From Rhizobium brockwellii (lineage in GTDB: Bacteria > Pseudomonadota > Alphaproteobacteria > Rhizobiales > Rhizobiaceae), in contig NZ_CP053439.1 of the NCBI RefSeq assembly GCF_000769405.2, forward strand, positions 2,604,001 through 2,668,000: a DNA stretch of 64,000 nt. The letters are read 5' to 3'. The notes under the pieces were generated by a model. It ran no database searches and had not been told where the DNA came from. It saw only the letters and a program-made list of their open reading frames with translations. A program made the translations under genes and the position numbers. Of the stretch, positions 1 to 64,000 are shown one piece after another (the stretch's first letter is position 1; each line of letters opens with the position of its first letter).

Positions 1-251
1 GTCAGGTCTACGATGCCCTCGAAGATCTCGCCATTGCTGATATCGATTGCCAGGATGAAGGCGAGGCGCGCCAGCCTGCCGCCCAGGCGGTGGGCGGCAA
101 GATCCGCCTTGGTCGGCTCCTCCAGCCGGGTGATCGGAAAGCGGAAGGTGGCTGCGAGTGTCTGCGTATCCTTGAGTATGGCAACGGCAGAAGCGATCTC
201 GTCGAGGCTCAGAGGATCGAGCGGATGGGTGACTGCAACAACGGCGTCCAT
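1..251 (-). CDS. Copper amine oxidase, N-terminal part (cut by window edge)
   Basis: The first 83 residues of a primary amine oxidase are visible; the rest lies left of the window. The start is the ATG at 251, preceded by AGAGGT at good spacing. The N-terminus reads HPLDPLSLDEI, then about 55 residues later FEGIVDL, the pattern of the first small domain of copper/topaquinone amine oxidases, which turn primary amines into aldehydes with release of ammonia and H2O2. The catalytic and copper-binding parts are not in view. It is last in a leftward operon after an APC permease and a small Cys-rich protein, which suggests uptake and oxidation of an amine. Confidence 0.8.
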   Translation of the reverse strand, partial: MDAVVAVTHPLDPLSLDEIASAVAILKDTQTLAATFRFPITRLEEPTKADLAAHRLGGRLARLAFILAIDISNGEIFEGIVDL

Positions 252-311
252 TGGTATACCTCTTGTTTTTGGAAGAGACGACGCACCATGGCGCGTCGCA
301 AGCTGCGGTGA

Positions 312-485
312 TCAGGATCGACCGGAGCAGATCTGCGTATCGATCATCATCTGGTCTGCATGAATGCAGAACACCGAGCAGAAGGCGTGGGCCTCGACGG
401 CAACCAGCAATGTTGCGGCGGCAAGGACCGCGACCGCAAGAACCAGAAGGCGATCGACGGGTGCAAGTTTGGCAACGGCACTCAT
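312..485 (-). CDS. Small Cys-rich membrane-anchored protein, 57 aa
   Basis: This short gene starts at ATG 485, overlapping the stop of the permease in an ATGA junction, so its translation is probably coupled to it. It stops 60 bp before the amine oxidase start. Residues 12-32 form one hydrophobic segment (signal anchor or signal peptide). The tail holds the pattern C-x3-C-x-H, then two adjacent Met and a third Cys. I do not recognise a family. Its position between a permease and a copper enzyme, and its Cys/His/Met-rich outward-facing tail, suggest metal handling or an accessory role for the oxidase; this is inference only. Confidence 0.6.
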   Translation of the reverse strand: MSAVAKLAPVDRLLVLAVAVLAAATLLVAVEAHAFCSVFCIHADQMMIDTQICSGRS

Positions 486-1933
486 TCGAAGACCTTTCCA
501 AGCGAGGCGTAGAGAGCGGGCTTGGACCTCTTGATCCGGATCGCAAACAACGCGCCAAGAATGCCCACCAGCACCATGGCATAGGGGAATGCCTTGACGA
601 TCGGGCTTTCGCTGCCGGAAAGGAGTGAAAGATTGGAACTGACCAGGACCAGCGAACCAACGAGGCCGAGGAGCGCCAGCGCCGGCGCGATCATCGTCGT
701 CCAGGCGCTATATCCGTTCGGCGTCTTGCGGAAAAACATGACGATCGCGACGGAGACCAGCACCTGCACCAGCAGGATACCGATACCTGCAAGCGCTGCC
801 ATCCACGAGAACACGACGGTGTAAGGATCGGCACCAAAAATCACGAACAGGCCAAGGATGACGGCCGCGATCAGACTTTGCAGCAGACCTGCAGCATAGG
901 GTGAGCCATGCTTGGCGTGCACCTTGCCGAGCACCTGTGCGGCCAGGCCTTCACGGCCCAGGGCGAAGAAATAGCGGTTGAGCGTATTGTGGAAGGACAG
1001 GATGCAGGCAAACAGGCTGGTGATCAGCAGCACGTTCATCACCTGGCTCGACCACGCGCCGAGCACGGAATTGGCGGCGGCGAAGTAGAAGCTTTCGAGG
1101 CCGGCTGCAGCAGTGGCCTGCACCTTGCCCGGACCGTAGAATTGCACGATTGCCCAGGTGGAGAAGGCATAGAAGAGTGTGATGAGCAGCACAGCGACAT
1201 AGGTGGCACGGGGAATGGTCTTTTCCGGATCTTCAGCTTCCTCGCCGAAAATGGCCGTAGCTTCGAACCCGATGAACGAACCGATGACGAAGACCAGCGC
1301 AGCACCAAGGCCGGGCGCGAAGACCGACGATGGCATGAAGGAGGAGAAGCTGATGCCTTCCGGTCCGCCGCCTGAAAAGACGATGGCAAGATCCAGAACC
1401 AGCAATATGGCGATTTCGGCAATCATGCAGACGCCCAGGATCGCGCCTGAGAAGGCGATGTTGCGCTGACCGCAGACCAGCACGACGACGAGTGCCGCGA
1501 AGGCGAAGGCCCACCAGGGCAGGACCAGCCCAAGCGGCCCTATGGCATTGGCCATGAAGAAACCGAACAGGCCGTAGATGGCGATCTGAACCGCGCTGTA
1601 GGTGACCAGCGCCATGAAGGCCCCGCCCACACCGGCCGGCTTGCCGATGCCATGGGTGATATAGGTGTAGAAGGCCCCTGCCCCGCCCACATGCCGGCTC
1701 ATGGCGGTGAAGCCGACCGAGAACAGCAGGTAGAGCAGGCCGGCGAGCACGAAAGCGCCGGGAACGCCGGCGCCATTGCCGAAAGCAAATGCTGCCGGCG
1801 AAGCGCCGACGACGGCGGTCAGCGGCGCAGCCGCGGCAACGACAAAGAACACCATATGGGCGAGGCCGACCGAGTTCTTGGCCAGACGACGCTCCGGCGA
1901 CGATGGTGTGGGCATGCTTGCTTCCAGTGTCAT
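482..1933 (-). CDS. APC-family amino acid/amine permease
   Basis: A 483-aa integral membrane protein of the amino acid-polyamine-organocation superfamily, with about 12 hydrophobic segments. The N-terminal segment carries the APC-type helix 1 (AAAAPLTAVVGASPAAF), and the loop FIGFEATAIFGEEAEDPEKTIPRA is the typical consensus between helices 6 and 7. AGAGGGG-like purines lie just before ATG 1933. It heads the leftward operon that continues into the small Cys-rich protein and the amine oxidase, so the likely substrate is an amine or polyamine taken up for oxidation. Substrate identity is not readable from sequence. Confidence 0.88.
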   Translation of the reverse strand: MTLEASMPTPSSPERRLAKNSVGLAHMVFFVVAAAAPLTAVVGASPAAFAFGNGAGVPGAFVLAGLLYLLFSVGFTAMSRHVGGAGAFYTYITHGIGKPAGVGGAFMALVTYSAVQIAIYGLFGFFMANAIGPLGLVLPWWAFAFAALVVVLVCGQRNIAFSGAILGVCMIAEIAILLVLDLAIVFSGGGPEGISFSSFMPSSVFAPGLGAALVFVIGSFIGFEATAIFGEEAEDPEKTIPRATYVAVLLITLFYAFSTWAIVQFYGPGKVQATAAAGLESFYFAAANSVLGAWSSQVMNVLLITSLFACILSFHNTLNRYFFALGREGLAAQVLGKVHAKHGSPYAAGLLQSLIAAVILGLFVIFGADPYTVVFSWMAALAGIGILLVQVLVSVAIVMFFRKTPNGYSAWTTMIAPALALLGLVGSLVLVSSNLSLLSGSESPIVKAFPYAMVLVGILGALFAIRIKRSKPALYASLGKVFE

Positions 1934-2054
1934 GGAGAACCCCTCTTTATTTGGCTATTGCCAAGAAGGTAAGCGCAGCGATCTGGCCCCGAAATTGCAG
2001 TTTGTGCCAATGAATCGATAATTCGCGCCACGAAGGTCACCGGAGACGCTGAAA

Positions 2055-3089
2055 ATGGCAGTTGCATCGCATTTGATCAGCCGCATGCCCGCACTTGCTT
2101 CAATTCGCGCCTCCGTCTTGATCCCGCTGGTGCAACAAATCGATAAAAGATCCGGAAAAACCGACCTTCTTCTGGCTTCGCACGGCATTCTGCGCTCGCA
2201 ACTGGAAGATCCCTACGCTGTCCTGCCCATGGCGCGTTATGTCGCGCTGTTCGAGGAGGCCGCGACGATCACAGGCGAACCGGCGCTCGGAGCCCGCATG
2301 GGCACCGGATTCAAGCCCGCCGACATCGGCCCCATCGGCATGCTCTTTGCGCTCTCGCCGACCATTCGCAGCGCTTTCGAACGGCTGTCGAAATATGTGA
2401 ACGCGGTCCAGGGCGCGACCAGTTCCGGCGTGTTCGAGGAGAATGGCAATTTTGTCTGGAGCTACCGGCTCGTCGATCCCAGCATGTGGCCGCGCCGGCA
2501 GGACAGCGAATTCACGATTGCCGCCTCCTGTCAGCTCGTCCGTTCGTGCTTTCGCCGCGGCTGGCGGCCGGTCGAAATCCAGCTCGAGCATCAGGCCCCG
2601 CGCGATGCCGGCGTGCTGGAACGCATCTATGGCGCCACCATCCTGTTTGCCCAATCCGGCAACCGGATCGTCATGAACAGGGCCGAAGCTGATCGTGTGC
2701 ACCGCCTGGAAGACAAAAGCCTGGTCGAAATCCTGGAGAGGCATATCGGCGATCTGGTCCACGAGCCGGCGGCCGGCAATGTCAAGGAAAAGGTCCAGGC
2801 CCTGATCGGCATCTATCTCGGCCGCAAGCCGGTCACGGTCGCAACCCTTGCCGCCGAACTGAAGATGTCGCCACGAAGCCTGCAGCGCCGCCTTTCGGAG
2901 GAAGGCGTATCGCTCCGCGATCTCGTTCGCCAACACCGCCAGACCCTCGCCGCCCATTATCTCGGCGACCGACATGCCGCACCGATGTCCGAGATTGCCA
3001 GTGTGCTGGGTTATGCGGACAACACGGTGCTCTGGCGCGCGCTGCGGTCGTGGGAGAAGAAGGGGAGCGACGCATCTTCGATGGGTTGA
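2055..3089 (+). CDS. AraC-family transcriptional regulator (OruR/ArgR-like)
   Basis: A 344-aa regulator with an N-terminal ligand-binding domain of the Arabinose_bd type (about residues 25-205), and a C-terminal AraC double helix-turn-helix (about 235-335) ending in the motif MSEIASVLGYAD. GGAG lies nine bases before ATG 2055. It is divergent from the amine permease, with a 121-bp shared upstream region, so the permease-amine oxidase operon is its most likely target. The related regulators OruR and ArgR control amino acid catabolism. The effector is unknown. Confidence 0.85.
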   Translation: MAVASHLISRMPALASIRASVLIPLVQQIDKRSGKTDLLLASHGILRSQLEDPYAVLPMARYVALFEEAATITGEPALGARMGTGFKPADIGPIGMLFALSPTIRSAFERLSKYVNAVQGATSSGVFEENGNFVWSYRLVDPSMWPRRQDSEFTIAASCQLVRSCFRRGWRPVEIQLEHQAPRDAGVLERIYGATILFAQSGNRIVMNRAEADRVHRLEDKSLVEILERHIGDLVHEPAAGNVKEKVQALIGIYLGRKPVTVATLAAELKMSPRSLQRRLSEEGVSLRDLVRQHRQTLAAHYLGDRHAAPMSEIASVLGYADNTVLWRALRSWEKKGSDASSMG

Positions 3090-3158
3090 ACGAAGATGCA
3101 GAAGCAAAGCAAATGCGATCGGAACGGCAACGGAAACCGTCAGATTGCTGACCGAACC

Positions 3159-3524
3159 CTACGGCCCCGCCCCAAAGAACGCCACCCGCGTAAAAATCGT
3201 GTAGTCCGCTTCCGAGACCATCAGCGCCACGAAAACCAGCACCAGCAGCGGCGGCAGCAGGATGGCGTAGACCAGCGCCAGCCGTTCCCAGGCCATGTGC
3301 ATGAAGACGGCGACGATCAGACCGGCCTTCAGCATCATGAACAGAAGGATCAGCGTCCACCTCAAGTAGCTCTGGACGCCGAGATAATCGACCATGTAGG
3401 ACGCGGCGCTGAGCACGAAGAGCAGGCCCCAGACGAAGAGATAGAGCCGGATCGGGTGCTGCTGTCCGGTGTGGGTTTGTGCATGCGTCGTTTGGCTTTG
3501 TGCGTGCGCCGTTGTTTCACTCAT
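3159..3524 (-). CDS. Cytochrome c oxidase subunit IV-like protein
   Basis: A 121-aa protein with a His/Gln-rich N-terminus and three membrane helices, matching the small subunit IV (CyoD/CoxD-like) family of bacterial haem-copper oxidases. It is the last gene of the leftward oxidase operon, directly after subunit III. The start at ATG 3524 is preferred because GAGGTG sits just upstream; a GTG two codons earlier is possible. The subunit probably aids assembly or stability, as in relatives, and carries no cofactor ligands. Confidence 0.82.
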   Translation of the reverse strand: MSETTAHAQSQTTHAQTHTGQQHPIRLYLFVWGLLFVLSAASYMVDYLGVQSYLRWTLILLFMMLKAGLIVAVFMHMAWERLALVYAILLPPLLVLVFVALMVSEADYTIFTRVAFFGAGP

Positions 3525-3549
3525 GACCACCTCACCACAGATAGAAGCC

Positions 3550-4269
3550 CTACCACAGATAAAAAAACGCGAAGATGAAGACCCAGACCAGGTCGACGAA
3601 GTGCCAGTAAAGGCCCATGATCTCGACGGCCTCGTAGCGGCCTTTCCGGCTGGTGAAGAAGCCGCGCCGTTCCACGTCGAAATCGCCCCGCCAGACCTTG
3701 CGGGCGACGATGATGAGGAAGATGACGCCGATCGTCACGTGAGTGCCGTGAAAGCCGGTGATCATGAAGAAGGTCGATCCGAACTGTGCCGCCCCCCATG
3801 GGTTCTCCCAGGGGCGCACGCGTTCGGTGATCAGCTTCGTCCATTCGAAGGCCTGCATGCCGACGAAGCAAGCGCCTAGAACCGCCGTCAGCAGCATCAG
3901 GATCGCCGTCGTCCGGCGGTCGCGGCGATAGCCGAAATTGACCGCCATCGCCATGGTGCCGCTGCTGGAGATCAGCACGAAAGTCATGATCGCAATCAGG
4001 ATCAGCGGCACGTCCTGGCCGCCGATATGCAGCGCGAAGACCTCGCTCGGATTGGGCCATGGAACGGGCGTCGACATGCGGGCGGTCATATAGGCGATCA
4101 GGAAACAGCCGAAGACGAAGGTGTCGCTGAGCAGAAAGATCCACATCATCGCCTTGCCCCAGGAGGCGGTCTTGAAGGCGCGCTGATCCGAGCTGAAATC
4201 GGCGGCAACCCCGCGCAAACCGGCCGGCCTGAGGTCTGCCCCGCCAAGTGTCTCGATAGTCTGTGCCAT
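3550..4269 (-). CDS. coxP: Haem-copper oxidase subunit III (CoxP-type)
   Basis: A 239-aa membrane protein with five evident helices. Hallmarks of subunit III are visible: GTMAMAVNFGYR, LGACFVGMQAFEWTKL, and near the C-terminus GFHGTHVTIGV and WHFVDLVWVFIF. ATG 4269 has AAGGGG upstream. The gene is 11 bp after a second subunit-III-like gene and before subunit IV. The order II, I, III-like, III matches coxMNOP described from Bradyrhizobium japonicum, and I use that name by analogy. Confidence 0.85.
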   Translation of the reverse strand: MAQTIETLGGADLRPAGLRGVAADFSSDQRAFKTASWGKAMMWIFLLSDTFVFGCFLIAYMTARMSTPVPWPNPSEVFALHIGGQDVPLILIAIMTFVLISSSGTMAMAVNFGYRRDRRTTAILMLLTAVLGACFVGMQAFEWTKLITERVRPWENPWGAAQFGSTFFMITGFHGTHVTIGVIFLIIVARKVWRGDFDVERRGFFTSRKGRYEAVEIMGLYWHFVDLVWVFIFAFFYLW

Positions 4270-4280
4270 CTGCAAACCCC

Positions 4281-4994
4281 TTAGTTCAGTAGTGTGCGGC
4301 AGAGATCGACGAAATCATTCGCCCAGCCGGCAAAGAGCGCGAAGAGCAACAGCCAGACGGCGAGCATGAAATGCGAATAGATGGCGGAAAGATCGACGCT
4401 GAGGCGCAGCCTCTCCGGCGCGACGTCGGTTGAAAATGCCCTGACCGTCGTGTGCGCGAGCACGGCAAGCCCGCCGAGGATATGCAGCCCGTGCAGGCCG
4501 GTCAGCATGTAGAAGAAGCTGTTGGCGGGATTGTCGACAAGCACGTAGCCGGCCGCCACGAGCTCCCGCCATGCCTGAACCTGTCCGACGAGAAAAGCGA
4601 CGGCAAGGACAAACGCGGCGGCAAGCGCCGGCCGCAGGTTTTCCATGCGGCCCTGCCCCGCTTCTCGTTTCGCCCATTGCAGCGAGGCACTGCTCAAGGC
4701 AAGTGCCGCGGTGTTCACCCAGAGGAGGCGCGGAACCGGCATCGCCCACCAGTCGGCGGACGCCGCACGCATGAAATAGGCGCTGACGGCAAGGCTGAAG
4801 AGCGCGCCAACGACGCCGAGAAACACGAAGAGGCCGATCTTCACTGCCGGCACCGGCGGCCGCTCAGTGCTGTGATGATCCGGCAACTGCACCGATCCGG
4901 TTTCCAGCCAGGGCTTCGAGGTCAGCCGCTGCCCGGAAAGCCACCAGATGATGATGGCGCCGATTGCAGCAAGGAAGACCAGGATGACGTTCAT
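4281..4994 (-). CDS. coxO: Second subunit III-like membrane protein (CoxO-type)
   Basis: A 237-aa protein with an N-terminal helix, four or five further helices and subunit-III motifs (GLHGLHILGGLAVL; YSHFMLAVWLLLFALF) where usual subunits have GxHGxHV and WHFVDxVW. It differs from its neighbour 3550-4269 mainly in these less conserved motifs, so it is a diverged paralogue or a cooperating partial subunit III. Its ATG overlaps the stop of subunit I (ATGA), and GGGAGG precedes it, implying coupled translation. Position corresponds to coxO of the CoxMNOP oxidase. Confidence 0.8.
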   Translation of the reverse strand: MNVILVFLAAIGAIIIWWLSGQRLTSKPWLETGSVQLPDHHSTERPPVPAVKIGLFVFLGVVGALFSLAVSAYFMRAASADWWAMPVPRLLWVNTAALALSSASLQWAKREAGQGRMENLRPALAAAFVLAVAFLVGQVQAWRELVAAGYVLVDNPANSFFYMLTGLHGLHILGGLAVLAHTTVRAFSTDVAPERLRLSVDLSAIYSHFMLAVWLLLFALFAGWANDFVDLCRTLLN

Positions 4995-6760
4995 GCGTGT
5001 ACCTCCCGGGTGACGCCGTCGCTTGACGGCACATTCTGCGGGATGAAATCCTCAGCCGCCCCCGGCACGCTGTAGTCATAGGCCCAGCGGTAGACGACCG
5101 GCAGATCCTTACCCCAGTTGCCGTGGGCCGGCGGCGTCTGCGGCGTCTGCCATTCGAGCGTCGTTGCCCGCCACGGATTGCCGCCGGCCTCCCTGCCCCG
5201 GAAAAGGCTCCAGACGAGATTGAACAGGAAGACCATCTGCCCGGCTCCGACAACAAGCGCCATGACGGTGATGAAGATGTTCAGCGTGTGGGCCGAAGGC
5301 GGAACGAAAGCCGTCTCTCCCATCTCGAAGTAACGGCGCGGCACGCCGAGCAGGCCGAGATAATGCATCGGAAAGAAGATCGCATAGGTGCCGAGGAAGG
5401 TGACCCAGAAATGGATCTGGCCGAGCACCTCGTCGAGCATACGTCCCGTCACCTTGGGATACCAGTGATAGATAGCCCCGAAGATGACGAGGATCGGCGC
5501 TACCCCCATGACCATGTGGAAATGCGCAACGACGAAAATCGTATCCGACAGCGGCACGTCGACGACGACATTGCCGAGGAACAGGCCGGTCAGGCCGCCA
5601 TTGACGAAGGTGACGATGAAGGCGAGCGCAAAGAGCATCGGCAGCGTCAGGTGGATGTCGCCGCGCCACAGCGTCAGCACCCAGTTATAGACCTTGATCG
5701 CCGTGGGCACGGCGATGATCAGCGTCGTGGTGGCGAAGAAGAAGCCGAAGGCTGGGTTCATGCCGCTGACATACATGTGGTGCGCCCAGACGACGAAGCT
5801 GAGCGCGCCGATGATGACGATCGCCCAGACCATCATGCGGTAGCCGAAGATGTTCTTGCGCGCATGCGTGCTGATCAGATCCGAAACGATGCCGAAGGCA
5901 GGCAGCGCTACGATATAGACCTCCGGATGCCCGAAGAACCAGAACAGATGTTGGAACAGGATCGGGCTACCGCCGCCGTGCTGCAACTGCGTGCCCATCT
6001 CGACGATGGCGGGCATGAAGAAGCTGGTGCCGAGCACGCGATCGAACATCATCATGACGCAGGCGACGAAGAGCGCGGGAAAGGCCAAGAGCGCCATCAC
6101 GGTGGCGGTGAAGATACCCCAGACGGTGAGCGGCATCCGCATCAGCGTCATGCCGCGCGCCCGCCCCTGCAGCACTGTTACCACATAGTTCAGCCCGCCC
6201 ATGGTGAAGCCGATGATGAAGACGATCAGCGAAGAGAGCATCAGCAGGATGCCCCAGTCCTTGCCGCCTGGTGTGCCTGATAGAACCGATTGCGGCGGAT
6301 AAAGCGTCCAACCGGCTCCCGTCGGGCCGCCGGGGGCGAAAAAGCCGGCGGCGAGGATCAGCACCGCCAGCAGATAGATCCAGTAGCTCAGCATATTCGC
6401 GTAGGGGAAGACCATGTCGCGGGCACCGACCATCAGCGGAATGAGGTAATTGCCGAAGCCGCCGAGGAAGAGCGCGGTCAAGAGATAGATCACCATGATC
6501 ATGCCGTGCATGGTGATGAACTGGTAATAGTGATCGGCATCGATGAAGGAGAGGGCGCCGGGAAAGGCGAGCTGGATCCGCATCAGCCAGGAGAGCACCA
6601 GCGCCACCAGGCCGATTGCAATGGCGGTGATCGAATATTGCACGGCGATGATCTTGGCATCCTGGCTGAACACATATTTGGTCCACCAGCTGTGCGGATG
6701 ATAGAGCTCGACATCCTCGACTTCGGCGGATGGGATGCTGCCCGATGGAATCTCGACCAT
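4991..6760 (-). CDS. coxN: Cytochrome c oxidase subunit I (CoxN-type)
   Basis: The 589-aa catalytic subunit of an aa3-type oxygen reductase with 12 or more helices. Haem and copper ligands are all present: MHGMIM (low-spin haem His), GHPEVY (CuB His, cross-linked Tyr and proton-channel Glu), WAHHMY (two CuB His) and HFHMVMG (both haem His). The D-channel entry motif with DMVFPYAN is also intact. The start at ATG 6760 (MVEIPSG) is chosen over an upstream in-frame ATG because GAGAGA precedes it. It lies between subunit II and CoxO in the leftward operon and reduces oxygen to water while pumping protons. Confidence 0.93.
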   Translation of the reverse strand: MVEIPSGSIPSAEVEDVELYHPHSWWTKYVFSQDAKIIAVQYSITAIAIGLVALVLSWLMRIQLAFPGALSFIDADHYYQFITMHGMIMVIYLLTALFLGGFGNYLIPLMVGARDMVFPYANMLSYWIYLLAVLILAAGFFAPGGPTGAGWTLYPPQSVLSGTPGGKDWGILLMLSSLIVFIIGFTMGGLNYVVTVLQGRARGMTLMRMPLTVWGIFTATVMALLAFPALFVACVMMMFDRVLGTSFFMPAIVEMGTQLQHGGGSPILFQHLFWFFGHPEVYIVALPAFGIVSDLISTHARKNIFGYRMMVWAIVIIGALSFVVWAHHMYVSGMNPAFGFFFATTTLIIAVPTAIKVYNWVLTLWRGDIHLTLPMLFALAFIVTFVNGGLTGLFLGNVVVDVPLSDTIFVVAHFHMVMGVAPILVIFGAIYHWYPKVTGRMLDEVLGQIHFWVTFLGTYAIFFPMHYLGLLGVPRRYFEMGETAFVPPSAHTLNIFITVMALVVGAGQMVFLFNLVWSLFRGREAGGNPWRATTLEWQTPQTPPAHGNWGKDLPVVYRWAYDYSVPGAAEDFIPQNVPSSDGVTREVHA

Positions 6761-6852
6761 GATCTCTCTTCCCTTTCCCCCGCCGGTTCCTTGAACCGGC
6801 AAACGGCCTCCGGCCGTCTTCCCCCGATGCGGCCTCCGGCCGCAGCGCCACG

Positions 6853-7671
6853 TCAGTTTGCCGGCGGCGGCTCTCCCGATGACGCCGTCAACTGGGTGAA
6901 TGTCTGCTGCTGCCCGAGCCAGGTCCGGTAGTCCGCATCCTCGTCGACGACGACGGTGCCGCGCATTTGCGGATGGCCGACGCCGCAGAGTTCGGCGCAG
7001 AGGATCTCGAAGGTCCCCGTCCGCGTCGGCGTGAACCAGAAATAGGTGATCATGCCGGGGATCATGTCCATCTTGGCGCGGAACTCAGGCACGTAGAAAT
7101 CGTGGAGCACATCGACCGAGCGCAGCAATATGTGCACCGGCTTGCCGATCGGCAAATGCAGTTCGCCGCCCTCGATGATGACGTCGTCAAGGCCGCTTGC
7201 ATCATTCTTGTCGAGGCCGAGCGGATTTTCGGGGGTGACGTCACGCGTCTCGGCCCGGCCGAGCTTTCCGTCGGCTCCGGGCAGCCGGAAGCTCCACAGC
7301 CATTGTTGGCTGACGACCTCGACCGATGCGGCATCGGCCGGCACCGTGATGAACTGGTTCCACACGATGAGGCCGGGCGCCAGCATCGCCGCGACGCCGA
7401 CCGCCGTTCCCCCTCCCAGCAACAATTCAAGCCTGCGGTTCTCGGGCTCGTAATGCGCCCGGTTGCCCGGCTTGTGCCGGAAGCGGAAGACGCAGTAGGC
7501 CATGAACGAAACCACCGCCACGAAGACGATGCCGGTGATCCAGAAGGTGATGACGAGGGTGCTGTCGATATAGGTCCAGTTGGACGCGATCGGCGTCCAC
7601 CACCACGGGCTCAGCACATGGAACAGCACGGAGCCGACGACAATCAGGACGAGGATCAGCACGACAGCCAT
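6853..7671 (-). CDS. coxM: Cytochrome c oxidase subunit II (CoxM-type)
   Basis: A 272-aa subunit with an N-terminal hydrophobic segment, two membrane helices and a periplasmic cupredoxin domain. The CuA site is complete: His in DVLHDFYVP, then CAELCGVGHPQM with both Cys, Glu, His and Met. The aromatic electron-entry segment QQWLWSF is present. The start at ATG 7671 has GGAGGAG upstream; longer in-frame versions lack this. No haem c motif is fused at the C-terminus, so electrons probably come from the soluble cytochrome c encoded just upstream (7834-8223). Confidence 0.92.
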   Translation of the reverse strand: MAVVLILVLIVVGSVLFHVLSPWWWTPIASNWTYIDSTLVITFWITGIVFVAVVSFMAYCVFRFRHKPGNRAHYEPENRRLELLLGGGTAVGVAAMLAPGLIVWNQFITVPADAASVEVVSQQWLWSFRLPGADGKLGRAETRDVTPENPLGLDKNDASGLDDVIIEGGELHLPIGKPVHILLRSVDVLHDFYVPEFRAKMDMIPGMITYFWFTPTRTGTFEILCAELCGVGHPQMRGTVVVDEDADYRTWLGQQQTFTQLTASSGEPPPAN

Positions 7672-7792
7672 GTCCGCTCCTCCTCGAGCAGTGACCCGTG
7701 AAACCGCATTCCGTAAAAAGTCCGTCTTTATTATCGCACAGATAGAAAATATCGGCAATTACGGCAATTTAGGCACGCGCCGCCGGCCGCGA

Positions 7793-7848
7793 CCCGTCAT
7801 TTGGAGTAATGCCCGCAGTTGGAATATTGCCCATCATTTGGAATATTG
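7793..7848. repeat. Three degenerate tandem 18-19 bp repeats at cytochrome c 3' end
   Basis: Units at 7793-7811, 7812-7829 and 7830-7848 share the pattern CCC-N3-(A/C)-TTGGA-ATATTG on the + strand. The third unit contains the last codons and stop of the cytochrome c gene, so the array looks like a duplicated gene end that has decayed. It fills part of the 162-bp gap before subunit II. Function, if any, is unknown. Confidence 0.6.
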
Positions 7849-8223
7849 TTTCAGATAGGCGATGAGATCGGTGATCTCCTGGTCGTCCTTCACGCCGACG
7901 AAGGCCATCTTCGTGCCCTTCACCTTCGCCTTCGGATTGTGCAAATAATCGCGCAGCACCGTCTCGTCCCAGACAAGACCACCCTCGCCAGCCGCCTTCA
8001 TTCCGGCCGAATAGGCAAAATTAGGATGCGTTCCGGCCTTGCGGCCGAACAACCCGTTCAGCGACGGGCCGACCTTGTTCGTATCGGAATCGACGATATG
8101 ACAGGTGGCGCATTTCTTGAAAACGACAGCACCCGCCGTCGGATCGCCCTCCTGAGCCCCGGCGTTACCAGGACAAAAGGCAATCACGGCAGCACCGATC
8201 AGCAGTACAATACGGTAATCCAC
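7834..8223 (-). CDS. Periplasmic c-type cytochrome (c2/c550-like)
   Basis: A 129-aa class I cytochrome c. Residues 1-23 form a signal peptide; the haem-binding motif CATCH is at 38-42, and Met106 (GTKMAFVG) is the likely sixth ligand, as in mitochondrial-type cytochromes c. The start is GTG 8223, supported by a strong AGGAGGAAGAGG just upstream. It heads the leftward operon with the CoxMNOP-type oxidase and is the probable electron donor to the CuA site of subunit II. Confidence 0.9.
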   Translation of the reverse strand: MDYRIVLLIGAAVIAFCPGNAGAQEGDPTAGAVVFKKCATCHIVDSDTNKVGPSLNGLFGRKAGTHPNFAYSAGMKAAGEGGLVWDETVLRDYLHNPKAKVKGTKMAFVGVKDDQEITDLIAYLKQYSK

Positions 8224-8485
8224 GGCAAACCTCTTCCTCCTGAAGGTTTCCCACCCACTCGCACCATCCGCCGTCTCTCTCCCGCGAATGGTGTCGCGAT
8301 ATCATGAAGATTAGTCCTTCGCGGGTGCAAGTCAATCGGTTCCACAATTTGGACGCGGGCCGGGCCTGTTCCAGTCCTCCCGGGAGGGTCTGTCACCCAG
8401 AGAATTGGATATTGACGCCACTATCGGCGACGACATACTTGCTTGAAGCCCCCACAGTCGAAACCAACCCCAGGAACTGCGCGCA

Positions 8486-9130
8486 ATGTCGATTGCTGAA
8501 ATTCTGTCTTTTGCTTTCGTCACCGCGCTGCTGATCATTTCCCCCGGCCCCAACGGCGTCCTCATCGCCAAGACGGTGCCGGCCTCGGGGCGTGGCGCTG
8601 GTTTCGCCAATATTGCCGGCTTCGTCGCCGCCTTTTATGTGCACGGCACCCTGTCGATTTGCGGCATCTCCCTGCTGCTGGCGCAGTCGGCGCAGGCCTT
8701 CCTCGTCGTCAAGATGATTGGCACCGCCTATCTCTGCTGGATCGGTATCAAGGCGCTGGTCGGCGCTTGGCGCGGTTATGCTGCCGTAACGTCAGTGACC
8801 CCATCCCGTAAGGTAAGGCACCTCCCCCGCGCCTTCCTCGAGGGTTTCCTCACCAACGCCCTGAACCCGAAGGTGTCGATGTTCTACCTCGCGGTCTTCC
8901 CGCAGTTCATCCACCACGATGCCAATGGCCGGGCCGCGATCGGCGAGGCTTTCCTTCTGGTCACCGTCCATGCCAGCCTCAACGTCATCTGGTTCGGCTC
9001 GATGGTTATGCTCTTTGCGAGGCTCGCCAGAGCTGCGCGCAACCAGCGCTTCCAGCGCTGGCTGAAAGCCGCGACAGGCGTGGTCTTCATCGGCTTCGGC
9101 GCCAAGATGGCGACATTGCAGGCTGGATAG
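8486..9130 (+). CDS. LysE/RhtB-family amino acid exporter
   Basis: A 214-aa membrane protein with five or six helices and the family motif near the start, IISPGPNGVL. This family exports amino acids (lysine, homoserine, threonine) or related metabolites. The start at ATG 8486 has AGGAAC nine bases upstream. It is divergent from the cytochrome operon across about 260 bp and convergent with the MYG1 gene. No LysG-type regulator lies next to it, and substrate cannot be inferred. Confidence 0.88.
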   Translation: MSIAEILSFAFVTALLIISPGPNGVLIAKTVPASGRGAGFANIAGFVAAFYVHGTLSICGISLLLAQSAQAFLVVKMIGTAYLCWIGIKALVGAWRGYAAVTSVTPSRKVRHLPRAFLEGFLTNALNPKVSMFYLAVFPQFIHHDANGRAAIGEAFLLVTVHASLNVIWFGSMVMLFARLARAARNQRFQRWLKAATGVVFIGFGAKMATLQAG

Positions 9131-9254
9131 CGAAGACGGGCAAACCACCTTCGTCACGGAAAGGCTGGGCGAACGGGCCGTAACAGGATCAGCGACCTGC
9201 CGCCGGGGCTGGGTATGATGCTGGCCTCGCGCCACCCCAGCTGCCGCCATTTGA

Positions 9255-10178
9255 CTACGTCCCGATCGAAAGCGCCTCTTTTACCGCCAACTCGGCCATG
9301 GCGAGAGTGGCTTCGCGAGTCTTGGCGGCGGCGATGAAGCGGCCGTTGTGGCAGAAGCTTGCGCCCTCTATGCCGCAAACCGCCTCCAGTGCGCCATTGG
9401 TGAGCCCGGCCCAGGCCGCCGGCAGATCGGCTCTGAGCTCGAACCCCTCCTCGGCACGGCGAATGCCGGTCACGCACCAGTCCTTTTCGCGCGGATGAAC
9501 GACAAACAGCAGGTGATCGGCGCCTGCCTTGACGATGGCGGGACGGAAGGGCATGCCCCTCGGCAACTCTAAAACACGCCCCTGCCCCGCAGCTTCGATT
9601 GCCCGATGCACGATCGCCTCGGCCCGCAATTTGGCGGCACTCTGGGCGATCCTGGCCTCGATGAAACTGCGGGCAATGGCAAGGGCCGCGTGGAAGGCGC
9701 GATCGTCGGCCTCAGGGTCCGTCTCGTCGAAAACCGGTTTCAGCGTCTCGAGCAGCACCGGCAGCGTCAGCCCGGCCAACGGCCCTGAGGGGCTGAGCGC
9801 GCCATTATCAGTCAGATCGACCGGCAGCACGAAGCTGGCGTCGAAAGAGCCATGCATCGCTTCAACATGTGCGTCGGGAAGGCCGAAGGCTGTGAGATAA
9901 TCACGGCCGTAATGCTTCCAGATCAGGCCGAACGAGCTGTAGGGCTGGCCATCGTCGCGCAGCGGCGCGCCGCGCTGGTGGTGATCGAATATCCCGGCAG
10001 CGGGATCATAGGCTCCGCCGACATCATAGATGATCCGGTCTTCGCCCGGCGTGATCCACTCCGGCGCCCGGCTGCGGACGATACGCGCCTGCGGGAAAAG
10101 CCGGGTCAGGATGACGCTCGACAGCAATTCGTCGGCATGAAAGCCACCGGAATGGGTGACGAGGAAATCGGGGATCAT
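9255..10178 (-). CDS. MYG1 family protein (DHH-like phosphoesterase fold)
   Basis: A 307-aa soluble protein matching the MYG1/GAMM1 (UPF0160) family. Diagnostic motifs are THSGGFHADELLSS near the N-terminus, YDVGG with a following FDHHQRG, and YSSFGLIW. These His/Asp motifs resemble the metal sites of DHH phosphoesterases; eukaryotic MYG1 is reported as a 3'-5' RNA exonuclease. The gene is monocistronic. The bacterial role is not well established, so the call is for family only. Confidence 0.87.
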   Translation of the reverse strand: MIPDFLVTHSGGFHADELLSSVILTRLFPQARIVRSRAPEWITPGEDRIIYDVGGAYDPAAGIFDHHQRGAPLRDDGQPYSSFGLIWKHYGRDYLTAFGLPDAHVEAMHGSFDASFVLPVDLTDNGALSPSGPLAGLTLPVLLETLKPVFDETDPEADDRAFHAALAIARSFIEARIAQSAAKLRAEAIVHRAIEAAGQGRVLELPRGMPFRPAIVKAGADHLLFVVHPREKDWCVTGIRRAEEGFELRADLPAAWAGLTNGALEAVCGIEGASFCHNGRFIAAAKTREATLAMAELAVKEALSIGT

Positions 10179-10261
10179 GGGAGCTATGCGCCTTGTCGTT
10201 CGCGGAGAGTCCGCTTGCAGGTCGGCACCAAATAACCGTTGCCGGCTGCTATCTCAACCCA

Positions 10262-10335
10262 TACCTTAAATCGAAGACGATTTAAGAATAAAATGATGCA
10301 GCAATCCAATGCGTTACAGCATCCTCTCGCACTTC
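10262..10335. repeat. Rhizobial-type palindromic intergenic element
   Basis: A perfect 9-bp inverted repeat with a 4-bp loop (CTTAAATCG at 10265-10273, CGATTTAAG at 10278-10286) is followed by a block resembling the element at 30841-30912 read on the other strand (shared GATGC, GTTA, AGC and TCC words in the same order). From memory, many Rhizobium intergenic regions carry this motif, often called RIME-like. It lies between the divergent MYG1 and HIT genes. Confidence 0.55.
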
Positions 10336-10399
10336 ACCGAGGTACCGGCCTCTAGCGGGATTCATCGAAGCCCCTGAAGGGTGCATCAGGAGTAAGTCC

Positions 10400-10897
10400 G
10401 TGGAGATTCCCCAGCACTTTCATGTCGCCGAGACGGCAGGATGGCTTGTGAACCACCGCATCAACTCTGCCCTTCCCGGTTACCTCATGATCAGCTCCAA
10501 GACCGATACCAACGATCTGTCGGATTTGCCTGAAGATGCGTTAGCCGAATTCGGCCCATTACTCGCAAGGGCTCAAAGTACGCTGAAACGGCAATTGAAT
10601 GCGCAGCGCGTCTATATCGGCCGGTATGGACACGCGCCCGGTTATCCGATCCATTTCCATGTGATCCCGATATATGACTGGGTGGAGGAGTTGTTCTGGA
10701 AGGACGCTCGATATCGTCTGCTCGAGAATTTCGCGGAGGGACCGGGGGAAACCGCAACAGATGGCGCAGAACTGACGTTGTTTGTCTGGCGGGAGTTCTG
10801 TGAACGCGCAGAGCCGCCACCAGTCAGAGGACCATCGGTCTCAGAGGCTATTAAATTGCTGCGGGAGGCAATGCGGTTTCCGGCGCCTCAAGTCTAA
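10400..10897 (+). CDS. HIT-family hydrolase-like protein
   Basis: A 165-aa protein of the histidine triad superfamily. The N-terminal half fits a HIT fold (a substrate-loop stretch SALPGYLMISSK), and residues near 80-85 read HFHVIP, a shortened form of the usual HxHxH triad, so the family is clear but catalysis is not assured. Typical members cleave nucleotidyl groups from AppppA or AMP conjugates. The start is GTG 10400 with CAGGAG upstream. Its end overlaps the end of the convergent membrane gene by 4 bp. Confidence 0.72.
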   Translation: MEIPQHFHVAETAGWLVNHRINSALPGYLMISSKTDTNDLSDLPEDALAEFGPLLARAQSTLKRQLNAQRVYIGRYGHAPGYPIHFHVIPIYDWVEELFWKDARYRLLENFAEGPGETATDGAELTLFVWREFCERAEPPPVRGPSVSEAIKLLREAMRFPAPQV

Positions 10898-11457
10898 GAC
10901 AACACCGGTCCCGGCTGTCTTGCGACGAGCGCTCGGCCGGCTGCCGCACCGGCATGCAGGCAGATGAGCCCGATCGCCGCGAGAGAATTGTTTAACAGAA
11001 CATCAGCGACAACCGCTGCCGAAAACGCGCCCTCACCGGACGGAAGCACCGCCGTTGCGGCAAGCAGCACGCCTTCATAGGCAACGAACCCAGCCAGGAA
11101 GGCGCCGGCCATCGTAACGGTAAGATCTTTCGAGAGACGAAGTACTAGGAGCGCTGCGGCCAGGCATGCAAATGCCGCGATACCGATTGCCAGACCCCAG
11201 GCATAGCTGTCCCAGGTCTGGGGATAACCGAGCACGAGATATCCGACCATCTGGTTGGCGAGCCAGGCCAGCAGAACCGCTGTCACCGCCATCCGCCGGG
11301 GAAGAATGACCGCCGATACCGCCGCCAACGCAACGAAGGGCGTGACACAGGCAAAAAGCAGGCTGAGGGCAACGCTCGCACCTGAAATGATGGCCACCCA
11401 AGCGACAGCAAAGCCGGGTGCGACAGGGCGCAGGGGAAGCTGATTTCGTTCGAGCAT
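10894..11457 (-). CDS. Integral membrane protein of the corrinoid uptake operon (possibly BtuN-like)
   Basis: A 187-aa, very hydrophobic protein with about six helices. It is the last gene of the riboswitch-controlled ABC operon, 98 bp after the ATPase. An optional membrane component called BtuN is annotated in some alphaproteobacterial B12 operons, and the size, topology and position fit that idea, but I cannot confirm homology. GGAG lies eight bases before ATG 11457. The gap upstream holds another good Shine-Dalgarno (AAGGAGGAGGT) in front of a three-codon ORF. Confidence 0.6.
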   Translation of the reverse strand: MLERNQLPLRPVAPGFAVAWVAIISGASVALSLLFACVTPFVALAAVSAVILPRRMAVTAVLLAWLANQMVGYLVLGYPQTWDSYAWGLAIGIAAFACLAAALLVLRLSKDLTVTMAGAFLAGFVAYEGVLLAATAVLPSGEGAFSAAVVADVLLNNSLAAIGLICLHAGAAAGRALVARQPGPVLS

Positions 11458-11555
11458 CTCGGAACTCCATTCGACCGCAAGAAATAATACGCCAGTCCGG
11501 GAAAAAGGCTAGCGAGCCATACCTCCTCCTTGAGACCGAAATTCTCGGCCATCCG

Positions 11556-12320
11556 TCAATCCATGACGTACTGGATATGATGCCGGCCGTGCACGGCTGA
11601 TTTCTGGACATGGGCGCGAACGCCGAAGACCCGGCCGATCATATCCTCCGTCAGCACCTCCTCCGGCGCCCCCGAGGCGACGACCTCGCCTTTCTGAAGC
11701 ACCGCCAGCCTGTCACAGAACATCGCCGCCAGATTGAGATCGTGCAGCGCAACGATGCAGGTGATGCCGAGCTTCGAGATCAGCGAGAGAATGTCGAGCT
11801 GATGCTGGATATCGAGATGGTTGGTCGGCTCGTCGAGCAGCAGTTCGCTTGGCGCCTGTGCCAGCGATCGGGCAATATGGACGCGCTGGCGCTCGCCGCC
11901 CGACAGCGTTTGCCAGAGCTGGCCCGCCCTCTCCCGCATGCCCGTCCGCGACAGGGCCTCGTCGACGGCGGCGTCGTCTCCGGCGCCCCAGGACGACAAC
12001 AGCCCGCGATGCGGCGTGCGGCCGAGCCGCACCACGTCGCGCACGGTCAATTGCGTATCCGTCGTCGTCTGCTGCTCGACGAAGGCGACGCGCCGCGCAA
12101 GCGCTGCGCGCGACAGCGAGGATATGTCGTCATCGCCCAGCCGGATGACGCCGCTGCGAACCTTGCGCAGCCGGCAAATCAACCTGAGAAGGCTCGATTT
12201 GCCGGAACCGTTTGGCCCGAGCAGGCCGAACACCTTGCCCCTTTCCACCTTTAGGCTCACGCCGTTGACGATGACGGTGTCACCGGCGGCAAAGCTCACC
12301 GCGTCGATGCTGATGCTCAT
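11556..12320 (-). CDS. btuD: ABC transporter ATP-binding protein (BtuD/FepC type)
   Basis: A 254-aa ATPase with Walker A GPNGSGKSS (about residues 36-44), Q-loop VEQQTT, signature LSGGERQR, Walker B ELLLDEP and switch His in ALHDLN. The gene begins at ATG 12320, overlapping the permease stop (ATGA). It belongs to the iron-siderophore/cobalamin importer subclass and powers the permease encoded upstream. Because a cobalamin riboswitch precedes the operon, corrinoid uptake is the best guess; the Btu name depends on that context. Confidence 0.85.
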   Translation of the reverse strand: MSISIDAVSFAAGDTVIVNGVSLKVERGKVFGLLGPNGSGKSSLLRLICRLRKVRSGVIRLGDDDISSLSRAALARRVAFVEQQTTTDTQLTVRDVVRLGRTPHRGLLSSWGAGDDAAVDEALSRTGMRERAGQLWQTLSGGERQRVHIARSLAQAPSELLLDEPTNHLDIQHQLDILSLISKLGITCIVALHDLNLAAMFCDRLAVLQKGEVVASGAPEEVLTEDMIGRVFGVRAHVQKSAVHGRHHIQYVMD

Positions 12321-13357
12321 GCCTTCCCTCGCACACGATAGAGGATGACCGCGAACGCCGGCGCGCCGAAGAGCGCGGTGACGACGCCGATCGGCAGGAT
12401 TTGCTGCGGAATGATGACGCGCGAGACGATATCGGCGCCGACCATGTAGATCGCACCGCCAAGCGCTGTTGCCGGCAGCAGCCGCCCATGCCCCGGCCCG
12501 ACGAGGAAGCGGGCGGCGTGGGGAATGACGAGGCCAACGAAGCCGATCGAACCCACCATGCTGACGACGCTTGCCGTCATCACCGCCGTCATGCCGAACA
12601 GCACGATTTGGACGCGGCGTATGGGAATGCCGAGCGAGGCGGCGGCATCCGTGCCGAAAGCGAAGGCGTCGAGCGCCCGCACATGGGCCATGCAGATGAT
12701 GAAGCCGGCAAGCGCGATCGGCACTGACAGATAGACATCGGGCCAGCGCACGCCGCTGAGCGAACCCAGAAGCCAGAACAGGATGCCGCGCGCCTGCTCG
12801 GCATTGGCCGATGTCGTCACGATGTAGGAGGTCAGCGCATTGAAGAGCTGCGAACCGGCGACGCCGCAAAGAATGATCCGCTCGCCGCTTCCCCCCGCAC
12901 CCGTCGCCAGGAAGCCGACCAGCAGAAAGGCGATGACCGCACCGATGAACGCGCCGCTCGACAGGCCGAGAATACCGTAGCCGAAGCCGAGGATCATCAC
13001 GCACACGGCGCCCGTCGAGGCGCCGGCGGAGATGCCGAGCACGTAGGGTTCGGCTAGCGGATTGCGCAGCAGCGCCTGCAGGATCGCGCCTGAAAGCGAG
13101 AGCGATGCGCCGGCGCTGGCTGCGACGAGCGCACGGCTCAGACGATAATCCCAGACGATGCCCTGGTGGATGCGGCTGAGCTCGAAATTCGTTCCGAACA
13201 GCCGGTTCGAAACCGCCTCCGCCGTCGTCGCAAGCGGGATGGCGATCTCGCCGATCGAAACCGCAAGGCTGATCATCAGCCCGAGCAGGAGAAGTGCGGC
13301 CATGGTGAGCGCTGCAAGCGCCCACCATCCCTGTTGCCTGACCGATATTGCCTTCAC
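12317..13357 (-). CDS. btuC: FecCD/BtuC-family ABC permease
   Basis: A 346-aa permease with about ten helices. The BtuC-family motifs LSGAILQALLRNPLAEPYVLG and GFVGLVIPHAARFLVG are both present. Its ATG overlaps the stop of the substrate-binding protein gene (ATGA at 13354-13357), and its own stop overlaps the ATPase start, so all three genes are translationally coupled. It forms the membrane channel of the importer. Confidence 0.9.
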   Translation of the reverse strand: MKAISVRQQGWWALAALTMAALLLLGLMISLAVSIGEIAIPLATTAEAVSNRLFGTNFELSRIHQGIVWDYRLSRALVAASAGASLSLSGAILQALLRNPLAEPYVLGISAGASTGAVCVMILGFGYGILGLSSGAFIGAVIAFLLVGFLATGAGGSGERIILCGVAGSQLFNALTSYIVTTSANAEQARGILFWLLGSLSGVRWPDVYLSVPIALAGFIICMAHVRALDAFAFGTDAAASLGIPIRRVQIVLFGMTAVMTASVVSMVGSIGFVGLVIPHAARFLVGPGHGRLLPATALGGAIYMVGADIVSRVIIPQQILPIGVVTALFGAPAFAVILYRVRGKA

Positions 13358-14370
13358 TGCGCCAGGCCGAAGGAGTTGATGCCGTTCGCCAATGTCTCGA
13401 TGCCATCAATCGTGCGGATCGTCGGGTTCATCGACTGTGCGTCCATCATCACGAAGTGCTTGTTTTTGACCGCGTCCAGCTCCTTGGTCACAGGATCGTT
13501 CTCGAGGAAATCAACCTTGACCTTGGGATCGTCAGCTGCGTAGCGGCGGCGGTCCATGGTTGCCAGCACGATCACCGCCGGGTTCGCCTGGGCGATGGTT
13601 TCCCAACCGACCAGCGGCCATTCCTCTTCGGTGGTGACGACGTTCTTCGCGCCGATCGTCTTCAGGATATAGGCGGGCGCGCTGTTTTTACCGGCGATGA
13701 AGGCGTCGCCATTGACCTCCTTGCTGGAGAACCAGAAAACGATGGGCAGGTTCTTGCCCGAGGCGCCTGATATCGAAGCGACTGCATCCGCCTCGCGCTT
13801 TTTCAATTCCGAAATCAGCGCGTCACCGCGTTCCTTCACGTCGAAGATCTCCGAGAGCTCGGCGATTTCCCGGTAGATCAGCTCCATCGTGAACAATTCT
13901 CCACGCACGCCGTCGCCGCCATCGGTGTTGACCTTGGCGACGCAATCGGCCGGCGCCAGATAGGTATTGATGCCGAGATCCTTGAACTGCTCCCGCTTGC
14001 CTACGGAGCCCTGCGCGCCGACATGCCATTCGAACTCGGCCGTCACCAGGTCTGGCTCCTGCCCGACGACGGATTCGAAGCTCGGATCATTGTCGGCGAG
14101 ACGTTTGATCTTGCTGTTGGCCTCGGCATATTGCGGCAGGACGGGACCGACCCAGACGGCCGTTCCGGCGATCTTGTCGGCAAGGCCGAGCGAAAAGAGC
14201 ACTTCGGTCATGCCCTGGCCGATCGAGACGATTTTGGACGGCGCCTTTTCGAAGGCCACCTGCTGGCCGCAATTGGTGATGGTGAAGGGATATCGGGTCG
14301 CGGCAAGGCTTGGTGCAGCAAGGCCGGCGAGCCCGAAGGCAAATGTCATGGTGGCGAGAATCTGGCGCAT
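13354..14370 (-). CDS. btuF: Periplasmic substrate-binding protein, corrinoid-type ABC importer
   Basis: A 338-aa protein with an N-terminal signal peptide (cleavage after about residue 23, SLAATR) and a periplasmic binding fold of the BtuF/FhuD type: KIVSIGQGMTEVLFSLGLADKI in the first lobe and a long linking helix near residues 170-200. GAGG lies shortly before ATG 14370. It is the first gene after the cobalamin riboswitch, 190 bp downstream, which supports a vitamin B12 or related corrinoid ligand; an iron chelate cannot be ruled out by sequence alone. Confidence 0.83.
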   Translation of the reverse strand: MRQILATMTFAFGLAGLAAPSLAATRYPFTITNCGQQVAFEKAPSKIVSIGQGMTEVLFSLGLADKIAGTAVWVGPVLPQYAEANSKIKRLADNDPSFESVVGQEPDLVTAEFEWHVGAQGSVGKREQFKDLGINTYLAPADCVAKVNTDGGDGVRGELFTMELIYREIAELSEIFDVKERGDALISELKKREADAVASISGASGKNLPIVFWFSSKEVNGDAFIAGKNSAPAYILKTIGAKNVVTTEEEWPLVGWETIAQANPAVIVLATMDRRRYAADDPKVKVDFLENDPVTKELDAVKNKHFVMMDAQSMNPTIRTIDGIETLANGINSFGLAQ

Positions 14371-14559
14371 GGAAAACCTCGACGAGGGGAAAAATCACGG
14401 CCGTTCCGCGCATGTGCGCGGACCGAAAGCGCGCTTAGGCGCACTAGCCGCAGGAGGCCCAATCGAGACGGATGCATGCCGGAATTCGGCGAAGGTTCAG
14501 CAGGTCAATCATACCTGTTCCTTGTCCGGGCATCCCCGCCCGGTTGATTGGATCGTGAT

Positions 14560-14795
14560 TGACGGCAGGTCTCCTGGCTTGCGGATATCCATCGTTTCAT
14601 CCTCCTTCCCGCGATATCTCGCAGTGGCAGGGCTATGAGCCCTTCAGAGAGGCCAATCGCTGGCCACTTCTGAGATGATCGACAATCCGCTTACAGTTGC
14701 GGGGGCAGCCACGGTCTCGGTCCCTACTGGGTCGTCCTCACCGTGTTCCCTATTAATCCCCTTGGAGTCATCTTCAGGGAACCGTCGCACCCAGT
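14560..14795 (-). promoter_or_regulatory. Cobalamin riboswitch
   Basis: Read on the minus strand, this segment carries the conserved landmarks of an AdoCbl riboswitch in order: TAGGGAA followed by CGGTG, then GCTGCCCCCGCAACTG, then CCACTG and GCGGGAAGG, and finally the B12 box AGCCAGGAGACCTGCC at 14564-14579. About 190 nt separate it from btuF, including a hairpin with CCGGGC/GCCCGG arms (14527-14544) that could belong to the expression platform. No clear poly-U terminator follows, so the mode of control is undecided. High cobalamin should repress the importer. Confidence 0.95.
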
Positions 14796-14840
14796 TACGT
14801 CGCCTGCCCGCGCGCCGTCAATGCATATTCCGAAGGCGCC

Positions 14841-15073
14841 ATGCCGCCAGCGGATAAATATATCGCGCGTACGGCTTCACGCCGCCGTTCGCTGCGCGAC
14901 GCCCGCCGCATCGCCGAAGCCTACCGCACCTGGGGCAAAGGCGCCCACCCCGCAAGCCTGAACTTCGGCGACTGCTTCGCCTACGAGGTGGCTCGGGAAC
15001 ATGATGCCGGCTGCTATTCGTGGGCGATGAATTCGTTAGGACCGTTAGGACCGATATAGAAAACGCGCTTTGA
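14841..15073 (+). pseudogene. vapC remnant (PIN-domain toxin), truncated and frameshifted
   Basis: The first frame encodes RIAEAYRTWGKG and LNFGDCFAYEVAREHD, the typical third quarter of rhizobial VapC toxins including the conserved GDCF Asp. Near 15013 the homology moves to another frame, which reads LLFVGDEFVRT, VRT, DIENAL and a stop at 15073, the usual VapC C-terminus. So one frameshift and a 9-bp tandem duplication (GTTAGGACC twice) are visible. The N-terminal half and any vapB antitoxin are absent. It is next to the 5' end of the riboswitch. Confidence 0.75.
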
Positions 15074-15104
15074 ACGATGCGGCGGTTGCCAGCGCCGGCC
15101 GCCC

Positions 15105-16385
15105 CTACAACGCATCCAGCGGAATCTTCAAATACCGCCTGCCATTCCCTTCCGGCTCGGGCAGCCGCCCGCCGCGGATGTTCACCTGCAACGCGTGCAG
15201 CATAAGCTTCGGCTTCGGCAGCGTGCGGTCGCGCGCCTGGCGCAGCGCCACGAAACCGGCCTCGTCGATGCCTGCGATATGCGGATTGGCGCGCTTCTGC
15301 GCCTCCACCGTGCTTTCCCAGCGCGGGTGGCGGCCGCCCGGCTGGTAATCGTGGCCGGAAAAGAGACGGGCCTCCTCGGGCAGCGACAGGATCGCCTGGA
15401 TCGAGTGCCAGAGGGCGGCAGCGCTGCCGCCCGGGAAATCCGTGCGCGCCGTGCCGGAATCCGGCGTGAACACCGTGTCGTGCACAAAGGCGGCGTCACC
15501 GATCACATAGGTGATCGAGGCGAGTGTGTGCCCGGGCGAAAAAATCACGCGGGCTTTAAGCGCACCGATCTCGAACGTGTCGCCATCGGCAAGCAGCCGG
15601 TCCCATTGCGAGCCGTCCGTCGCGAGCGCCGGCCAGTTATAGATCTCCTTCCAGAGCGTCTGCACGTCGGTGACATGGGCGCCGATCCCCGTCGGTGCGC
15701 CGGTCTTCTCATGCAGATAATGCGCGGCGGAGAAATGATCGGCATGCGGATGCGTGTCGAGGATCCACTCGACCGTCAGCCCTTCACTTTTGATATGAGC
15801 GAGGATGGCGTCGGCATTGGCCGTTCCCGTCGCCCCCGACATCTCGTCGAAATCGAGCACCGGGTCGATGATGGCACAGCGTTTCGTCGCCGGGTCGGAA
15901 ACGACATATTGCACACTGCAGGTGCGGGGCTCGAAGAAGGCCTTTACACCAGCCGCCTGCCCTGACCGCTTTTCCAGCCAGCGGCGCGCGCCGGCAAGAT
16001 CGAAGCCGAGTTTTTGACCGAAGGCCTCGATATCCCCGGACTTCATCCGCCCGTCGAGCACCTCGCCCAGCGCATAGAGCGTCAACGCCCGCGTGCCGCT
16101 CTTGCAATGGGCGACGACCGGCCCCTTGGCCTCGGCCATCGCCGCCTGGAAGGCGCGGATATCGGCCTCAGTGATCTCGGTCCCCTTCACCGGCACGAAG
16201 CTGTAAGCGAGCCCGGCGGCGGCGGCGGAAGCCTTTTCCGCCGTATTGCCCGGCTGCCCCGGCTCCTCGCCATCCGGCCGGGCATTGATGACGGCGGCAA
16301 AGCCATCAGCCGCGAAAGCGGCAAAACCTGCGGCATCGGGCTGCCCCGCCACCGATATCAGCTCATTGACCCTCACGGATGTCAT
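15105..16385 (-). CDS. blh: Blh: bifunctional sulfur transferase / persulfide dioxygenase
   Basis: A 426-aa two-domain protein. Residues 1-110 form a DUF442-type sulfur transferase with catalytic Cys94 (AHCKSGTR). From about residue 125 it is an ETHE1-like metallo-beta-lactamase-fold dioxygenase with metal motif THPHADH and later GHDY. Together they detoxify sulfide by oxidising glutathione persulfide. ATG 16385 is chosen (MTSVRVNEL) because GGGGG precedes it and relatives begin there. In Agrobacterium and Xylella blh is controlled by the ArsR-type repressor BigR; no bigR is in this window, and the gene stands next to a dsrE-like gene instead. Confidence 0.9.
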   Translation of the reverse strand: MTSVRVNELISVAGQPDAAGFAAFAADGFAAVINARPDGEEPGQPGNTAEKASAAAAGLAYSFVPVKGTEITEADIRAFQAAMAEAKGPVVAHCKSGTRALTLYALGEVLDGRMKSGDIEAFGQKLGFDLAGARRWLEKRSGQAAGVKAFFEPRTCSVQYVVSDPATKRCAIIDPVLDFDEMSGATGTANADAILAHIKSEGLTVEWILDTHPHADHFSAAHYLHEKTGAPTGIGAHVTDVQTLWKEIYNWPALATDGSQWDRLLADGDTFEIGALKARVIFSPGHTLASITYVIGDAAFVHDTVFTPDSGTARTDFPGGSAAALWHSIQAILSLPEEARLFSGHDYQPGGRHPRWESTVEAQKRANPHIAGIDEAGFVALRQARDRTLPKPKLMLHALQVNIRGGRLPEPEGNGRRYLKIPLDAL

Positions 16386-16567
16386 CGAAGCCCCCGCGCT
16401 GCCCGCACCAGGCATTATCGCACGTATATCGATACAATCTCACAAGTATATTGCCGAACGCAAGAATAGGCGCTTGGTATTCATCCGTGCGTGTCGCCGG
16501 CCTGAAGAGCCTAACGACGCCGGCGGGAGACGCTGCCCAAACTCCCGCCCATCCCGACGGTGTATCG

Positions 16568-16936
16568 TCAAAACGACAGCGTTGCCGCACCGTCCTTGAT
16601 CTCGGCATGCATGGCGCTGGCGCCGACGATGACGATCCCGTCGAGCAAATCTTCCTGCGTGTAACCGCGCGAGGTCACGCAGGGCGGGCAAGCCCAGATC
16701 GTGCCGCCGCGCTGTTGAAAATTCTCGATCAGGGTCGCGAGCGGATCGAGCGGCGGCACATGCGTCATGCGCTGGCCGCCCTTGCGCACCAGGTCGATTG
16801 CAGTGCTGGTGAGGAACACCGAAACCTTCAGCCCGGCGGTGATGCCGCCATTGGCAATGGTGAAGGCGACGGAGGACAGTTCGGACTCGATGCCCTTGGT
16901 CACGAGCACAACCAGTTTGTCGCTTTGAGTTTGCAT
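16568..16936 (-). CDS. DsrE-family protein
   Basis: A 122-aa soluble protein with the DsrE/DsrF-like fold: VVLVTKGIES at the N-terminus, ANGGITAGLKVSVFLTS in the middle and a pair of Cys in WACPPCVTSRGY. DsrE-like proteins take part in sulfur-relay chemistry. It sits 180 bp upstream of blh on the same strand and is divergent from an AraC regulator, so a role in handling persulfide sulfur together with Blh is plausible. Confidence 0.82.
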   Translation of the reverse strand: MQTQSDKLVVLVTKGIESELSSVAFTIANGGITAGLKVSVFLTSTAIDLVRKGGQRMTHVPPLDPLATLIENFQQRGGTIWACPPCVTSRGYTQEDLLDGIVIVGASAMHAEIKDGAATLSF

Positions 16937-17030
16937 AGTATTCTCCCGTTAGGGGCAGAACGTGTTCCACGTTCACCCGGTTTGAACGCACTGATGATAG
17001 GAGGACGCGCGGCGCGCGTATTTGGCCGGA

Positions 17031-18026
17031 ATGCGTGAAGCCTTGTCCGAAAATCCAGACGCTGCGGGTGTTGCGCGCGACGACGTGCTGTCGGCGCTGC
17101 TGTCGACGATCCGCCTTTCGGGATCGCTGCAGTTTTGCTTCATGCCGACGGGCGACTGGCAGACCGATGCCACGCCGGCCTTAGCGAGCCTTTCGGCCAA
17201 GGCCTCGGGCACGATGCCGTTTCACATCGTTGTGGAGGGCCGCTGCTGGCTGAAGACTGAAGGCGAAGAGACCGAGCTGGAGGCCGGCGACGTGCTGGTC
17301 TTCCCCTTCGGCACCGGCCATCGGCTCGGCGCAGGCACAGACGGCAGGCTGGTACTGCCGACACGCGATCTGCCGCAGAAGCCATGGCGTGAGATTCCCG
17401 TGCTGCGCTACGGCGACGAAACACAGGACGTGCGGCTGCTCTGCGGCTATCTCCAGTGGGATGGGCTGAGCTTCGCGCCGCTTCGGCAGTCGTTGCCGAG
17501 CCTTATCCATGTCAGGACGCGGGCCGCCAATGACGGCGGCTGGCTGCGCGCCACCATCCGCCAGATGGTCGAGGAGGTCGACCGGCCGCGCGCCGGCGGC
17601 GTCTCGATGCTGCCGCGGCTGACCGAAATCATCTTCATCGAAATTCTGCGCCACCAGATTATGATGGCAGAGCCAAGCTCGGTCGGCTGGCTGGCAGCCC
17701 TCGCCGACCCCTCACTCTCGCGCTGCCTTTCCCTCATTCACGACGATCCCAGGCGTGATTGGTCGTTGGTGCAACTGGCGGAGGCCTCCGGTCTGTCACG
17801 CAGCGCGCTGGCCGACCGCTTCCAGGCAATGCTCTCGACCTCACCGATCCGCTATATCAGGGACTGGCGGCTCTACCTCGCAAGCGTGGCGCTCGCCACG
17901 TCAGGCCAACCGATCGCGGCGATAGCTTACGAGGCCGGCTATGCCACCGAAGCCGCCTTCAACCGCGCCTTCTCCCGCGCCTTCGCCACCCCACCAGCCG
18001 CCTGGCGGGCGACGGCGCGGGCGTAG
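17031..18026 (+). CDS. AraC-family regulator with cupin sensor domain
   Basis: A 331-aa regulator. The N-terminal half is an AraC cupin-type binding domain (FHIVVEGRCWL and ELEAGDVLVFPFGTGHRL) and the last 100 residues hold two helix-turn-helix motifs (LAEASGLSRSALADRF; IAAIAYEAGYATEAAFNRAF). ATG 17031 is preferred over a TTG three codons earlier. It is divergent from dsrE with 94 bp between the starts, so the dsrE-blh pair is a likely target. Effector unknown. Confidence 0.85.
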   Translation: MREALSENPDAAGVARDDVLSALLSTIRLSGSLQFCFMPTGDWQTDATPALASLSAKASGTMPFHIVVEGRCWLKTEGEETELEAGDVLVFPFGTGHRLGAGTDGRLVLPTRDLPQKPWREIPVLRYGDETQDVRLLCGYLQWDGLSFAPLRQSLPSLIHVRTRAANDGGWLRATIRQMVEEVDRPRAGGVSMLPRLTEIIFIEILRHQIMMAEPSSVGWLAALADPSLSRCLSLIHDDPRRDWSLVQLAEASGLSRSALADRFQAMLSTSPIRYIRDWRLYLASVALATSGQPIAAIAYEAGYATEAAFNRAFSRAFATPPAAWRATARA

Positions 18027-18151
18027 AGAGTGATCGGCTCAATAAGCGCCAATGCTCAAGAGAGGTTGGCAGGAAGAAGCCGTGACACCCATGGGTGGAA
18101 AGAATCAAAGGATGCGCTAATTAGATCCACCATCAAAATCTGGAGCGCGCC

Positions 18152-19624
18152 TTGGATTCCGAATCCCCTCAGCCACTCACAGCTCGCTTTCCTGTCGGTG
18201 GCGGGGAAATTGGCCGACTGATCCAGACCCGCGACTGGAGCAAAACGCCGCTCGGTCCTCTCGACCTCTGGCCGCAAAGCCTGAAGACGGCCACCAACAT
18301 GCTCCTGCTTTCACCCGTGCCGATCGTTCTTCTCTGGGGCGAAGATGGTGTGATGATCTACAACGACGCCTATTCCGTCTTCGCAGGCAGCCGCCATCCT
18401 GATCTTCTTGGTTCGAAGGTCCGCGAGGGCTGGAGCGAAATTGCCGATTTCAATGACAATGTGATGAAAGTCGGACTGTCGGGGAAAACGCTCGCCTACG
18501 AGAACCAGGAGCTGACGCTGTTGCGGCACGGCAGTCCGGCTCCCGTCTGGATGAACCTCGACTATTCGCCGGTCCTGGACGAAAGCGGAAAACCCGCCGG
18601 CGTCATCGCCATCGTCGTCGAAACCACGAAAAGCGTCCTTGCCCAGCGCCGGCTGCGCGAGAGCGAAGAGCGGTTCAGAGCATTCACGACCGCAACGACC
18701 GATATCGTCTACCGTATGAGCGCCGACTGGAAGGAGATGCAGCAGCTCGACGGTCGCAACGTTCTCGCCGACACGGCCAATCCAACTGTTGCGTGGCAGG
18801 AGGCCTATCTGTTTCCCGAGGACATTCCCGCGATCCAGGCGGTGATCGACGAGGCCATATCAAGCAAGGGTGTTTTCGAATGCGAGCATCGCGTCCGCCG
18901 CGCCGACGGCGGCACCGGGTGGGTGCTGTCGCGGGCCGTCCCGCTCTTGAACGACGCAGGCGCCATCGTCGAATGGTTTGGGGCAGCGACCGATATCACC
19001 GAGCGGCGACGCAAACAGCAACAGCTGGAACTTGTCGTTCATGAGCTCAACCATCGCGTCAAGAACAATCTGGCCATGGTGCAGGCTTTTGCGTACCGCA
19101 CCTTCCGGGATGCCGAAGACATGCCTCGTGCCCTGGACAGTTTCACCGCGCGGCTGGTGTCGCTCGGTCGTGCCAATGATCTGTTGACGGGAGAGCTGTG
19201 GAGCAGCGCCTCCTTGAAACAGACGCTCGATCAGGCGACCGTTCCGCATCGGCCCGACGGCGGGCGATGGGAGCTGACCGGAGACGATATAAGGGTGTCC
19301 GCAAAGACGGCGCTGGCGCTGACCATGGCCTTTCACGAACTCGGCACAAATGCCGTCCGCCATGGCGCTTGGTCGAATGACGGCGGCGCCGTCCGCGTCA
19401 AATGCTCCCTCCAAATCATCGGCGACGGAACGCAACGCTACCGCATAGCCTGGGACGAACATGGCGGGCCGCGTGTCGAACAACCGAAGAGGAGGGGATT
19501 CGGCACGGTCCTCATCCAGCGCGGCCTTGCCACGGAGACCGGAGGCAGTGTGGATATTTCGTTTGCCGAAACGGGCTTTTCCTTCCGTCTCGAAGCGCCC
19601 GCAGACCGTCTCCGGAACGAATGA
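18152..19624 (+). CDS. PAS-containing HWE/HisKA_2 sensor histidine kinase
   Basis: A 490-aa soluble kinase with two PAS domains (about 25-165 and 170-285), no membrane helix, and an HWE-type transmitter. The H-box reads ELNHRVKNNLAMV (His near 301), the N-box FHELGTNAVRHGAWS, and the C-terminus has GFGTVLI. The start appears to be TTG 18152 with GGAG seven bases upstream, because the conserved N-terminal block GEIGRLIQTRDWSKTPLGPL begins before the first ATG. The receiver gene follows immediately, so they probably form a signalling pair; the input signal is unknown. Confidence 0.88.
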   Translation: MDSESPQPLTARFPVGGGEIGRLIQTRDWSKTPLGPLDLWPQSLKTATNMLLLSPVPIVLLWGEDGVMIYNDAYSVFAGSRHPDLLGSKVREGWSEIADFNDNVMKVGLSGKTLAYENQELTLLRHGSPAPVWMNLDYSPVLDESGKPAGVIAIVVETTKSVLAQRRLRESEERFRAFTTATTDIVYRMSADWKEMQQLDGRNVLADTANPTVAWQEAYLFPEDIPAIQAVIDEAISSKGVFECEHRVRRADGGTGWVLSRAVPLLNDAGAIVEWFGAATDITERRRKQQQLELVVHELNHRVKNNLAMVQAFAYRTFRDAEDMPRALDSFTARLVSLGRANDLLTGELWSSASLKQTLDQATVPHRPDGGRWELTGDDIRVSAKTALALTMAFHELGTNAVRHGAWSNDGGAVRVKCSLQIIGDGTQRYRIAWDEHGGPRVEQPKRRGFGTVLIQRGLATETGGSVDISFAETGFSFRLEAPADRLRNE

Positions 19625-19625
19625 C

Positions 19626-19970
19626 ATGGCCAAGCGCGTTCTTGTCGTTGAAGATGAAATGACCATCGCCATGATGATCGAGGACATGCTCATGGACCTC
19701 GGTCACGAGGTTGTCGCAACAGCCGCGCGTTTGCCCACGGCGCTGGAGGTTGCCGCCGACGGCAATCTCGATTTTGTCATTCTCGATGTGAACCTGGCCG
19801 GGCATCAGTCATTCCCGGTGGCGGCAGTCCTTCAGCAGCGCGGTATCCCGTTTGCCTTCGCAACCGGATATGGGCCAGCGGGTATCGACCCCGCCTTTGC
19901 CGGCCCACCGGTGCTGACCAAGCCGTTCACAACTGCCGATCTTGCCGCTGTCATCGAAACTGTCAGCTGA
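19626..19970 (+). CDS. Single-domain response regulator
   Basis: A 114-aa CheY-like receiver with no output domain. Acidic pocket residues are Glu9-Asp10, the phosphoacceptor is Asp54 (VILDVNL) and the conserved lysine is Lys99 (LTKPF). The ATG at 19626 lies one base after the kinase stop. Such stand-alone receivers next to HWE kinases often act as phosphate relays or sinks in rhizobial stress signalling. Confidence 0.87.
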   Translation: MAKRVLVVEDEMTIAMMIEDMLMDLGHEVVATAARLPTALEVAADGNLDFVILDVNLAGHQSFPVAAVLQQRGIPFAFATGYGPAGIDPAFAGPPVLTKPFTTADLAAVIETVS

Positions 19971-20077
19971 GACCCAAGAGGGCCGATGCCCAAGTCCAAG
20001 ATCCGTTCCAATGAGAGGTGTTGTGGCGGGCGATGGCGCAGGGCTGAACTGGATCCGATCGACACCCTGATGATCGA

Positions 20078-20560
20078 TCAGCGCGGTTGCGGACCTGTCA
20101 ATCCGAGGGCCAGCGTGATGTCGTTGACGATCCCCAGTCGCGCTTCGATCACCGCGATTTTTTCAGGCGTATCGGCACCAAAAGCCTCGATATCGAGGAA
20201 CAATTGCTCGCAGCCACCTGGCGTGACCGTGCCGAACATCTGGCCGGGTTCGTCGCCTATGTTTCGCCAGCTGTGCGGTACATGTGGCGGCAGAACGACG
20301 ACGGTTCCCACAGGCGCGTCGAACGCCTCGTCGCCGCATTGGAATCGATAGAGCCCGCGGATGACCCGAAAGACTTCGATCTCCCGGGTGTGCGTGTGCG
20401 GGGCCGGACCGTGACCGGGCGGCGTGAAGGTTTCCCACATCCCGAACGCGCCGCCGGTCTCGGCGGCCGTGGCATGGATGACGATCCTCGCGCCAAACGG
20501 CGTCCGCGCTACGCGCTCCTTGTCGGGCAAAGAGACGACGGCGTTCCTGAAACTCGACAT
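20078..20560 (-). CDS. Cupin-domain protein
   Basis: A 160-aa protein with a single cupin barrel (about residues 30-115). The metal-type motif is HTHTREIEVFRVIRG with a second motif PPHVPHSWRN. The start at ATG 20560 has GGGAGGTGG directly upstream; longer readings lack support. It follows a VOC-family gene by 43 bp on the same strand, so the two may be co-transcribed. Catalytic role, if any, is unknown. Confidence 0.78.
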   Translation of the reverse strand: MSSFRNAVVSLPDKERVARTPFGARIVIHATAAETGGAFGMWETFTPPGHGPAPHTHTREIEVFRVIRGLYRFQCGDEAFDAPVGTVVVLPPHVPHSWRNIGDEPGQMFGTVTPGGCEQLFLDIEAFGADTPEKIAVIEARLGIVNDITLALGLTGPQPR

Positions 20561-20603
20561 ATCCACCTCCCCCTCGTGCATTCTTTGAGCGGAGCCCTGC
20601 GCC

Positions 20604-20984
20604 TCACCCTTGCGGCGCCGGCTCATTGAGCATCGCTTCGATATTGTATTCGTCGGGATCGAGAACGAAGCAGGCATAATAATTCTCTTCATATTCCGGC
20701 CGCGGGCCGGGCGCGCCATTGTCCCGGGCGCCGGCTTCGAGCGCGGCCCGATAAAACGCCTCGACCTCCGCCCTGCTCCGAACCCGGAAGGCAACGTGCA
20801 CACGCGTCAGAGGCGACTTGTCGTCGGTGTGCTGGATCTCGAACAGACTGCCGCCGACATCGAAGGCCCAGAACACGCCCTCCTTCCCGAAGGAGAGGCG
20901 ATAACCCAGAGGTTCGAAAGCGCGCTCATAGAACAATTTGCTCCTCTCAAGGTCACTCACTGCGATGGTGATATGATCGATCAT
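20604..20984 (-). CDS. VOC-family (glyoxalase/dioxygenase-like) protein
   Basis: A 126-aa protein with the vicinal-oxygen-chelate fold. It begins MIDHITIAVSDLERSKLFYE, giving one metal-site His, and includes VHVAFRV and ACFVLDPDEYNIEAML near the end, giving a second His and a terminal Glu. Members include glyoxalase I, fosfomycin-resistance enzymes and extradiol dioxygenases; this one resembles the uncharacterised lactoylglutathione lyase-like group. It lies upstream of the cupin gene in a likely two-gene unit. Confidence 0.85.
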   Translation of the reverse strand: MIDHITIAVSDLERSKLFYERAFEPLGYRLSFGKEGVFWAFDVGGSLFEIQHTDDKSPLTRVHVAFRVRSRAEVEAFYRAALEAGARDNGAPGPRPEYEENYYACFVLDPDEYNIEAMLNEPAPQG

Positions 20985-21143
20985 GCCGTGCCCTCCCTAT
21001 CGTTCCAGCGCCCCATCATAGTTGAATCTCGGCAGCGGAAAAACAGACAAAGCCCACCCGATATCCTGCCAATGCCGCCCGCCGTCAGCTCTTTCCGGCC
21101 GCTCGACCAGCAGCCGGCGCGTCCGCGCAGTCGAACATTCGGA

Positions 21144-21407
21144 CTATCGCATTGACATCAACTTCGTCATCAACCCTGCTTTGATTTCGAGCACGGGTCG
21201 ATTGTCCTGGGGATGACCGATGTCATCCCGGGGATAACCGATGTCCCTCAGCTGATCGGGTGTCAACTCTGCCAGTGCCTTCCGTCTAACCACGGCCCGC
21301 CGCCACGCCCTCAGGGCTGCGACGATGGTTGCCACGCTGTTCTGCCCGGACCCGAACACCTGTCTTTCCGGCGCGCTGATGCCGGCCTGAGTTTCCGTGT
21401 GAGCCAT
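21144..21407 (-). CDS. DUF1127 small protein with extended C-terminus
   Basis: An 87-aa protein. Residues about 30-66 form the DUF1127 helix-rich motif (ALRAWRRAVVRRKALAELTPDQLRDIGYP). Some short DUF1127 proteins in Agrobacterium and other alphaproteobacteria bind RNA or affect phosphate and carbon metabolism. The start at ATG 21407 follows GGGAGACTG. Unusually, the DIGYPRD heptad is repeated as DIGHPQD from a 21-bp tandem duplication (21208-21249), and 20 more residues follow. Confidence 0.8.
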   Translation of the reverse strand: MAHTETQAGISAPERQVFGSGQNSVATIVAALRAWRRAVVRRKALAELTPDQLRDIGYPRDDIGHPQDNRPVLEIKAGLMTKLMSMR

Positions 21408-21583
21408 TTTCAGTCTCCCATTTGTGAGATTTGCAAGTGGGAGCCTGACACGCGGGCGTATTCCGGCTGTTCGGTTCAGCGTGAACGGCCAGGAAAACCT
21501 CGACAAGCCGGCGCTAAATCGGTGTTAAATCGATCTGCCGAAATGCTATTCTGCGGTAGCGGTCGAAATCTGGGAGACGATCT

Positions 21584-23596
21584 GTGCGCATCAGGTTGCT
21601 GGGTGGCCTTGAAGTGACGTCCCGGGAGCACCGGCAAGTCCGTTTCACCACGCGCAAAGCCTCGCTTCTCTTCGCAGCCCTCATCCTCGGTGGCCGCCGC
21701 GGCTATCGCAGGGAACTGCTTTCCGAAGCCTTCTGGCCAGGACGAAGCAATGAGCAAGCCCGCAACAGCCTGCGCCAGGCGCTGGTCGATATCAGGCGAT
21801 CGTTCCCGGCCGGCGGAGATGCCACCGTCTACATCGACGGGGATCAGGAGACCGTCGCGCTGATAACAGGTCCTGATGAAACCGACATTTCGATCTTCGA
21901 CCGCAAACTGGAGGCCGGCCGGACGGCCGATCTCGCCTTCGCCGCCGATCTCTACCGCGGCGAGGTGCTCGCAGGCGAGACCATTCCGGACGGGCTGGAT
22001 GAGTGGTTTGGACCTTACCAGAGCACATATCAACGCAAGGCGCTGCAGCTGGTGGAGCGGTTGAGCCTCGCGTTCTCCGAGCCGGGCTCGGCGGAAGAAT
22101 CGGCTTGCGAAGGGCTCGCCGAAAGGCTGCTGGCTGTGGACCCGACCATGGAGGCCGCCCATCGGGCGCTGATGCGGATCCACGCTCTCAGGGGTCACGA
22201 AAACGCGGCCCTGCGCCAGTTCGAAGCCTGTCGGGCGTTCTTGAGGAAGCATCTTCAGGCTGAACCCGAGGCAGAGACCTCCTCCCTGGCCGCTTCGCTG
22301 CAATCGCGCCAGGGATCCGAACATCGGCGGACCACACCGAGCCTCGACCTCGTGCCGCAGCCGCAGGCCATCTCAGCCCCTGTGAAACATCACGATAGGC
22401 CATCGGTTGCCGTATTGCCGTTTCAGAATTTGAGCGGCGACGCGGAGCAGGAATATTTCGCCGACGGCATCGTTGAGGACATCACCATCGCGCTTGCTCA
22501 ATTCCGTCACCTCTACGTCATCGCACGGAATTCGAGCTTCACCTATAAAGGTCAGGCGGTCGATATAAAGCAGGTCGGGCGTGAGTTGGACGTACGCTAT
22601 GTAGTCGAAGGAAGTGTGCGCCGGACCGGTGACCGTCTGCGCATTGCCGGGCAGCTCATCGACACGTCGACCGGTGCGCATCTTTGGGCCGATCGTTTTG
22701 ACGGAACCCTGGCGAATGTCTTCGATCTTCAGGATCAGGTCGCATCGAGCATCGTCGGCGCCATAACGCCGAAAGTGGAGGAGGCTGAGATCGAGCGTGC
22801 CAAACGCAAGCCGACCGAGAGCCTCGACGCCTACGACTACTATCTCCGCGGCCTGGCGGCCTTCGACCGGACGGTCACCAACAGATCGGTCATCGACGAG
22901 GCCCTGCGGCTTTTCATGGAGGCGATCGAGCGTGACCCGGAATTCGCCATAGCCCATGCCCGCGCGGCACGCTGCTACGCTACGCGAAAGAGTAACGGCT
23001 GGATGCTCAATCCCGCAGACGAGACTGCCGAAGCCACCCGGCTGGCCCGGAGAGCGGTCGAACTCGGCTGGGACGATGCGGTTGCGCTCACCTACGGCGG
23101 ATATGTTATCGGTTATGTCGGCGGCGACCTCGATGACAGTGCGGCCTGCATCGATCGCGCAGTCTTTCTCAATCCGAACCTGGCCGCGGCGCTCGGCGTC
23201 AGCAGCTGGGTGAAGGCTTGCCTCGGCGAGCCCGATAAGGCCGTCGAACACGCAGCCCTTGCCATGCGCCTCAGCCCTTTGGATCCGCGCCTCTTTGCCT
23301 GGCAGTTCAACACCGGGCTCGCGCATTTTTGCGCCAGTCACTATGACGATGCTGCCGCCTGGGCAGGAAAATCGCTGCACCACCAGCCAAATTACCCGAG
23401 CGCCATGCGCGTGATGGCGGCGAGCCAGGCCATGGCCGGGCGGCTTGTGCAAGCCCGCGAAACGATCGTTCGCCTGTGCCTTATGGACCCCGCCCTCCGG
23501 CTTTCCAATCTCGCCGACGTACTGCCGCCATTCCGGCGACCGGACGATCGCAATCGATATATCGAGGCTCTCAGGATGGCGGGACTGCCGGAGTAG
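21584..23596 (+). CDS. BTAD/SARP-like regulator with TolB-like and TPR domains
   Basis: A 670-aa protein, start GTG 21584. Residues 1-90 resemble a winged-helix of SARP type (LLGGLEVTSRE; RKASLLFAALI), 95-245 a bacterial transcriptional activation domain (BTAD), about 265-395 the FlgO/TolB N-terminal-like module often seen next to adenylate cyclases (PSVAVLPFQNLSGD; YFADGIVEDI), and 410-665 TPR-like helices. No cyclase catalytic domain is present. This architecture is common in Rhizobiales, with largely unknown targets. It is monocistronic. Confidence 0.82.
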   Translation: MRIRLLGGLEVTSREHRQVRFTTRKASLLFAALILGGRRGYRRELLSEAFWPGRSNEQARNSLRQALVDIRRSFPAGGDATVYIDGDQETVALITGPDETDISIFDRKLEAGRTADLAFAADLYRGEVLAGETIPDGLDEWFGPYQSTYQRKALQLVERLSLAFSEPGSAEESACEGLAERLLAVDPTMEAAHRALMRIHALRGHENAALRQFEACRAFLRKHLQAEPEAETSSLAASLQSRQGSEHRRTTPSLDLVPQPQAISAPVKHHDRPSVAVLPFQNLSGDAEQEYFADGIVEDITIALAQFRHLYVIARNSSFTYKGQAVDIKQVGRELDVRYVVEGSVRRTGDRLRIAGQLIDTSTGAHLWADRFDGTLANVFDLQDQVASSIVGAITPKVEEAEIERAKRKPTESLDAYDYYLRGLAAFDRTVTNRSVIDEALRLFMEAIERDPEFAIAHARAARCYATRKSNGWMLNPADETAEATRLARRAVELGWDDAVALTYGGYVIGYVGGDLDDSAACIDRAVFLNPNLAAALGVSSWVKACLGEPDKAVEHAALAMRLSPLDPRLFAWQFNTGLAHFCASHYDDAAAWAGKSLHHQPNYPSAMRVMAASQAMAGRLVQARETIVRLCLMDPALRLSNLADVLPPFRRPDDRNRYIEALRMAGLPE

Positions 23597-23704
23597 CTGC
23601 CGCTTCAGCGGCTTCTTCAGAACGAAGGGGGGCATGCCGGGTTATTGCCGACCCCCTATCGGCTAATTGCGAGACGATGCTGCTTCGTGCGAAATTGCCA
23701 TGCT

Positions 23705-24241
23705 ATGAATCACACGGGCGAAGTTCTCATTCTCACCGGGCCGCCGGGCTCGGGAAAAACCACGACGGCCGAGGCGCTCGCCGGCGAGCCCGGCTCGCCG
23801 AAGGTCCATCTTCATTGCGACGATTTCTGGCATTTCATCAAGAACGGGGTGATCCCGCCCTATCTGCCGGAAGCGCATGAACAGAATATCGTTGTCGTCG
23901 ACGTCTTGACGAAGGCGGCGACAGGCTATGCCGGCGGCGGCTATTTCGTCGTCGTCGACGGCATCGTCGGGCCGTGGTTCCTGGAACCGTTCCGGAAAAT
24001 CGCGGCACCCCTCCACTACGTGATTCTGCGCCCGCCGCTCGATGTCGCCATCCGGCGCTGCCGGGAGCGCGGCGGCAACACATTGACCGATCCCGGCCCC
24101 ATCGCAGAGCTCCATCGACAGTTTTCCTCGCTGGGTGCGTTTGAGCAACATGTTCTGTCGACGGATGGGCAAGACAGGAAAGAGACGCTGGGCGCGGTTA
24201 TCGAAGCCGTGCAAAGCGGATCCTTCCGGCTGGCGTCATGA
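23705..24241 (+). CDS. Small P-loop kinase/AAA-like ATPase
   Basis: A 178-aa protein with Walker A GPPGSGKTT (residues 12-20), followed by HLHCDDFWHFIK, the acceptor-site pattern of small-molecule kinases related to chloramphenicol phosphotransferase, zeta toxin and gluconate kinase. RCRERGG around residue 120 could be the lid. ATG 23705 is chosen as the conserved fold begins there. No antitoxin-like gene accompanies it, so a toxin role is unlikely. Substrate unknown. Confidence 0.75.
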   Translation: MNHTGEVLILTGPPGSGKTTTAEALAGEPGSPKVHLHCDDFWHFIKNGVIPPYLPEAHEQNIVVVDVLTKAATGYAGGGYFVVVDGIVGPWFLEPFRKIAAPLHYVILRPPLDVAIRRCRERGGNTLTDPGPIAELHRQFSSLGAFEQHVLSTDGQDRKETLGAVIEAVQSGSFRLAS

Positions 24242-24388
24242 CGCCAAGCCATCGACCTTCAGCGCAAACGTGCCCTCGCCCGCCCTTTGCAATTCGCCGC
24301 TTCCCAGTTCGCCGGGAGACATTCATGAACCGAACTCATAGGCCCATGCCGATATCACCGGCTAATCGATACCAGCCTTTGCCCTTAG

Positions 24389-25405
<1,017 letters not shown>

Positions 25406-25605
25406 AGCGACGCCCCTCAGTCGCCGACCGTAAACCCCCATGGCGAGGGATCGACCAATTCGAGCGGCGGCATCATTCCTTGAGGTCTACGGGGCGGCGT
25501 TTGACTTCGACGGCGGTGTCACGGCCCCGAGAAACCCGCAAAACCGCCCGCGAGAAAACGCGGACGGTTGCATTATCGTGCGGCATCCGCCTCAAGTGCG
25601 GATGA

Positions 25606-26034
25606 TCAGTCCTGCCCCTGCAGGCGATCCATCACCTGCAGTAGCAGATCGGCGCAGGCCTTCATCGGTTCGTCCTCAGCACATTTGAGATCGATCCGGG
25701 TGTTCCCATCCTCGATCCGGAAATGCGCTGCCTTGGACGGCGGTGGCGGCGGCGGGCGATGACCACGGAAGCCCATGTCGCCACGGAAGCCCATGTCGCC
25801 TCTCCGACCATGCCAGCGGTAATCGGGGCGATCTCCCGGCCGCGCATCCGGCCCGCCCATCATCGGCCCGTCGTCATCAGAGGCAGACGGAGACGGCGGC
25901 GGAGGCGGCGGCGAGCCGGGTTCGGCCGCTGCCGGTGGAGTTCCGGCGGATGGCGGCGGAGCGGGCGGCTGTTGGGCGAAGGCGGTGCCGGCCAGTGCGG
26001 CAAGGGCAATACCTGACAGGAGAAGTCGTTGCAT
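25606..26034 (-). CDS. Secreted proline-rich protein, 142 aa
   Basis: A signal peptide (residues 1-20, cleavage at AFAQ) is followed by a long Pro/Ala/Ser-rich stretch, an Asp/Arg/Gly-rich middle and a short C-terminal globular part with two Cys. A perfect 18-bp tandem duplication (25763-25798) encodes the hexapeptide repeat GDMGFR. AAGGAAC precedes ATG 26034. I do not recognise the family. It lies downstream of an OB-fold envelope protein on the same strand and may belong to that unit. Confidence 0.65.
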   Translation of the reverse strand: MQRLLLSGIALAALAGTAFAQQPPAPPPSAGTPPAAAEPGSPPPPPPSPSASDDDGPMMGGPDARPGDRPDYRWHGRRGDMGFRGDMGFRGHRPPPPPPSKAAHFRIEDGNTRIDLKCAEDEPMKACADLLLQVMDRLQGQD

Positions 26035-26103
26035 GGGGATCGTTCCTTTCGGAGTTATGAGGCGTGTCTGTAAACACCGCAGCGCGGCTTTGGTTCACGC
26101 CCG

Positions 26104-26586
26104 TCAGGGTCTGTGATCGAAATCGGCAAATCGTCTGTGCGGAGGACCTTTCGGCGGACGCAGCGCTTCGGTTCGTCCGTCCTGACGAACGAGGTAGCTC
26201 GCATGCACGAAGCCGTCGTCGAAGCGTCCCTGGACTGTGACTGCTTCATCCTTCGCGACAAGATCCCCATCCTCGCCAGCCCGGCCGGTTTCAACAAGCG
26301 CCTTGCCGCTGTCGTCCTGCAACACGAACTTGTTGCCGTAGATCTCGGCGACCTTGCCCTTGATGGTAACGAGGCTGGTGGCCGGCATGGCCGAAATCGC
26401 CACCGGCGTCAGCGGCGCCATCTCGGGGGTGGGACGCATCATTTTCACGGCGCCCGCGCCCCCGACAGCCCCGATGACAAGCGCCACGGCGGCGGCGATC
26501 ACGGGGATCGCCAGCCGGCGCTGTCTTGACGGCACGGGCGTGGCTGCGCCCTCGGAATGCGCGTTGTCCTGGTCTTCGTTCGGCAT
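26104..26586 (-). CDS. Membrane-anchored OB-fold protein (YgiW/BOF-like)
   Basis: A 160-aa protein with a short cytoplasmic part, one membrane helix (about 25-48) and a periplasmic domain of about 80 residues resembling the bacterial OB-fold: TIKGKVAEIYGNKFVLQDDSGKALVE, then EAVTVQGRFDDGFVHASYLV. AGGAGC lies before the ATG. It is divergent from a QseB/QseC-like two-component system, the same arrangement as ygiW-qseBC in E. coli. The BOF assignment is by eye. Confidence 0.62.
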   Translation of the reverse strand: MPNEDQDNAHSEGAATPVPSRQRRLAIPVIAAAVALVIGAVGGAGAVKMMRPTPEMAPLTPVAISAMPATSLVTIKGKVAEIYGNKFVLQDDSGKALVETGRAGEDGDLVAKDEAVTVQGRFDDGFVHASYLVRQDGRTEALRPPKGPPHRRFADFDHRP

Positions 26587-26731
26587 ATATCTGCTCCTTG
26601 CTTCAGTAATGACGGCAATCTAGCCGCCACACACCCTCGCCTGCCTGAACCTCTCCGTTCAGATTGAGTTAAGCTCGGCCCGATAGTTTTGGCCTGTCCC
26701 CTGAAACGCCCTGCGATGAAAGCCCTGCCCC

Positions 26732-27421
26732 ATGCGCGTACTGCTCGTCGAAGATGACGAAGACCTGAGCGGCCGGATCGCCGCCGTGTTGCGATCGGAG
26801 AACTTCGTCGTCGATATCGCACGCAACGGCGAGGACGCTCTCCATGCGGGGCTCACCGAACTTTTCGATGTCGCAATCCTCGACCTCGGCCTGCCGAAGA
26901 TCGATGGCGTCAGCGTGCTGAAAGGCTGGCGCGAGGGCGACCGCAACCTGCCGGTTCTGGTGCTGACGGCGCGCGACGGCTGGCCGGATAAGGTCTCGAG
27001 CTTCAAGGCCGGCGCCGACGATTTTCTCGCCAAGCCGTTCAAGGTGGAAGAACTGGTGCTTCGCCTGCGCGCCCTGGTGCGCCGGGCAGCCGGCCACGCC
27101 GCCTCGCGGCTCGTCTGCGGCGCGCTGGTCTTCGATGCGCAGCTTGGCACCTTCGAGCTCGACGGCCTGCCGCTGAAGCTGACGGCGCTGGAATGGCGGG
27201 TGCTCTCCTGCTTGATGTTGCGCAAGGAGATGATCGTCGACCGGCGCGAACTCACCGAGCGTGTCTATGACGGCGATGCCGAAGTCGACTCCAATTCCAT
27301 CGAAGTCATCATCGCCCGCCTGCGCAAGAAGCTCGGGGGTGAACGCATCGAGACGATGCGTGGCCGTATCGAGACGGTGCGCGGCCGCGGCTATATGCTG
27401 ACGGCGGCAGCCGCATCATGA
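26732..27421 (+). CDS. OmpR/QseB-family response regulator
   Basis: A 229-aa regulator with a receiver (acidic Glu7-Asp8-Asp9, phospho-Asp51 in AILDLGL, Lys101 in AKPF) and an OmpR-type winged helix (about 130-225). The kinase gene overlaps its stop (ATGA). The wing hairpin near the C-terminus contains a tandem heptad, RIETMRG followed by RIETVRG, from a 21-bp duplication (27344-27385), where relatives have one copy; this could change DNA contact. Likely targets are the divergent envelope genes. Confidence 0.9.
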   Translation: MRVLLVEDDEDLSGRIAAVLRSENFVVDIARNGEDALHAGLTELFDVAILDLGLPKIDGVSVLKGWREGDRNLPVLVLTARDGWPDKVSSFKAGADDFLAKPFKVEELVLRLRALVRRAAGHAASRLVCGALVFDAQLGTFELDGLPLKLTALEWRVLSCLMLRKEMIVDRRELTERVYDGDAEVDSNSIEVIIARLRKKLGGERIETMRGRIETVRGRGYMLTAAAAS

Positions 27422-28788
27422 AGGCTCCCTCCCTCAAGCCGAGATCGATCGCCGGCCGGCTGCTGATGTTCTCAGGCATCTTCGTGACGCTGGCGCTTGT
27501 CGTGGCCGCCATCGTGCTCTGGTTGGCGCTGAAGACGGTGGTGCGCGAGCAGGTTGACCAGCGCCTCGACACCCAGATCGGCGCCCTGGCCGGCGCGGTG
27601 ACGCGCGACGCTGAGGGACGGATCACCCTCTCCGCGCCGCTCGATGCGCCGCCCTTCGATCGCCCCTCCTCCGGCTGGTACTGGCAGATCGACGACGGGC
27701 AGCAACGCCTGACCTCGCGCTCCCTGATGAACGGCACGATCGACGCACCGCCGCCCCGGCAGGATCTGCGCCATGTGCTGATGGGCATGCCGACATCAGG
27801 CAACGGCGGTGATCGGGGAAGAGGGCCGCTCTACCTGCGCCAGGCAGTGCGCAGCATTGACGGCATGACGCTGACGATCACCGCGACGGCGCCAATGATC
27901 GCCCTCGTCGGCCCGGCGCTACGCGCCCTTTTCTGGCTGGTGCCTTGCATGCTGCTGCTGGGGTTCGTGCTGATGGCCGGCACGCTCTGGCAGATCGGCT
28001 TCGGCCTCAGGCCGCTGAAATCCATGGCGGCCGACATCGATGCCATCAATCGGGGAGAACGCGCCCGCCTGCCCGATGAGGCAACCAAGGAGCTTGCGCC
28101 GCTCTCACTGAAAACCAATGCGCTGCTGGCGTCCAATGAGGAAAGGCTCACGGCAACCCGCATGCAGTTCGCCAACCTCGCCCATGGCCTCAAGACGCCG
28201 GTGGCAAGCCTGCTGCTGGCGCTCGACGAGAAAAACGATCCCAAAGGCGCAATGCGCAGCCTCGCAGCCCGCATCGACAACAGGATCAAGCATCACCTCG
28301 CCGCCGCCCGCCGGGTGATGGCCTCATCGGACAATGTCGCCAGCACCGACGTGGCGGCATCGGTCGCCGATCTGCACCGGGCGATCGGCCAGATCCACGC
28401 CGAGCGCAAGATCGCCTTCCACACCGATATATCAGAGGGCCTGCGCGTCGCCTGCGACGAAAGCGATGTCGAGGAAATGCTCGGAAACCTGATCGACAAC
28501 GCCTTCAAATGGGCCGCCTCTCGCGTCACCGTCCGCGCCCGCCGCGACGGCCCGATCGCCCGCATCACCATCGAAGACGACGGCCCGGGAATCCCGCCGG
28601 ATCGCCTCGCCGCCGTGCTGCGGCCGGGTGTGCGGGAAGACGAACATGTGCCCGGCAATGGGTTTGGGCTGAGTATTGTGAACGAGCTTGCGGGGCTCTA
28701 CGGCGGGTCGCTGGTGCTGGAGGCGAATGGGGCGATGGGGTTGCGGTGTGTGTTGTGTTTGCCGGTGGCGGTGCGATCGGTGGAGTAG
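27418..28788 (+). CDS. Membrane sensor histidine kinase (QseC/PhoQ-like)
   Basis: A 456-aa kinase. Two membrane helices (about 15-40 and 165-190) flank a periplasmic sensor of about 125 residues; a HAMP linker follows. The H-box is FANLAHGLKTPVASL (His near 257), the N-box NLIDNAFKW, and ATP-lid motifs DDGPGIPPD and GNGFGLSIV are intact. It overlaps the regulator gene by 4 bp. The C-terminal 100 bp become less biased in codon use but the frame stays open. Signal unknown. Confidence 0.9.
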   Translation: MKAPSLKPRSIAGRLLMFSGIFVTLALVVAAIVLWLALKTVVREQVDQRLDTQIGALAGAVTRDAEGRITLSAPLDAPPFDRPSSGWYWQIDDGQQRLTSRSLMNGTIDAPPPRQDLRHVLMGMPTSGNGGDRGRGPLYLRQAVRSIDGMTLTITATAPMIALVGPALRALFWLVPCMLLLGFVLMAGTLWQIGFGLRPLKSMAADIDAINRGERARLPDEATKELAPLSLKTNALLASNEERLTATRMQFANLAHGLKTPVASLLLALDEKNDPKGAMRSLAARIDNRIKHHLAAARRVMASSDNVASTDVAASVADLHRAIGQIHAERKIAFHTDISEGLRVACDESDVEEMLGNLIDNAFKWAASRVTVRARRDGPIARITIEDDGPGIPPDRLAAVLRPGVREDEHVPGNGFGLSIVNELAGLYGGSLVLEANGAMGLRCVLCLPVAVRSVE

Positions 28789-29073
28789 GATTTTTGGATG
28801 GTTTGATCGGGCGGTGAAGATGGATATCGCCCATCTATGCCAGTCCTTTGAACGGCGAATTCCGAGGGCTGGCGGCCGATGCTCGTCTTCTCCGCAACGC
28901 TCGACCTTCTCTGATGCCCCTCCCTCAAAGCCACAACCCAGCCCCCTTCCCGATAACCGCTCCCGCCGAGACGTCTTTCGCCTCGCCTCTGCCTTGTTGC
29001 TCGCGTATCCTGACGCCCGATTCGCCGTCCGCAAACGAGGGTGGGCATGAACGAAGCATCAAAGGAGAGCGCG

Positions 29074-30093
29074 ATGTCGGACGCCAAGAGCGGCATTTCT
29101 GGACTACGGCCGCATATTACAGTCATCGGCGTCGGCGGTGGTGGTGGCAATGCGATCAACAATATGATCGCGGAAAAGCTGGCAGGCGTCGAATTCGTCG
29201 CCGCAAACACGGATGCTCAGGTGCTGGCCACCTCCAAGGCGACGCGCCGCATCCAGCTTGGCGCGAATGTGACGGAGGGTCTCGGCGCCGGTTCGCTGCC
29301 GGAGGTCGGCCATGCGGCTGCCGAAGAGTCGCTCGATGAAATCATGGATCACCTGGCCGGCTCGCACATGTGCTTCGTCACCGCCGGCATGGGTGGCGGC
29401 ACGGGCACGGGTGCTGCACCCGTCATCGCCCGCGCTGCGCGTGCCGCCGGCATCCTGACGGTCGGCGTCGTCACCAAGCCCTTTACCTTCGAAGGCAACC
29501 GCCGCATGCGGATGGCGGAAATCGGCATCGAGGCGCTTCGCCAGGCGGCCGATACGGTCATCGTCATTCCCAATCAAAACCTCTTCCGCATTGCCGATGC
29601 AAAAACGACCTTCGCCGATGCCTTCATGACGGCCGACCGCGTGCTCTATGCCGGCGTCGGCTGCATTACCGACCTGATCGTCAAGGAAGGCCTGATCAAC
29701 CTCGATTTTGCCGACGTGAAGTCGGTCATGTCAGGCATGGGCCGCGCCATGATGGGCACTGGCGAAGCCTCCGGTGAGAGCCGCGCGATGAAGGCGGCGG
29801 AAGCAGCAATTGCCAACCCGCTTCTCGACGACATCTCGATGCGGGGCGCCAGGGGCGTGCTGATCTCGATCTCCGGTGGGTCGGATATGACGCTGTTCGA
29901 AGTGGACGAGGCGGCAAGCCGCATTCGTGACGAAGTGCAGGAAGACGCCGATATCGTCGTCGGCGCGATCTTCGACCGCAGCCTCGACGGCAAGTTCCGT
30001 GTCTCGGTGGTGGCGACCGGCCTCGAAGGCAGCCCGCTGCCCGCATCCGCGCCTCACGCCGCCGAACAGGTCCAGACGCGTACGCTGCAGTAA
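29074..30093 (+). CDS. ftsZ2: FtsZ2, short FtsZ paralogue lacking the C-terminal tail
   Basis: A 339-aa tubulin-like GTPase. Nucleotide-binding motifs are all present: [13 protein letters not shown] (about 19-31), FVAANTD, and the signature [14 protein letters not shown] (104-117). It ends just after RVSVVATGL plus about 25 residues, so it lacks the long linker and the conserved tail that binds FtsA. Sinorhizobium meliloti has a similarly short FtsZ2 not essential for division. ATG 29074 is preferred because AAAGGAGAG precedes it. It stands alone, far from any division cluster. Confidence 0.92.
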
Positions 30094-30113
30094 GCGCAGC
30101 GGACATATCCGAA

Positions 30114-30157
30114 CACGACAGGCTGCCGCGTCTTTTCAGGCGCGCGGCGCTGTCGTG
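30114..30157. repeat. Hairpin downstream of ftsZ2
   Basis: Inverted arms CACGACAG (30114-30121) and CTGTCGTG (30150-30157) enclose a second GC-rich pairing (GCCGCG with CGCGGC). There is no poly-T run, so it is a possible RNA-stabilising or weak termination structure, or a palindromic intergenic repeat. It begins 20 bp after the ftsZ2 stop. Confidence 0.5.
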
Positions 30158-30212
30158 CTTCAATGTCCTACGCTCGGGGAAATCGCCGCGATCATCGGTC
30201 GTTGATTCGCGA

Positions 30213-30425
30213 TCACCTGTCGTTGATCGTGGGAAGGTGCGTTTCGACCTCTACGCGGCGCTTGTCATCCAGCGGCTCGATGTGCTTCTGCCAGAAGGCC
30301 TCGGCCTCCGGCGTGTCATCATCCCAGTGGCGGATCTTGACGATATTGTCATCGATCTTGGCCAGCCGTTTGCCGCCAAGCCGCAGGTATTCGTCCGCCA
30401 GTTCTTTCGATCGGGTCGTTTGCAT
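30213..30425 (-). CDS. Hypothetical protein, 70 aa
   Basis: A small, charged, probably helical protein with no membrane segment. ATG 30425 is chosen since GGAGGA lies seven bases upstream. It reads LADEYLRLGGKRLAKIDDNI and WDDDTPEAEAFWQKHIEPL. I do not recognise the family. It is convergent with ftsZ2 and lies between the ftsZ2 end and the 71-bp partial copy of that end. Confidence 0.6.
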   Translation of the reverse strand: MQTTRSKELADEYLRLGGKRLAKIDDNIVKIRHWDDDTPEAEAFWQKHIEPLDDKRRVEVETHLPTINDR

Positions 30426-30698
30426 GTCGTGTTCCTCCATAGGCGAACCGAAAGGCCGATCGTCGTTACCGGGTTGGCCGGCAATCGGCATCCCCGTTAT
30501 CGGCGCTTCCGCGCCTTCCAGTTAAACAGTACGGCGGGATCATGGTTCCAAATCATCGGCCGAAACCGGTCCACGCGGCCGGCTGAAGGCTTCGGCCGCC
30601 ATCCATGTTCCGCACGGCCCGCCGCTCTTGCTACCGGGACAGCCGGAGACGCCTCGTACTGGCTGGAGAGCGGCCTTGTCCGGAACGGCAAGACTGCA

Positions 30699-30769
30699 CA
30701 AGTTCCGCGTCTCAGGGGTAGCGACCGGCCAGGAAGGCAGCCCGCTGCCCGCATCCGCGCCTCACGCGG
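30699..30769 (+). pseudogene. Partial duplicate of the ftsZ2 3' end
   Basis: These 71 bp align without gaps to 29991-30061 in ftsZ2, with 64 identical bases by my count. The frame still reads KFRVSGVATG and [13 protein letters not shown]. The flanks do not match. The copy lies 708 bp from the original in the same orientation and is followed by unrelated sequence, so it is a remnant, not a gene. The remaining 30426-30698 shows nothing I can call. Confidence 0.8.
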
Positions 30770-30840
30770 CCGTTAAACTCCCCGCCGTCAAGAGAAGGGG
30801 CGGGGCGGCGTCGGCATTCGAGCGGTAAGGCCCATTGGAG

Positions 30841-30912
30841 CGCCGTGCGTCCTTTTGGACGCACAAAGGACGCTCTAACACCTTCAATCCTCGCATCGTA
30901 CTTTCCGATGCG
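30841..30912. repeat. Rhizobial-type palindromic element next to the VCBS gene end
   Basis: Two hairpins are visible: GTGCGTCC (30845-30852) with GGACGCAC (30857-30864), loop TTTT; and CGCATCG (30892-30898) with CGATGCG (30906-30912). The second ends one base before the VCBS gene stop codon and may terminate its leftward transcript. The reverse strand resembles the element at 10262-10335. From memory this motif is widespread in Rhizobium intergenic DNA. Confidence 0.55.
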
Positions 30913-32454
30913 CTAGGCGAACAGAACGTCCGAGATATTGTGCACCACGGCGATTTCGTCGGTCCCGGTGTTGGTGAGGTAGAGATTATCCGCCGCTGAG
31001 TCATAGACCACGTTGGTGATCAAGTCGTCTCCCGGTATGGCGATGTTGACATCGACCGTTGTCTTGACCCCGGTTTCGAAGTCGAATGCCGTGCCGATAT
31101 GCTCGCTGCTGGAGGAATCGCCGAAGAAGAACGTGCCGTCGACGGCAAAGCCGTAGCCGAGCCCGCCCGCAGCGAAGGTCTTGGTCTCGATCGGGCTCAG
31201 CGTATCGGGGTCGATCTTGGAGACCTGCCAGGTGGCATCATCGATGCGGCCGACGACGTAAATGCCGGTCGAATCCTGCATCGTATTGACGGCCGTGAAT
31301 CCACCCCAGTCGAACGTACCCGCGCCGTTCTCGCCGACAAGGCCCGGGATCGGGTCGCCCCGCTGATCGGACGATCCGTCGGCGGCATCCCACTTTGCGA
31401 GATAGGTCTGATCGGGGAAAGGGTCCTCCTCGCCTCTCGCCTCGTTGGTTCGGCCGATGATCTCGCCGCCGCGGACTGAAAAATAGGTTCCGCCGATGTC
31501 ATATTCGCCCTTTTCATAGTCGCCGAGAGAGATGGCGCCGCTGGCGTTGTCGGCTTCAAATGCCGCGGCGTTGTCGTAAATGCTCACCATGGAATCATCT
31601 GGGAAACCATGGCCGGAACTGACGTAATACTTGCCGGTTAGCGGATCGATCGCGACCCCCTGGAGTTCGTAATGGTCCAGGAAGGGGCGCACCACATCCG
31701 CCTGTGCCTCGACATGACTGGTGTTCAACGACTTTCCGTCCGTCACGCCGTCGACGGTCAGGGTGATCACGCCGGCATCCGCGTGACCGGCGCCGTCGGA
31801 GACCTTGTAATATTGGAGTTTCTCCGTGACATGCTCGCCGTCATCGAGGCCCGCCTTGACGGCCGGGTCGAGATCGTAGGTGAAGCTTCCATCGCCTGCG
31901 AAATGGAAGGTGCCGAATTCACCCGCCACGTCGGTCGTCTGCCCTTGCCCCTGACCGGCAGGAATGCTGGTGCCCTCGACCGAGCGCAGGAAGAGCGTGC
32001 CCGCCTCTCCCGGGTGATCATTGGCAAGCACGTTGCGGGCCATCTCGCTTCCTTCGCGGAAGGAGAAGGCATCGTCGACCGCGACCGGCGGGCTCGTGAC
32101 CCCGTGAATGTCGAGCTTGAAATGGCCGACATCCGTGTTGCCGGCACCGTCGGAAATCTTGTAGCCGATCGTCTCCGTCAGCGTCATTCCCTGGAGGAAA
32201 CCCGCCTTGGCGGCATCGTTCAGGGTATAGGTGTAAGAGCCGTCGGCCTTGACGTGGAACGTGCCGTATTCACCCTCGATATTGGTGACCTGCCCGACCG
32301 TTTTGGCAAGAACTCGCTCGCCATCGAAGAAGTTGAGGAACATGTTGCCGGAGCCCCCGGCCAGATCATTATCCAGCAGATTGCCCGAGATCACGTCATT
32401 CTCGGAAGCGCTGCTGACATCATCGACCGCCACAGGTTTTGCAAGCTCTGTCAT
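30913..32454 (-). CDS. Secreted cadherin-like/VCBS repeat protein with propeller-like C-terminus
   Basis: A 513-aa acidic protein without a classical signal peptide. Residues 5-115 and 118-230 are two cadherin-like repeats of the VCBS/Ra type: each begins PVAVDD, contains LDND or LANDHPGE and GTFH, and ends in ISDGAGN or VSDGAGH. Residues 255-505 contain beta-rich segments such as GVAIDPLTGKYYVSSGHG that fit a propeller. The acidic composition and short hydrophobic end VLFA suggest type I secretion, as for rhizobial Rap adhesins exported by PrsDE. AAGGAG precedes ATG 32454. No secretion genes are nearby. Confidence 0.72.
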   Translation of the reverse strand: MTELAKPVAVDDVSSASENDVISGNLLDNDLAGGSGNMFLNFFDGERVLAKTVGQVTNIEGEYGTFHVKADGSYTYTLNDAAKAGFLQGMTLTETIGYKISDGAGNTDVGHFKLDIHGVTSPPVAVDDAFSFREGSEMARNVLANDHPGEAGTLFLRSVEGTSIPAGQGQGQTTDVAGEFGTFHFAGDGSFTYDLDPAVKAGLDDGEHVTEKLQYYKVSDGAGHADAGVITLTVDGVTDGKSLNTSHVEAQADVVRPFLDHYELQGVAIDPLTGKYYVSSGHGFPDDSMVSIYDNAAAFEADNASGAISLGDYEKGEYDIGGTYFSVRGGEIIGRTNEARGEEDPFPDQTYLAKWDAADGSSDQRGDPIPGLVGENGAGTFDWGGFTAVNTMQDSTGIYVVGRIDDATWQVSKIDPDTLSPIETKTFAAGGLGYGFAVDGTFFFGDSSSSEHIGTAFDFETGVKTTVDVNIAIPGDDLITNVVYDSAADNLYLTNTGTDEIAVVHNISDVLFA

Positions 32455-32785
32455 GGATATCTCCTTCAAGATCCATTCGCCTTGGTCTATCGGGAGGAAA
32501 GCAGCTGTGATCGGGAAGGTCAACGAATTTTCTAGCAGGAGTAGTATTTTAGCTTTTCACAGCTTTGTCATGCTTAGGATTTAGCCCTAGGCGGATGCCG
32601 CTGAGGCAGACAGCACCATCAAGACCGACGCGGCGACCAAGACCGTGGCACGATATGAATTCATTGAAATCCTCCACCCCGCGCAGCATCAATCTTACGC
32701 GCGTCGATGCACAGCATGACGGCAGATTTGTCCGGCGTGAGGCGATGATGACTGCTATATCATCGATCGACCAATTGGCCTCGCC

Positions 32786-33610
32786 TCAGCCCACCAACTC
32801 CCTGATCTTCGCCGCATCCTCGGCCGTCGCCGGGTTGTACACCACCATGCTGAGATCCGGCCGGCCATCCACCTGGAAGGCGGAATATTCGAAAGCGAGT
32901 GGGCCGAGAATGGGGTGTTTGATGTGCTTGGCGCCCTCGCCGTGGGTGCGCACGTCGTTGTCGCGCCACATCGCCAGGAATTCGGGGCTCTTGCGGCAGA
33001 GTTCGTCGACGAGGGGCTCGACTTCGGCCGCGGCACCCGCGCGGGCCGCATCCACGCGGAAAGCGGCGACGACAAAGCGGGCAACACTTTCCCAGTCGTA
33101 CTGGGCGGCGCGTACGCGCGGATCGAGGAAGATGAAGCGCAGCACGTTGCGCTCTTCCGGCGGCAGCGCCCCGTAATCGGTTAGAAGCACAGTCGCCGCC
33201 CTGTTCCAGGCAATCACGTCCCAGATGGCGTTGCGGATCAGCGCCGGGCTCGGGTCGAGCGCATCGAGCACGCCCTGCAACCTCGGCGTTACGCCCTCTT
33301 GCATGTGGTAACGCACTTCGGGCGGCCGGCCGAGGCCGATGAGGAAGAGATGCTCGCGCTCGACATCCGTCAGCATCAGCGCGCGAGAGATCCGGTCGAG
33401 CACGTCGGCAGACGGCGCACCGCCGCGCCCTTGCTCCAGCCAGGTGTACCAGGTCGGGCTGATATTGGCGCGGCTCGCCACCTCCTCGCGCCGCAGACCC
33501 GGCGTGCGCCGCCGCTCCCCCGCAAAACCGAGGGCCGCGGGATCGAGCCTGACGCGGCGACCCTTCAGATAGGCGCCGAGCCGATTGTCCGAGCTGACGA
33601 ATTCACCCAT
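32786..33610 (-). CDS. XRE-family regulator with MmyB-like ligand-binding domain
   Basis: A 274-aa regulator. Residues 8-75 form an XRE helix-turn-helix with the family sequence [21 protein letters not shown], and residues 100-270 an MmyB-like PAS-type domain ([37 protein letters not shown]). Such regulators are often encoded divergently from a short-chain dehydrogenase, exactly as here, and probably repress it. ATG 33610 is 90 bp from the SDR start. Confidence 0.87.
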
Positions 33611-33624
33611 CCTGTTAGCCTATA

Positions 33625-33656
33625 TACCATGATAATGTCACTACTTTACCATGATA
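33625..33656. promoter_or_regulatory. Direct repeat, candidate operator between XRE and SDR genes
   Basis: TACCATGATA occurs twice with no mismatch (33625-33634 and 33647-33656), starts 22 bp apart, about two helical turns. Both copies lie in the 90-bp divergent promoter region, and no other strong dyad is visible there. This suits binding of two regulator dimers on one face of the DNA. Confidence 0.6.
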
Positions 33657-33700
33657 GAGGCAGAGCAGATATGTGTCTCCAGCAAAAACGGAGATATCAG

Positions 33701-34591
33701 ATGCGCGTATTCGTCACTGGAGCCACCGGCTGGGTCGGCTCAGCCGTCGTCAATGAATTGATCGCCGCCGGCCATCAGCTGCTCGGGCTCACCCGCTCGG
33801 ACAAGGGAGCGGATCAACTGACTGCCGCCGGGGCCGAGGTCCATCGCGGTACGCTCGACGACCTAGAAAGCCTAAAGAGCGGTGCGGCTGAGGCGGACGC
33901 CGTGATCCACACAGCTTTCAACCACGATTTCTCGAAATTTGCCGAGAACTGCGCCGCCGACCGGCGCGCCATCGAGGCGCTCGGCGAAGCCCTCCAAGGC
34001 TCCGATCGTCCGCTACTGGTCACAGCCGGCCTCGGCTTTGCCCCCGGCCGTGTCGGCACCGAGAAGGATCCGCCCATGCCGACGTCGGAGACCTACCCTC
34101 GCGCCTCCGAAATCACCGCAGTATCGCTGGTCGCCCGCGGCGTGCGCGCCTCCACCGTCCGGCTCCCGCCTTCGGTGCATGGCCATGGGGACCACGGCTT
34201 CGTGCCGATCCTGATCGATTTGGCCCGGCGCAAGGGCGTCTCAGCCTATATCGGCGAAGGACAGAACCGCTGGCCGGCCGTGCACCGGCTCGATGCCGCC
34301 CGCGTCTACCGCCTGGCGCTGGAACGCGGCGCCGTCGGTGGCCCGTACCTGGCAGTCGCAGAAGAGGGAGTTGCCTTCAGGCAGATCGCCGAGGTCATCG
34401 GCCGACGGCTCGATGTGCCCGCCGTGTCGCTCTCTCCGGAAGAAGCGGCCGAGCATTTCGGCTGGTTCGCCCTGTTCGCCGGCTTCGACATCCCAACCTC
34501 GAGCGAGCATACCCGCGGGCTGCTCAGCTGGCAGCCGCAACAGCCCGGCCTCCTCGCCGATATCGACCATCCCGCCTATTTCGGCGGGTAG
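33701..34591 (+). CDS. SDR-family NAD(P)-dependent oxidoreductase (atypical/extended)
   Basis: A 296-aa protein with an N-terminal Rossmann motif GATGWVG (residues 6-12) and nucleoside-diphosphate-sugar-epimerase-like body. The catalytic YxxxK of classical SDRs is not evident; instead TYPRASE is near the expected place, so it belongs to the atypical group. GGAG lies before ATG 33701. It is divergent from, and probably controlled by, the XRE regulator. Substrate unknown. Confidence 0.85.
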
Positions 34592-34848
34592 GAACCGTGT
34601 CCACATATAAAAATGGAGCATTCCGTCACTGGAGAAAACGGAAATGCCTGCCGGCTTGGCTCGTGAGGAGAACCAGCGGCAGTTCCCATCGGGTGCGCGG
34701 CAGCGAAGCGGGGCGCCGACGGCGGGGTGAGTGAGCGTTTCCCTCAAACCCACTGCCTGCGCAAAGGGCACCGCGCCGGCAGGAAATAGGGAACCGTGTC
34801 GTCCGCCATCGGTTGATCAGAGGTCCACCTCAAACATGGAGCCGAAAA

Positions 34849-35022
34849 ATGAGCAAGACCAACGCTCGTGAACTTCAGAAACGCGCCGAACGGCAGGTGA
34901 GGAACACCAGCGCCGGCGGCCATCTCGGCGGCACATATTTCGGCCAGCAACCGGACGGAAAGACCGCCTCGTCAACCAACAACGACAGTGCCAAGGCGCG
35001 GCCGAACGACGGAAGCAAATAG
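34849..35022 (+). CDS. Small hydrophilic protein, 57 aa
   Basis: A short gene with GGAG seven bases before ATG 34849. The product is rich in Gly, Asn, Ser, Lys and Arg, begins SKTNARELQKRAERQ and has no hydrophobic segment; it is likely disordered after the first helix. No family recognised. A perfect 8-bp hairpin (GCGCCCAG 35062-35069, CTGGGCGC 35074-35081) follows 40 bp downstream. The 257 bp before the gene (34592-34848) show nothing else clear. Confidence 0.5.
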   Translation: MSKTNARELQKRAERQVRNTSAGGHLGGTYFGQQPDGKTASSTNNDSAKARPNDGSK

Positions 35023-35198
35023 GGCCGCAGGCTTTACCTCACCTAGTAAAAGAATTCTCCTGCGCCCAGGGATCTGGGCGCCTCCCCTGCTCGCGCCGTC
35101 CACCTCGCTATTGATCGGCAACGCCTCCGCGCTAGCTTCTGCTCGCAGGCCGAGCAGCCGCGAGGGACACGATCTTTGGGTGAAGGCGGAGGGGCGAC

Positions 35199-36131
35199 GT
35201 GGCATCCTATTCGATTGACGATGCGATCCGGGAACTTGCGCCGGCTCTCGACAAAGCGCCGGCGGGCGCGGTCAGCGGCGAATGGACAGCCACCACGATG
35301 CAGGCAGGGCATTCCTCCCGGACGGGCGGCTACCGCGATGCCGAGGGAAACTATGTCCCGGAGGCCTCCAGGCATCCGCTCGATATCATCTCCGATATCG
35401 TCGAAAAGCTCGGTACATCAGGGGCAGCCCGCTTTAACAAGGTGTTAATCCGATGGAAGAAGCCGAAGTTCCCCTTCATGCGGGGAGAGATCACGCTCGA
35501 AACGAGTTATGATCGGACGATCGTGCCGCGCGGCCCCGACGATCCGATCTACGAAACCGCTGCCGCAGCGCGGCGCGTCTTCTGGCAGAGCCGCGGTACA
35601 ATCCAGGAGGACTTTGCCGCTGAGCGCGGAACGGCCAATATTCACGCCCAGACAAAATGGTTCGGCCCGCATCGCCGCATCCTCGCTATCCATATGCCGG
35701 GAAGGTCGATACTTGCCACTGACGGGCTGTCGACACCCTGGGCCGGCATATCCGAGCCGGAGAACGGCGTCGAATGCGAGCTTTTCATGGAATTCGACGC
35801 CGCGACGCTGGATGCGGCCGGGATCGAAAACTGGGCGAACCTGTTGATCAACATCGGAGACCTCGTGGCGGACGGTTATCGCGTCGCCCGCGATGTCGAG
35901 AAGCATGGCGCCATCCTGTTCTGCCGGCTGACCGAGGATTACCCCCCGATGACCCGGATCATGCTCAGCCGTGACGCAGGCCGGATCGACGGCCTGCCTT
36001 TCGGCCCCGCGCCGTTGATCCGGGCAACGCCGATTGCGGAAACCGAAATCGAAGGGCAGGATCTTTCCGACGACTGGGGGGCTGCGGCCGCCCGCAACGC
36101 CCTGACCAAACGCGGCATGGAGATTGATTGA
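35199..36131 (+). CDS. Hypothetical two-part protein, 310 aa
   Basis: A soluble protein with no signal peptide; start GTG 35199 after GGAGGGG. The N-terminal half (1-115) has WTATTMQAGHSSRTGGYRD and a beta-rich LETSYDRT. The C-terminal half (about 150-300) has a tryptophan-containing beta structure (LSTPWAGI; ECELFMEFD), which faintly recalls Suppressor-of-fused-like domains seen in polymorphic-toxin immunity proteins. That resemblance is weak. No toxin or effector gene adjoins. I do not recognise the family. Confidence 0.6.
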   Translation: MASYSIDDAIRELAPALDKAPAGAVSGEWTATTMQAGHSSRTGGYRDAEGNYVPEASRHPLDIISDIVEKLGTSGAARFNKVLIRWKKPKFPFMRGEITLETSYDRTIVPRGPDDPIYETAAAARRVFWQSRGTIQEDFAAERGTANIHAQTKWFGPHRRILAIHMPGRSILATDGLSTPWAGISEPENGVECELFMEFDAATLDAAGIENWANLLINIGDLVADGYRVARDVEKHGAILFCRLTEDYPPMTRIMLSRDAGRIDGLPFGPAPLIRATPIAETEIEGQDLSDDWGAAAARNALTKRGMEID

Positions 36132-36176
36132 TGGCGCAGATGCCGGACGGTTATCGTCCGCCGGCCCGATCTTGCG

Positions 36177-36620
36177 CTATTCCTGGATATCGGGCTCGAC
36201 GACCTTGGCGAGGTTTCGCAGCGACTCCTGCCAGCCGAGATAACAAGCCTCGGGCGGAATGACATCAGGCACGCCGGCCTGCACGATATCCACCTCGGTG
36301 CCGACCAAAACCTTCTTCAGCGTCACGGTGACTTCCATTTCGCCCGGCAGGTTGGGATCGTCGAACCTGTCGGTGTAGCGCAGGCGTTCGCCTGGGACGA
36401 GCTCGAGATATTCGCCGCCGAAGGCGTGGCTATTGCCCGTCGTGAAGTTGCGGAAGGACATTCTGAACGTGCCGCCGACAACCGGTTCCGAATGGTGCAC
36501 GGTGCAGAGGAAGCCGTTCGGCGGAAGCCACTTGGCAAGCGCGTCCGCCTCGAGGAACGCGCGATAGACTTTCTCCGGGCTGGTCGCCAGAACGCGGTGC
36601 AGACGTATGGTACTCGGCAT
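36177..36620 (-). CDS. SRPBCC/AHSA1-domain protein
   Basis: A 147-aa protein with the START-like hydrophobic-cavity fold of activator of Hsp90 homologue 1-like proteins. Typical elements are the start IRLHRVLATSPEKVYRAFLE, the segment KWLPPNGF, GGTFRMSF and the C-terminal helix GWQESLRNLAKVVE. AAGGAT precedes ATG 36620; a longer in-frame start is unsupported. These proteins bind small hydrophobic ligands, but function is usually unknown. Confidence 0.86.
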   Translation of the reverse strand: MPSTIRLHRVLATSPEKVYRAFLEADALAKWLPPNGFLCTVHHSEPVVGGTFRMSFRNFTTGNSHAFGGEYLELVPGERLRYTDRFDDPNLPGEMEVTVTLKKVLVGTEVDIVQAGVPDVIPPEACYLGWQESLRNLAKVVEPDIQE

Positions 36621-36754
36621 GGTCGTGATCCTTTTTGGATTTACGGAATGGACGAACCTAGGACGGGCGCGGCTTGGCCAATCCGACACCGGATCGAATT
36701 TTTCTTCAAGAAAAATTGCTTAAAGATTGCGACGCGCTTTGGGGCTATCGCGGC

Positions 36755-37168
36755 TCAACTAGGCATGCCATCGAACTGCGGAAGATCGAGCGGCGTTGCC
36801 CAGGCCAGCCGGCGCCGGGTGAACATTTCGACCCCCGGCTTGATCAGTTCGGGCCGGTCGAGGCTGCCGAGCGTCACGAAGACGAGGCCGGGGAAGCTCT
36901 CGAGGTTGCTGCTGAATAACCTCGCGCCGCAATCGGGGCAAAAGTTGCGGTCGAGCCCTTTGCCTGAATCGGCGATGTAATGAAACGCTTTCGGGCTGCC
37001 GCTGATCACGGTGAAATCTTCCTGCGGCACGGCGAAAAACGTGGCGGCCTCCCCGCCCGTTGCCCTCTTGCAGTCCAGGCAATGGCAATTGGCGACAAAG
37101 TTCGGGTCCGTGTCGAAGGCAAATCTCACCGCGCCGCAGCAGCATTGCCCGGTATATTTCCTGGTCAT
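36755..37168 (-). CDS. GFA-family (CENP-V/GFA) zinc protein
   Basis: A 137-aa protein with the glutathione-dependent formaldehyde-activating enzyme fold. Zinc-binding cysteines appear in order: GQCCCGAVRF near residue 10, CHCLDCKR near 30 and FCPDCGARLF near 80. ATG 37168 (MTRKYTG) is the usual family start. Most members are of unknown substrate; formaldehyde activation has been shown only for Gfa itself. Confidence 0.87.
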   Translation of the reverse strand: MTRKYTGQCCCGAVRFAFDTDPNFVANCHCLDCKRATGGEAATFFAVPQEDFTVISGSPKAFHYIADSGKGLDRNFCPDCGARLFSSNLESFPGLVFVTLGSLDRPELIKPGVEMFTRRRLAWATPLDLPQFDGMPS

Positions 37169-37328
37169 CTCAGATGCCCCCCATCCCGTGTTCGAACGTT
37201 TGCGATTGGCTCTGCCTCGCCGTCGTGCGCAGACGTCGTCGAGACGCGCCTGCGGCCGGGGTTGGCACAAGCCGAATGAGGAAATCTCGACCTCCCCGGG
37301 CATCAATCGTTCCCAAGGGCTGAAGCGC

Positions 37329-38021
37329 TTAAGCCGCGGCCTGCTTTCTCAAGGCATCAAGCAGTGTCCGGGCGCCCTGTCTTGACGAGGCCGGGTTTTG
37401 GCCGGTGATCAGCAGGCCATCCTGGACGACATGCACGCCCCAATCCGCCGTCTTCGAAAACTTTGCGCCCTGCTCTTTCAGGACGTCCTCGAGCAGGTAG
37501 GGAACGACTTCAACCAGGTGCATGGCCTCTTCTTCGGAATCGGTGAATCCCGTGACGGCCCGGCCCTTGGCGATAGGCTTTCCATCCGGCGCCTTCACAT
37601 TCGTCAGGATTCCCGGTGCGTGGCAAACGAGTGCCACAGGTTTTCCCGCCGCGAGCATATCCTCGATGAGCGACAGCGCATTGCGGTCGTTCGTCAGGTC
37701 CCAAAGTGGGCCGTGCCCACCAGGGAAGAACACGCTGTCATAGTCCGCCTGCTTGATATCGGACAGCCTCAGGGTGTTGGCAAGCGCGGCCGTTGCCGCC
37801 TGGTCCCGCTCGAACCGTCGCGTATCTTCCGTCTGGAAGGCCGGCTCATTGCTCTTCGGATCGAGCGGAGGCTGGCCGCCCTTCGGCGAAGCGAGCGTGA
37901 TATCGACCCCGGCGCCACGGAAAACAAAGTAAGGGGCAGCAAGCTCCTCGAGCCAGAATCCCGTCTTCTTGCCGGTGTTTCCCAACTGATCATGCGATGT
38001 GAGAACCATGAGAATTTTCAT
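37329..38021 (-). CDS. DJ-1/PfpI-family protein (Hsp31-like)
   Basis: A 230-aa protein of the class I glutamine-amidotransferase-like DJ-1 superfamily. The nucleophile is Cys133 in LVCHAPG with His134 next to it; the upstream Glu of FWLEELAAP (25-26) and the oxyanion segment FFPGGHGPLWDL complete the site. This layout matches Hsp31-like glyoxalase III or chaperone proteins. GGAGCTGAG precedes the ATG. Monocistronic. Confidence 0.88.
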   Translation of the reverse strand: MKILMVLTSHDQLGNTGKKTGFWLEELAAPYFVFRGAGVDITLASPKGGQPPLDPKSNEPAFQTEDTRRFERDQAATAALANTLRLSDIKQADYDSVFFPGGHGPLWDLTNDRNALSLIEDMLAAGKPVALVCHAPGILTNVKAPDGKPIAKGRAVTGFTDSEEEAMHLVEVVPYLLEDVLKEQGAKFSKTADWGVHVVQDGLLITGQNPASSRQGARTLLDALRKQAAA

Positions 38022-38245
38022 TGCTCAGCTCCTTCAAGCCGGCCGGCGGACAACGCCGTCGGCACCCGGATTTACGGTGAAATACTGCCTGCAATCTCAT
38101 GCTGAAACGGGACAGGACATAGAGCGGCTGCGCTGCGAAACAAGCTCTCCCGCGCGGCGTTTGCTAGAATTGCTTTAGCCGACGCCTAACCAGACAACGG
38201 AGGTCGCCCGCGACATCCGTTCGCTGGGCTGAGCCGACAGATGTT

Positions 38246-38545
38246 TCAAAGGCATTTGAAAAGCCTGACCGGCTTTCCCGGCCCACGCCGGATGATGTGC
38301 TTGGCTTCGAGATCCAACTGAACGGCCTTCAACCACCATCCGGCCTTGGAACCGCCGGGGAATTCGACTTCGGAGAGGTGCGGCAGGATGGCGATATTTG
38401 CCTCTGCCACAGTCAATCCGGGTGCCTGCGCGGGGAGTGCGGCCAGCAAAGCGTGGCGCATTGCCATGTATTTGGCCTTGTTGACCCGCTCCGTATGATG
38501 CGGCGAGGTTATGCTTTCAATGAGGATTTTTTCGTCGTCAGGCAT
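38246..38545 (-). CDS. DUF6958-like small protein
   Basis: A 99-aa protein that appears to be winged-helix-like: VNKAKYMAMRHALLAALP, then GLTVAEANIAILPHL and GGSKAGWWLKAVQLDLEAKHIIRR. I recall this conserved pattern as DUF6958 but cannot verify the number. AAGGAGC precedes ATG 38545, which overlaps the end of the upstream GFA-like gene by 8 bp, so the two are probably co-translated. Confidence 0.68.
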   Translation of the reverse strand: MPDDEKILIESITSPHHTERVNKAKYMAMRHALLAALPAQAPGLTVAEANIAILPHLSEVEFPGGSKAGWWLKAVQLDLEAKHIIRRGPGKPVRLFKCL

Positions 38546-39077
38546 CGATTGCTCCTTTGATTGCGATGTCGGGGGCTTTGAAGCCCATCGCAATCCAGGC
38601 GGTGAGAAGTCTGCCATAGAAGCCGGCCGTCGCCAGTGCGCCGGAAGGAACGTCATCAGGCACGCTCGCGCGATCGTGCGCATTCTGGGTCATCGTGCGC
38701 AATTGCAGGGGTGGAAGCTCGTCCTGCTTCCAGAGATTGCCGTAGAGGCTAAACCAGTGACCGCCCTCGAACTCCAGAAAAATGGGCGTGTTGCAGCAGG
38801 ACGCCAGGACGCGTCGCGTTGACGCGTTGGGTCCGAGGCGGAATTCCCGCAGGTTTTCGGTTCCGGCCAAAAGGCTGATCCTATCCTTGCGATAAAGCAC
38901 GTAGCGCGTACCGCCATGGATCGTCCGGATCGCCGCCGGCACTGGGAGCGACTCCAGCCTTCCGGCCGCGTCACTGCAGCTCTTGCAGTGACATTCCGCG
39001 CTGATGATCGGGGCGCCGCGCACTTCGAGGTGAAAGGTTCCGCAGGCACACGTCAGATGGGTTGTCTTGCTTTTCAT
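38538..39077 (-). CDS. GFA-like cysteine-rich protein (DUF6151 type)
   Basis: A 179-aa protein with a GFA-like zinc core: CACGTFHLEV (residues 10-19), CHCKSCSDAAG (about 30-40), and a variant third site SCCNTPIFLEF. The C-terminal 60 residues are extra and helical. It is divergent from a TetR regulator, and two palindromic operators lie between them, so this two-gene unit is probably the TetR target. Substrate unknown. Confidence 0.75.
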   Translation of the reverse strand: MKSKTTHLTCACGTFHLEVRGAPIISAECHCKSCSDAAGRLESLPVPAAIRTIHGGTRYVLYRKDRISLLAGTENLREFRLGPNASTRRVLASCCNTPIFLEFEGGHWFSLYGNLWKQDELPPLQLRTMTQNAHDRASVPDDVPSGALATAGFYGRLLTAWIAMGFKAPDIAIKGAIDA

Positions 39078-39120
39078 GACATCGCTCGCTGTTGAGGATC
39101 GCTGGATAGCCGCAAAATCA

Positions 39121-39164
39121 AACTAGACCGTTTGGTTCCGTTATAAGAACTAGACGGTTCAGTT
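39121..39164. promoter_or_regulatory. Two tandem palindromic operators, TetR-type
   Basis: Two imperfect 17-bp palindromes, AACTAGACCGTTTGGTT (39121-39137) and AACTAGACGGTTCAGTT (39148-39164), lie 27 bp apart start to start, each symmetric at 12 of 16 paired positions. They share the 12-mer AACTAGAC(C/G)GTT. They sit in the intergenic region between the GFA-like gene and the TetR gene, as expected for an autoregulated TetR repressor. Confidence 0.72.
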
Positions 39165-39200
39165 TGATCATGTCAACTAGGGTTCGAGTGGAGATCGAGA

Positions 39201-39869
39201 ATGTTGATACCGGGTATGGAAGCCGACCTGGCCCTTGGGCGGGCCGGCACGCGTTCGGAGCGCAAACAGGCGGCGATCGTCGGTGCCGCGGCCGAAGTCT
39301 TTCTGAGCACCGGTTATGCCGGAGCCAGCATGGACGAGATCGCCAGCCGGTCCGGCGTGTCCAAGCAGACGGTCTACAAACACTTCTCCAGCAAGGAGGC
39401 GCTGTTCGTCGCGGTGCTCACCCAGATGATGGGTGAGGCAGATACCGCCGTTCACACCGGCCTCCCCCAGGTGGAAAACCGCGCCCAGCTGGAAGCTTAT
39501 CTCCTTGACTACGCTGTCCGCCAGCTCGCCATCGTCCTGACGCCAGGGCTGATGCAATTGCGCCGGCTTGTGATTGCCGAGGCGCAACGCTTCCCGGAAC
39601 TCGCCAAGGTGCTTTACACGCGCGGCCCCGCACGGGCGCTCGAAGTCATGGGCAGCGCTTTCGAACAATTGGCCGGTAAGAAGCTGCTGCAGTTCTCCGA
39701 TGCAACGGTCGCCGCGTCACAGTTCAACTGGCTGGTGATGGCGGACCCCGTCAACCGGGTGATGATGCTGGGCGATGCAGCCATTCCGACGAAACAGGAG
39801 ATTCGCCGCCACGCCGAGGCGGCCGTCGCGACGTTCCTGGCGGCATTTCTGCATCCAGATCAGCGATGA
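39201..39869 (+). CDS. TetR-family transcriptional repressor
   Basis: A 222-aa regulator. The helix-turn-helix is clear: QAAIVGAAAEVFLSTGYAGASMDEIASRSGVSKQTVYKHFSSKEALF (residues about 24-70, written in family order), and the C-terminal ligand domain resembles the AefR-like class. GGAG lies eight bases before ATG 39201. It is divergent from the GFA-like/DUF6958 unit across a region with twin operators. Ligand unknown. Confidence 0.88.
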   Translation: MLIPGMEADLALGRAGTRSERKQAAIVGAAAEVFLSTGYAGASMDEIASRSGVSKQTVYKHFSSKEALFVAVLTQMMGEADTAVHTGLPQVENRAQLEAYLLDYAVRQLAIVLTPGLMQLRRLVIAEAQRFPELAKVLYTRGPARALEVMGSAFEQLAGKKLLQFSDATVAASQFNWLVMADPVNRVMMLGDAAIPTKQEIRRHAEAAVATFLAAFLHPDQR

Positions 39870-40097
39870 ACGCCGCCGAAGATCCGGGCTACAGAGTTCG
39901 ACAATGACTGGAATTTTCCGCGCGTGCCAACGGGGCGGCGGTCACAAAGCCGCCGCTCAATCGTCAGCAAATCGCCCCGTTACCGCCGCACCGTACCCTC
40001 TTAAAGGTCCCATCGTCGCGACTTCGCCGGCCTTTGAGCGGCCGAGCGATCGACCGAGGCGGTCTTGCTGCCGATCAAATCACGCACTTGAAGAGGA

Positions 40098-40580
40098 ATG
40101 AATATGATCAATCGTTACACATCTGTCGCAACATTGAGCACTGTGGTCTTCAGTCTGCTTGCTTTCAGCCCGGCATCCGCTGTCGACATGGCCCAGGCGC
40201 AACAGCAGCCGCCGGCGCAAGGCCAGACACCGATGCAGGGACAGCCCGGTGGCAACGGTGCGACAGCAGCCGTCAGCGATCAGAAAATCGAGGCCTTCGC
40301 CGTTGCCTATCTGCAGGTCGACAAGGTGAGGCAGGAATATTCGGCCAAGATCGGCGCGACGAAGGACGAGACTGCCAAGCAACAACTGCAGGAGGAAGCC
40401 AAGAAGCAGATGGTCGATACCGTCCAAGCTTCTCCCGATATCTCCGTCGAGGAATACTCGTCGATCCTGACGGCTGCGCAAAGCGACCCGGCTCTGGCCA
40501 AGAAGGTTCTGGAAAAGATAGGCACGCCGCCGCCGGGCCAGGAGCAGCCGCAGCAGGGGCAGCAGCAGCCGCAGCAATAG
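40098..40580 (+). CDS. DUF4168-type secreted protein
   Basis: A 160-aa exported protein: signal peptide 1-28, a Gln/Pro-rich spacer, a helical DUF4168 core (about 58-140: KIEAFAVAYLQVDKVRQEY; ISVEEYSSILTAAQSDP) and a Gln/Pro-rich tail. Gaps 39870-40097 and 40581-40700 show nothing else clear. DUF4168 proteins are periplasmic and of unknown function, often Gln-rich. Monocistronic. Confidence 0.8.
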   Translation: MNMINRYTSVATLSTVVFSLLAFSPASAVDMAQAQQQPPAQGQTPMQGQPGGNGATAAVSDQKIEAFAVAYLQVDKVRQEYSAKIGATKDETAKQQLQEEAKKQMVDTVQASPDISVEEYSSILTAAQSDPALAKKVLEKIGTPPPGQEQPQQGQQQPQQ

Positions 40581-40699
40581 GCAGTGCTTAAGTCGCCATG
40601 AATAGGCTGCGGATGTCTTGCCGTTCGCGCCGGCAGCAGAGCCCGCCATTTGCCGGGCTCTGCTTTCCATCTCGGCAGTCGACGAAGAGATCGGCTAGA

Positions 40700-40745
40700 C
40701 CAGGATGCCGAAAACCGCTCACACTTTTCGGCAAAATGCTCTGGT
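40700..40745. repeat. Palindromic intergenic repeat / possible bidirectional terminator
   Basis: A perfect 8-bp stem GCCGAAAA (40707-40714) and TTTTCGGC (40725-40732) with a 10-nt loop CCGCTCACAC. It lies between the convergent DUF4168 and ectC genes, and A/T-rich arms on both sides allow termination in either direction. From memory this motif recurs between Rhizobium genes. Confidence 0.55.
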
Positions 40746-41132
40746 TCAGTATTGCGACCCGCTCTTGTTGTTCAGGTCGTGCCGTTCGGTGCCCGTCAGC
40801 GGCGGGTTGAAGATGCTGACGAGAACGAGATCCTGATCCTTGCCGCCGCGCAAATAATGCCGGTCGTGCTTGTCCAGCACATAGATATCACCGGCGCGGA
40901 TCGGAAAGACGTTGCCGTCCATATCCTCCACTTCGCCCTCGCCCTTGATGCAATAGCAGGCCTCCAGATGATTGCGGTACTGAAGCAGGGCTTCGCTATT
41001 GGCGCGAACGACGGTATGGCACACCGTAAAACCCATGCCGTCGTCTTTAGTCAGCAAGCGGTGGCTCGTGCCGTTGCCCCAGTCGACGAAACGCTCGGTG
41101 AGCTCCACCTCCTTCAGATTTCTGACGAACAT
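40746..41132 (-). CDS. ectC: Ectoine synthase (orphan)
   Basis: A 128-aa cupin protein closely matching EctC, which cyclises N-gamma-acetyl-diaminobutyrate to ectoine. The length is normal and the iron-site residues expected from characterised EctC are present: Glu57 ([15 protein letters not shown]), Tyr84 ([11 protein letters not shown]) and His92 (RHYLRGG). ATG 41132 follows AGGAG. No ectA or ectB is in the window, so ectoine could be made only from imported or distantly encoded precursor. It is divergent from a LysR gene. Confidence 0.88.
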
Positions 41133-41165
41133 CGCCGATTCTCCTGATAAATTATTGAAGATACA

Positions 41166-41212
41166 GCGATGATTATTTTCATCGCCCACAACAATTAGCT
41201 ATTGAAATAGCT
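41166..41212. promoter_or_regulatory. Two palindromes between ectC and lysR
   Basis: Perfect 7-bp inverted repeats at 41166-41185 (GCGATGA, 6-bp spacer, TCATCGC) and 41197-41212 (AGCTATT, 2-bp spacer, AATAGCT). Both lie in the 129-bp divergent region. They are candidate LysR-type binding sites controlling ectC and the regulator itself. Confidence 0.55.
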
Positions 41213-41261
41213 GGCATTTTCAATTGATGATTTCTGCGTCATCTGTGAGGAAATTTTACAA

Positions 41262-42140
41262 ATGCAATTGCCGCCGTTGAACGCCCTGCGCGCTTTCGAA
41301 GCCACGGCCCGCCTGATGAGCCTTTCGAAAGCGGGCGACGAACTGCACGTTACCCATGCGGCGATCAGCCATCAGATCAAGCATCTGGAGACCTGGCTCG
41401 GCCGCAAGCTGTTGCAGAAATCAGGCCGCGGCGTTGCGCTGACCGCAGCCGGCGGCGAATATTACCGCGCCGTGTCAGGATCGCTGGCGGCGATCGCGCA
41501 TGCGACCGGCAACATGAGGCGCGATCACGACATGCGCACCGTCACCGTCGGCTGCATTCCCTCGATTGCATCGCGCTGGCTCGTCCCGGCCCTGCCCTCC
41601 TTCCAGGAGAGTGACCCCGATCTCGACGTCAGGATCGTCTATGCGCGTGCCGAAGAACGCTTCGACGACGAGAGCCTGGACGTGCTGATCACCATGGGCG
41701 AGGATCTGAGCGGCGGCAGGGAAAGCCGCCTGCTCTTCTCGCGCCGCAATCAGCCCGTCGCCAGCCGCCATTACCTTGCCAAACGCAACTGGACGATTGA
41801 CGACGTCTCACTCGCCGGCGCCGATCTGCTGCACGACGAATCCGTCGACGGCTGGAAGGAATGGTTCCGCAAGGCCGGCCAGAAAGCGCCGGAACCGCTT
41901 CGAGGCCCGATATTCCAGGATTTCAACATGCTGGCGACGGCCGTGATCGCCGGCCATGGCGTGGCCCTCTGCCCCGTCGAGGTGTTCCGCCGCGAGATCG
42001 AGCGCGACGACCTGCTGGTGCTTTCCGACATCGCGACAGCAGAGAACCAGGGCTATTACGTCATATCGAACAGCTGGACGAAAAAGCCGGTGCGCCGCTT
42101 TATCGACTGGTTCATGACGGCGTGCGGATCCCCCGCGTGA
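41262..42140 (+). CDS. LysR-family regulator (GcvA-like)
   Basis: A 292-aa regulator with an N-terminal winged helix (LPPLNALRAFEATARLMS; AAISHQIKHLETWLGRKL) characteristic of the GcvA/AmpR group, and a substrate-binding-like effector domain (about 92-290). It is divergent from ectC and probably regulates it. Effector unknown; an ectoine precursor would fit the context. Confidence 0.87.
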   Translation: MQLPPLNALRAFEATARLMSLSKAGDELHVTHAAISHQIKHLETWLGRKLLQKSGRGVALTAAGGEYYRAVSGSLAAIAHATGNMRRDHDMRTVTVGCIPSIASRWLVPALPSFQESDPDLDVRIVYARAEERFDDESLDVLITMGEDLSGGRESRLLFSRRNQPVASRHYLAKRNWTIDDVSLAGADLLHDESVDGWKEWFRKAGQKAPEPLRGPIFQDFNMLATAVIAGHGVALCPVEVFRREIERDDLLVLSDIATAENQGYYVISNSWTKKPVRRFIDWFMTACGSPA

Positions 42141-42361
42141 GATCCCGTGCCCGCAGCTCATCGCAGGGTCGGCGTTGAATCGATGATGGAATTGGGTCGC
42201 AGTAATAAAGACGTGGCATAAGCCCATCCGAGCGCGAGTTGGGCAGAGTTGGGGATTGTTAATCAGAAATGCCTAATGTAAATCTTGGCGTGCACAAGTT
42301 GTGTGGGAGCTGATTTGCTACGATATCTGGTTATGACAAGCGACTAGGGAGGGCCTCGGAC

Positions 42362-44017
42362 ATGCAGAAAATTCGTGCGGCCCGCTCGGCCCTCGGACAA
42401 ACAGAGGCAAAAACTTCGAGCTCGATCGACCGGCTTTTGTTCTTTGACCGCGATTTCAATCCCGTCGAGAATTTGTTGGGCAATGAGCTGCCTGCTTCTG
42501 TCAAACCAGCAGCGTCGTTTTGGGAGCATTTTCCAGAATTGGACAAATCGGCGATTACGCTCGCCCTCCGTTCCTTGGGCGACAGTGCCCAGCCTCTGCG
42601 AATATCGGGTGATCTTGGCACGCCAGCGTCGCACGGACTGACGATCTATCGGATCGGAGATCTGTTTGCCGTGGTTCGGTCCGAGGAATCCATCGACGAT
42701 GAGCGCGCAACCCTTTTGCATCTGGCCACCCACGATCCGCTCACTGGACTGCCGAACCGACGCCAGTTCAGCGAGGACCTCACTGTATTGCTACGGGAGA
42801 CCGCGGGCTCGAACGAGACCCTGTCCCTGATGCAACTCGATCTTGACGATTTCAAACCTGTTAACGACACGCTTGGGCATCCAGCCGGCGACAAGCTTCT
42901 TCAGCTCGCTGCAAGCCGCATCCAAGAGTGCCTTACCAGGGACGACAGAGCCTATCGATTGGCGGGTGACGAATTCACCGTCATATCAAGGGGCCCGGGA
43001 CATCCCGCCAAAGGCCACCAGTTAGCGGAAGCTTTGGTTGATGCATTCAAAAAGCCCTTCACGATAGATGGCATCGCGCTATTTGTCGGTGCCAGTATCG
43101 GCATATCTGCTGCTCCGCCGGACGGTACAACTCCGGAGCAGCTGATGAAGGCGTCCGACGTCGCACTCTACGCCGCGAAGAAGGACGGGCGCGGTCGCGC
43201 AAGACCGTTTGATCCGTCAATGCTTGAGTTGCTGGAACAACGCGAACTGCTGCGCCGCAGCCTTCGCATGGCCCTGGTCCAAGAACAATTCTCTGTTGAG
43301 TACCAACCCATCGCCGAGGGTGGCAGCATTGTCGGCTTCGAAGCATTGCTCAGATGGAACCACCCTCTACTTGGAAAAATCCCACCAACGGCATTTATTC
43401 CGATGGCCGAGGCCGATGGAATGATGCCGGAAATAGGTGCATGGGTTTTGGAGCAGGCATGTCGCGAGGCAATGAAGTGGCCGCAGAACTATATCGTCGC
43501 GGTCAATTTGTCCGCGGCTGAATTCTTGACAAGCGGCCTCACTGATCGGGTATCCCAAACGCTAGACTTGATCGGGTTGCCGCCCGACCGTCTAGAGCTT
43601 GAGATAACCGAAAGCGTGCTCCTTGAGCGGACCGTCAACAATATCGACACCCTGAATACTCTCAACGTGCTAGGGATACGAATCTCGCTTGATGATTTCG
43701 GGACCGAATATTCTTCGCTCAGCTATCTGAAGACATTCCCTTTCGACACGATCAAAATCGACAAATATTTTATCACCGACCTCGAAAGCGATCTGAAAGG
43801 CCAGGCAATCGTCCGCTGCGTCGTCAACCTCGCACATGACCTCGACATGCAGGTGACAGCCGAAGGGGTAGAGACGCCAGGTCAGGCGGAATGGTTGCGC
43901 AGTGTGGGCTGCGACAGACTTCAAGGCTATTTGATTAGCAGGCCGCTTCCGGTCCAGGCGATTGCCGAGTTCATCAACCGGGCGGAAACATCCGTAAGCC
44001 CTGTGCTACCACAGTGA
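42362..44017 (+). CDS. GGDEF-EAL cyclic-di-GMP enzyme with PAS-like N-terminus
   Basis: A 551-aa soluble protein. Residues 15-110 are a PAS-like sensor. The GGDEF domain (about 120-285) has LTGLPNRR and AGDEF at the active loop, compatible with cyclase activity; I see no RxxD inhibitory site at the usual position. The EAL domain (about 300-540) has EALLRW, NLSAAEF, LEITES, KID and EGVET; loop 6 reads DDFGTEYS where DDFGTGYS is usual. GGGAGGG precedes the ATG. It lies 74 bp ahead of a partner-switching gene set on the same strand and may be its output. Confidence 0.9.
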   Translation: MQKIRAARSALGQTEAKTSSSIDRLLFFDRDFNPVENLLGNELPASVKPAASFWEHFPELDKSAITLALRSLGDSAQPLRISGDLGTPASHGLTIYRIGDLFAVVRSEESIDDERATLLHLATHDPLTGLPNRRQFSEDLTVLLRETAGSNETLSLMQLDLDDFKPVNDTLGHPAGDKLLQLAASRIQECLTRDDRAYRLAGDEFTVISRGPGHPAKGHQLAEALVDAFKKPFTIDGIALFVGASIGISAAPPDGTTPEQLMKASDVALYAAKKDGRGRARPFDPSMLELLEQRELLRRSLRMALVQEQFSVEYQPIAEGGSIVGFEALLRWNHPLLGKIPPTAFIPMAEADGMMPEIGAWVLEQACREAMKWPQNYIVAVNLSAAEFLTSGLTDRVSQTLDLIGLPPDRLELEITESVLLERTVNNIDTLNTLNVLGIRISLDDFGTEYSSLSYLKTFPFDTIKIDKYFITDLESDLKGQAIVRCVVNLAHDLDMQVTAEGVETPGQAEWLRSVGCDRLQGYLISRPLPVQAIAEFINRAETSVSPVLPQ

Positions 44018-44091
44018 ACAACCGATTTTCGCCATGCCTTTAGAGATCGCAGCATCAACCTGACGCCCCAGGTAAAAGAAGGGAGGGTGTA

Positions 44092-44580
44092 TTGGAACAG
44101 GAAGCAGCTAGCTTCGATGACCATGCATTTGCGCCGATGGTATCGCTGGAACTGAACGTTGCAATGTTCAAATCCCGATGGCAGTTTTGCGACAAGATTA
44201 CGGAATATCTCTCAGACATTCTCGGCCAAGGTCATAGCGATCCCGCTCGATATTCCAATTTTCTTTCCGTCGCGACGAACGAGCTCATTGAACTTGCTTT
44301 CCGTTCGACGAGCGAGCTGGGAAGGATCAGTTTCAGTCTCTACCGGAATGCGACATTCAATCGGCTGAGAATTACGTTTCCTTGCGAGGAAGCATCTAGA
44401 GCAAGCGAACACCAGCCTGTCCCCGGCGCCGGCTCTGGATACGTGGTGATGAAGTCCGACGGGACGGTTTTGCTCAGCGATTTGGCAGCAATATTCCGCG
44501 CCACGATCCGAATTGAGAAAGACGGCAGACAAGGGATTCAAATCATTGCGGATTTCCCCTCGACCGAGGACTTCCAATGA
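44092..44580 (+). CDS. Degenerate GHKL-like ATPase/regulator, 162 aa
   Basis: A small soluble protein that looks like a diverged relative of the ATPase at 48110-48670. It keeps a similar N-box (SVATNELIELAFRS against YLSNELIENAVKF) but the later glycine-rich ATP lid is reduced to AGSGYVVM, so ATP binding may be lost. The start is TTG 44092, chosen because GGGAGGG is four bases upstream; the first ATG is at 44137. It overlaps the next gene (ATGA). A partner-switching anti-regulator role is inferred from context and this match. Confidence 0.62.
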   Translation: MEQEAASFDDHAFAPMVSLELNVAMFKSRWQFCDKITEYLSDILGQGHSDPARYSNFLSVATNELIELAFRSTSELGRISFSLYRNATFNRLRITFPCEEASRASEHQPVPGAGSGYVVMKSDGTVLLSDLAAIFRATIRIEKDGRQGIQIIADFPSTEDFQ

Positions 44581-45749
44581 GCCTGCTTCCCCTACCCTTC
44601 ACTGTTCATTTTGATCCGACAAATCAGGAGCTGTTGCTGTCTGGCAAGATACGGCCCGAAAGCGCCGCTGAAATCGCCGACGCCCTCAAGCTGGTGCAGC
44701 AAAGTTTGGAAAAATACAGCGGGGTCGTTTATGTCAATGTCAAACGTCTGACGCACATCAACATGACTGCCTTCGCGGCCCTCTCCGATATACTCGCGGC
44801 AAGTTGCCGGATCAGACCGGAACGGAAGATCATCATCATTACGTCGAGCGTGGTGGCATGGTCGACCTCTTTGTTCGAGACGCTGGCGGCAGCACAACCA
44901 AACCTGTCGGTTCAAGTCTACGATTCGGCATTTTATCCAGGCCAGAGCTTTGTCGAGGATGAGACTTTCATCCCCATTCTGCGCACCCAGACGAAAATGA
45001 CATGGAGGCACGAACGTGAACTGTTGCCTCGCCACGGCCTGCACAACGGTCTTGTCATCGCCGATATCTGTTGCGGAATTGGTGATTTCGCGGCCTTGAT
45101 ACAGAGGGAATTTAAACCGGCACGCCTTGTCGCGCTGGATCATTCCGTGCGCAGCCTCGAATATGCTCGCAGGGTCGCTGCCGACTTCGATCTCCAGGGA
45201 ATCGAGTACACCTACGGTGACGCCTCCCAAATGCTGCTGCGAGACAATCAATTTGACTTTGTGACCTGCCGACATTCGCTGCAGATCTTCAACCGTCCCG
45301 AGATGCTGCTGCGGGAGCTCTACCGCATCTGCAAGCCTGGCGGCCGTGTCTACATCACGAACGAAAAAAATTCACATTGTCTGGGCGAACCACATGCTGA
45401 AACAATAAGATGGACTTACGAGGAAGTCGCCAAACTGTTCAGGTACTTCGACATGGATGTCGAGATGGGGCCGAAAAGCCGCCATCTCCTCGCCGACGCG
45501 GGTTTCGATAACATCAAGGTCGATTCCTTTATGGTCACGAACCTGGACGGGGATCCCCAAGACTTCGCAGACATCATCGAAGCTTGGGAAAATGTCTACG
45601 CAGGTGAGATGGCCGTTCGAAGGGGCGACTCATTGGATTTCATTCGCAGGTTCCGGCAGGGTTTCAAAGATCATGTCTTTGCTGCTCTTCACCCCAAGGG
45701 CTATGCAGGCTGGCCGATCTGGGCAGCTTCCGGCCGAAAGCCGCTATGA
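44577..45749 (+). CDS. STAS-like domain fused to SAM-dependent methyltransferase
   Basis: A 390-aa fusion. Residues 1-125 resemble a STAS/anti-sigma-antagonist domain (LSGKIRPESAAEIADAL; VVYVNVKRLTHINMTAFAALSDIL); at the phosphosite the usual Ser-Ser-Gly is replaced by Asn-Met-Thr (Thr64). Residues 145-385 are a class I methyltransferase with motif I VIADICCGIGDFA (160-172), acidic LALDHS-like strand 2, and CRHSLQIFNRPEMLLRELYRICKPGGRVYITN. Start and stop both overlap neighbours by ATGA junctions. Methyl acceptor unknown. The fusion is unusual. Confidence 0.72.
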   Translation: MSLLPLPFTVHFDPTNQELLLSGKIRPESAAEIADALKLVQQSLEKYSGVVYVNVKRLTHINMTAFAALSDILAASCRIRPERKIIIITSSVVAWSTSLFETLAAAQPNLSVQVYDSAFYPGQSFVEDETFIPILRTQTKMTWRHERELLPRHGLHNGLVIADICCGIGDFAALIQREFKPARLVALDHSVRSLEYARRVAADFDLQGIEYTYGDASQMLLRDNQFDFVTCRHSLQIFNRPEMLLRELYRICKPGGRVYITNEKNSHCLGEPHAETIRWTYEEVAKLFRYFDMDVEMGPKSRHLLADAGFDNIKVDSFMVTNLDGDPQDFADIIEAWENVYAGEMAVRRGDSLDFIRRFRQGFKDHVFAALHPKGYAGWPIWAASGRKPL

Positions 45750-48106
45750 TGGACAAGAGCTCGTCGAAGAGACCGGCAAGACTAGGCTCATTTCGGGCGA
45801 AATTCATCTTGGTCGTCGGTGGAGCTGTCCTCTTTGATCTGTTGGTCAGCGGTGGACTGGCGCTTTGGAACGTTCAGAGGCTATCGCGCGACGCAACCCT
45901 GGAAGTCGGACAGGGCCTTGAAGCGGCAAGCCAGGAATATATCCGCACATATGCCGATTCCACCGCAGCCCAGGTGAGTTTGCTCCTGCGGCAAGTTCAT
46001 AACGACGTCGGCACCTTGGCAGGTGTGCTCCAGGCGCAGATCGATGATCCCGAGCGTAATTCCGACGTCGGCGCGGCAATAGCACGCACATCGCCTGGCA
46101 GCGTCAGCCTGTCCTACGATCAGAAGGCGAACTGGTCTCAGAACGCTCCGGGCTCTGCCTCGGTTGTGAGCGTCTGGGGTTACTTGCTCGGACAAGACCA
46201 TCAGCCAAGGCCCGACGTCCAGAGCGATATCCAGACGAGCGCGGTTCTAGACCTCGTTGCCCCGAGCCTGCTGCAGCGCGGTGCTTCAAAGCTGCAGATG
46301 TATTACATCGGATCGAAAGAACGACCAATCTTCAGGACAGCGCCCTATACCGACCAGGCTCAGACCTTCGACCGCCTTTATCCGGGTCATAACGAGGCCA
46401 ATTTCTGGGACTTCTTTTTTCCTGGACTTTATGAGTCCTGGCAGGGCTGGGCCAAGGATATGAAAACGCGGCCGGTTGCGGACGATATAACCCAGACAGC
46501 TCCCTATACCGATGCCATTACCGGAAAATTGATCGTCAGTTTCTTTCATCCATTGTGGACAGCCGACAGGAAGGATGTCGCCGGGACGGCTGGCGCGGAC
46601 ATTACACTCGACCAGCTCGCGCAGACTGTTGAAAACGTGAAAGTGGCCCAGTCGGGCTTTGGATTCCTCGCAATGTCCGACGGAAACGTCGTGGCGATCA
46701 ACAGCACAGGCGAAAAAACGCTCGGTTTGCGTTCTGCGAGCGATGCGAGCGGGACCGGAGTGACCGGACTGGAGCGCTCCTTGAAGGGAAGCTCCCAGCC
46801 TGCGATAGCAAAACTGGCCCTTGACCGTGAACAGGGCATCCAACGTTTGTTATTGCAGCAGGAAGGCAACCAGGTCCCGTACATCTTTATCGTGAAGAAA
46901 CTCCCCGCGACCAATCTCTGGCTCAGCGGCCCGGTTCGGCAAGAGGCGATGTCTCTTGGAGTGGTTGTGCCTGAACGGGAAATCGAGGCCTCCCTCTATG
47001 CGGCCCAGGCCAAGATTTCAGAAGCTACCAATCGGATCGTGCTCTACCAAATTCTGGCGATCTTAATGTCGCTGCTTATTGTGACGATCGCGGTATTTGC
47101 GGCTTCGAAACGAATAACGGGCGGAATCAGTGCACTTGCAGATGCCGCCAAACGGATACAAGCGAAGGATTATTCGGTCAGGGTGGCCATATCAAGCAAA
47201 GATGAGGTCGGCGAGGCTGGGGAAGCATTCAACCGGATGGCTGAGCAGATCAGCTATCACACCGAAAATCTCGAGCAGCTCGTCGAAGAGCGAACCGCTC
47301 AAATCGAAGATGCAAAGGAAGAGATTTCGACGCTTAATGCACAGCTCCAGCGAGAAAATCGACGTCTCGGCACAGAGTTGGCCGTCGCCGAGAGGATCCA
47401 GCTCATGGTTCTTCCGCTGCACCAGGAACTTGAGGAATTTCAGGCCCTTGAGATCGCAGCCTATATGAGGCCTGCAGAGGAAGTCGGCGGCGATTATTAC
47501 GACGTATTGAAGAGCGGAAATCGGTTGAAGATTGGCATCGGCGACGTCACCGGACACGGGCTCGAAAGCGGCGTGCTGATGTTGATGGTTCAGTCCGTCG
47601 CCCGCGCCCTGCAGGAAGCAGGAAACACCGATGCCGTCAAATTTCTCACAGACCTGAACAGCGCCCTGTTTAAAAATATCGTGAGAACTAAAATCGACAA
47701 GCATCTCACTCTGGCGTTTCTTGACTACGACGGAAAAGAGATGATCCTGTCGGGACAACACGAGGAAGTTGTCGTCGTGCGGGCAAACGGCGAGGTCGAG
47801 CGCATAGACACCATGGATCTGGGCATACCGATCGGGCTGGAAGCCGATATTTCTGCGTTCATCAAAACCCGTGAAATAGCGTTCGAGACGGGGGACCTCA
47901 TACTCCTGCATACGGACGGCATAACAGAAGCCGAAAATGACGCTGGAGAACTCTTTGGCATCGAACGTCTGTGCCGCGAAGCACTGCGCTTGAAGGATCA
48001 GAGCGCTGAGAAAGTCGTTGCCGGAATTATAGCGACATTAATGCTCTTCATCGGATCGCAGAAGATCTACGACGACATCACGCTTCTCGCAGTGCGACAT
48101 AGGTGA
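45746..48106 (+). CDS. Membrane PP2C/SpoIIE phosphatase with Cache-like sensor and HAMP
   Basis: A 786-aa protein. Helix 1 (about 18-42) and helix 2 (430-452) flank a large periplasmic sensor of about 385 residues, probably Cache type. A HAMP domain (452-505) and coiled coil (505-548) lead to a PP2C/SpoIIE phosphatase (549-786). Metal-binding motifs are intact: GGDYYDV, GDVTGHG, LLHTDGITEA and YDDITLLAVRHR. SiaA and RsbU-type phosphatases dephosphorylate a STAS partner; here two STAS proteins are encoded next to it. It overlaps the preceding gene by 4 bp. Confidence 0.9.
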   Translation: MMDKSSSKRPARLGSFRAKFILVVGGAVLFDLLVSGGLALWNVQRLSRDATLEVGQGLEAASQEYIRTYADSTAAQVSLLLRQVHNDVGTLAGVLQAQIDDPERNSDVGAAIARTSPGSVSLSYDQKANWSQNAPGSASVVSVWGYLLGQDHQPRPDVQSDIQTSAVLDLVAPSLLQRGASKLQMYYIGSKERPIFRTAPYTDQAQTFDRLYPGHNEANFWDFFFPGLYESWQGWAKDMKTRPVADDITQTAPYTDAITGKLIVSFFHPLWTADRKDVAGTAGADITLDQLAQTVENVKVAQSGFGFLAMSDGNVVAINSTGEKTLGLRSASDASGTGVTGLERSLKGSSQPAIAKLALDREQGIQRLLLQQEGNQVPYIFIVKKLPATNLWLSGPVRQEAMSLGVVVPEREIEASLYAAQAKISEATNRIVLYQILAILMSLLIVTIAVFAASKRITGGISALADAAKRIQAKDYSVRVAISSKDEVGEAGEAFNRMAEQISYHTENLEQLVEERTAQIEDAKEEISTLNAQLQRENRRLGTELAVAERIQLMVLPLHQELEEFQALEIAAYMRPAEEVGGDYYDVLKSGNRLKIGIGDVTGHGLESGVLMLMVQSVARALQEAGNTDAVKFLTDLNSALFKNIVRTKIDKHLTLAFLDYDGKEMILSGQHEEVVVVRANGEVERIDTMDLGIPIGLEADISAFIKTREIAFETGDLILLHTDGITEAENDAGELFGIERLCREALRLKDQSAEKVVAGIIATLMLFIGSQKIYDDITLLAVRHR

Positions 48107-48109
48107 GAC

Positions 48110-48670
48110 ATGACGCCCACGGTATATGGTATCGACTCTCTGGCAGGCATAAGCTTGGATTCGTGCACTCGCCTCACGTTAAGCGATGGACCGCTTCAGC
48201 TTGGATGGAAGCACTCCGGAATGACCTCAGACTTTATAGCGGAAGTCATGGCTCTGCCCTATTCACGGTCACGGAAAGACTATGTACAGGCCCATCATGA
48301 CATCGGATATCTCAGCAATGAGCTGATCGAAAATGCCGTTAAGTTTCGACAGCCTGGGGAGATCCTCATTGAAGCCGGCATATTCGACGGTACTTTTTTA
48401 ATCAGGGTGAAGAACACGGTCGATGGCGTGACATCCTCTCGCTTTCAGCAACTGCTGCATCGCCTTCAATCGAGGGACCCCGGGGAACTTCTTCTTGAGC
48501 AAATCGAAACCAATGCCATATCGGCAGAAAGCGGTTCGGGCTTGGGGTTGCTGACCCTTCTGAGCGATTACGATGCAAAAATGGCATGGGCATTCGAAGA
48601 GAATAATGACCAGCGTGTCATACTGACGACGACTGCAGCCGTGGCGATGCCGCCCTCCTCCAATCTGTGA
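48110..48670 (+). CDS. GHKL-type ATPase, partner-switching kinase (SiaB/slr1658-like)
   Basis: A 186-aa soluble protein with an N-box YLSNELIENAVKF (around residue 65-77) and a glycine lid SGSGLGLLTLLSDYD (about 143-157). This is the layout of small anti-sigma-factor-type serine kinases and of the SiaB/slr1658-like families. It begins 3 bp after the phosphatase stop and ends 7 bp before a STAS gene, its likely phosphorylation substrate. Confidence 0.75.
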   Translation: MTPTVYGIDSLAGISLDSCTRLTLSDGPLQLGWKHSGMTSDFIAEVMALPYSRSRKDYVQAHHDIGYLSNELIENAVKFRQPGEILIEAGIFDGTFLIRVKNTVDGVTSSRFQQLLHRLQSRDPGELLLEQIETNAISAESGSGLGLLTLLSDYDAKMAWAFEENNDQRVILTTTAAVAMPPSSNL

Positions 48671-48677
48671 GCGAAGA

Positions 48678-49016
48678 ATGGAAATCAGCGACGAAAACTT
48701 CCGCGTATGGGCTGAGAAAAACGAGGTCTATTTCGATGGCGTATTCAGGCTGGCGGGACCGGACGCCTATGCGCCGATTTACTCATTGGTATTCGGCCTG
48801 CTCCATGAGGGGCACAAACAGGTGACGTTCAACCTGACGGGTCTCGAATTCCTCAATTCCTCTGGCATAAATCTCTTGGCTAAGCTGACTATTGAAGCCA
48901 GAAAAATGGGCGACCTCCTGCTCGTTGTCAAAGGCACCAATCAATATCCTTGGCAAGCGAAGTCCCTCCCGAATCTGAAGAAGCTACACCCGCTTCTCGA
49001 TTTGCGCTTGGCGTGA
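48678..49016 (+). CDS. Stand-alone STAS protein (SiaC/slr1659-like)
   Basis: A 112-aa protein with the STAS fold: VTFNLTGLEFLNSSGINLLAKL, where Ser61 or Ser62 matches the phosphorylated Ser of SpoIIAA-type proteins. It is the last gene of the cluster. I infer that the ATPase at 48110 phosphorylates it and the phosphatase at 45746 dephosphorylates it, with the state switching binding to a further partner such as the GGDEF-EAL protein. Confidence 0.78.
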   Translation: MEISDENFRVWAEKNEVYFDGVFRLAGPDAYAPIYSLVFGLLHEGHKQVTFNLTGLEFLNSSGINLLAKLTIEARKMGDLLLVVKGTNQYPWQAKSLPNLKKLHPLLDLRLA

Positions 49017-49180
49017 TCCTCTTTCGGGGGGAAAAGCCAATTCACACCTCGACGCGCCATCATAAATCGAAGCCACGGCAACAGCCGCCGAATTTGAGCA
49101 GCATCCCTCGGCTTCTTCGCCATCCCCCGCAGCGCCGGCCCGTCGTGATGGCGATCCGCATCGACCACGCTCGGCAGCCC

Positions 49181-49618
49181 TCAGACGCTGCTGAGGAGGA
49201 GACTGGTCTCGCTGTTTGCGACACCGTCGATCATGCGCACCTCGCGTAGAACCCGGTCGAAGTCGGCAAGGCTTGCGGCCCGGATATCGGCGACAAGGTC
49301 CCAGTTGCCGTTGGTCGTGTGCAGCGCTGAAATTTCCGTCAGGCCACGGAGCTTTCGTATGACCTGAGTCGTCGATTTGCCGACAACCTCGACCATCATC
49401 ACGGCACGCACGGCGTTGACGTCGTAGTCCTCCCGCACCCGGACGGTGAAGCCGAGCAGCGTACCCGTCTCCATCAGGCGATCCAGGCGGTTCTGAACTG
49501 TGCCGCGTGCGACACCGAGTGCATCGGAAAGCTTGCTCAAGGAAGCGCGCCCATCGGCGCGGAGGTGAGCGATAATCCGGCGATCCAGATCGTCGGGTGC
49601 GTATTTCGCGATGGTCAT
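49181..49618 (-). CDS. Lrp/AsnC-family regulator
   Basis: A 145-aa regulator with an N-terminal helix-turn-helix (LDRRIIAHLRADGRASLSKLSDALGV, split here by family motif) and a C-terminal RAM ligand domain (VMMVEVVGKSTTQVIRKLRG; LVADIRAASLADFDRVL). GGGAGG lies before ATG 49618. It is divergent from an ornithine cyclodeaminase-ctlX operon, separated by 139 bp, and probably senses an amino acid such as ornithine or arginine. Confidence 0.87.
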   Translation of the reverse strand: MTIAKYAPDDLDRRIIAHLRADGRASLSKLSDALGVARGTVQNRLDRLMETGTLLGFTVRVREDYDVNAVRAVMMVEVVGKSTTQVIRKLRGLTEISALHTTNGNWDLVADIRAASLADFDRVLREVRMIDGVANSETSLLLSSV

Positions 49619-49757
49619 ATTGCCTCCCTGGTAAATTCGCGTAAATGAACTGAACGAATTGCACAATTTACTGCCGGAATTAGCACAGATTTGAGCTTTC
49701 GGCCAACATGTGGGACGGTTAGTCTTTCTCCTCGAGCATATGCAGGAGGAACTCAGC

Positions 49758-50813
49758 ATGTCGTCGCCCCTTCCATCGGAAAAAGCTCTCGTACCCTTCG
49801 TCAGCGTCGAGAACATGATGCGTCTTGTCCACCACATCGGCATCGAAACCGTATTGACCGAACTTACCGACGTCATCGAGGCAGATTTCCGCCGCTGGGG
49901 ATCGTTCGACAAAACCCCGCGCGTCGCCTCTCACTCCGGCGAAGGTGTGATCGAGCTGATGCCGACCTCGGACGGCGAAATCTACAGCTTCAAATATGTG
50001 AATGGCCATCCGAAGAACATGGCGCAAGGCCTGCAGACCGTGACCGCTTTCGGCCTCCTGGCGGAAGTTTCGACCGGCTATCCGGTGCTGCTCACCGAAA
50101 TGACCTTGCTGACGGCGCTGAGAACCGCCGCAACTTCAGCCATGGCCGCGCGGCACCTCGCACCCAGGGGTGCCCGCACCATGGCCATGATCGGCAATGG
50201 CGCCCAGGCGGAATTCCAGGCGCTTGCCATGAAAGCCGTCTGCGGCATCGATCACATCCGGCTCTACGACATCGATCCGCTGGCAACGGAAAAGATGGTC
50301 CGAAACCTTGCAGGCACGGGGCTGACGGTGACCGCCTGCAACTCGTCCCAATCGGCTATCGAAAATGCCGATATCATTACGACCTGCACCGCCGACAAGC
50401 AGTACGCGACGATCCTGACCGACAACATGGTTGGCTCCGGCGTCCACATCAATGCCATCGGCGGCGACTGCCCGGGCAAGACCGAGCTGCACCGCGACAT
50501 CCTGTTGCGCGCCGACACCTTTGTCGAATATCCGCCACAGACCCGCATCGAGGGCGAGATCCAGCAGATGGATGCCGACTATCCCGTCACCGAACTCTGG
50601 CAGGTTGTAACGGGACAGGCGACCGGTCGCCGCGATGCCAGTCAAATCACCCTGTTCGACAGCGTCGGTTTCGCGATCGAGGATTTTTCCGCTCTTCGTT
50701 ATGTCCGTGACAGGCTCAGGGAGACCGGGCTTTACCAGGACCTCGATATCATCGCCGATCCGGACGATCCGCGCGACCTGTTCGGCATGTTGCAGCGAGC
50801 AAGGCAGGCATAG
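49758..50813 (+). CDS. Ornithine cyclodeaminase / mu-crystallin family enzyme
   Basis: A 351-aa NAD-dependent enzyme. The Rossmann motif is MIGNGAQAEFQALA (about residues 138-151), and the substrate-site region EMTLLTALRTAATSAMAA is conserved. Ornithine cyclodeaminase converts ornithine to proline and ammonia. ATG 49758 follows GGAGG at correct spacing. The next gene, ctlX, starts 9 bp later and would supply ornithine, so the pair forms a citrulline-to-proline route under Lrp control. Confidence 0.88.
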   Translation: MSSPLPSEKALVPFVSVENMMRLVHHIGIETVLTELTDVIEADFRRWGSFDKTPRVASHSGEGVIELMPTSDGEIYSFKYVNGHPKNMAQGLQTVTAFGLLAEVSTGYPVLLTEMTLLTALRTAATSAMAARHLAPRGARTMAMIGNGAQAEFQALAMKAVCGIDHIRLYDIDPLATEKMVRNLAGTGLTVTACNSSQSAIENADIITTCTADKQYATILTDNMVGSGVHINAIGGDCPGKTELHRDILLRADTFVEYPPQTRIEGEIQQMDADYPVTELWQVVTGQATGRRDASQITLFDSVGFAIEDFSALRYVRDRLRETGLYQDLDIIADPDDPRDLFGMLQRARQA

Positions 50814-50821
50814 GAGCACGG

Positions 50822-51754
50822 ATGATGCCAAGACACGTCACATATTCCGTCCAGGCGCCCTCTGCAGTCGTCATGGTCCGGCCGCACCACTTCACCGTGA
50901 ATACCGAAACCGCCATCGACAACCTGTTCCAGACCAGCCCGGATACGACGGAAGACCTTTCACTGGCGGCCTATGACGAAATCACCCGGGCGGCCGATGT
51001 GCTCAGAAGCCATGGCGTGAACGTGCATCTTTTCGACGACACGGGTACCGAGACACCGGATTCGGTCTTTCCCAACAACTGGTTTTCCACCCATGCCGGC
51101 GGTCACGTGGCGATCTATCCGATGAAGGCCGTCAGTCGCCGGCGCGAGCGGCGCAGCGACGTCATCGAAATGCTGAAGAGCCAGTATCGGGTGCAGGAGG
51201 TGATCGACTATTCCGGCCTCGAGCCGGACGGACTGTTTCTCGAGGGCACCGGCGCCATGGTTCTCGATCACATCGATCGGGTGGCCTATGCCGTCCGCTC
51301 CGACCGCACCGATCCGATCGCGCTGGAACGCTTCTCGACCCACTTCAACTTCGAGCCGATGGTATTCGACGCGCGGGATGGAAACGGCGTCGCCGTTTAT
51401 CACACCAATGTCCTGATGTGCATCGCCACCGACTTCGCCATGATCGGATTGGAGATGATGACCGATGCAGCAAGACGGCGGGAGGTCGTTCTAAGACTGG
51501 AGCGCTCCGGCCGCGGCGTCATCGCACTCACCAACGATCAGATCGCCTCCTTCGCCGGCAACGCTCTCGAACTCCAGGGAAAGGCGGGGCGTATCCTTGC
51601 GCTCTCGACGACGGCGTTTGCGTCCCTAAGCCGGGATCAACGCGACACGATCGAAGAAAGCGCCGAACTGGTCGCGCTTGATATCCCGACGATCGAACGC
51701 GCCGGTGGATCGGTCCGCTGCACGCTCGCAGGCGTCCATCTGACGCGACGATGA
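50822..51754 (+). CDS. ctlX: CtlX-type citrulline hydrolase (amidinotransferase fold)
   Basis: A 310-aa enzyme of the arginine deiminase/dimethylargininase superfamily. The pentein motifs are PNNWFSTH (about 80-87), a Glu in FLEGTGAMVL, HTN in VYHTNVLM (about 196-203) and the nucleophile Cys300 in SVRCTLAGVHL. CtlX-type enzymes hydrolyse citrulline to ornithine, CO2 and ammonia. It lies directly downstream of ornithine cyclodeaminase in a two-gene operon. Confidence 0.85.
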   Translation: MMPRHVTYSVQAPSAVVMVRPHHFTVNTETAIDNLFQTSPDTTEDLSLAAYDEITRAADVLRSHGVNVHLFDDTGTETPDSVFPNNWFSTHAGGHVAIYPMKAVSRRRERRSDVIEMLKSQYRVQEVIDYSGLEPDGLFLEGTGAMVLDHIDRVAYAVRSDRTDPIALERFSTHFNFEPMVFDARDGNGVAVYHTNVLMCIATDFAMIGLEMMTDAARRREVVLRLERSGRGVIALTNDQIASFAGNALELQGKAGRILALSTTAFASLSRDQRDTIEESAELVALDIPTIERAGGSVRCTLAGVHLTRR

Positions 51755-51898
51755 TTGCGTGACGACTCTAATCGAGGAAGCCGTTTCTCGGGCCGACCGG
51801 AAAAGCTGAGCAGCAATGAGCTCAAACCGATGGCCGCTTCGGGCGAAGAAGGAATCGTTAATCATTTCAGGTCTTCTAAGACCATTGCCGGGGCCGGC

Positions 51899-51916
51899 AT
51901 CGGACCTCGGTCCGAT
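51899..51916. repeat. Perfect 8-bp hairpin upstream of Gly-rich gene
   Basis: ATCGGACC (51899-51906) and GGTCCGAT (51909-51916) with a 2-bp centre, in the 247-bp gap between ctlX and the Gly-rich secreted protein. There is no T-run, so an operator is as likely as a terminator. Nothing else is clear in the gap. Confidence 0.4.
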
Positions 51917-52001
51917 GTGCAATGGGCGATCACCGTCTAACCTCTCGTATCTACTCAAGCCGTGTATCTGCACGGCGCTTGATCCGACTCGGAGGAAAAC
52001 A

Positions 52002-52649
52002 ATGCGGATAGCAACCTTAGCGTCCCTAGCCGCGCTCTCGCTGGCTCTTGCAGCGAGCCCGGCAACGATTGCAGGAATTGATATGGCCGCACTGGCAAAG
52101 AGCGGTGGAAACGGTGGCGGCAACGGCGGGGGCAATGGCGGCGGTCACGGCGGCGGCAGTGGAAACAGTGGCAACCACGGCAGCAGCAGCCAGGGTGGCA
52201 GTTCAACCCACGGCAACTCCAAATCTCAAGGCGTGAAAGGCAAATCCACAGAGGCGGCAAGCAAATCGAAGTCCGCGAAGGCAGACGAGACTAAAATCGG
52301 CACGAAAGAAAAAAACCTGTCGGCGCAGCTTGCGGGTCTGAACTCCTTGAAGCGTAACTATAAGGCACTGATGCATACGTCGGATCCACGCATGACTGCC
52401 ATCGCGGCCTATGCCGTGGCTTATGCCCAGTATGAACTCGACAACGGAATCGAGCCTGCAGTCGATGACCCTCTGTTGGGGGATCAGGCGCTGGAGGACG
52501 CATTGGCTTCAACGACGAAAACCGGTGAAGTCAGCCCGGCGGTTTTGGACGAAGCCAAAACCATCTTGGGGGTTGGCGATGCAACCGGAAAGATCGATCA
52601 AATCCGCACCTCTCTGGAGAACGCCGCACCGGCGACATCAGACGAATAG
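52002..52649 (+). CDS. Secreted Gly/Ser/Asn-rich protein with helical C-terminal domain
   Basis: A 215-aa protein: signal peptide 1-24, a low-complexity region (about 34-75) of GGGN and GGGH repeats, a Lys/Ser-rich linker and a helical domain (about 102-205) with LNSLKRNYKALMHTSDPRM and AYAVAYAQYEL. GGAGGAAAAC precedes the ATG. The helical domain has no family I recognise. A strong terminator follows at 52710. Function unknown; surface or matrix association is possible. Confidence 0.72.
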   Translation: MRIATLASLAALSLALAASPATIAGIDMAALAKSGGNGGGNGGGNGGGHGGGSGNSGNHGSSSQGGSSTHGNSKSQGVKGKSTEAASKSKSAKADETKIGTKEKNLSAQLAGLNSLKRNYKALMHTSDPRMTAIAAYAVAYAQYELDNGIEPAVDDPLLGDQALEDALASTTKTGEVSPAVLDEAKTILGVGDATGKIDQIRTSLENAAPATSDE

Positions 52650-52709
52650 CCGAGAATTCAGTTGCGAGCGGTGTGGAGCTGACAAGTATGGCTCCGCACT
52701 AAACTACGA

Positions 52710-52753
52710 AGAGCATTTCCGTTTTGTTTGAGTACGGAGATGCTCTTTTTTTG
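52710..52753 (+). terminator. Rho-independent terminator after Gly-rich gene
   Basis: GAGCATTTCCGT (52712-52723) pairs with ACGGAGATGCTC (52735-52746), one G-U pair, followed by a run of T. This is the clearest intrinsic terminator in the window and lies 60 bp after the stop of the secreted protein gene. Confidence 0.85.
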
Positions 52754-53561
52754 GCAATTTCAGACCCAGAACCCTCTGCTGGAACTGCCCAAGACGTCGC
52801 TAGCTTCACAAATTGATGGATTGCTCGAGAGCGGAACACACGGTGTCCCCGTTAGGGGCGGCGGGTGTGCCCGAGGTTCCGGCAGCGCTCGCTTCTTTTG
52901 TTGCAGTTAGGCATGCTGCGCCTCTATCGAAGGCAAACGGTTTTTTCGGCGCGTTCTGCGATTTCGCTGATCGTATTTTTCTCGATGGCGCGTCTGGTCG
53001 TCTCAAGCGCATCCCGCCGGATATTTTGGCGTTTGAACGTGTTGAATTCCAACCTTTCGGTTGAGAGCCAGGTGAATTGTTGGCAGAATTAAATTATAAT
53101 ACTATTGCACCCGGAATACAATTGATTGAAAAAGGATGTATTATTTGGAGATATTATCCATTTTGATTTCGCATAGCTCAATAATTTCAATATTTTTATT
53201 TATTAACGCCTACTAATACCTACGTGAACGCATAAAGAACTTTCGAGCATTCCTGATGTCGAGAGCTGTGTTTTCTAGAATTCACGCCTGATTTGGAACG
53301 AAGGCGGATCAAAACGAGTTCCAAGAACAGCTGAGTTGACGCCGGTTATGGCTCTGCCTCACCGTTCTCCGTCTTCACGGCGGAATTATCGAGTAGCGCC
53401 CTGGTCGCTCTCGATGCATCGTCGGCGGCGTGATGCCACGTTCGCCGCCGCGCGCATCATTGCAAACTGCAGCTATCGTAACCACGTTGGAGGCGACGGT
53501 AGCCATGTTACGGGCGCTGCTGTTTGAGGGCAATTACCCTAGCCCCAGGAAGGAGGACGTC
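52754..53561. other. Gene-poor, partly AT-rich intergenic stretch
   Basis: About 800 bp without a gene I can support. Roughly 53080-53340 is markedly AT-rich compared with all surrounding DNA and has stops in every frame. Short open frames in 52810-53070 on either strand look like chance. The AT-rich part could hold promoters, bent DNA or the scar of lost mobile DNA; no insertion-sequence ends were found. Confidence 0.55.
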
Positions 53562-53831
53562 ATGTCTTCCACTCATTTGTCAGAAATTGATGATTCAACC
53601 AACATCGGCCTTATCAGGACGGTCCTTCGAAGTGCCGGCTTTCGGGGCAGCCACGCTGTTGCAGACCCGGAAGAAAAGCGTGCCGCGCTTACCTTTCTCA
53701 AATCGGAATTTCGAAATGGCATATCCTCGGAAAACGAATTGTTGTCGGCGCTGAAACGTCGAGACGATCTTTTGCCACCGGCACTTCGCCGAATGCAGGG
53801 GGATATCGCAGACGGCGTCGTGATCGCCTGA
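53562..53831 (+). CDS. Hypothetical protein, 89 aa
   Basis: A small soluble protein with GGAGGACGTC just before ATG 53562. It is likely all-helical: GLIRTVLRSAGF, KRAALTFLKSEFRNGISSENELLSALKRRDDLLPP in family-style order, ending in IADGVVIA. No family recognised. It lies downstream of the AT-rich stretch; 53832-54111 after it shows nothing firm. Confidence 0.65.
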   Translation: MSSTHLSEIDDSTNIGLIRTVLRSAGFRGSHAVADPEEKRAALTFLKSEFRNGISSENELLSALKRRDDLLPPALRRMQGDIADGVVIA

Positions 53832-54111
53832 AAAACAGGCGGTGGCAAGATGACCCTGCCGTTTCCAAATTCGGCGCGCGGTTACGACGTGACGAAGCAC
53901 GCACTCGCTCCTGTCGGCCATGACCGCAAGTTTCAAGCGAATGTGTAAGCACGAGCGTGCACGGAACCGCATACGAGCAGATGGCAACACGCTTCCTGCC
54001 GGTGCGACCACGACCTTTCGTAAACACGGAGTTTGTGAAGGCGCGGCCAGAACTCATGAAGGCGCATTCAAACTATCTCAGTTTCATCTTCGGACTGTGC
54101 TATGATGAGCA

Positions 54112-54348
54112 ATGGCAGAGTTCTCCGCACTTGAAGCAGCCACACGGCGGGTCGCCGATGATCGAACACAGATCGCGGCCCAGGAAGCCGAAATTGCCGG
54201 GGGCGTTCTCCGGGGCGAACCTACGTCTTTGGCTCGAGAAAAGCTCAAGAGCTGTTTGCAAAATCTTCGATTTCACATCTTTGCGCGTGACCTGATCCAA
54301 GCAAGGATAAGCGTAGATCAACACCTGCCGCCCATTTCGAGGACATGA
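54112..54348 (+). CDS. Possible small coiled-coil protein, 78 aa
   Basis: ATG 54112 opens a frame whose product looks like small rhizobial helical proteins: ATRRVADDRTQIAAQEAEIAG, then LAREKLKSCLQNLRFHIFARDLIQ. The Shine-Dalgarno is weak. The pattern resembles a recurring family of short proteins with a heptad helix and a second helix near a His-x4-Asp motif; function unknown. Confidence is moderate because a competing frame overlaps. Confidence 0.45.
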   Translation: MAEFSALEAATRRVADDRTQIAAQEAEIAGGVLRGEPTSLAREKLKSCLQNLRFHIFARDLIQARISVDQHLPPISRT

Positions 54349-54510
54349 GTTCCACGAAACTGCATTAAACAACGAGCTGTAAATTCATTGCGTTCCCGCC
54401 TTCCTTCCCCAGACTGGTGCCCCACGATGACGGCCGGTATGGAGCCGAAGGGCTTCAGGCGCGTTCCCTCGCCCCATTTAGGGGAGAGGGCTTCGACGGC
54501 GCGCGCAAGC

Positions 54511-56643
54511 TCATCCCTCCAGTTCGATGATCGCACAGCCATAGCCTTCGAGATCGAGCCGACCGGCAACGGGATTTTCATCAGTCAGGAGATCGCGGCC
54601 AGCAGGGACGCCGCCGATGGCGGCCGGCTGGTCGGTGTAGTTCTGGATGAACAGCAGCCGGCGGTCGTCATTTATCCGCATGGTCACCTCGACGCCCTTG
54701 GGAAGTTCGCCGATCAGCGGCTCGATGCCGACGGGTGCAAATAGCCGCCCTGCAAGCGCTGCCGTCAGATCCGGCGTGAGATAGGTGCCGACATAGACCA
54801 CCTGCCCCTTACCGACCTTGCGCGACGTCGCCATCGGCTGGCCCTCGGCATAACGATTCGACCAGGCCGCGACCATTTCGACATCGCCGTCGGTCGCGAG
54901 GTTTTCATAGAAGTAGCCGGCAGCCAGTTCGCGGTTACCGATCTTGAAGCGACGTTCGCGCCGATGTGATTCCGCTGGCTTGTTCGGTGGAATGACAAGC
55001 CCGCCCGAACGTTCCATCACATCGAAGAGCCCGTTGGCGCCGGGCGCTGCAAGACGGCCGAAATCCTCGACGCGTACGCCTGTGAGCTGCGACAGCGAGG
55101 TGCCGGGCGCCGTTTCGCGGATGACATGGTTATCCTCGTTGCGGGTACCGGTGCGCGCGCCGATGACGACGGTGCCGCCCTGTTCGGCAAAGGATTTCAG
55201 CCTTTCGGTCCATTCGTCCTTCCACATCACCCAATGGGGCACATAGAGCAGCTTCAGCTTCGAGAGATCATCCTCGGGATGAATGAAGCCGCAGGCAATG
55301 CCGCGGTCGTAGCAATATTGGTGCAGCAGGATCGCATCGTCCTGTGGGCTCGGCAGGCCGATCGGATAGGTCTTGTGGGCTTCCTGATTATCGAAGTCGG
55401 ATCCGGCAATGCCGACATCCATGCGCACATAGGTGCCGAGGATCTTGGGCGCTAGCGCGGTCATCTCGGTCGCGAAGCGTTTCGCCTCGTCATAGCGATG
55501 ACGGGCGACGTCGTCATGGTCGATGATGCCCATCCAATAGATCTCCGCGCCGAAATGGGCGGGGCGCCAGCGGAAGAACATCAGGCCGTCAGCGCCGTGG
55601 GCGACCGAGGAGAGCGCCATGCGGCGCAACTCGCCCGGCTCCGGCGTCAGCGTGCAGAAACCCGGCTGGCTGCCGAAGCCCGATTGCTGCTCCGGAACGA
55701 TGTAATTGCCGGAAAAACCGCGGCAGATATCGAGGTGCAGCGCCTGGACCTTGGCGTGGTTTCCAAGCCGCTGGAACTCGTCATAGAGCATTGGATAGAT
55801 ATCGTAGCCGACGAAATCGAGATCGGTGGTGAACTGGCCGCGAAAGTCGATATCCCTGAGGCCCCCGAGATTGTGGAAGACGAACCAGGAGGGTTTCACG
55901 GCGCGCAGGATCTCGACCTGGTCGTGCTGGAAGCGCGCGGTCGAGAAGGCCAGGAAACGATGATAATCCTGGAGGTGGCCGGGGCTCGGGAAGGTCGGGC
56001 CAAACTCGATCGGCAGCACCACCTGGTCGAAACTGTCATAGGCCGTCGCCCAGAAATCGCCGCCCCACGCCGTGTTGAGCTTGTCGATCTCGCCGTATTT
56101 GCAAGCGAGGAAGGCCTGGAATTCGCTGAGCGTCGCCTTGGAAAAGCTTTCCGGCATGCTGGTGTTCAGCTCGTTGTCGGTCTGCCAACCGACGACAAAA
56201 GGATTGTCGCGATAGTGCTCGGCCATCGCTTTGGTGATACGCCGGCTGTGCTCGCGAAAGACCGGGCTTGCCGTGTCGCAATGCTGCCGCGAGCCATGGC
56301 TCATTGGCCGGCCCTTGCCGTCGACTCTTAAGATCTCCGGGTGTGCTACGGTCAGCCAGCGCGGCGGCGTTGCCGTCGGCGTGCACATGATCGTGTCGAT
56401 ACCGTAGCGCCCGAGCATGGCGATGGCGCGGTCGAACAGATCGAAATTGAAGGTGCCGAGCTTCGGCTCGAGAATATGCCAGGCGAATTCGGCCATTCTG
56501 ACCACGTTGAAGCCGGCCTTCGCCATGCGCTCGGCGTCGCGTTCCCAATAGCTTTCATCGACATGTTCGGGATAGTGCGGCGCGCCGACGAGAAAGCGGT
56601 CGGTCTTGACGGGGTTCCATACGGAGAGGGTCTTGTCGGACAC
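54511..56643 (-). CDS. GH42 beta-galactosidase
   Basis: A 710-aa cytoplasmic glycoside hydrolase of family 42. The TIM barrel (about 15-400) has the acid/base Glu158 in WQTDNELN and nucleophile Glu318 in IVPEQQSG. The trimerisation domain and C-terminal beta domain follow. Start GTG 56643 has AGGAAAG upstream. It follows the ABC ATPase gene by 17 bp, so the imported galactoside is probably hydrolysed here. Confidence 0.9.
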   Translation of the reverse strand: MSDKTLSVWNPVKTDRFLVGAPHYPEHVDESYWERDAERMAKAGFNVVRMAEFAWHILEPKLGTFNFDLFDRAIAMLGRYGIDTIMCTPTATPPRWLTVAHPEILRVDGKGRPMSHGSRQHCDTASPVFREHSRRITKAMAEHYRDNPFVVGWQTDNELNTSMPESFSKATLSEFQAFLACKYGEIDKLNTAWGGDFWATAYDSFDQVVLPIEFGPTFPSPGHLQDYHRFLAFSTARFQHDQVEILRAVKPSWFVFHNLGGLRDIDFRGQFTTDLDFVGYDIYPMLYDEFQRLGNHAKVQALHLDICRGFSGNYIVPEQQSGFGSQPGFCTLTPEPGELRRMALSSVAHGADGLMFFRWRPAHFGAEIYWMGIIDHDDVARHRYDEAKRFATEMTALAPKILGTYVRMDVGIAGSDFDNQEAHKTYPIGLPSPQDDAILLHQYCYDRGIACGFIHPEDDLSKLKLLYVPHWVMWKDEWTERLKSFAEQGGTVVIGARTGTRNEDNHVIRETAPGTSLSQLTGVRVEDFGRLAAPGANGLFDVMERSGGLVIPPNKPAESHRRERRFKIGNRELAAGYFYENLATDGDVEMVAAWSNRYAEGQPMATSRKVGKGQVVYVGTYLTPDLTAALAGRLFAPVGIEPLIGELPKGVEVTMRINDDRRLLFIQNYTDQPAAIGGVPAGRDLLTDENPVAGRLDLEGYGCAIIELEG

Positions 56644-56660
56644 GGTGGTCTTTCCTGTGT

Positions 56661-57806
56661 TTATCTGTCGAGGATGGTCTTGCGGGTGCTGATCGTGCGT
56701 CCGCCGTCGGGCGAAAAGAGATAGAGTTCGCTGGCATCGAGCTTCAGCGCCACGTTCTGGTCGGTGGCAAAAGGCGCGACGTAGCTGAGCTGCACCGTGA
56801 TGTTGCCGGTGCCGCTTTCCGAGGCGATGGTCCTGAGATTTCCGGCATCGATGTAGAGAATGGTTTCGCGCCCGAGATGCTCGACCAGTCGGACCGCACC
56901 GTTGATCGCCCCGCCTTGGGCAGCGTCGGCGACCACCGATATGTTTTCCGGCCTTACACCGAGTGTCAGGATGGCGCCTTTCGGCAGCATTGCGGCCTCC
57001 GCCAGTTCGACAGTCACCGGCACGAGGCCCGGCGCCGAAACCGTGATATTGCGGCCCGACACCTCATCGACGGTAACGCCGAGGAAGTTCATCCGGGGAG
57101 CACCGAGAAAGCCAGCGACGAAGAGGTTATCAGGGTTGCGGTAGAGTTCGAGCGGTGAGCCGACCTGCTCGATTATCCCCTGGTTCAAGACGACGATCCG
57201 GCTCGCCATGGTCATCGCTTCCACCTGGTCGTGGGTGACATAGACCATGGTGGCGCCGAGTTCGGCGTGCAGGCTGCTGAGCTCGACGCGCATCTGGGTT
57301 CGAAGTGCTGCGTCGAGGTTCGACAGCGGCTCGTCGAAGAGGAACACGTCGGGCGAACGGGTGATCGCCCGGCCAATCGCCACACGCTGCCGCTGCCCGC
57401 CGGAGAGCTGCTTCGGCCGCTTTTCCAGCTGGTCGGTGATCCTCAGGATCTTGGCTGCGCGCGCCACGGCCGCCTCGATCTCGGCCTTCGGGCGCTTGGC
57501 CATGCGCAAACCGAAGCCCATGTTCTCCGCCACCGTCATATGCGGATAGAGCGCGTAGGACTGGAAGACCATGGCGATGCCGCGGTCCCCAGGCTCCTGT
57601 TTGCTGACGTCGCGGCCGTTGATCAGGATCTGGCCGGAGGAGATCTCCTCCAGGCCGGCGATCGACTTCAGCAGCGTGGACTTGCCGCAGCCGGAAGGGC
57701 CGACCATGACGATGAACTCACCCTGCGCCACGGAAAGATCGATGCCGCGCAGCGCATGATAAGCGCCGTAGTTCTTGTTGATCTGTCGGAGTTCGAGACT
57801 GGTCAT
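56661..57806 (-). CDS. Sugar ABC transporter ATPase (MalK/UgpC type)
   Basis: A 381-aa ATPase with Walker [10 protein letters not shown], signature LSGGQRQR, Walker B VFLFDEP and switch His in VTHDQ. The C-terminal 130 residues form the TOBE/regulatory domain typical of CUT1 carbohydrate importers. It lies between the MalG-like permease and the GH42 gene in the leftward operon. Confidence 0.92.
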
Positions 57807-57852
57807 GCGTCCTGGCTCTCTGCTGTTGAAACTTGGAACTTGAGGAGATCGC

Positions 57853-58704
57853 TCATCCCTTCACCGCTCCCATCGTCAGGCCGGCGATGAAGTGGCGCTG
57901 CATCAGGAAGAACATGACGACGGGCGGCACGGCGACGACGATGGTGCCGGCGGAAATCAGGTTCCAGGCCGAGACCCACTCGCCGCGAAGATTGGCAAGG
58001 CCGGCAGTCACAGGTTTGACGGAGTCGCTGACAGTCAGCACCACGGCCCAGAAGTAATCGTTCCAGATGAAGGTGAAGATCAGGATGGCGAGTGCGGCAA
58101 GCGCCGGCCGCACCAGCGGGATCGCCACATGCCATAGCGTCTGGAAGGGAGAGGCCCCCTCAGCGCGCGCCGCCTGGAACAGTTCATCAGGCAATGCCGC
58201 GATGAAATTGCGCATGAACAGCGTTGCAAAGCCGGTCTGGAAGGCAACGTGGAAGATGATCAGCGCCGCCGTCGTATCGATCAGGTCGAGCCGGACCATC
58301 AGGTCGCGCACCGGGATCATCATGATCTGGTGCGGCAGAAAATTGCCGCCGACAAACAGCGCGAAGATCAGCATGTTGCCGGGGAATCGGTAGCGCGACA
58401 GCACATAGCCGGCGAGCGTGGAGAGCACCAGTACACCGATCACCGAGGGAATGGTGATCGTCAGGCTGTTGAGGAAGTAGCGAGCCATCGGTGTCTGCGT
58501 GAAGACATCAGTATAATTGTCGATGACGCCGATGCCGGTCGGCCATCCCCACAGATTGCCGCCCATAACATCCTCGGTCGAGCGGAACGAGGTGAGGATG
58601 ATCGCAAACAGCGGGCAGAGCCAGAGGAGAAGGACGATGACAACGGCGAGCACATAAAGGCGGCGCTGCCAGATGGCGGCATCGGGAATGGGACGAGGAT
58701 ACAT
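57853..58704 (-). CDS. Sugar ABC permease, MalG type
   Basis: A 283-aa permease with six helices and the EAA loop [29 protein letters not shown], where the ATPase docks (key residues E, A, A and G are present). ATG 58704 overlaps the stop of the MalF-type permease by one base (TGATG). Confidence 0.9.
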
Positions 58705-59588
58705 CAACCTCCCCTTTCTTCGGTATGGATGATGCGGCTGAGATACCAGACGATGAAGACGGCCATGATCACGAACAGCACGGAGGCAATCGCCGCGCCG
58801 TAACCGAAGCGGTAGGAGAAGATCGACTGTTCGAACATCTGGTAGGCGAGAACCGAGGACGAACCGAAAGGGCCGCCGTTCGTCATCACCGACACCATGT
58901 CGAACGAACGCAGGGCGCCGACGACAGTTACGGCAATGGCGATGAAAGTGACCTGGGTCAGCTGCGGCAGCACGATATGCCACAACATGTTCCAGCCTCT
59001 CGCCCCGTCGACGCGCCCGGCACCGATCAGCTCTTCGCTGAGATTGTTGAGACCGGCGAGATAAAGCACCATGCAGAAGGTGATCTGCGGCCAGAGTGCT
59101 GCAATCACGATGGCGAAGGTGACGAAATGCTCGTCGGAGAGAACTGCTGGCGCCGTCGCTCCGAAGGCATTGAAGATCAGCGCAAGCAACCCGAATTCCG
59201 GCGTATAGACCCAGGTGAACACCACGCCGACCGTCACCGAGGCGAGCACCAGCGGGATGAAGAACAGCGACTTCAGGAAGCGCATGCCGCGGATTTTCTG
59301 GTTGACCAGCAGCGCGATGGCGAGCCCGATCGGCGGTGCCGCCATGAACATCACCAGCCAGATCAAGTTGTTCTTCAACGACACGTAGAATTGGGGGTCG
59401 TCGTAGAGTTCGACGTAATTGCCGAAGCCGATCCACACCATCGGGCCGAAGCCGTCCCAGTCGTGCAGGCTGATCCAGAGGCTCCTGACGGCCGACAGCA
59501 GGATGACGGTGAAGAACAGCAATATCGCCGGCGCGATGAGTAAAGTCGGGGTGAGCCACCAGCGCTGGCGGCGCCATAACATCAACAT
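58704..59588 (-). CDS. Sugar ABC permease, MalF type
   Basis: A 294-aa permease with six helices and the EAA loop ELIGAGRVDGARGWNMLWHIVLPQL. It partners the MalG-type permease. It starts after a 133-bp gap that contains a strong hairpin, downstream of the binding-protein gene. Confidence 0.9.
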   Translation of the reverse strand: MLMLWRRQRWWLTPTLLIAPAILLFFTVILLSAVRSLWISLHDWDGFGPMVWIGFGNYVELYDDPQFYVSLKNNLIWLVMFMAAPPIGLAIALLVNQKIRGMRFLKSLFFIPLVLASVTVGVVFTWVYTPEFGLLALIFNAFGATAPAVLSDEHFVTFAIVIAALWPQITFCMVLYLAGLNNLSEELIGAGRVDGARGWNMLWHIVLPQLTQVTFIAIAVTVVGALRSFDMVSVMTNGGPFGSSSVLAYQMFEQSIFSYRFGYGAAIASVLFVIMAVFIVWYLSRIIHTEERGG

Positions 59589-59652
59589 CTCAAGAACCTC
59601 ATTGATACAGGAGCAGACTCATGCGTGCTCCGGGAGCAGAGGCGCACCTCCC

Positions 59653-59687
59653 CCAAGGGGTGGAGGCATACAGCCTCCACCCCTTGG
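59653..59687. repeat. 15-bp perfect hairpin between binding-protein and permease genes
   Basis: CCAAGGGGTGGAGGC (59653-59667) pairs exactly with GCCTCCACCCCTTGG (59673-59687) around a 5-nt loop. It lies 35 bp after the binding-protein stop in the leftward transcript. There is no T-run, so it is more likely to block 3' exonucleases or attenuate transcription than to terminate fully, giving more binding protein than permease. Confidence 0.82.
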
Positions 59688-59721
59688 AAGCAGCGGTTCG
59701 CCGCCGCCCCCGGGGGAGCTG

Positions 59722-60996
59722 CTAGATCTTGTAGATGCGCTTGCGCGTGCCCTCGAGGCGCGTCAGGATGGCCTTGCGCCGGTCGGGTTTGGCCATGAAC
59801 TCCTGGAAGCCGACGAGGCCGGCCTGCGCCATATCGGGATCGCTGTCGCGGTCGTAATATTGCGACGTGCCCTGCACCGTCTTCATCGTCTCGACAGCGA
59901 CGTTGACCAGCGGGTCCTTGCTTGGCGGCAGGTCGTGGCGCGGCGGCACATTGCCGCCCGGCTCCAGATAGGCCGCCAGATTCTCCGGCTTGTAGAAATA
60001 GGCGAGGAATTCGCGCGCGCCCTGCTTGTTCTTGGCCTTGGCGGGAATGTGGATCGAGTTGACCGAGAACTCCTCGTAGTGGCCGACCTTGGCGTCGAGC
60101 ACCGGGAAGGTCGCGTAAGAGAGCTGCGGCAGATCTTCGGCGGTGAAAGCCGAGCGCAGGAAAGCGCCGAGATTCATCATGCCGGCCTTCTTCTGCGCCA
60201 AGAGCGCGGCAGCCTCCTGCCAGCCGAAGGACGTATGGTTCTCCGTGAAGAACCCCTTCGAAATCATCGCCTCCCACTGGTCGAAAACCGCTGTCAGCGA
60301 GGGATCGAGATAGCTCATCTCGCCGTTCATCAGCGCCATATGCTTGTCGAGGCCGTTGATGCGAAGGTTCGTCTGGTCGAACCAGCCGGCCGCCGGCCAT
60401 AATTCCTTGGTGCCGATCGCGACCGGCGTGATGCCCGCGGCCTTGCACTTGTCGCCATAGGCCATGAACTCTTCGGCCGTCTTCGGCACGGTCAGGCCAT
60501 GCTGCTCGAACACATCCTTGCGATAGAACATGCCCCAGAGCGTGCCGCCGGTGGGGAGGCCGTACTGCTTGCCGTCTTCGGTGACGGCCCCTGCCGTCGC
60601 GCCGAGCACGTCCTTATATTTCTCTTTCTCGAAAAGGTCGGAGATATCGTCGAACAGGCCGCGCTTGACGAAGGCGCGCATGCGGTTGCCCGAAAACCAG
60701 GAGCAGACGTCGGGCGCGCCGGCGACGAGATAGTTGCGAATGGCCGTCTTGTGGGCCTCGTGGTCCATATTGTTGATGACGACGTTGACGCCGGCTTCCT
60801 TGCTGAAGCCCGCGGCAATCGCCTTCAGCGCATCGAGTGCGGCACCATTGTTTTCGGCGGAGATCATCGTGACCTCCTGGGCCTGCGCGATCGCCGGGAT
60901 CGGAAAGCTGCCGGTGACCGCTGCGGCGGAAACCAGCCCCGCGCCTTTCAGGAAGCGTCTGCGTGTGGTCGACGGAAATTGCTTCAAAAATGTCAT
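59722..60996 (-). CDS. Sugar ABC substrate-binding protein (Tat-exported)
   Basis: A 424-aa periplasmic protein. A twin-arginine signal (TTRRRFLKGAG, residues 10-20) implies folded export. The mature part is an extracellular solute-binding protein family 1 fold with LPTGGTLWGMFYRKDVFEQHG and PKTAEEFMAYGDKCKAAG. ATG 60996 follows GGGAGG. First gene of the galactoside operon; divergent from the ROK regulator. Confidence 0.9.
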   Translation of the reverse strand: MTFLKQFPSTTRRRFLKGAGLVSAAAVTGSFPIPAIAQAQEVTMISAENNGAALDALKAIAAGFSKEAGVNVVINNMDHEAHKTAIRNYLVAGAPDVCSWFSGNRMRAFVKRGLFDDISDLFEKEKYKDVLGATAGAVTEDGKQYGLPTGGTLWGMFYRKDVFEQHGLTVPKTAEEFMAYGDKCKAAGITPVAIGTKELWPAAGWFDQTNLRINGLDKHMALMNGEMSYLDPSLTAVFDQWEAMISKGFFTENHTSFGWQEAAALLAQKKAGMMNLGAFLRSAFTAEDLPQLSYATFPVLDAKVGHYEEFSVNSIHIPAKAKNKQGAREFLAYFYKPENLAAYLEPGGNVPPRHDLPPSKDPLVNVAVETMKTVQGTSQYYDRDSDPDMAQAGLVGFQEFMAKPDRRKAILTRLEGTRKRIYKI

Positions 60997-61164
60997 TGAA
61001 TTCCTCCCAGTTGATCGATCAACATCTCCCGACCGTCGCCTCCTCCATGAAACGACCGACCAGGCATTCAACGCTACGATCCGCTCGGCGATTCCAGCGA
61101 TAATCCGCTTGGCTGAGTTGATCCGCGGCCGAACTTATGCATAGATCTTTGCAGCTCGCAATAA

Positions 61165-61181
61165 TTAATTTACAAAATTAA
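61165..61181. promoter_or_regulatory. Candidate ROK operator
   Basis: A perfect inverted repeat, TTAATTT (61165-61171), spacer ACA, AAATTAA (61175-61181), lies 11 bp before the ROK start and in the divergent region with the ABC operon. AT-rich palindromes of this shape are typical of NagC/Mlc/XylR-type sites. Confidence 0.65.
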
Positions 61182-61191
61182 GGAATGCATC

Positions 61192-62409
61192 GTGAAGTTA
61201 AAAGGCGACCAGACCACGGCGAGAGCCATGAACCGACGCCTCATCCTCAACCTTCTCCGGCGCGAGGGGCCAAGGAGCCGTGCCGACATCGCGACGGTGA
61301 TTGGTTTAAGTCCTGCGGCCGTCACCTTCGTCGTCTCCGACCTTCTGGAGGAAGGCATCGTCATCGAAGGGAAGACCGTACCCGGCCTCACCGGCCGCCG
61401 CCCGATCCCCGTGGATATCAACTACGAACACGCGCTTGCGGTCGGCTTCAAACTGATGGTGGGTTCGGTGGAGTGCGTCGCAACCGACCTTGCCACCAAC
61501 CCCGTCGCCGCCATGCGAGTAAGCCTCGACAGCCATGACCCGGACAAGGTCGCCGACCTGCTGGCGGGTACCGTGCCCGAACTGGTGAAACTCGCCGGGC
61601 AGCCGGATGCTAAGCTCGCCGGCATCGGCATCTCCATGCCCGGCGTCATCAATCATGAACAGACGGCCTGCGTGCGCAGCCACCGCTTCAGCTGGGATAA
61701 CGTCCCCCTCGCCTCGCTGGTCGCAAGCCGCGTCCATGTGCCGGTCTGGCTGGAAGACGACACCAACGCCTATGCCATCGCCCAGCAGCTCTTCGGCCTC
61801 GGCCGCCAGCATCGCAACATGGCCGTTCTCGCCGTCGGCGTCGGCATCGGTTGCGCGCTTGTCATCGACGGCAAGCTCTATCGCGGCGCCAATGGTGCTG
61901 CCGGCAAATTCGGTCACACTCTCTATGAGGAGAATGGCCGGCTCTGCGAATGCGGCAAGCGCGGCTGTCTAATGGCCTATCACTCCCAAATCTCGATGCT
62001 CCGGCGCTGGCGGGAAGCGACCGGCCGCGAGGAACTGGGACTGCCGGAATTGTCGGCTGCGCTCGCATCAGGCGATGCCGCCGCCCTCGCCCTCGTCGCC
62101 GATTCCGGCCGCGGCATCGGCACCGCCCTTGCCAATCTCGTCAACATCACCGATCCCGAAGTCATCGTCGCCGGCGGCGAAGCCGTCTCCCTCGGCGACC
62201 CTTTCCTGACGCCGCTACGCGAAGCGCTTTCCGCCCGGACTTTCCGGACTGCGCCTCCCCTCCTGCCCGATTGGGAGGACAATTCATGGGCCCGGGGTGC
62301 GGCCGCGCTGGTCACCCAGAAGATATTCGACTTCGAGTCCTCCGGCGGCATCACGGACATTGCCAATCTCACCGGCGTCAGACCCGTGGACTCGTCGTCG
62401 GCAGCCTAA
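61192..62409 (+). CDS. ROK-family transcriptional regulator
   Basis: A 405-aa NagC/XylR-like repressor. An N-terminal winged helix (RSRADIATVIGLSPAAVTFVV) precedes a ROK sugar-kinase-like domain with GIGISMPGVI and the zinc motif CECGKRGCL. Start GTG 61192 has AAGGA upstream. It is divergent from the galactoside ABC operon, which it probably controls with a sugar ligand. Confidence 0.9.
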   Translation: MKLKGDQTTARAMNRRLILNLLRREGPRSRADIATVIGLSPAAVTFVVSDLLEEGIVIEGKTVPGLTGRRPIPVDINYEHALAVGFKLMVGSVECVATDLATNPVAAMRVSLDSHDPDKVADLLAGTVPELVKLAGQPDAKLAGIGISMPGVINHEQTACVRSHRFSWDNVPLASLVASRVHVPVWLEDDTNAYAIAQQLFGLGRQHRNMAVLAVGVGIGCALVIDGKLYRGANGAAGKFGHTLYEENGRLCECGKRGCLMAYHSQISMLRRWREATGREELGLPELSAALASGDAAALALVADSGRGIGTALANLVNITDPEVIVAGGEAVSLGDPFLTPLREALSARTFRTAPPLLPDWEDNSWARGAAALVTQKIFDFESSGGITDIANLTGVRPVDSSSAA

Positions 62410-62529
62410 TTCAGTCAATGGCGTCACCCACGTTTCCTCATTCCTGTGCTTGTCACAGAAATCTAGCCACGACGCATCCGCGCCGTGATTGACTCTGCAA
62501 CAACAAGTCTCCCACGCCCAGGGACCTGC

Positions 62530-62600
62530 GCGCACTGGATCTCTGTGACGAGCACAGAGATGAGGGAGATTGTGTTGGCGGTCTCGCTAACCCCGCGCCG
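62530..62600. repeat. Palindromic rhizobial intergenic repeat
   Basis: A perfect 9-bp hairpin ATCTCTGTG (62539-62547) and CACAGAGAT (62553-62561), loop ACGAG, followed by GAGGGAGATTGTG and a GC-rich tail. From memory, near-identical sequences occur in many Rhizobium intergenic regions. It lies in the 355-bp gap 62410-62764, which shows no gene. Confidence 0.55.
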
Positions 62601-62764
62601 CCCTCCAAATAGGACCACGTCAGAGCAGCCTCACGACCGATCGTGCCGCAGATACACTGGCTTACAAAAATGCGGGTTTTCCGACACATCCCTGGTTCAA
62701 TCATCGACTTAAATCCCGATACGGCCAACCGGTCGGAAATGGTCAATTCAGGAAGGATGACGAC

Positions 62765-63151
62765 ATGAAAATGATCCAGGCTATCGCGCTCGCCCTTGTT
62801 CTCGGCGGCGCAGCTGCAGCACACGCAGAACAGCCGCTGCAGCGCACCGATCTCATCAAGAACGATATCGACGTGCCCGGCCACGAGGCAGTCCAGGTGC
62901 GCGTCGATTTCGCTCCGGGCGTTCTCGCCCTCAGTCACTCGCATCCCGGCGAGGAGATCGCCTTCGTCATCGAGGGAACGCTGGAATACCAGCTCGAAGG
63001 CAGACAGCCGGTTACCCTTAAAGCCGGCCAATCCCTCTTCATTCCATCCGGTGTTGTTCACTCGGCAAAGAACGTCGGCAGCGGCAAGGCTTCGGAATTG
63101 GCAACCTATATCGTCCGCAAGGGAGAGACGCTCGTCGTGCCTGCCAAGTGA
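62765..63151 (+). CDS. Secreted cupin protein
   Basis: A 128-aa protein with a signal peptide (1-21, cleaved after AHA) and one cupin barrel: SHSHPGEEIAFVIEG gives His-x-His and Glu metal ligands, and FIPSGVVHSAKN the third His. AAGGATGACGAC precedes the ATG. Periplasmic; substrate unknown. Confidence 0.82.
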   Translation: MKMIQAIALALVLGGAAAAHAEQPLQRTDLIKNDIDVPGHEAVQVRVDFAPGVLALSHSHPGEEIAFVIEGTLEYQLEGRQPVTLKAGQSLFIPSGVVHSAKNVGSGKASELATYIVRKGETLVVPAK

Positions 63152-63348
63152 GTCAGTTGTAGAAACTCGCGTCTGGATCGAGAGCAGCCGCTGCGAAGCG
63201 CTCGCCCCCGAACCTTCAGGACCGCGCCGCTTGCGTGGGAGCGCCGTTTCGCCCTTGCGGTCGCTTTCCATTCACGGCAGCATGGCCATACGGGATGATG
63301 GAATTCGTGTCCCCAGTCATCTGAACCTCTCACATCAGGAGGATTACC

Positions 63349-63876
63349 ATGGCATCGTTGGAGCGGCCGGCCTTTGTCGTCCATTGGAGCGAGATCGAAT
63401 GGCCTGACGACTCGCACTATGACGATGACGACGAACTGATGAGCATTGGTGCGCCTTTCGGACGATATTTCGGCCTGACGAAATTGGGCATTCATCACGA
63501 GCGTTTGCCGCCTGGCCGGCGGACATCCTTTCCACACGCCGAGAGCGCCGAGGAGGAATTCGTCTACGTTCTCGAAGGCGAGCCCGACGTCTGGCTCGAC
63601 GGCCATCTCTATCGACTGAAACAGGGCGATGCCGTCGGATTTCCGGCCGGCACCGGGATCGCCCATAGTTTCCTCAACAACACGCAAGCCGAAGTACATC
63701 TCCTCGTCGTCGGCGAGCGCCACAAGGCCGAGAACCGCATTTTCTACCCGCTCCACCCTCACCGCCGACCGCTGCATAATGATTGGTGGGATGACCATCC
63801 CACCCACGCCCTCGGTCCGCACGATGGAATGCCGGACCTGGTGCGGGAAGCAAAGGGCCGAGGAAACAGCGAATAG
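63349..63876 (+). CDS. Cupin-domain protein, 175 aa
   Basis: A cytoplasmic protein with one cupin domain (about 45-125): SFPHAESAEEEFVYVLEGEPDVWLD and GDAVGFPAGTGIAHSFLN. CAGGAGG precedes the ATG. The C-terminal 50 residues are rich in His, Trp and Asp (WWDDHPTHALGPHDG), which may bind metal. Similar to uncharacterised cupin proteins of Rhizobiales. 63877-64000 shows nothing more. Confidence 0.8.
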   Translation: MASLERPAFVVHWSEIEWPDDSHYDDDDELMSIGAPFGRYFGLTKLGIHHERLPPGRRTSFPHAESAEEEFVYVLEGEPDVWLDGHLYRLKQGDAVGFPAGTGIAHSFLNNTQAEVHLLVVGERHKAENRIFYPLHPHRRPLHNDWWDDHPTHALGPHDGMPDLVREAKGRGNSE

Positions 63877-64000
63877 ATCAGCCAGGGCGATAGCCGGCCG
63901 CAATGACAGCTTCAGACAAAGCGGATACCAACGCCTGCCCTTCGCAGGAGTCTTTATCGCCGCCTTGATCATGAAGCGAGGGATCAGACTTTGGATATCC

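Follow-up and report, generated by a model that had tools for sequence, protein, structure and literature searches.

A putative Rhizobium counterpart of S. meliloti bgrRSTUWV with a conserved partner switch and an apparently degenerate kinase-STAS pair that carries an intact methyltransferase

A six-gene locus in the window (the whole 64-kb stretch of Rhizobium DNA analysed) is probably the orthologue of the bgrRSTUWV partner-switching operon of S. meliloti. In the reading that we favour as likely, the phosphatase g4 and the kinase g5 would set the state of the STAS protein g6, g6 would control the cyclase g1, and g2 and g3 would form a non-switching adaptor pair that carries a methyltransferase. 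The original prediction had presented the locus as a new kind of switch, a claim that falls to the published S. meliloti operon, which has these parts according to the passages that cite it. The supposedly new switch is thus a known one and the question moves to bgrS and bgrT; what is added here is a five-gene form, a single six-gene clade and the absence of BgsA.

Layout, conservation and identity of the locus

Six open reading frames, all in one orientation, were called at 42362-49016 on the forward strand of the 64-kb window (Table 1). Overlaps of 4 bases (ATGA) occur at the g2/g3 and g3/g4 junctions, and gaps of 74, 3 and 7 bases separate g1 from g2, g4 from g5 and g5 from g6, respectively. 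The predicted set of same-strand genes, with its domains and junctions, was borne out by the ORF call and by domain scans of the six proteins, which recovered the GGDEF-EAL, STAS-methyltransferase, HAMP-SpoIIE, GHKL and STAS assignments and left only g2 with no Pfam match. A lower G+C content had also been noted and was confirmed (0.545 in the operon against 0.614 in the remaining window). In 67 of 79 loci the operon has a lower G+C than the flanking DNA, with a mean difference of 2.3 points and differences of 4.6 to 6.0 points among the six loci listed first, and the low value is in part a property of the operon itself.

Table 1 Genes of the locus, with putative orthology to the S. meliloti bgr operon.
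Gene	Position	Strand	Assignment	Evidence
g1	42362..44017	+	bgrR orthologue, diguanylate cyclase: N-terminal region, GGDEF (AGDEF), EAL	Pfam, residue counts
g2	44092..44580	+	bgrS orthologue, TTG start, GHKL switch-kinase-type pseudokinase	hhalign, model matches, N-box
g3	44577..45749	+	bgrT orthologue: STAS (~residues 8-115) fused to class I SAM methyltransferase	profiles, fold matches
g4	45746..48106	+	bgrU orthologue: Cache-like sensor, HAMP, SpoIIE/PP2C phosphatase	domain scans, conserved Asp
g5	48110..48670	+	bgrW orthologue: GHKL switch kinase, slr1658 superfamily	NF047703, N-box
g6	48678..49016	+	bgrV orthologue: STAS protein, slr1659 superfamily, candidate phosphosite S61	NF047705, NSSG

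Named genomes were scanned with the g3 alignment, which yielded 212 confirmed stretches, and the best 80 were kept for a check of gene order. Order and strand were identical in 80 of these best 80 of 212 loci, of which 79 were complete; in the remaining one (L048) a contig end falls inside g4, so that g5 and g6 are missing. The genes grouped by the original prediction are therefore conserved together as an intact unit, and a chance cluster or a strain-specific island is ruled out by this synteny. The flanking genes for LysR, ornithine cyclodeaminase and CtlX accompany the operon in some near relatives only. The top named g3 matches were R. leguminosarum and R. johnstonii (96%). Presence in the genus is patchy, with full-length g3 in 46 of 60 same-genus genomes (own genome counted). 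Full-length g3 was found in none of 40 genomes of other families of the same order, and in a separate sample of 13 genomes from the family's other genera, 11 had no match to slr1658. An initial presence tally of 99 of 100 had counted generic methyltransferases and was set aside. Among plasmid records, 312 gave a match, and 112 of these contain 80% or more of the six-gene stretch of S. medicae at a single site.

Bases 32-6800 of this 6800-base S. medicae stretch matched pSymB of S. meliloti 1021 at 458823-465603 (87.0%), and all six S. meliloti pSymB ORFs matched the window-derived profiles in the same order. The locus thus appears to be the Rhizobium orthologue of bgrRSTUWV, a name that rests on gene content and order in an unannotated pSymB record. 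The S. meliloti operon reportedly comprises six genes in the order RSTUWV, with SMb20447 as its bgrR, and BgrV without phosphate is said to have been proposed as an inhibitor of BgrR. An ORF with RTGD and HLHY motifs, assigned to BgsA, lies on pSymB about 53 kb before the six-gene locus (L135:23636-25645), a distance that would agree with the SMb tag numbers. Both motifs are given for BgsA in PMC5567048.

The S. meliloti operon is that of Baena et al. 2019 (doi 10.1111/1462-2920.14624). In the passages concerned with it, PMC8457831 describes a BgrSTUWV partner switch that modulates the cyclase BgrR via the STAS protein BgrV, PMC7647112 describes a BgrU/BgrW phosphatase/kinase couple that sets BgrV phosphorylation in mixed-linkage glucan synthesis, and PMC6637768 cites the same work for a functional cyclase with an altered first GGDEF residue. 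The work is also cited by PMC11619594 and PMC13430161, and PMC8546604 and PMC7666153 name Baena in passages of their reference lists. The term 'bgr' was absent from PMC9495663 (R. etli glucans) by text search. A search of the open-access literature gave no paper with the S. meliloti bgr locus tags and, among the papers listed, none that we recognised as dealing with BgrS, BgrT or a methyltransferase under the control of a switch.

The putative live switch and its cyclase

The main residue counts draw on 14 loci of the five-gene form and at most 86 of the six-gene form, with the window left out and one locus (L131, the same as L023) entered twice, as it also is in the counts over 85 or 87 sequences. 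In g4, HAMP and SpoIIE/PP2C domains were identified together with a Cache match under the cut-off, and Asp 583, 600, 724 and 777 are kept in 99 of 99 aligned sequences. The g5 protein scored 166 bits against NF047703 (slr1658 superfamily, cut-off 100); its N-box Glu, Asn and Lys are kept in 99/99, and a G2-box Gly is altered in one sequence each (L128 and L074). The g6 protein scored 120.5 bits against NF047705 (slr1659 superfamily, cut-off 100) and its NSSG motif is likewise kept in 99/99. With both scores over their cut-offs, the adjacent g5 and g6 belong to the slr1658/slr1659 superfamilies. Searches of solved-structure sequences that started from the g5 profile or from the single g6 sequence returned nothing useful. 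The canonical phosphoserine of a STAS partner is the first residue after the Asp/Asn, as in SpoIIAA, and S61 is the putative phosphosite of g6. To judge from these residues, g4, g5 and g6 are a live switch.

All 85 g1 sequences carry AGDEF and all 85 keep the eight catalytic residues checked in the EAL domain; an I-site Arg is missing in 82 of the 85. The Gly after DFGT, in loop 6 of the EAL domain, is substituted in every one of the 85. Substitution of the loop 6 Gly in EAL enzymes would weaken phosphodiesterase activity, and the change in g1 would fit a cyclase role.

Orthology, conservation, residue states and predicted folds come from the present analysis, and the relation that leads from BgrU and BgrW through BgrV to BgrR, published for S. 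meliloti, is carried over here on orthology and conserved residues. The membrane sensor phosphatase g4/BgrU and the GHKL kinase g5/BgrW would set the phosphorylation of g6/BgrV, presumably at S61, and BgrV would control the diguanylate cyclase g1/BgrR. The predicted link between a partner switch and c-di-GMP is supported by the cyclase within the operon and by this S. meliloti relation, as the citing papers give it.

The g2-g3 pair

A weak match of g2 to NF047703 (E 4.8e-4) lies far under the cut-off. The g2 and g5 profiles are related by hhalign (E 6.5e-6), and the predicted g2 model has the switch-kinase (GHKL) fold, matching SpoIIAB/RsbW-type chains. The N-box Asn of GHKL kinases serves Mg-ATP. 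This Asn is present in none of 100 g2 sequences (L 42, M 25, T 13, V 11, I 8, F 1), with the Glu kept, and g2 is accordingly assigned as a pseudokinase because of this complete absence. The fold match and the lost Asn bear out the predicted degenerate GHKL-like ATPase, and a live second kinase is ruled out by residues.

The STAS part of g3 matched NF047705 at E 1.2e-8 (35 bits, cut-off 100) and aligned with the g6 profile at E 4.8e-8; its assignment rests on profiles, since the fold list covers the methyltransferase part alone. Given the two profile kinships, g2 with g5 and g3 STAS with g6, the predicted doubling of kinase and STAS parts is real in origin. A class I SAM fold with SAM motifs was identified in the remainder of g3. 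Residues of g3 were further compared in the best 120 of 908 close and the best 120 of 945 distant proteins, two sets that may overlap. In each set, all seven methyltransferase positions checked are conserved in 119 or more of the 120 proteins.

Profile alignment places M63 of g3 at the canonical acceptor position, matching S61 of g6. Position 63 is Ser in 8 of 87 sequences, in 23/120 close proteins (best of 908) and in 2/120 distant ones (best of 945), and is never Thr in these two sets. On these residues, g2 and g3 appear to be a degenerate pair with an intact methyltransferase. The pseudokinase and the STAS part of g3 would descend from a second kinase-STAS pair in which the kinase Asn was lost and, in most g3 STAS members, the canonical phosphate acceptor as well. 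The pair would now act as a non-switching adaptor tying the methyltransferase to the complex, and the methyltransferase may be under the control of the switch.

The original prediction instead proposed a two-branch switch. Its second live kinase-STAS branch finds no support, given the g2 N-box and a g3 STAS mostly without Ser at the acceptor position, but the neighbouring T64 keeps the idea of two branches alive: the live kinase and phosphatase would act on both BgrV S61 and BgrT T64, so that one signal reaches both outputs. Position 64 is Thr in 119/120 close proteins (best of 908), where position 63 varies freely, against 3/120 distant ones (best of 945). The best argument is that Thr64 tracks the six-gene form, being present in 81 of 86 six-gene loci against none of 13 aligned five-gene loci (13 rather than 14, as one five-gene g3 was unaligned in this count). 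However, the profile alignment sets T64 opposite the second Ser of NSSG and not opposite the canonical acceptor. Of the distant relatives, moreover, 117/120 (best of 945) have I, V or L at position 64, and 5 of the 86 six-gene loci have A, M or L there. Thr-to-Val is a like-for-like change of shape, and the sequence of the partner kinase g2 marks it as dead. We consider two branches unlikely. The T64 pattern nevertheless speaks for some role of this residue in the six-gene clade, where it may be an alternative acceptor gained together with the cyclase. The non-switching adaptor remains the preferred reading of g2 and g3.

Cyclase-free loci, glucan output and known systems

Matches to slr1658 over the cut-off were found in 3 of 289 sampled genomes of the class, namely the window's own genome and two genomes that belong to genus g118 of family f116, both of which have a weak second match 4.1 kb upstream. 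Within f116, g3 is present in 7 of 28 genomes, which are all seven of genus g118 and none of the 21 others, and in all seven loci g2 to g6 are present and g1 is absent. Across the order, g3 occurs in 15 of 347 sampled genomes. The five-gene form was read in four loci of family f41 and three of f23, and the six-gene form in two loci of f266 and in the four loci read from six g3 genomes of the window's own family (the window, L128, L129 and L131). The cyclase-free form thus comprises 14 loci in three families. In the seven genomes of g118, whose completeness is 92-97%, no GGDEF match passes the cut-off (the better of two fragments has E 0.02), and none of the seven has an EAL match; c-di-GMP as the output of the switch there is therefore very unlikely. 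The window's own genome has 42 GGDEF matches, and GGDEF proteins are encoded elsewhere in 7 of 7 f41 and f23 genomes.

In a tree built on the g4, g5 and g6 proteins of 25 loci, the 13 six-gene loci form one clade (bootstrap 100), and the cyclase may therefore be a later addition. The root falls among five-gene loci with a support of 61, relative to a long outgroup locus (L130) that fills roughly half of the alignment columns and carries a GGDEF gene of its own. The tree would fit recruitment of the cyclase on one occasion, its loss on several occasions being possible as well. These data raise a tentative alternative, in which the methyltransferase was the switch's original output, tethered by the pseudokinase and a non-phosphorylatable STAS domain, and the cyclase was a second output recruited once, in a Rhizobiaceae-like clade. 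The 14 cyclase-free loci, the g118 genomes without GGDEF or EAL matches, the single six-gene clade and the nearly invariant methyltransferase residues argue for it. The weak root support with a long and partial outgroup, the GGDEF gene of that outgroup and the option that the five-gene output is a target encoded elsewhere in the genome argue against it, and we regard this order of events as possible rather than likely. If it is true, the switch controls methylation alone in GGDEF-free organisms. To our knowledge, the targets of known partner switches are sigma factors, cyclases or stress-response proteins, and a switch with a methyltransferase as its output would form a new class. In genomes lacking GGDEF matches the five-gene form offers a natural setting in which to study the methyltransferase without the cyclase.

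The glucan output through BgsA was not found in the window's own genome, where the best match to S. meliloti BgsA has 34% identity and 232 bits, compared to at least 1235 bits for near full-length orthologues elsewhere; the operon must therefore serve another output here. In the 60 sampled genus genomes, bgsA was present in 28 and always with bgr (26 near full length, with a reported internal stop in G001, G013 and G018, and 2 split), and 14 genomes have neither. It is missing from 18 of the 46 bgr genomes, the window's own and one that is 82% complete (G003) included, and in these the operon must have an output different from mixed-linkage glucan. The association of bgr with bgsA gave a Fisher p of 2.9e-5 (60 genomes, relatedness uncorrected). 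By coordinates, G039 of this list, which carries bgr and has no orthologue of BgsA, is R. johnstonii 3841 (L004).

The original prediction had found every part of the Pseudomonas SiaABCD switch in the locus. The same set of roles is indeed present, and the SiaA model reaches E 6.4e-33 on g4. Membership of this P. aeruginosa system is ruled out, however, as all four Sia models score under their cut-offs (SiaA 114 of 700 bits, SiaB 23 of 85, SiaD 99 of 290, and SiaC 14.8 of 24.5, on g3 only), and the kinase and STAS proteins belong to slr1658/slr1659. A SiaABCD family member is thus the most improbable of the readings considered; the window also differs by its extra methyltransferase and pseudokinase and by the EAL domain on g1. 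A switch of the RsbU-RsbV-RsbW type, with its sigma factor encoded elsewhere, would agree with the g2 model and the g6 profile, which match anti-sigma and anti-anti-sigma chains. The g6 profile finds RsfB (E 0.013) and SpoIIAA (E 0.49) weakly, and g2 shares the fold of the SpoIIAB/RsbW kinases that act with SpoIIAA/RsbV-type partners. Unlike those kinases, g2 has no ATP-box Asn, and the bgr system has no known sigma factor; of the genes around the operon, the domain scans took in three. The cyclase lies inside the operon in 80/80 loci (best 80 of 212) and is named as the S. meliloti target in the relevant passages of citing papers (PMC8457831, PMC7647112), which makes a sigma-factor switch very improbable.

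Among regulators of the slr1658/slr1659 superfamilies, g5 and g6 resemble family members in scoring over the cut-offs, whereas g2 and the STAS part of g3 are only divergent relatives far under them, the latter fused to a methyltransferase. The closest known system is the S. meliloti bgrRSTUWV operon. It lies on pSymB, whereas the locus described here is carried by contig C1, whose length is at least 4.6 Mb, and BgsA, the synthase of the glucan under the control of the S. meliloti system, has no orthologue in the window's genome. Both loci have six genes in the same order and on the same strand, with the same cyclase, sensor phosphatase, kinase and STAS roles.

Residues of the operon's proteins

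All 85 BgrR sequences (one locus being counted twice) carry another residue in place of the EAL domain's loop-6 Gly, at the position corresponding to residue 449 of the window's bgrR orthologue. In the STAS-methyltransferase, the constraint on residues 63 and 64 is swapped between relatives: Asn is fixed at 63 in distant relatives (118 of the 120 best listed of 945) while 64 varies among I, V and L, whereas in close relatives 63 is variable and Thr is fixed at 64 (119 of the 120 best listed of 908). Two full-length copies of this methyltransferase were observed in each of genomes G036 and G048.

Accessory and neighbouring genes

A separate, divergently encoded PP2C-like gene, called on weak profile matches of 22–32 bits, was observed upstream of the pseudokinase gene at 11 of the 14 five-gene loci, which lack the cyclase gene (family f116, 7/7; f23, 3/3; f41, 1/4).

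Coordinates of the features described
Feature	Location	Strand	Remark
bgrR orthologue	window 42362-44017		contains residue 449
STAS-methyltransferase residues 63-64	window 44763-44768		swapped constraint
Ornithine cyclodeaminase (NF005762), citrulline hydrolase CtlX (NF046062)	window 49710-51754		consecutive; downstream of operon
Divergent PP2C-like gene	L096:5616-6593	(-)	weak profile match
Divergent PP2C-like gene, equivalent positions	L097, L143-L147, L153-L156		weak profile matches
Additional GGDEF gene	L135:20979-22064	(-)	S. meliloti pSymB; close to bgsA
GGDEF, slr1658 kinase, slr1659 STAS, phosphate-binding-like protein, PP2C	L130:4485-9140		consecutive; genome G433, same phylum

Comparison with the Sia system

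The gene set in G433, whose fourth member reads like a phosphate-binding protein, is Sia-like and is without the methyltransferase.
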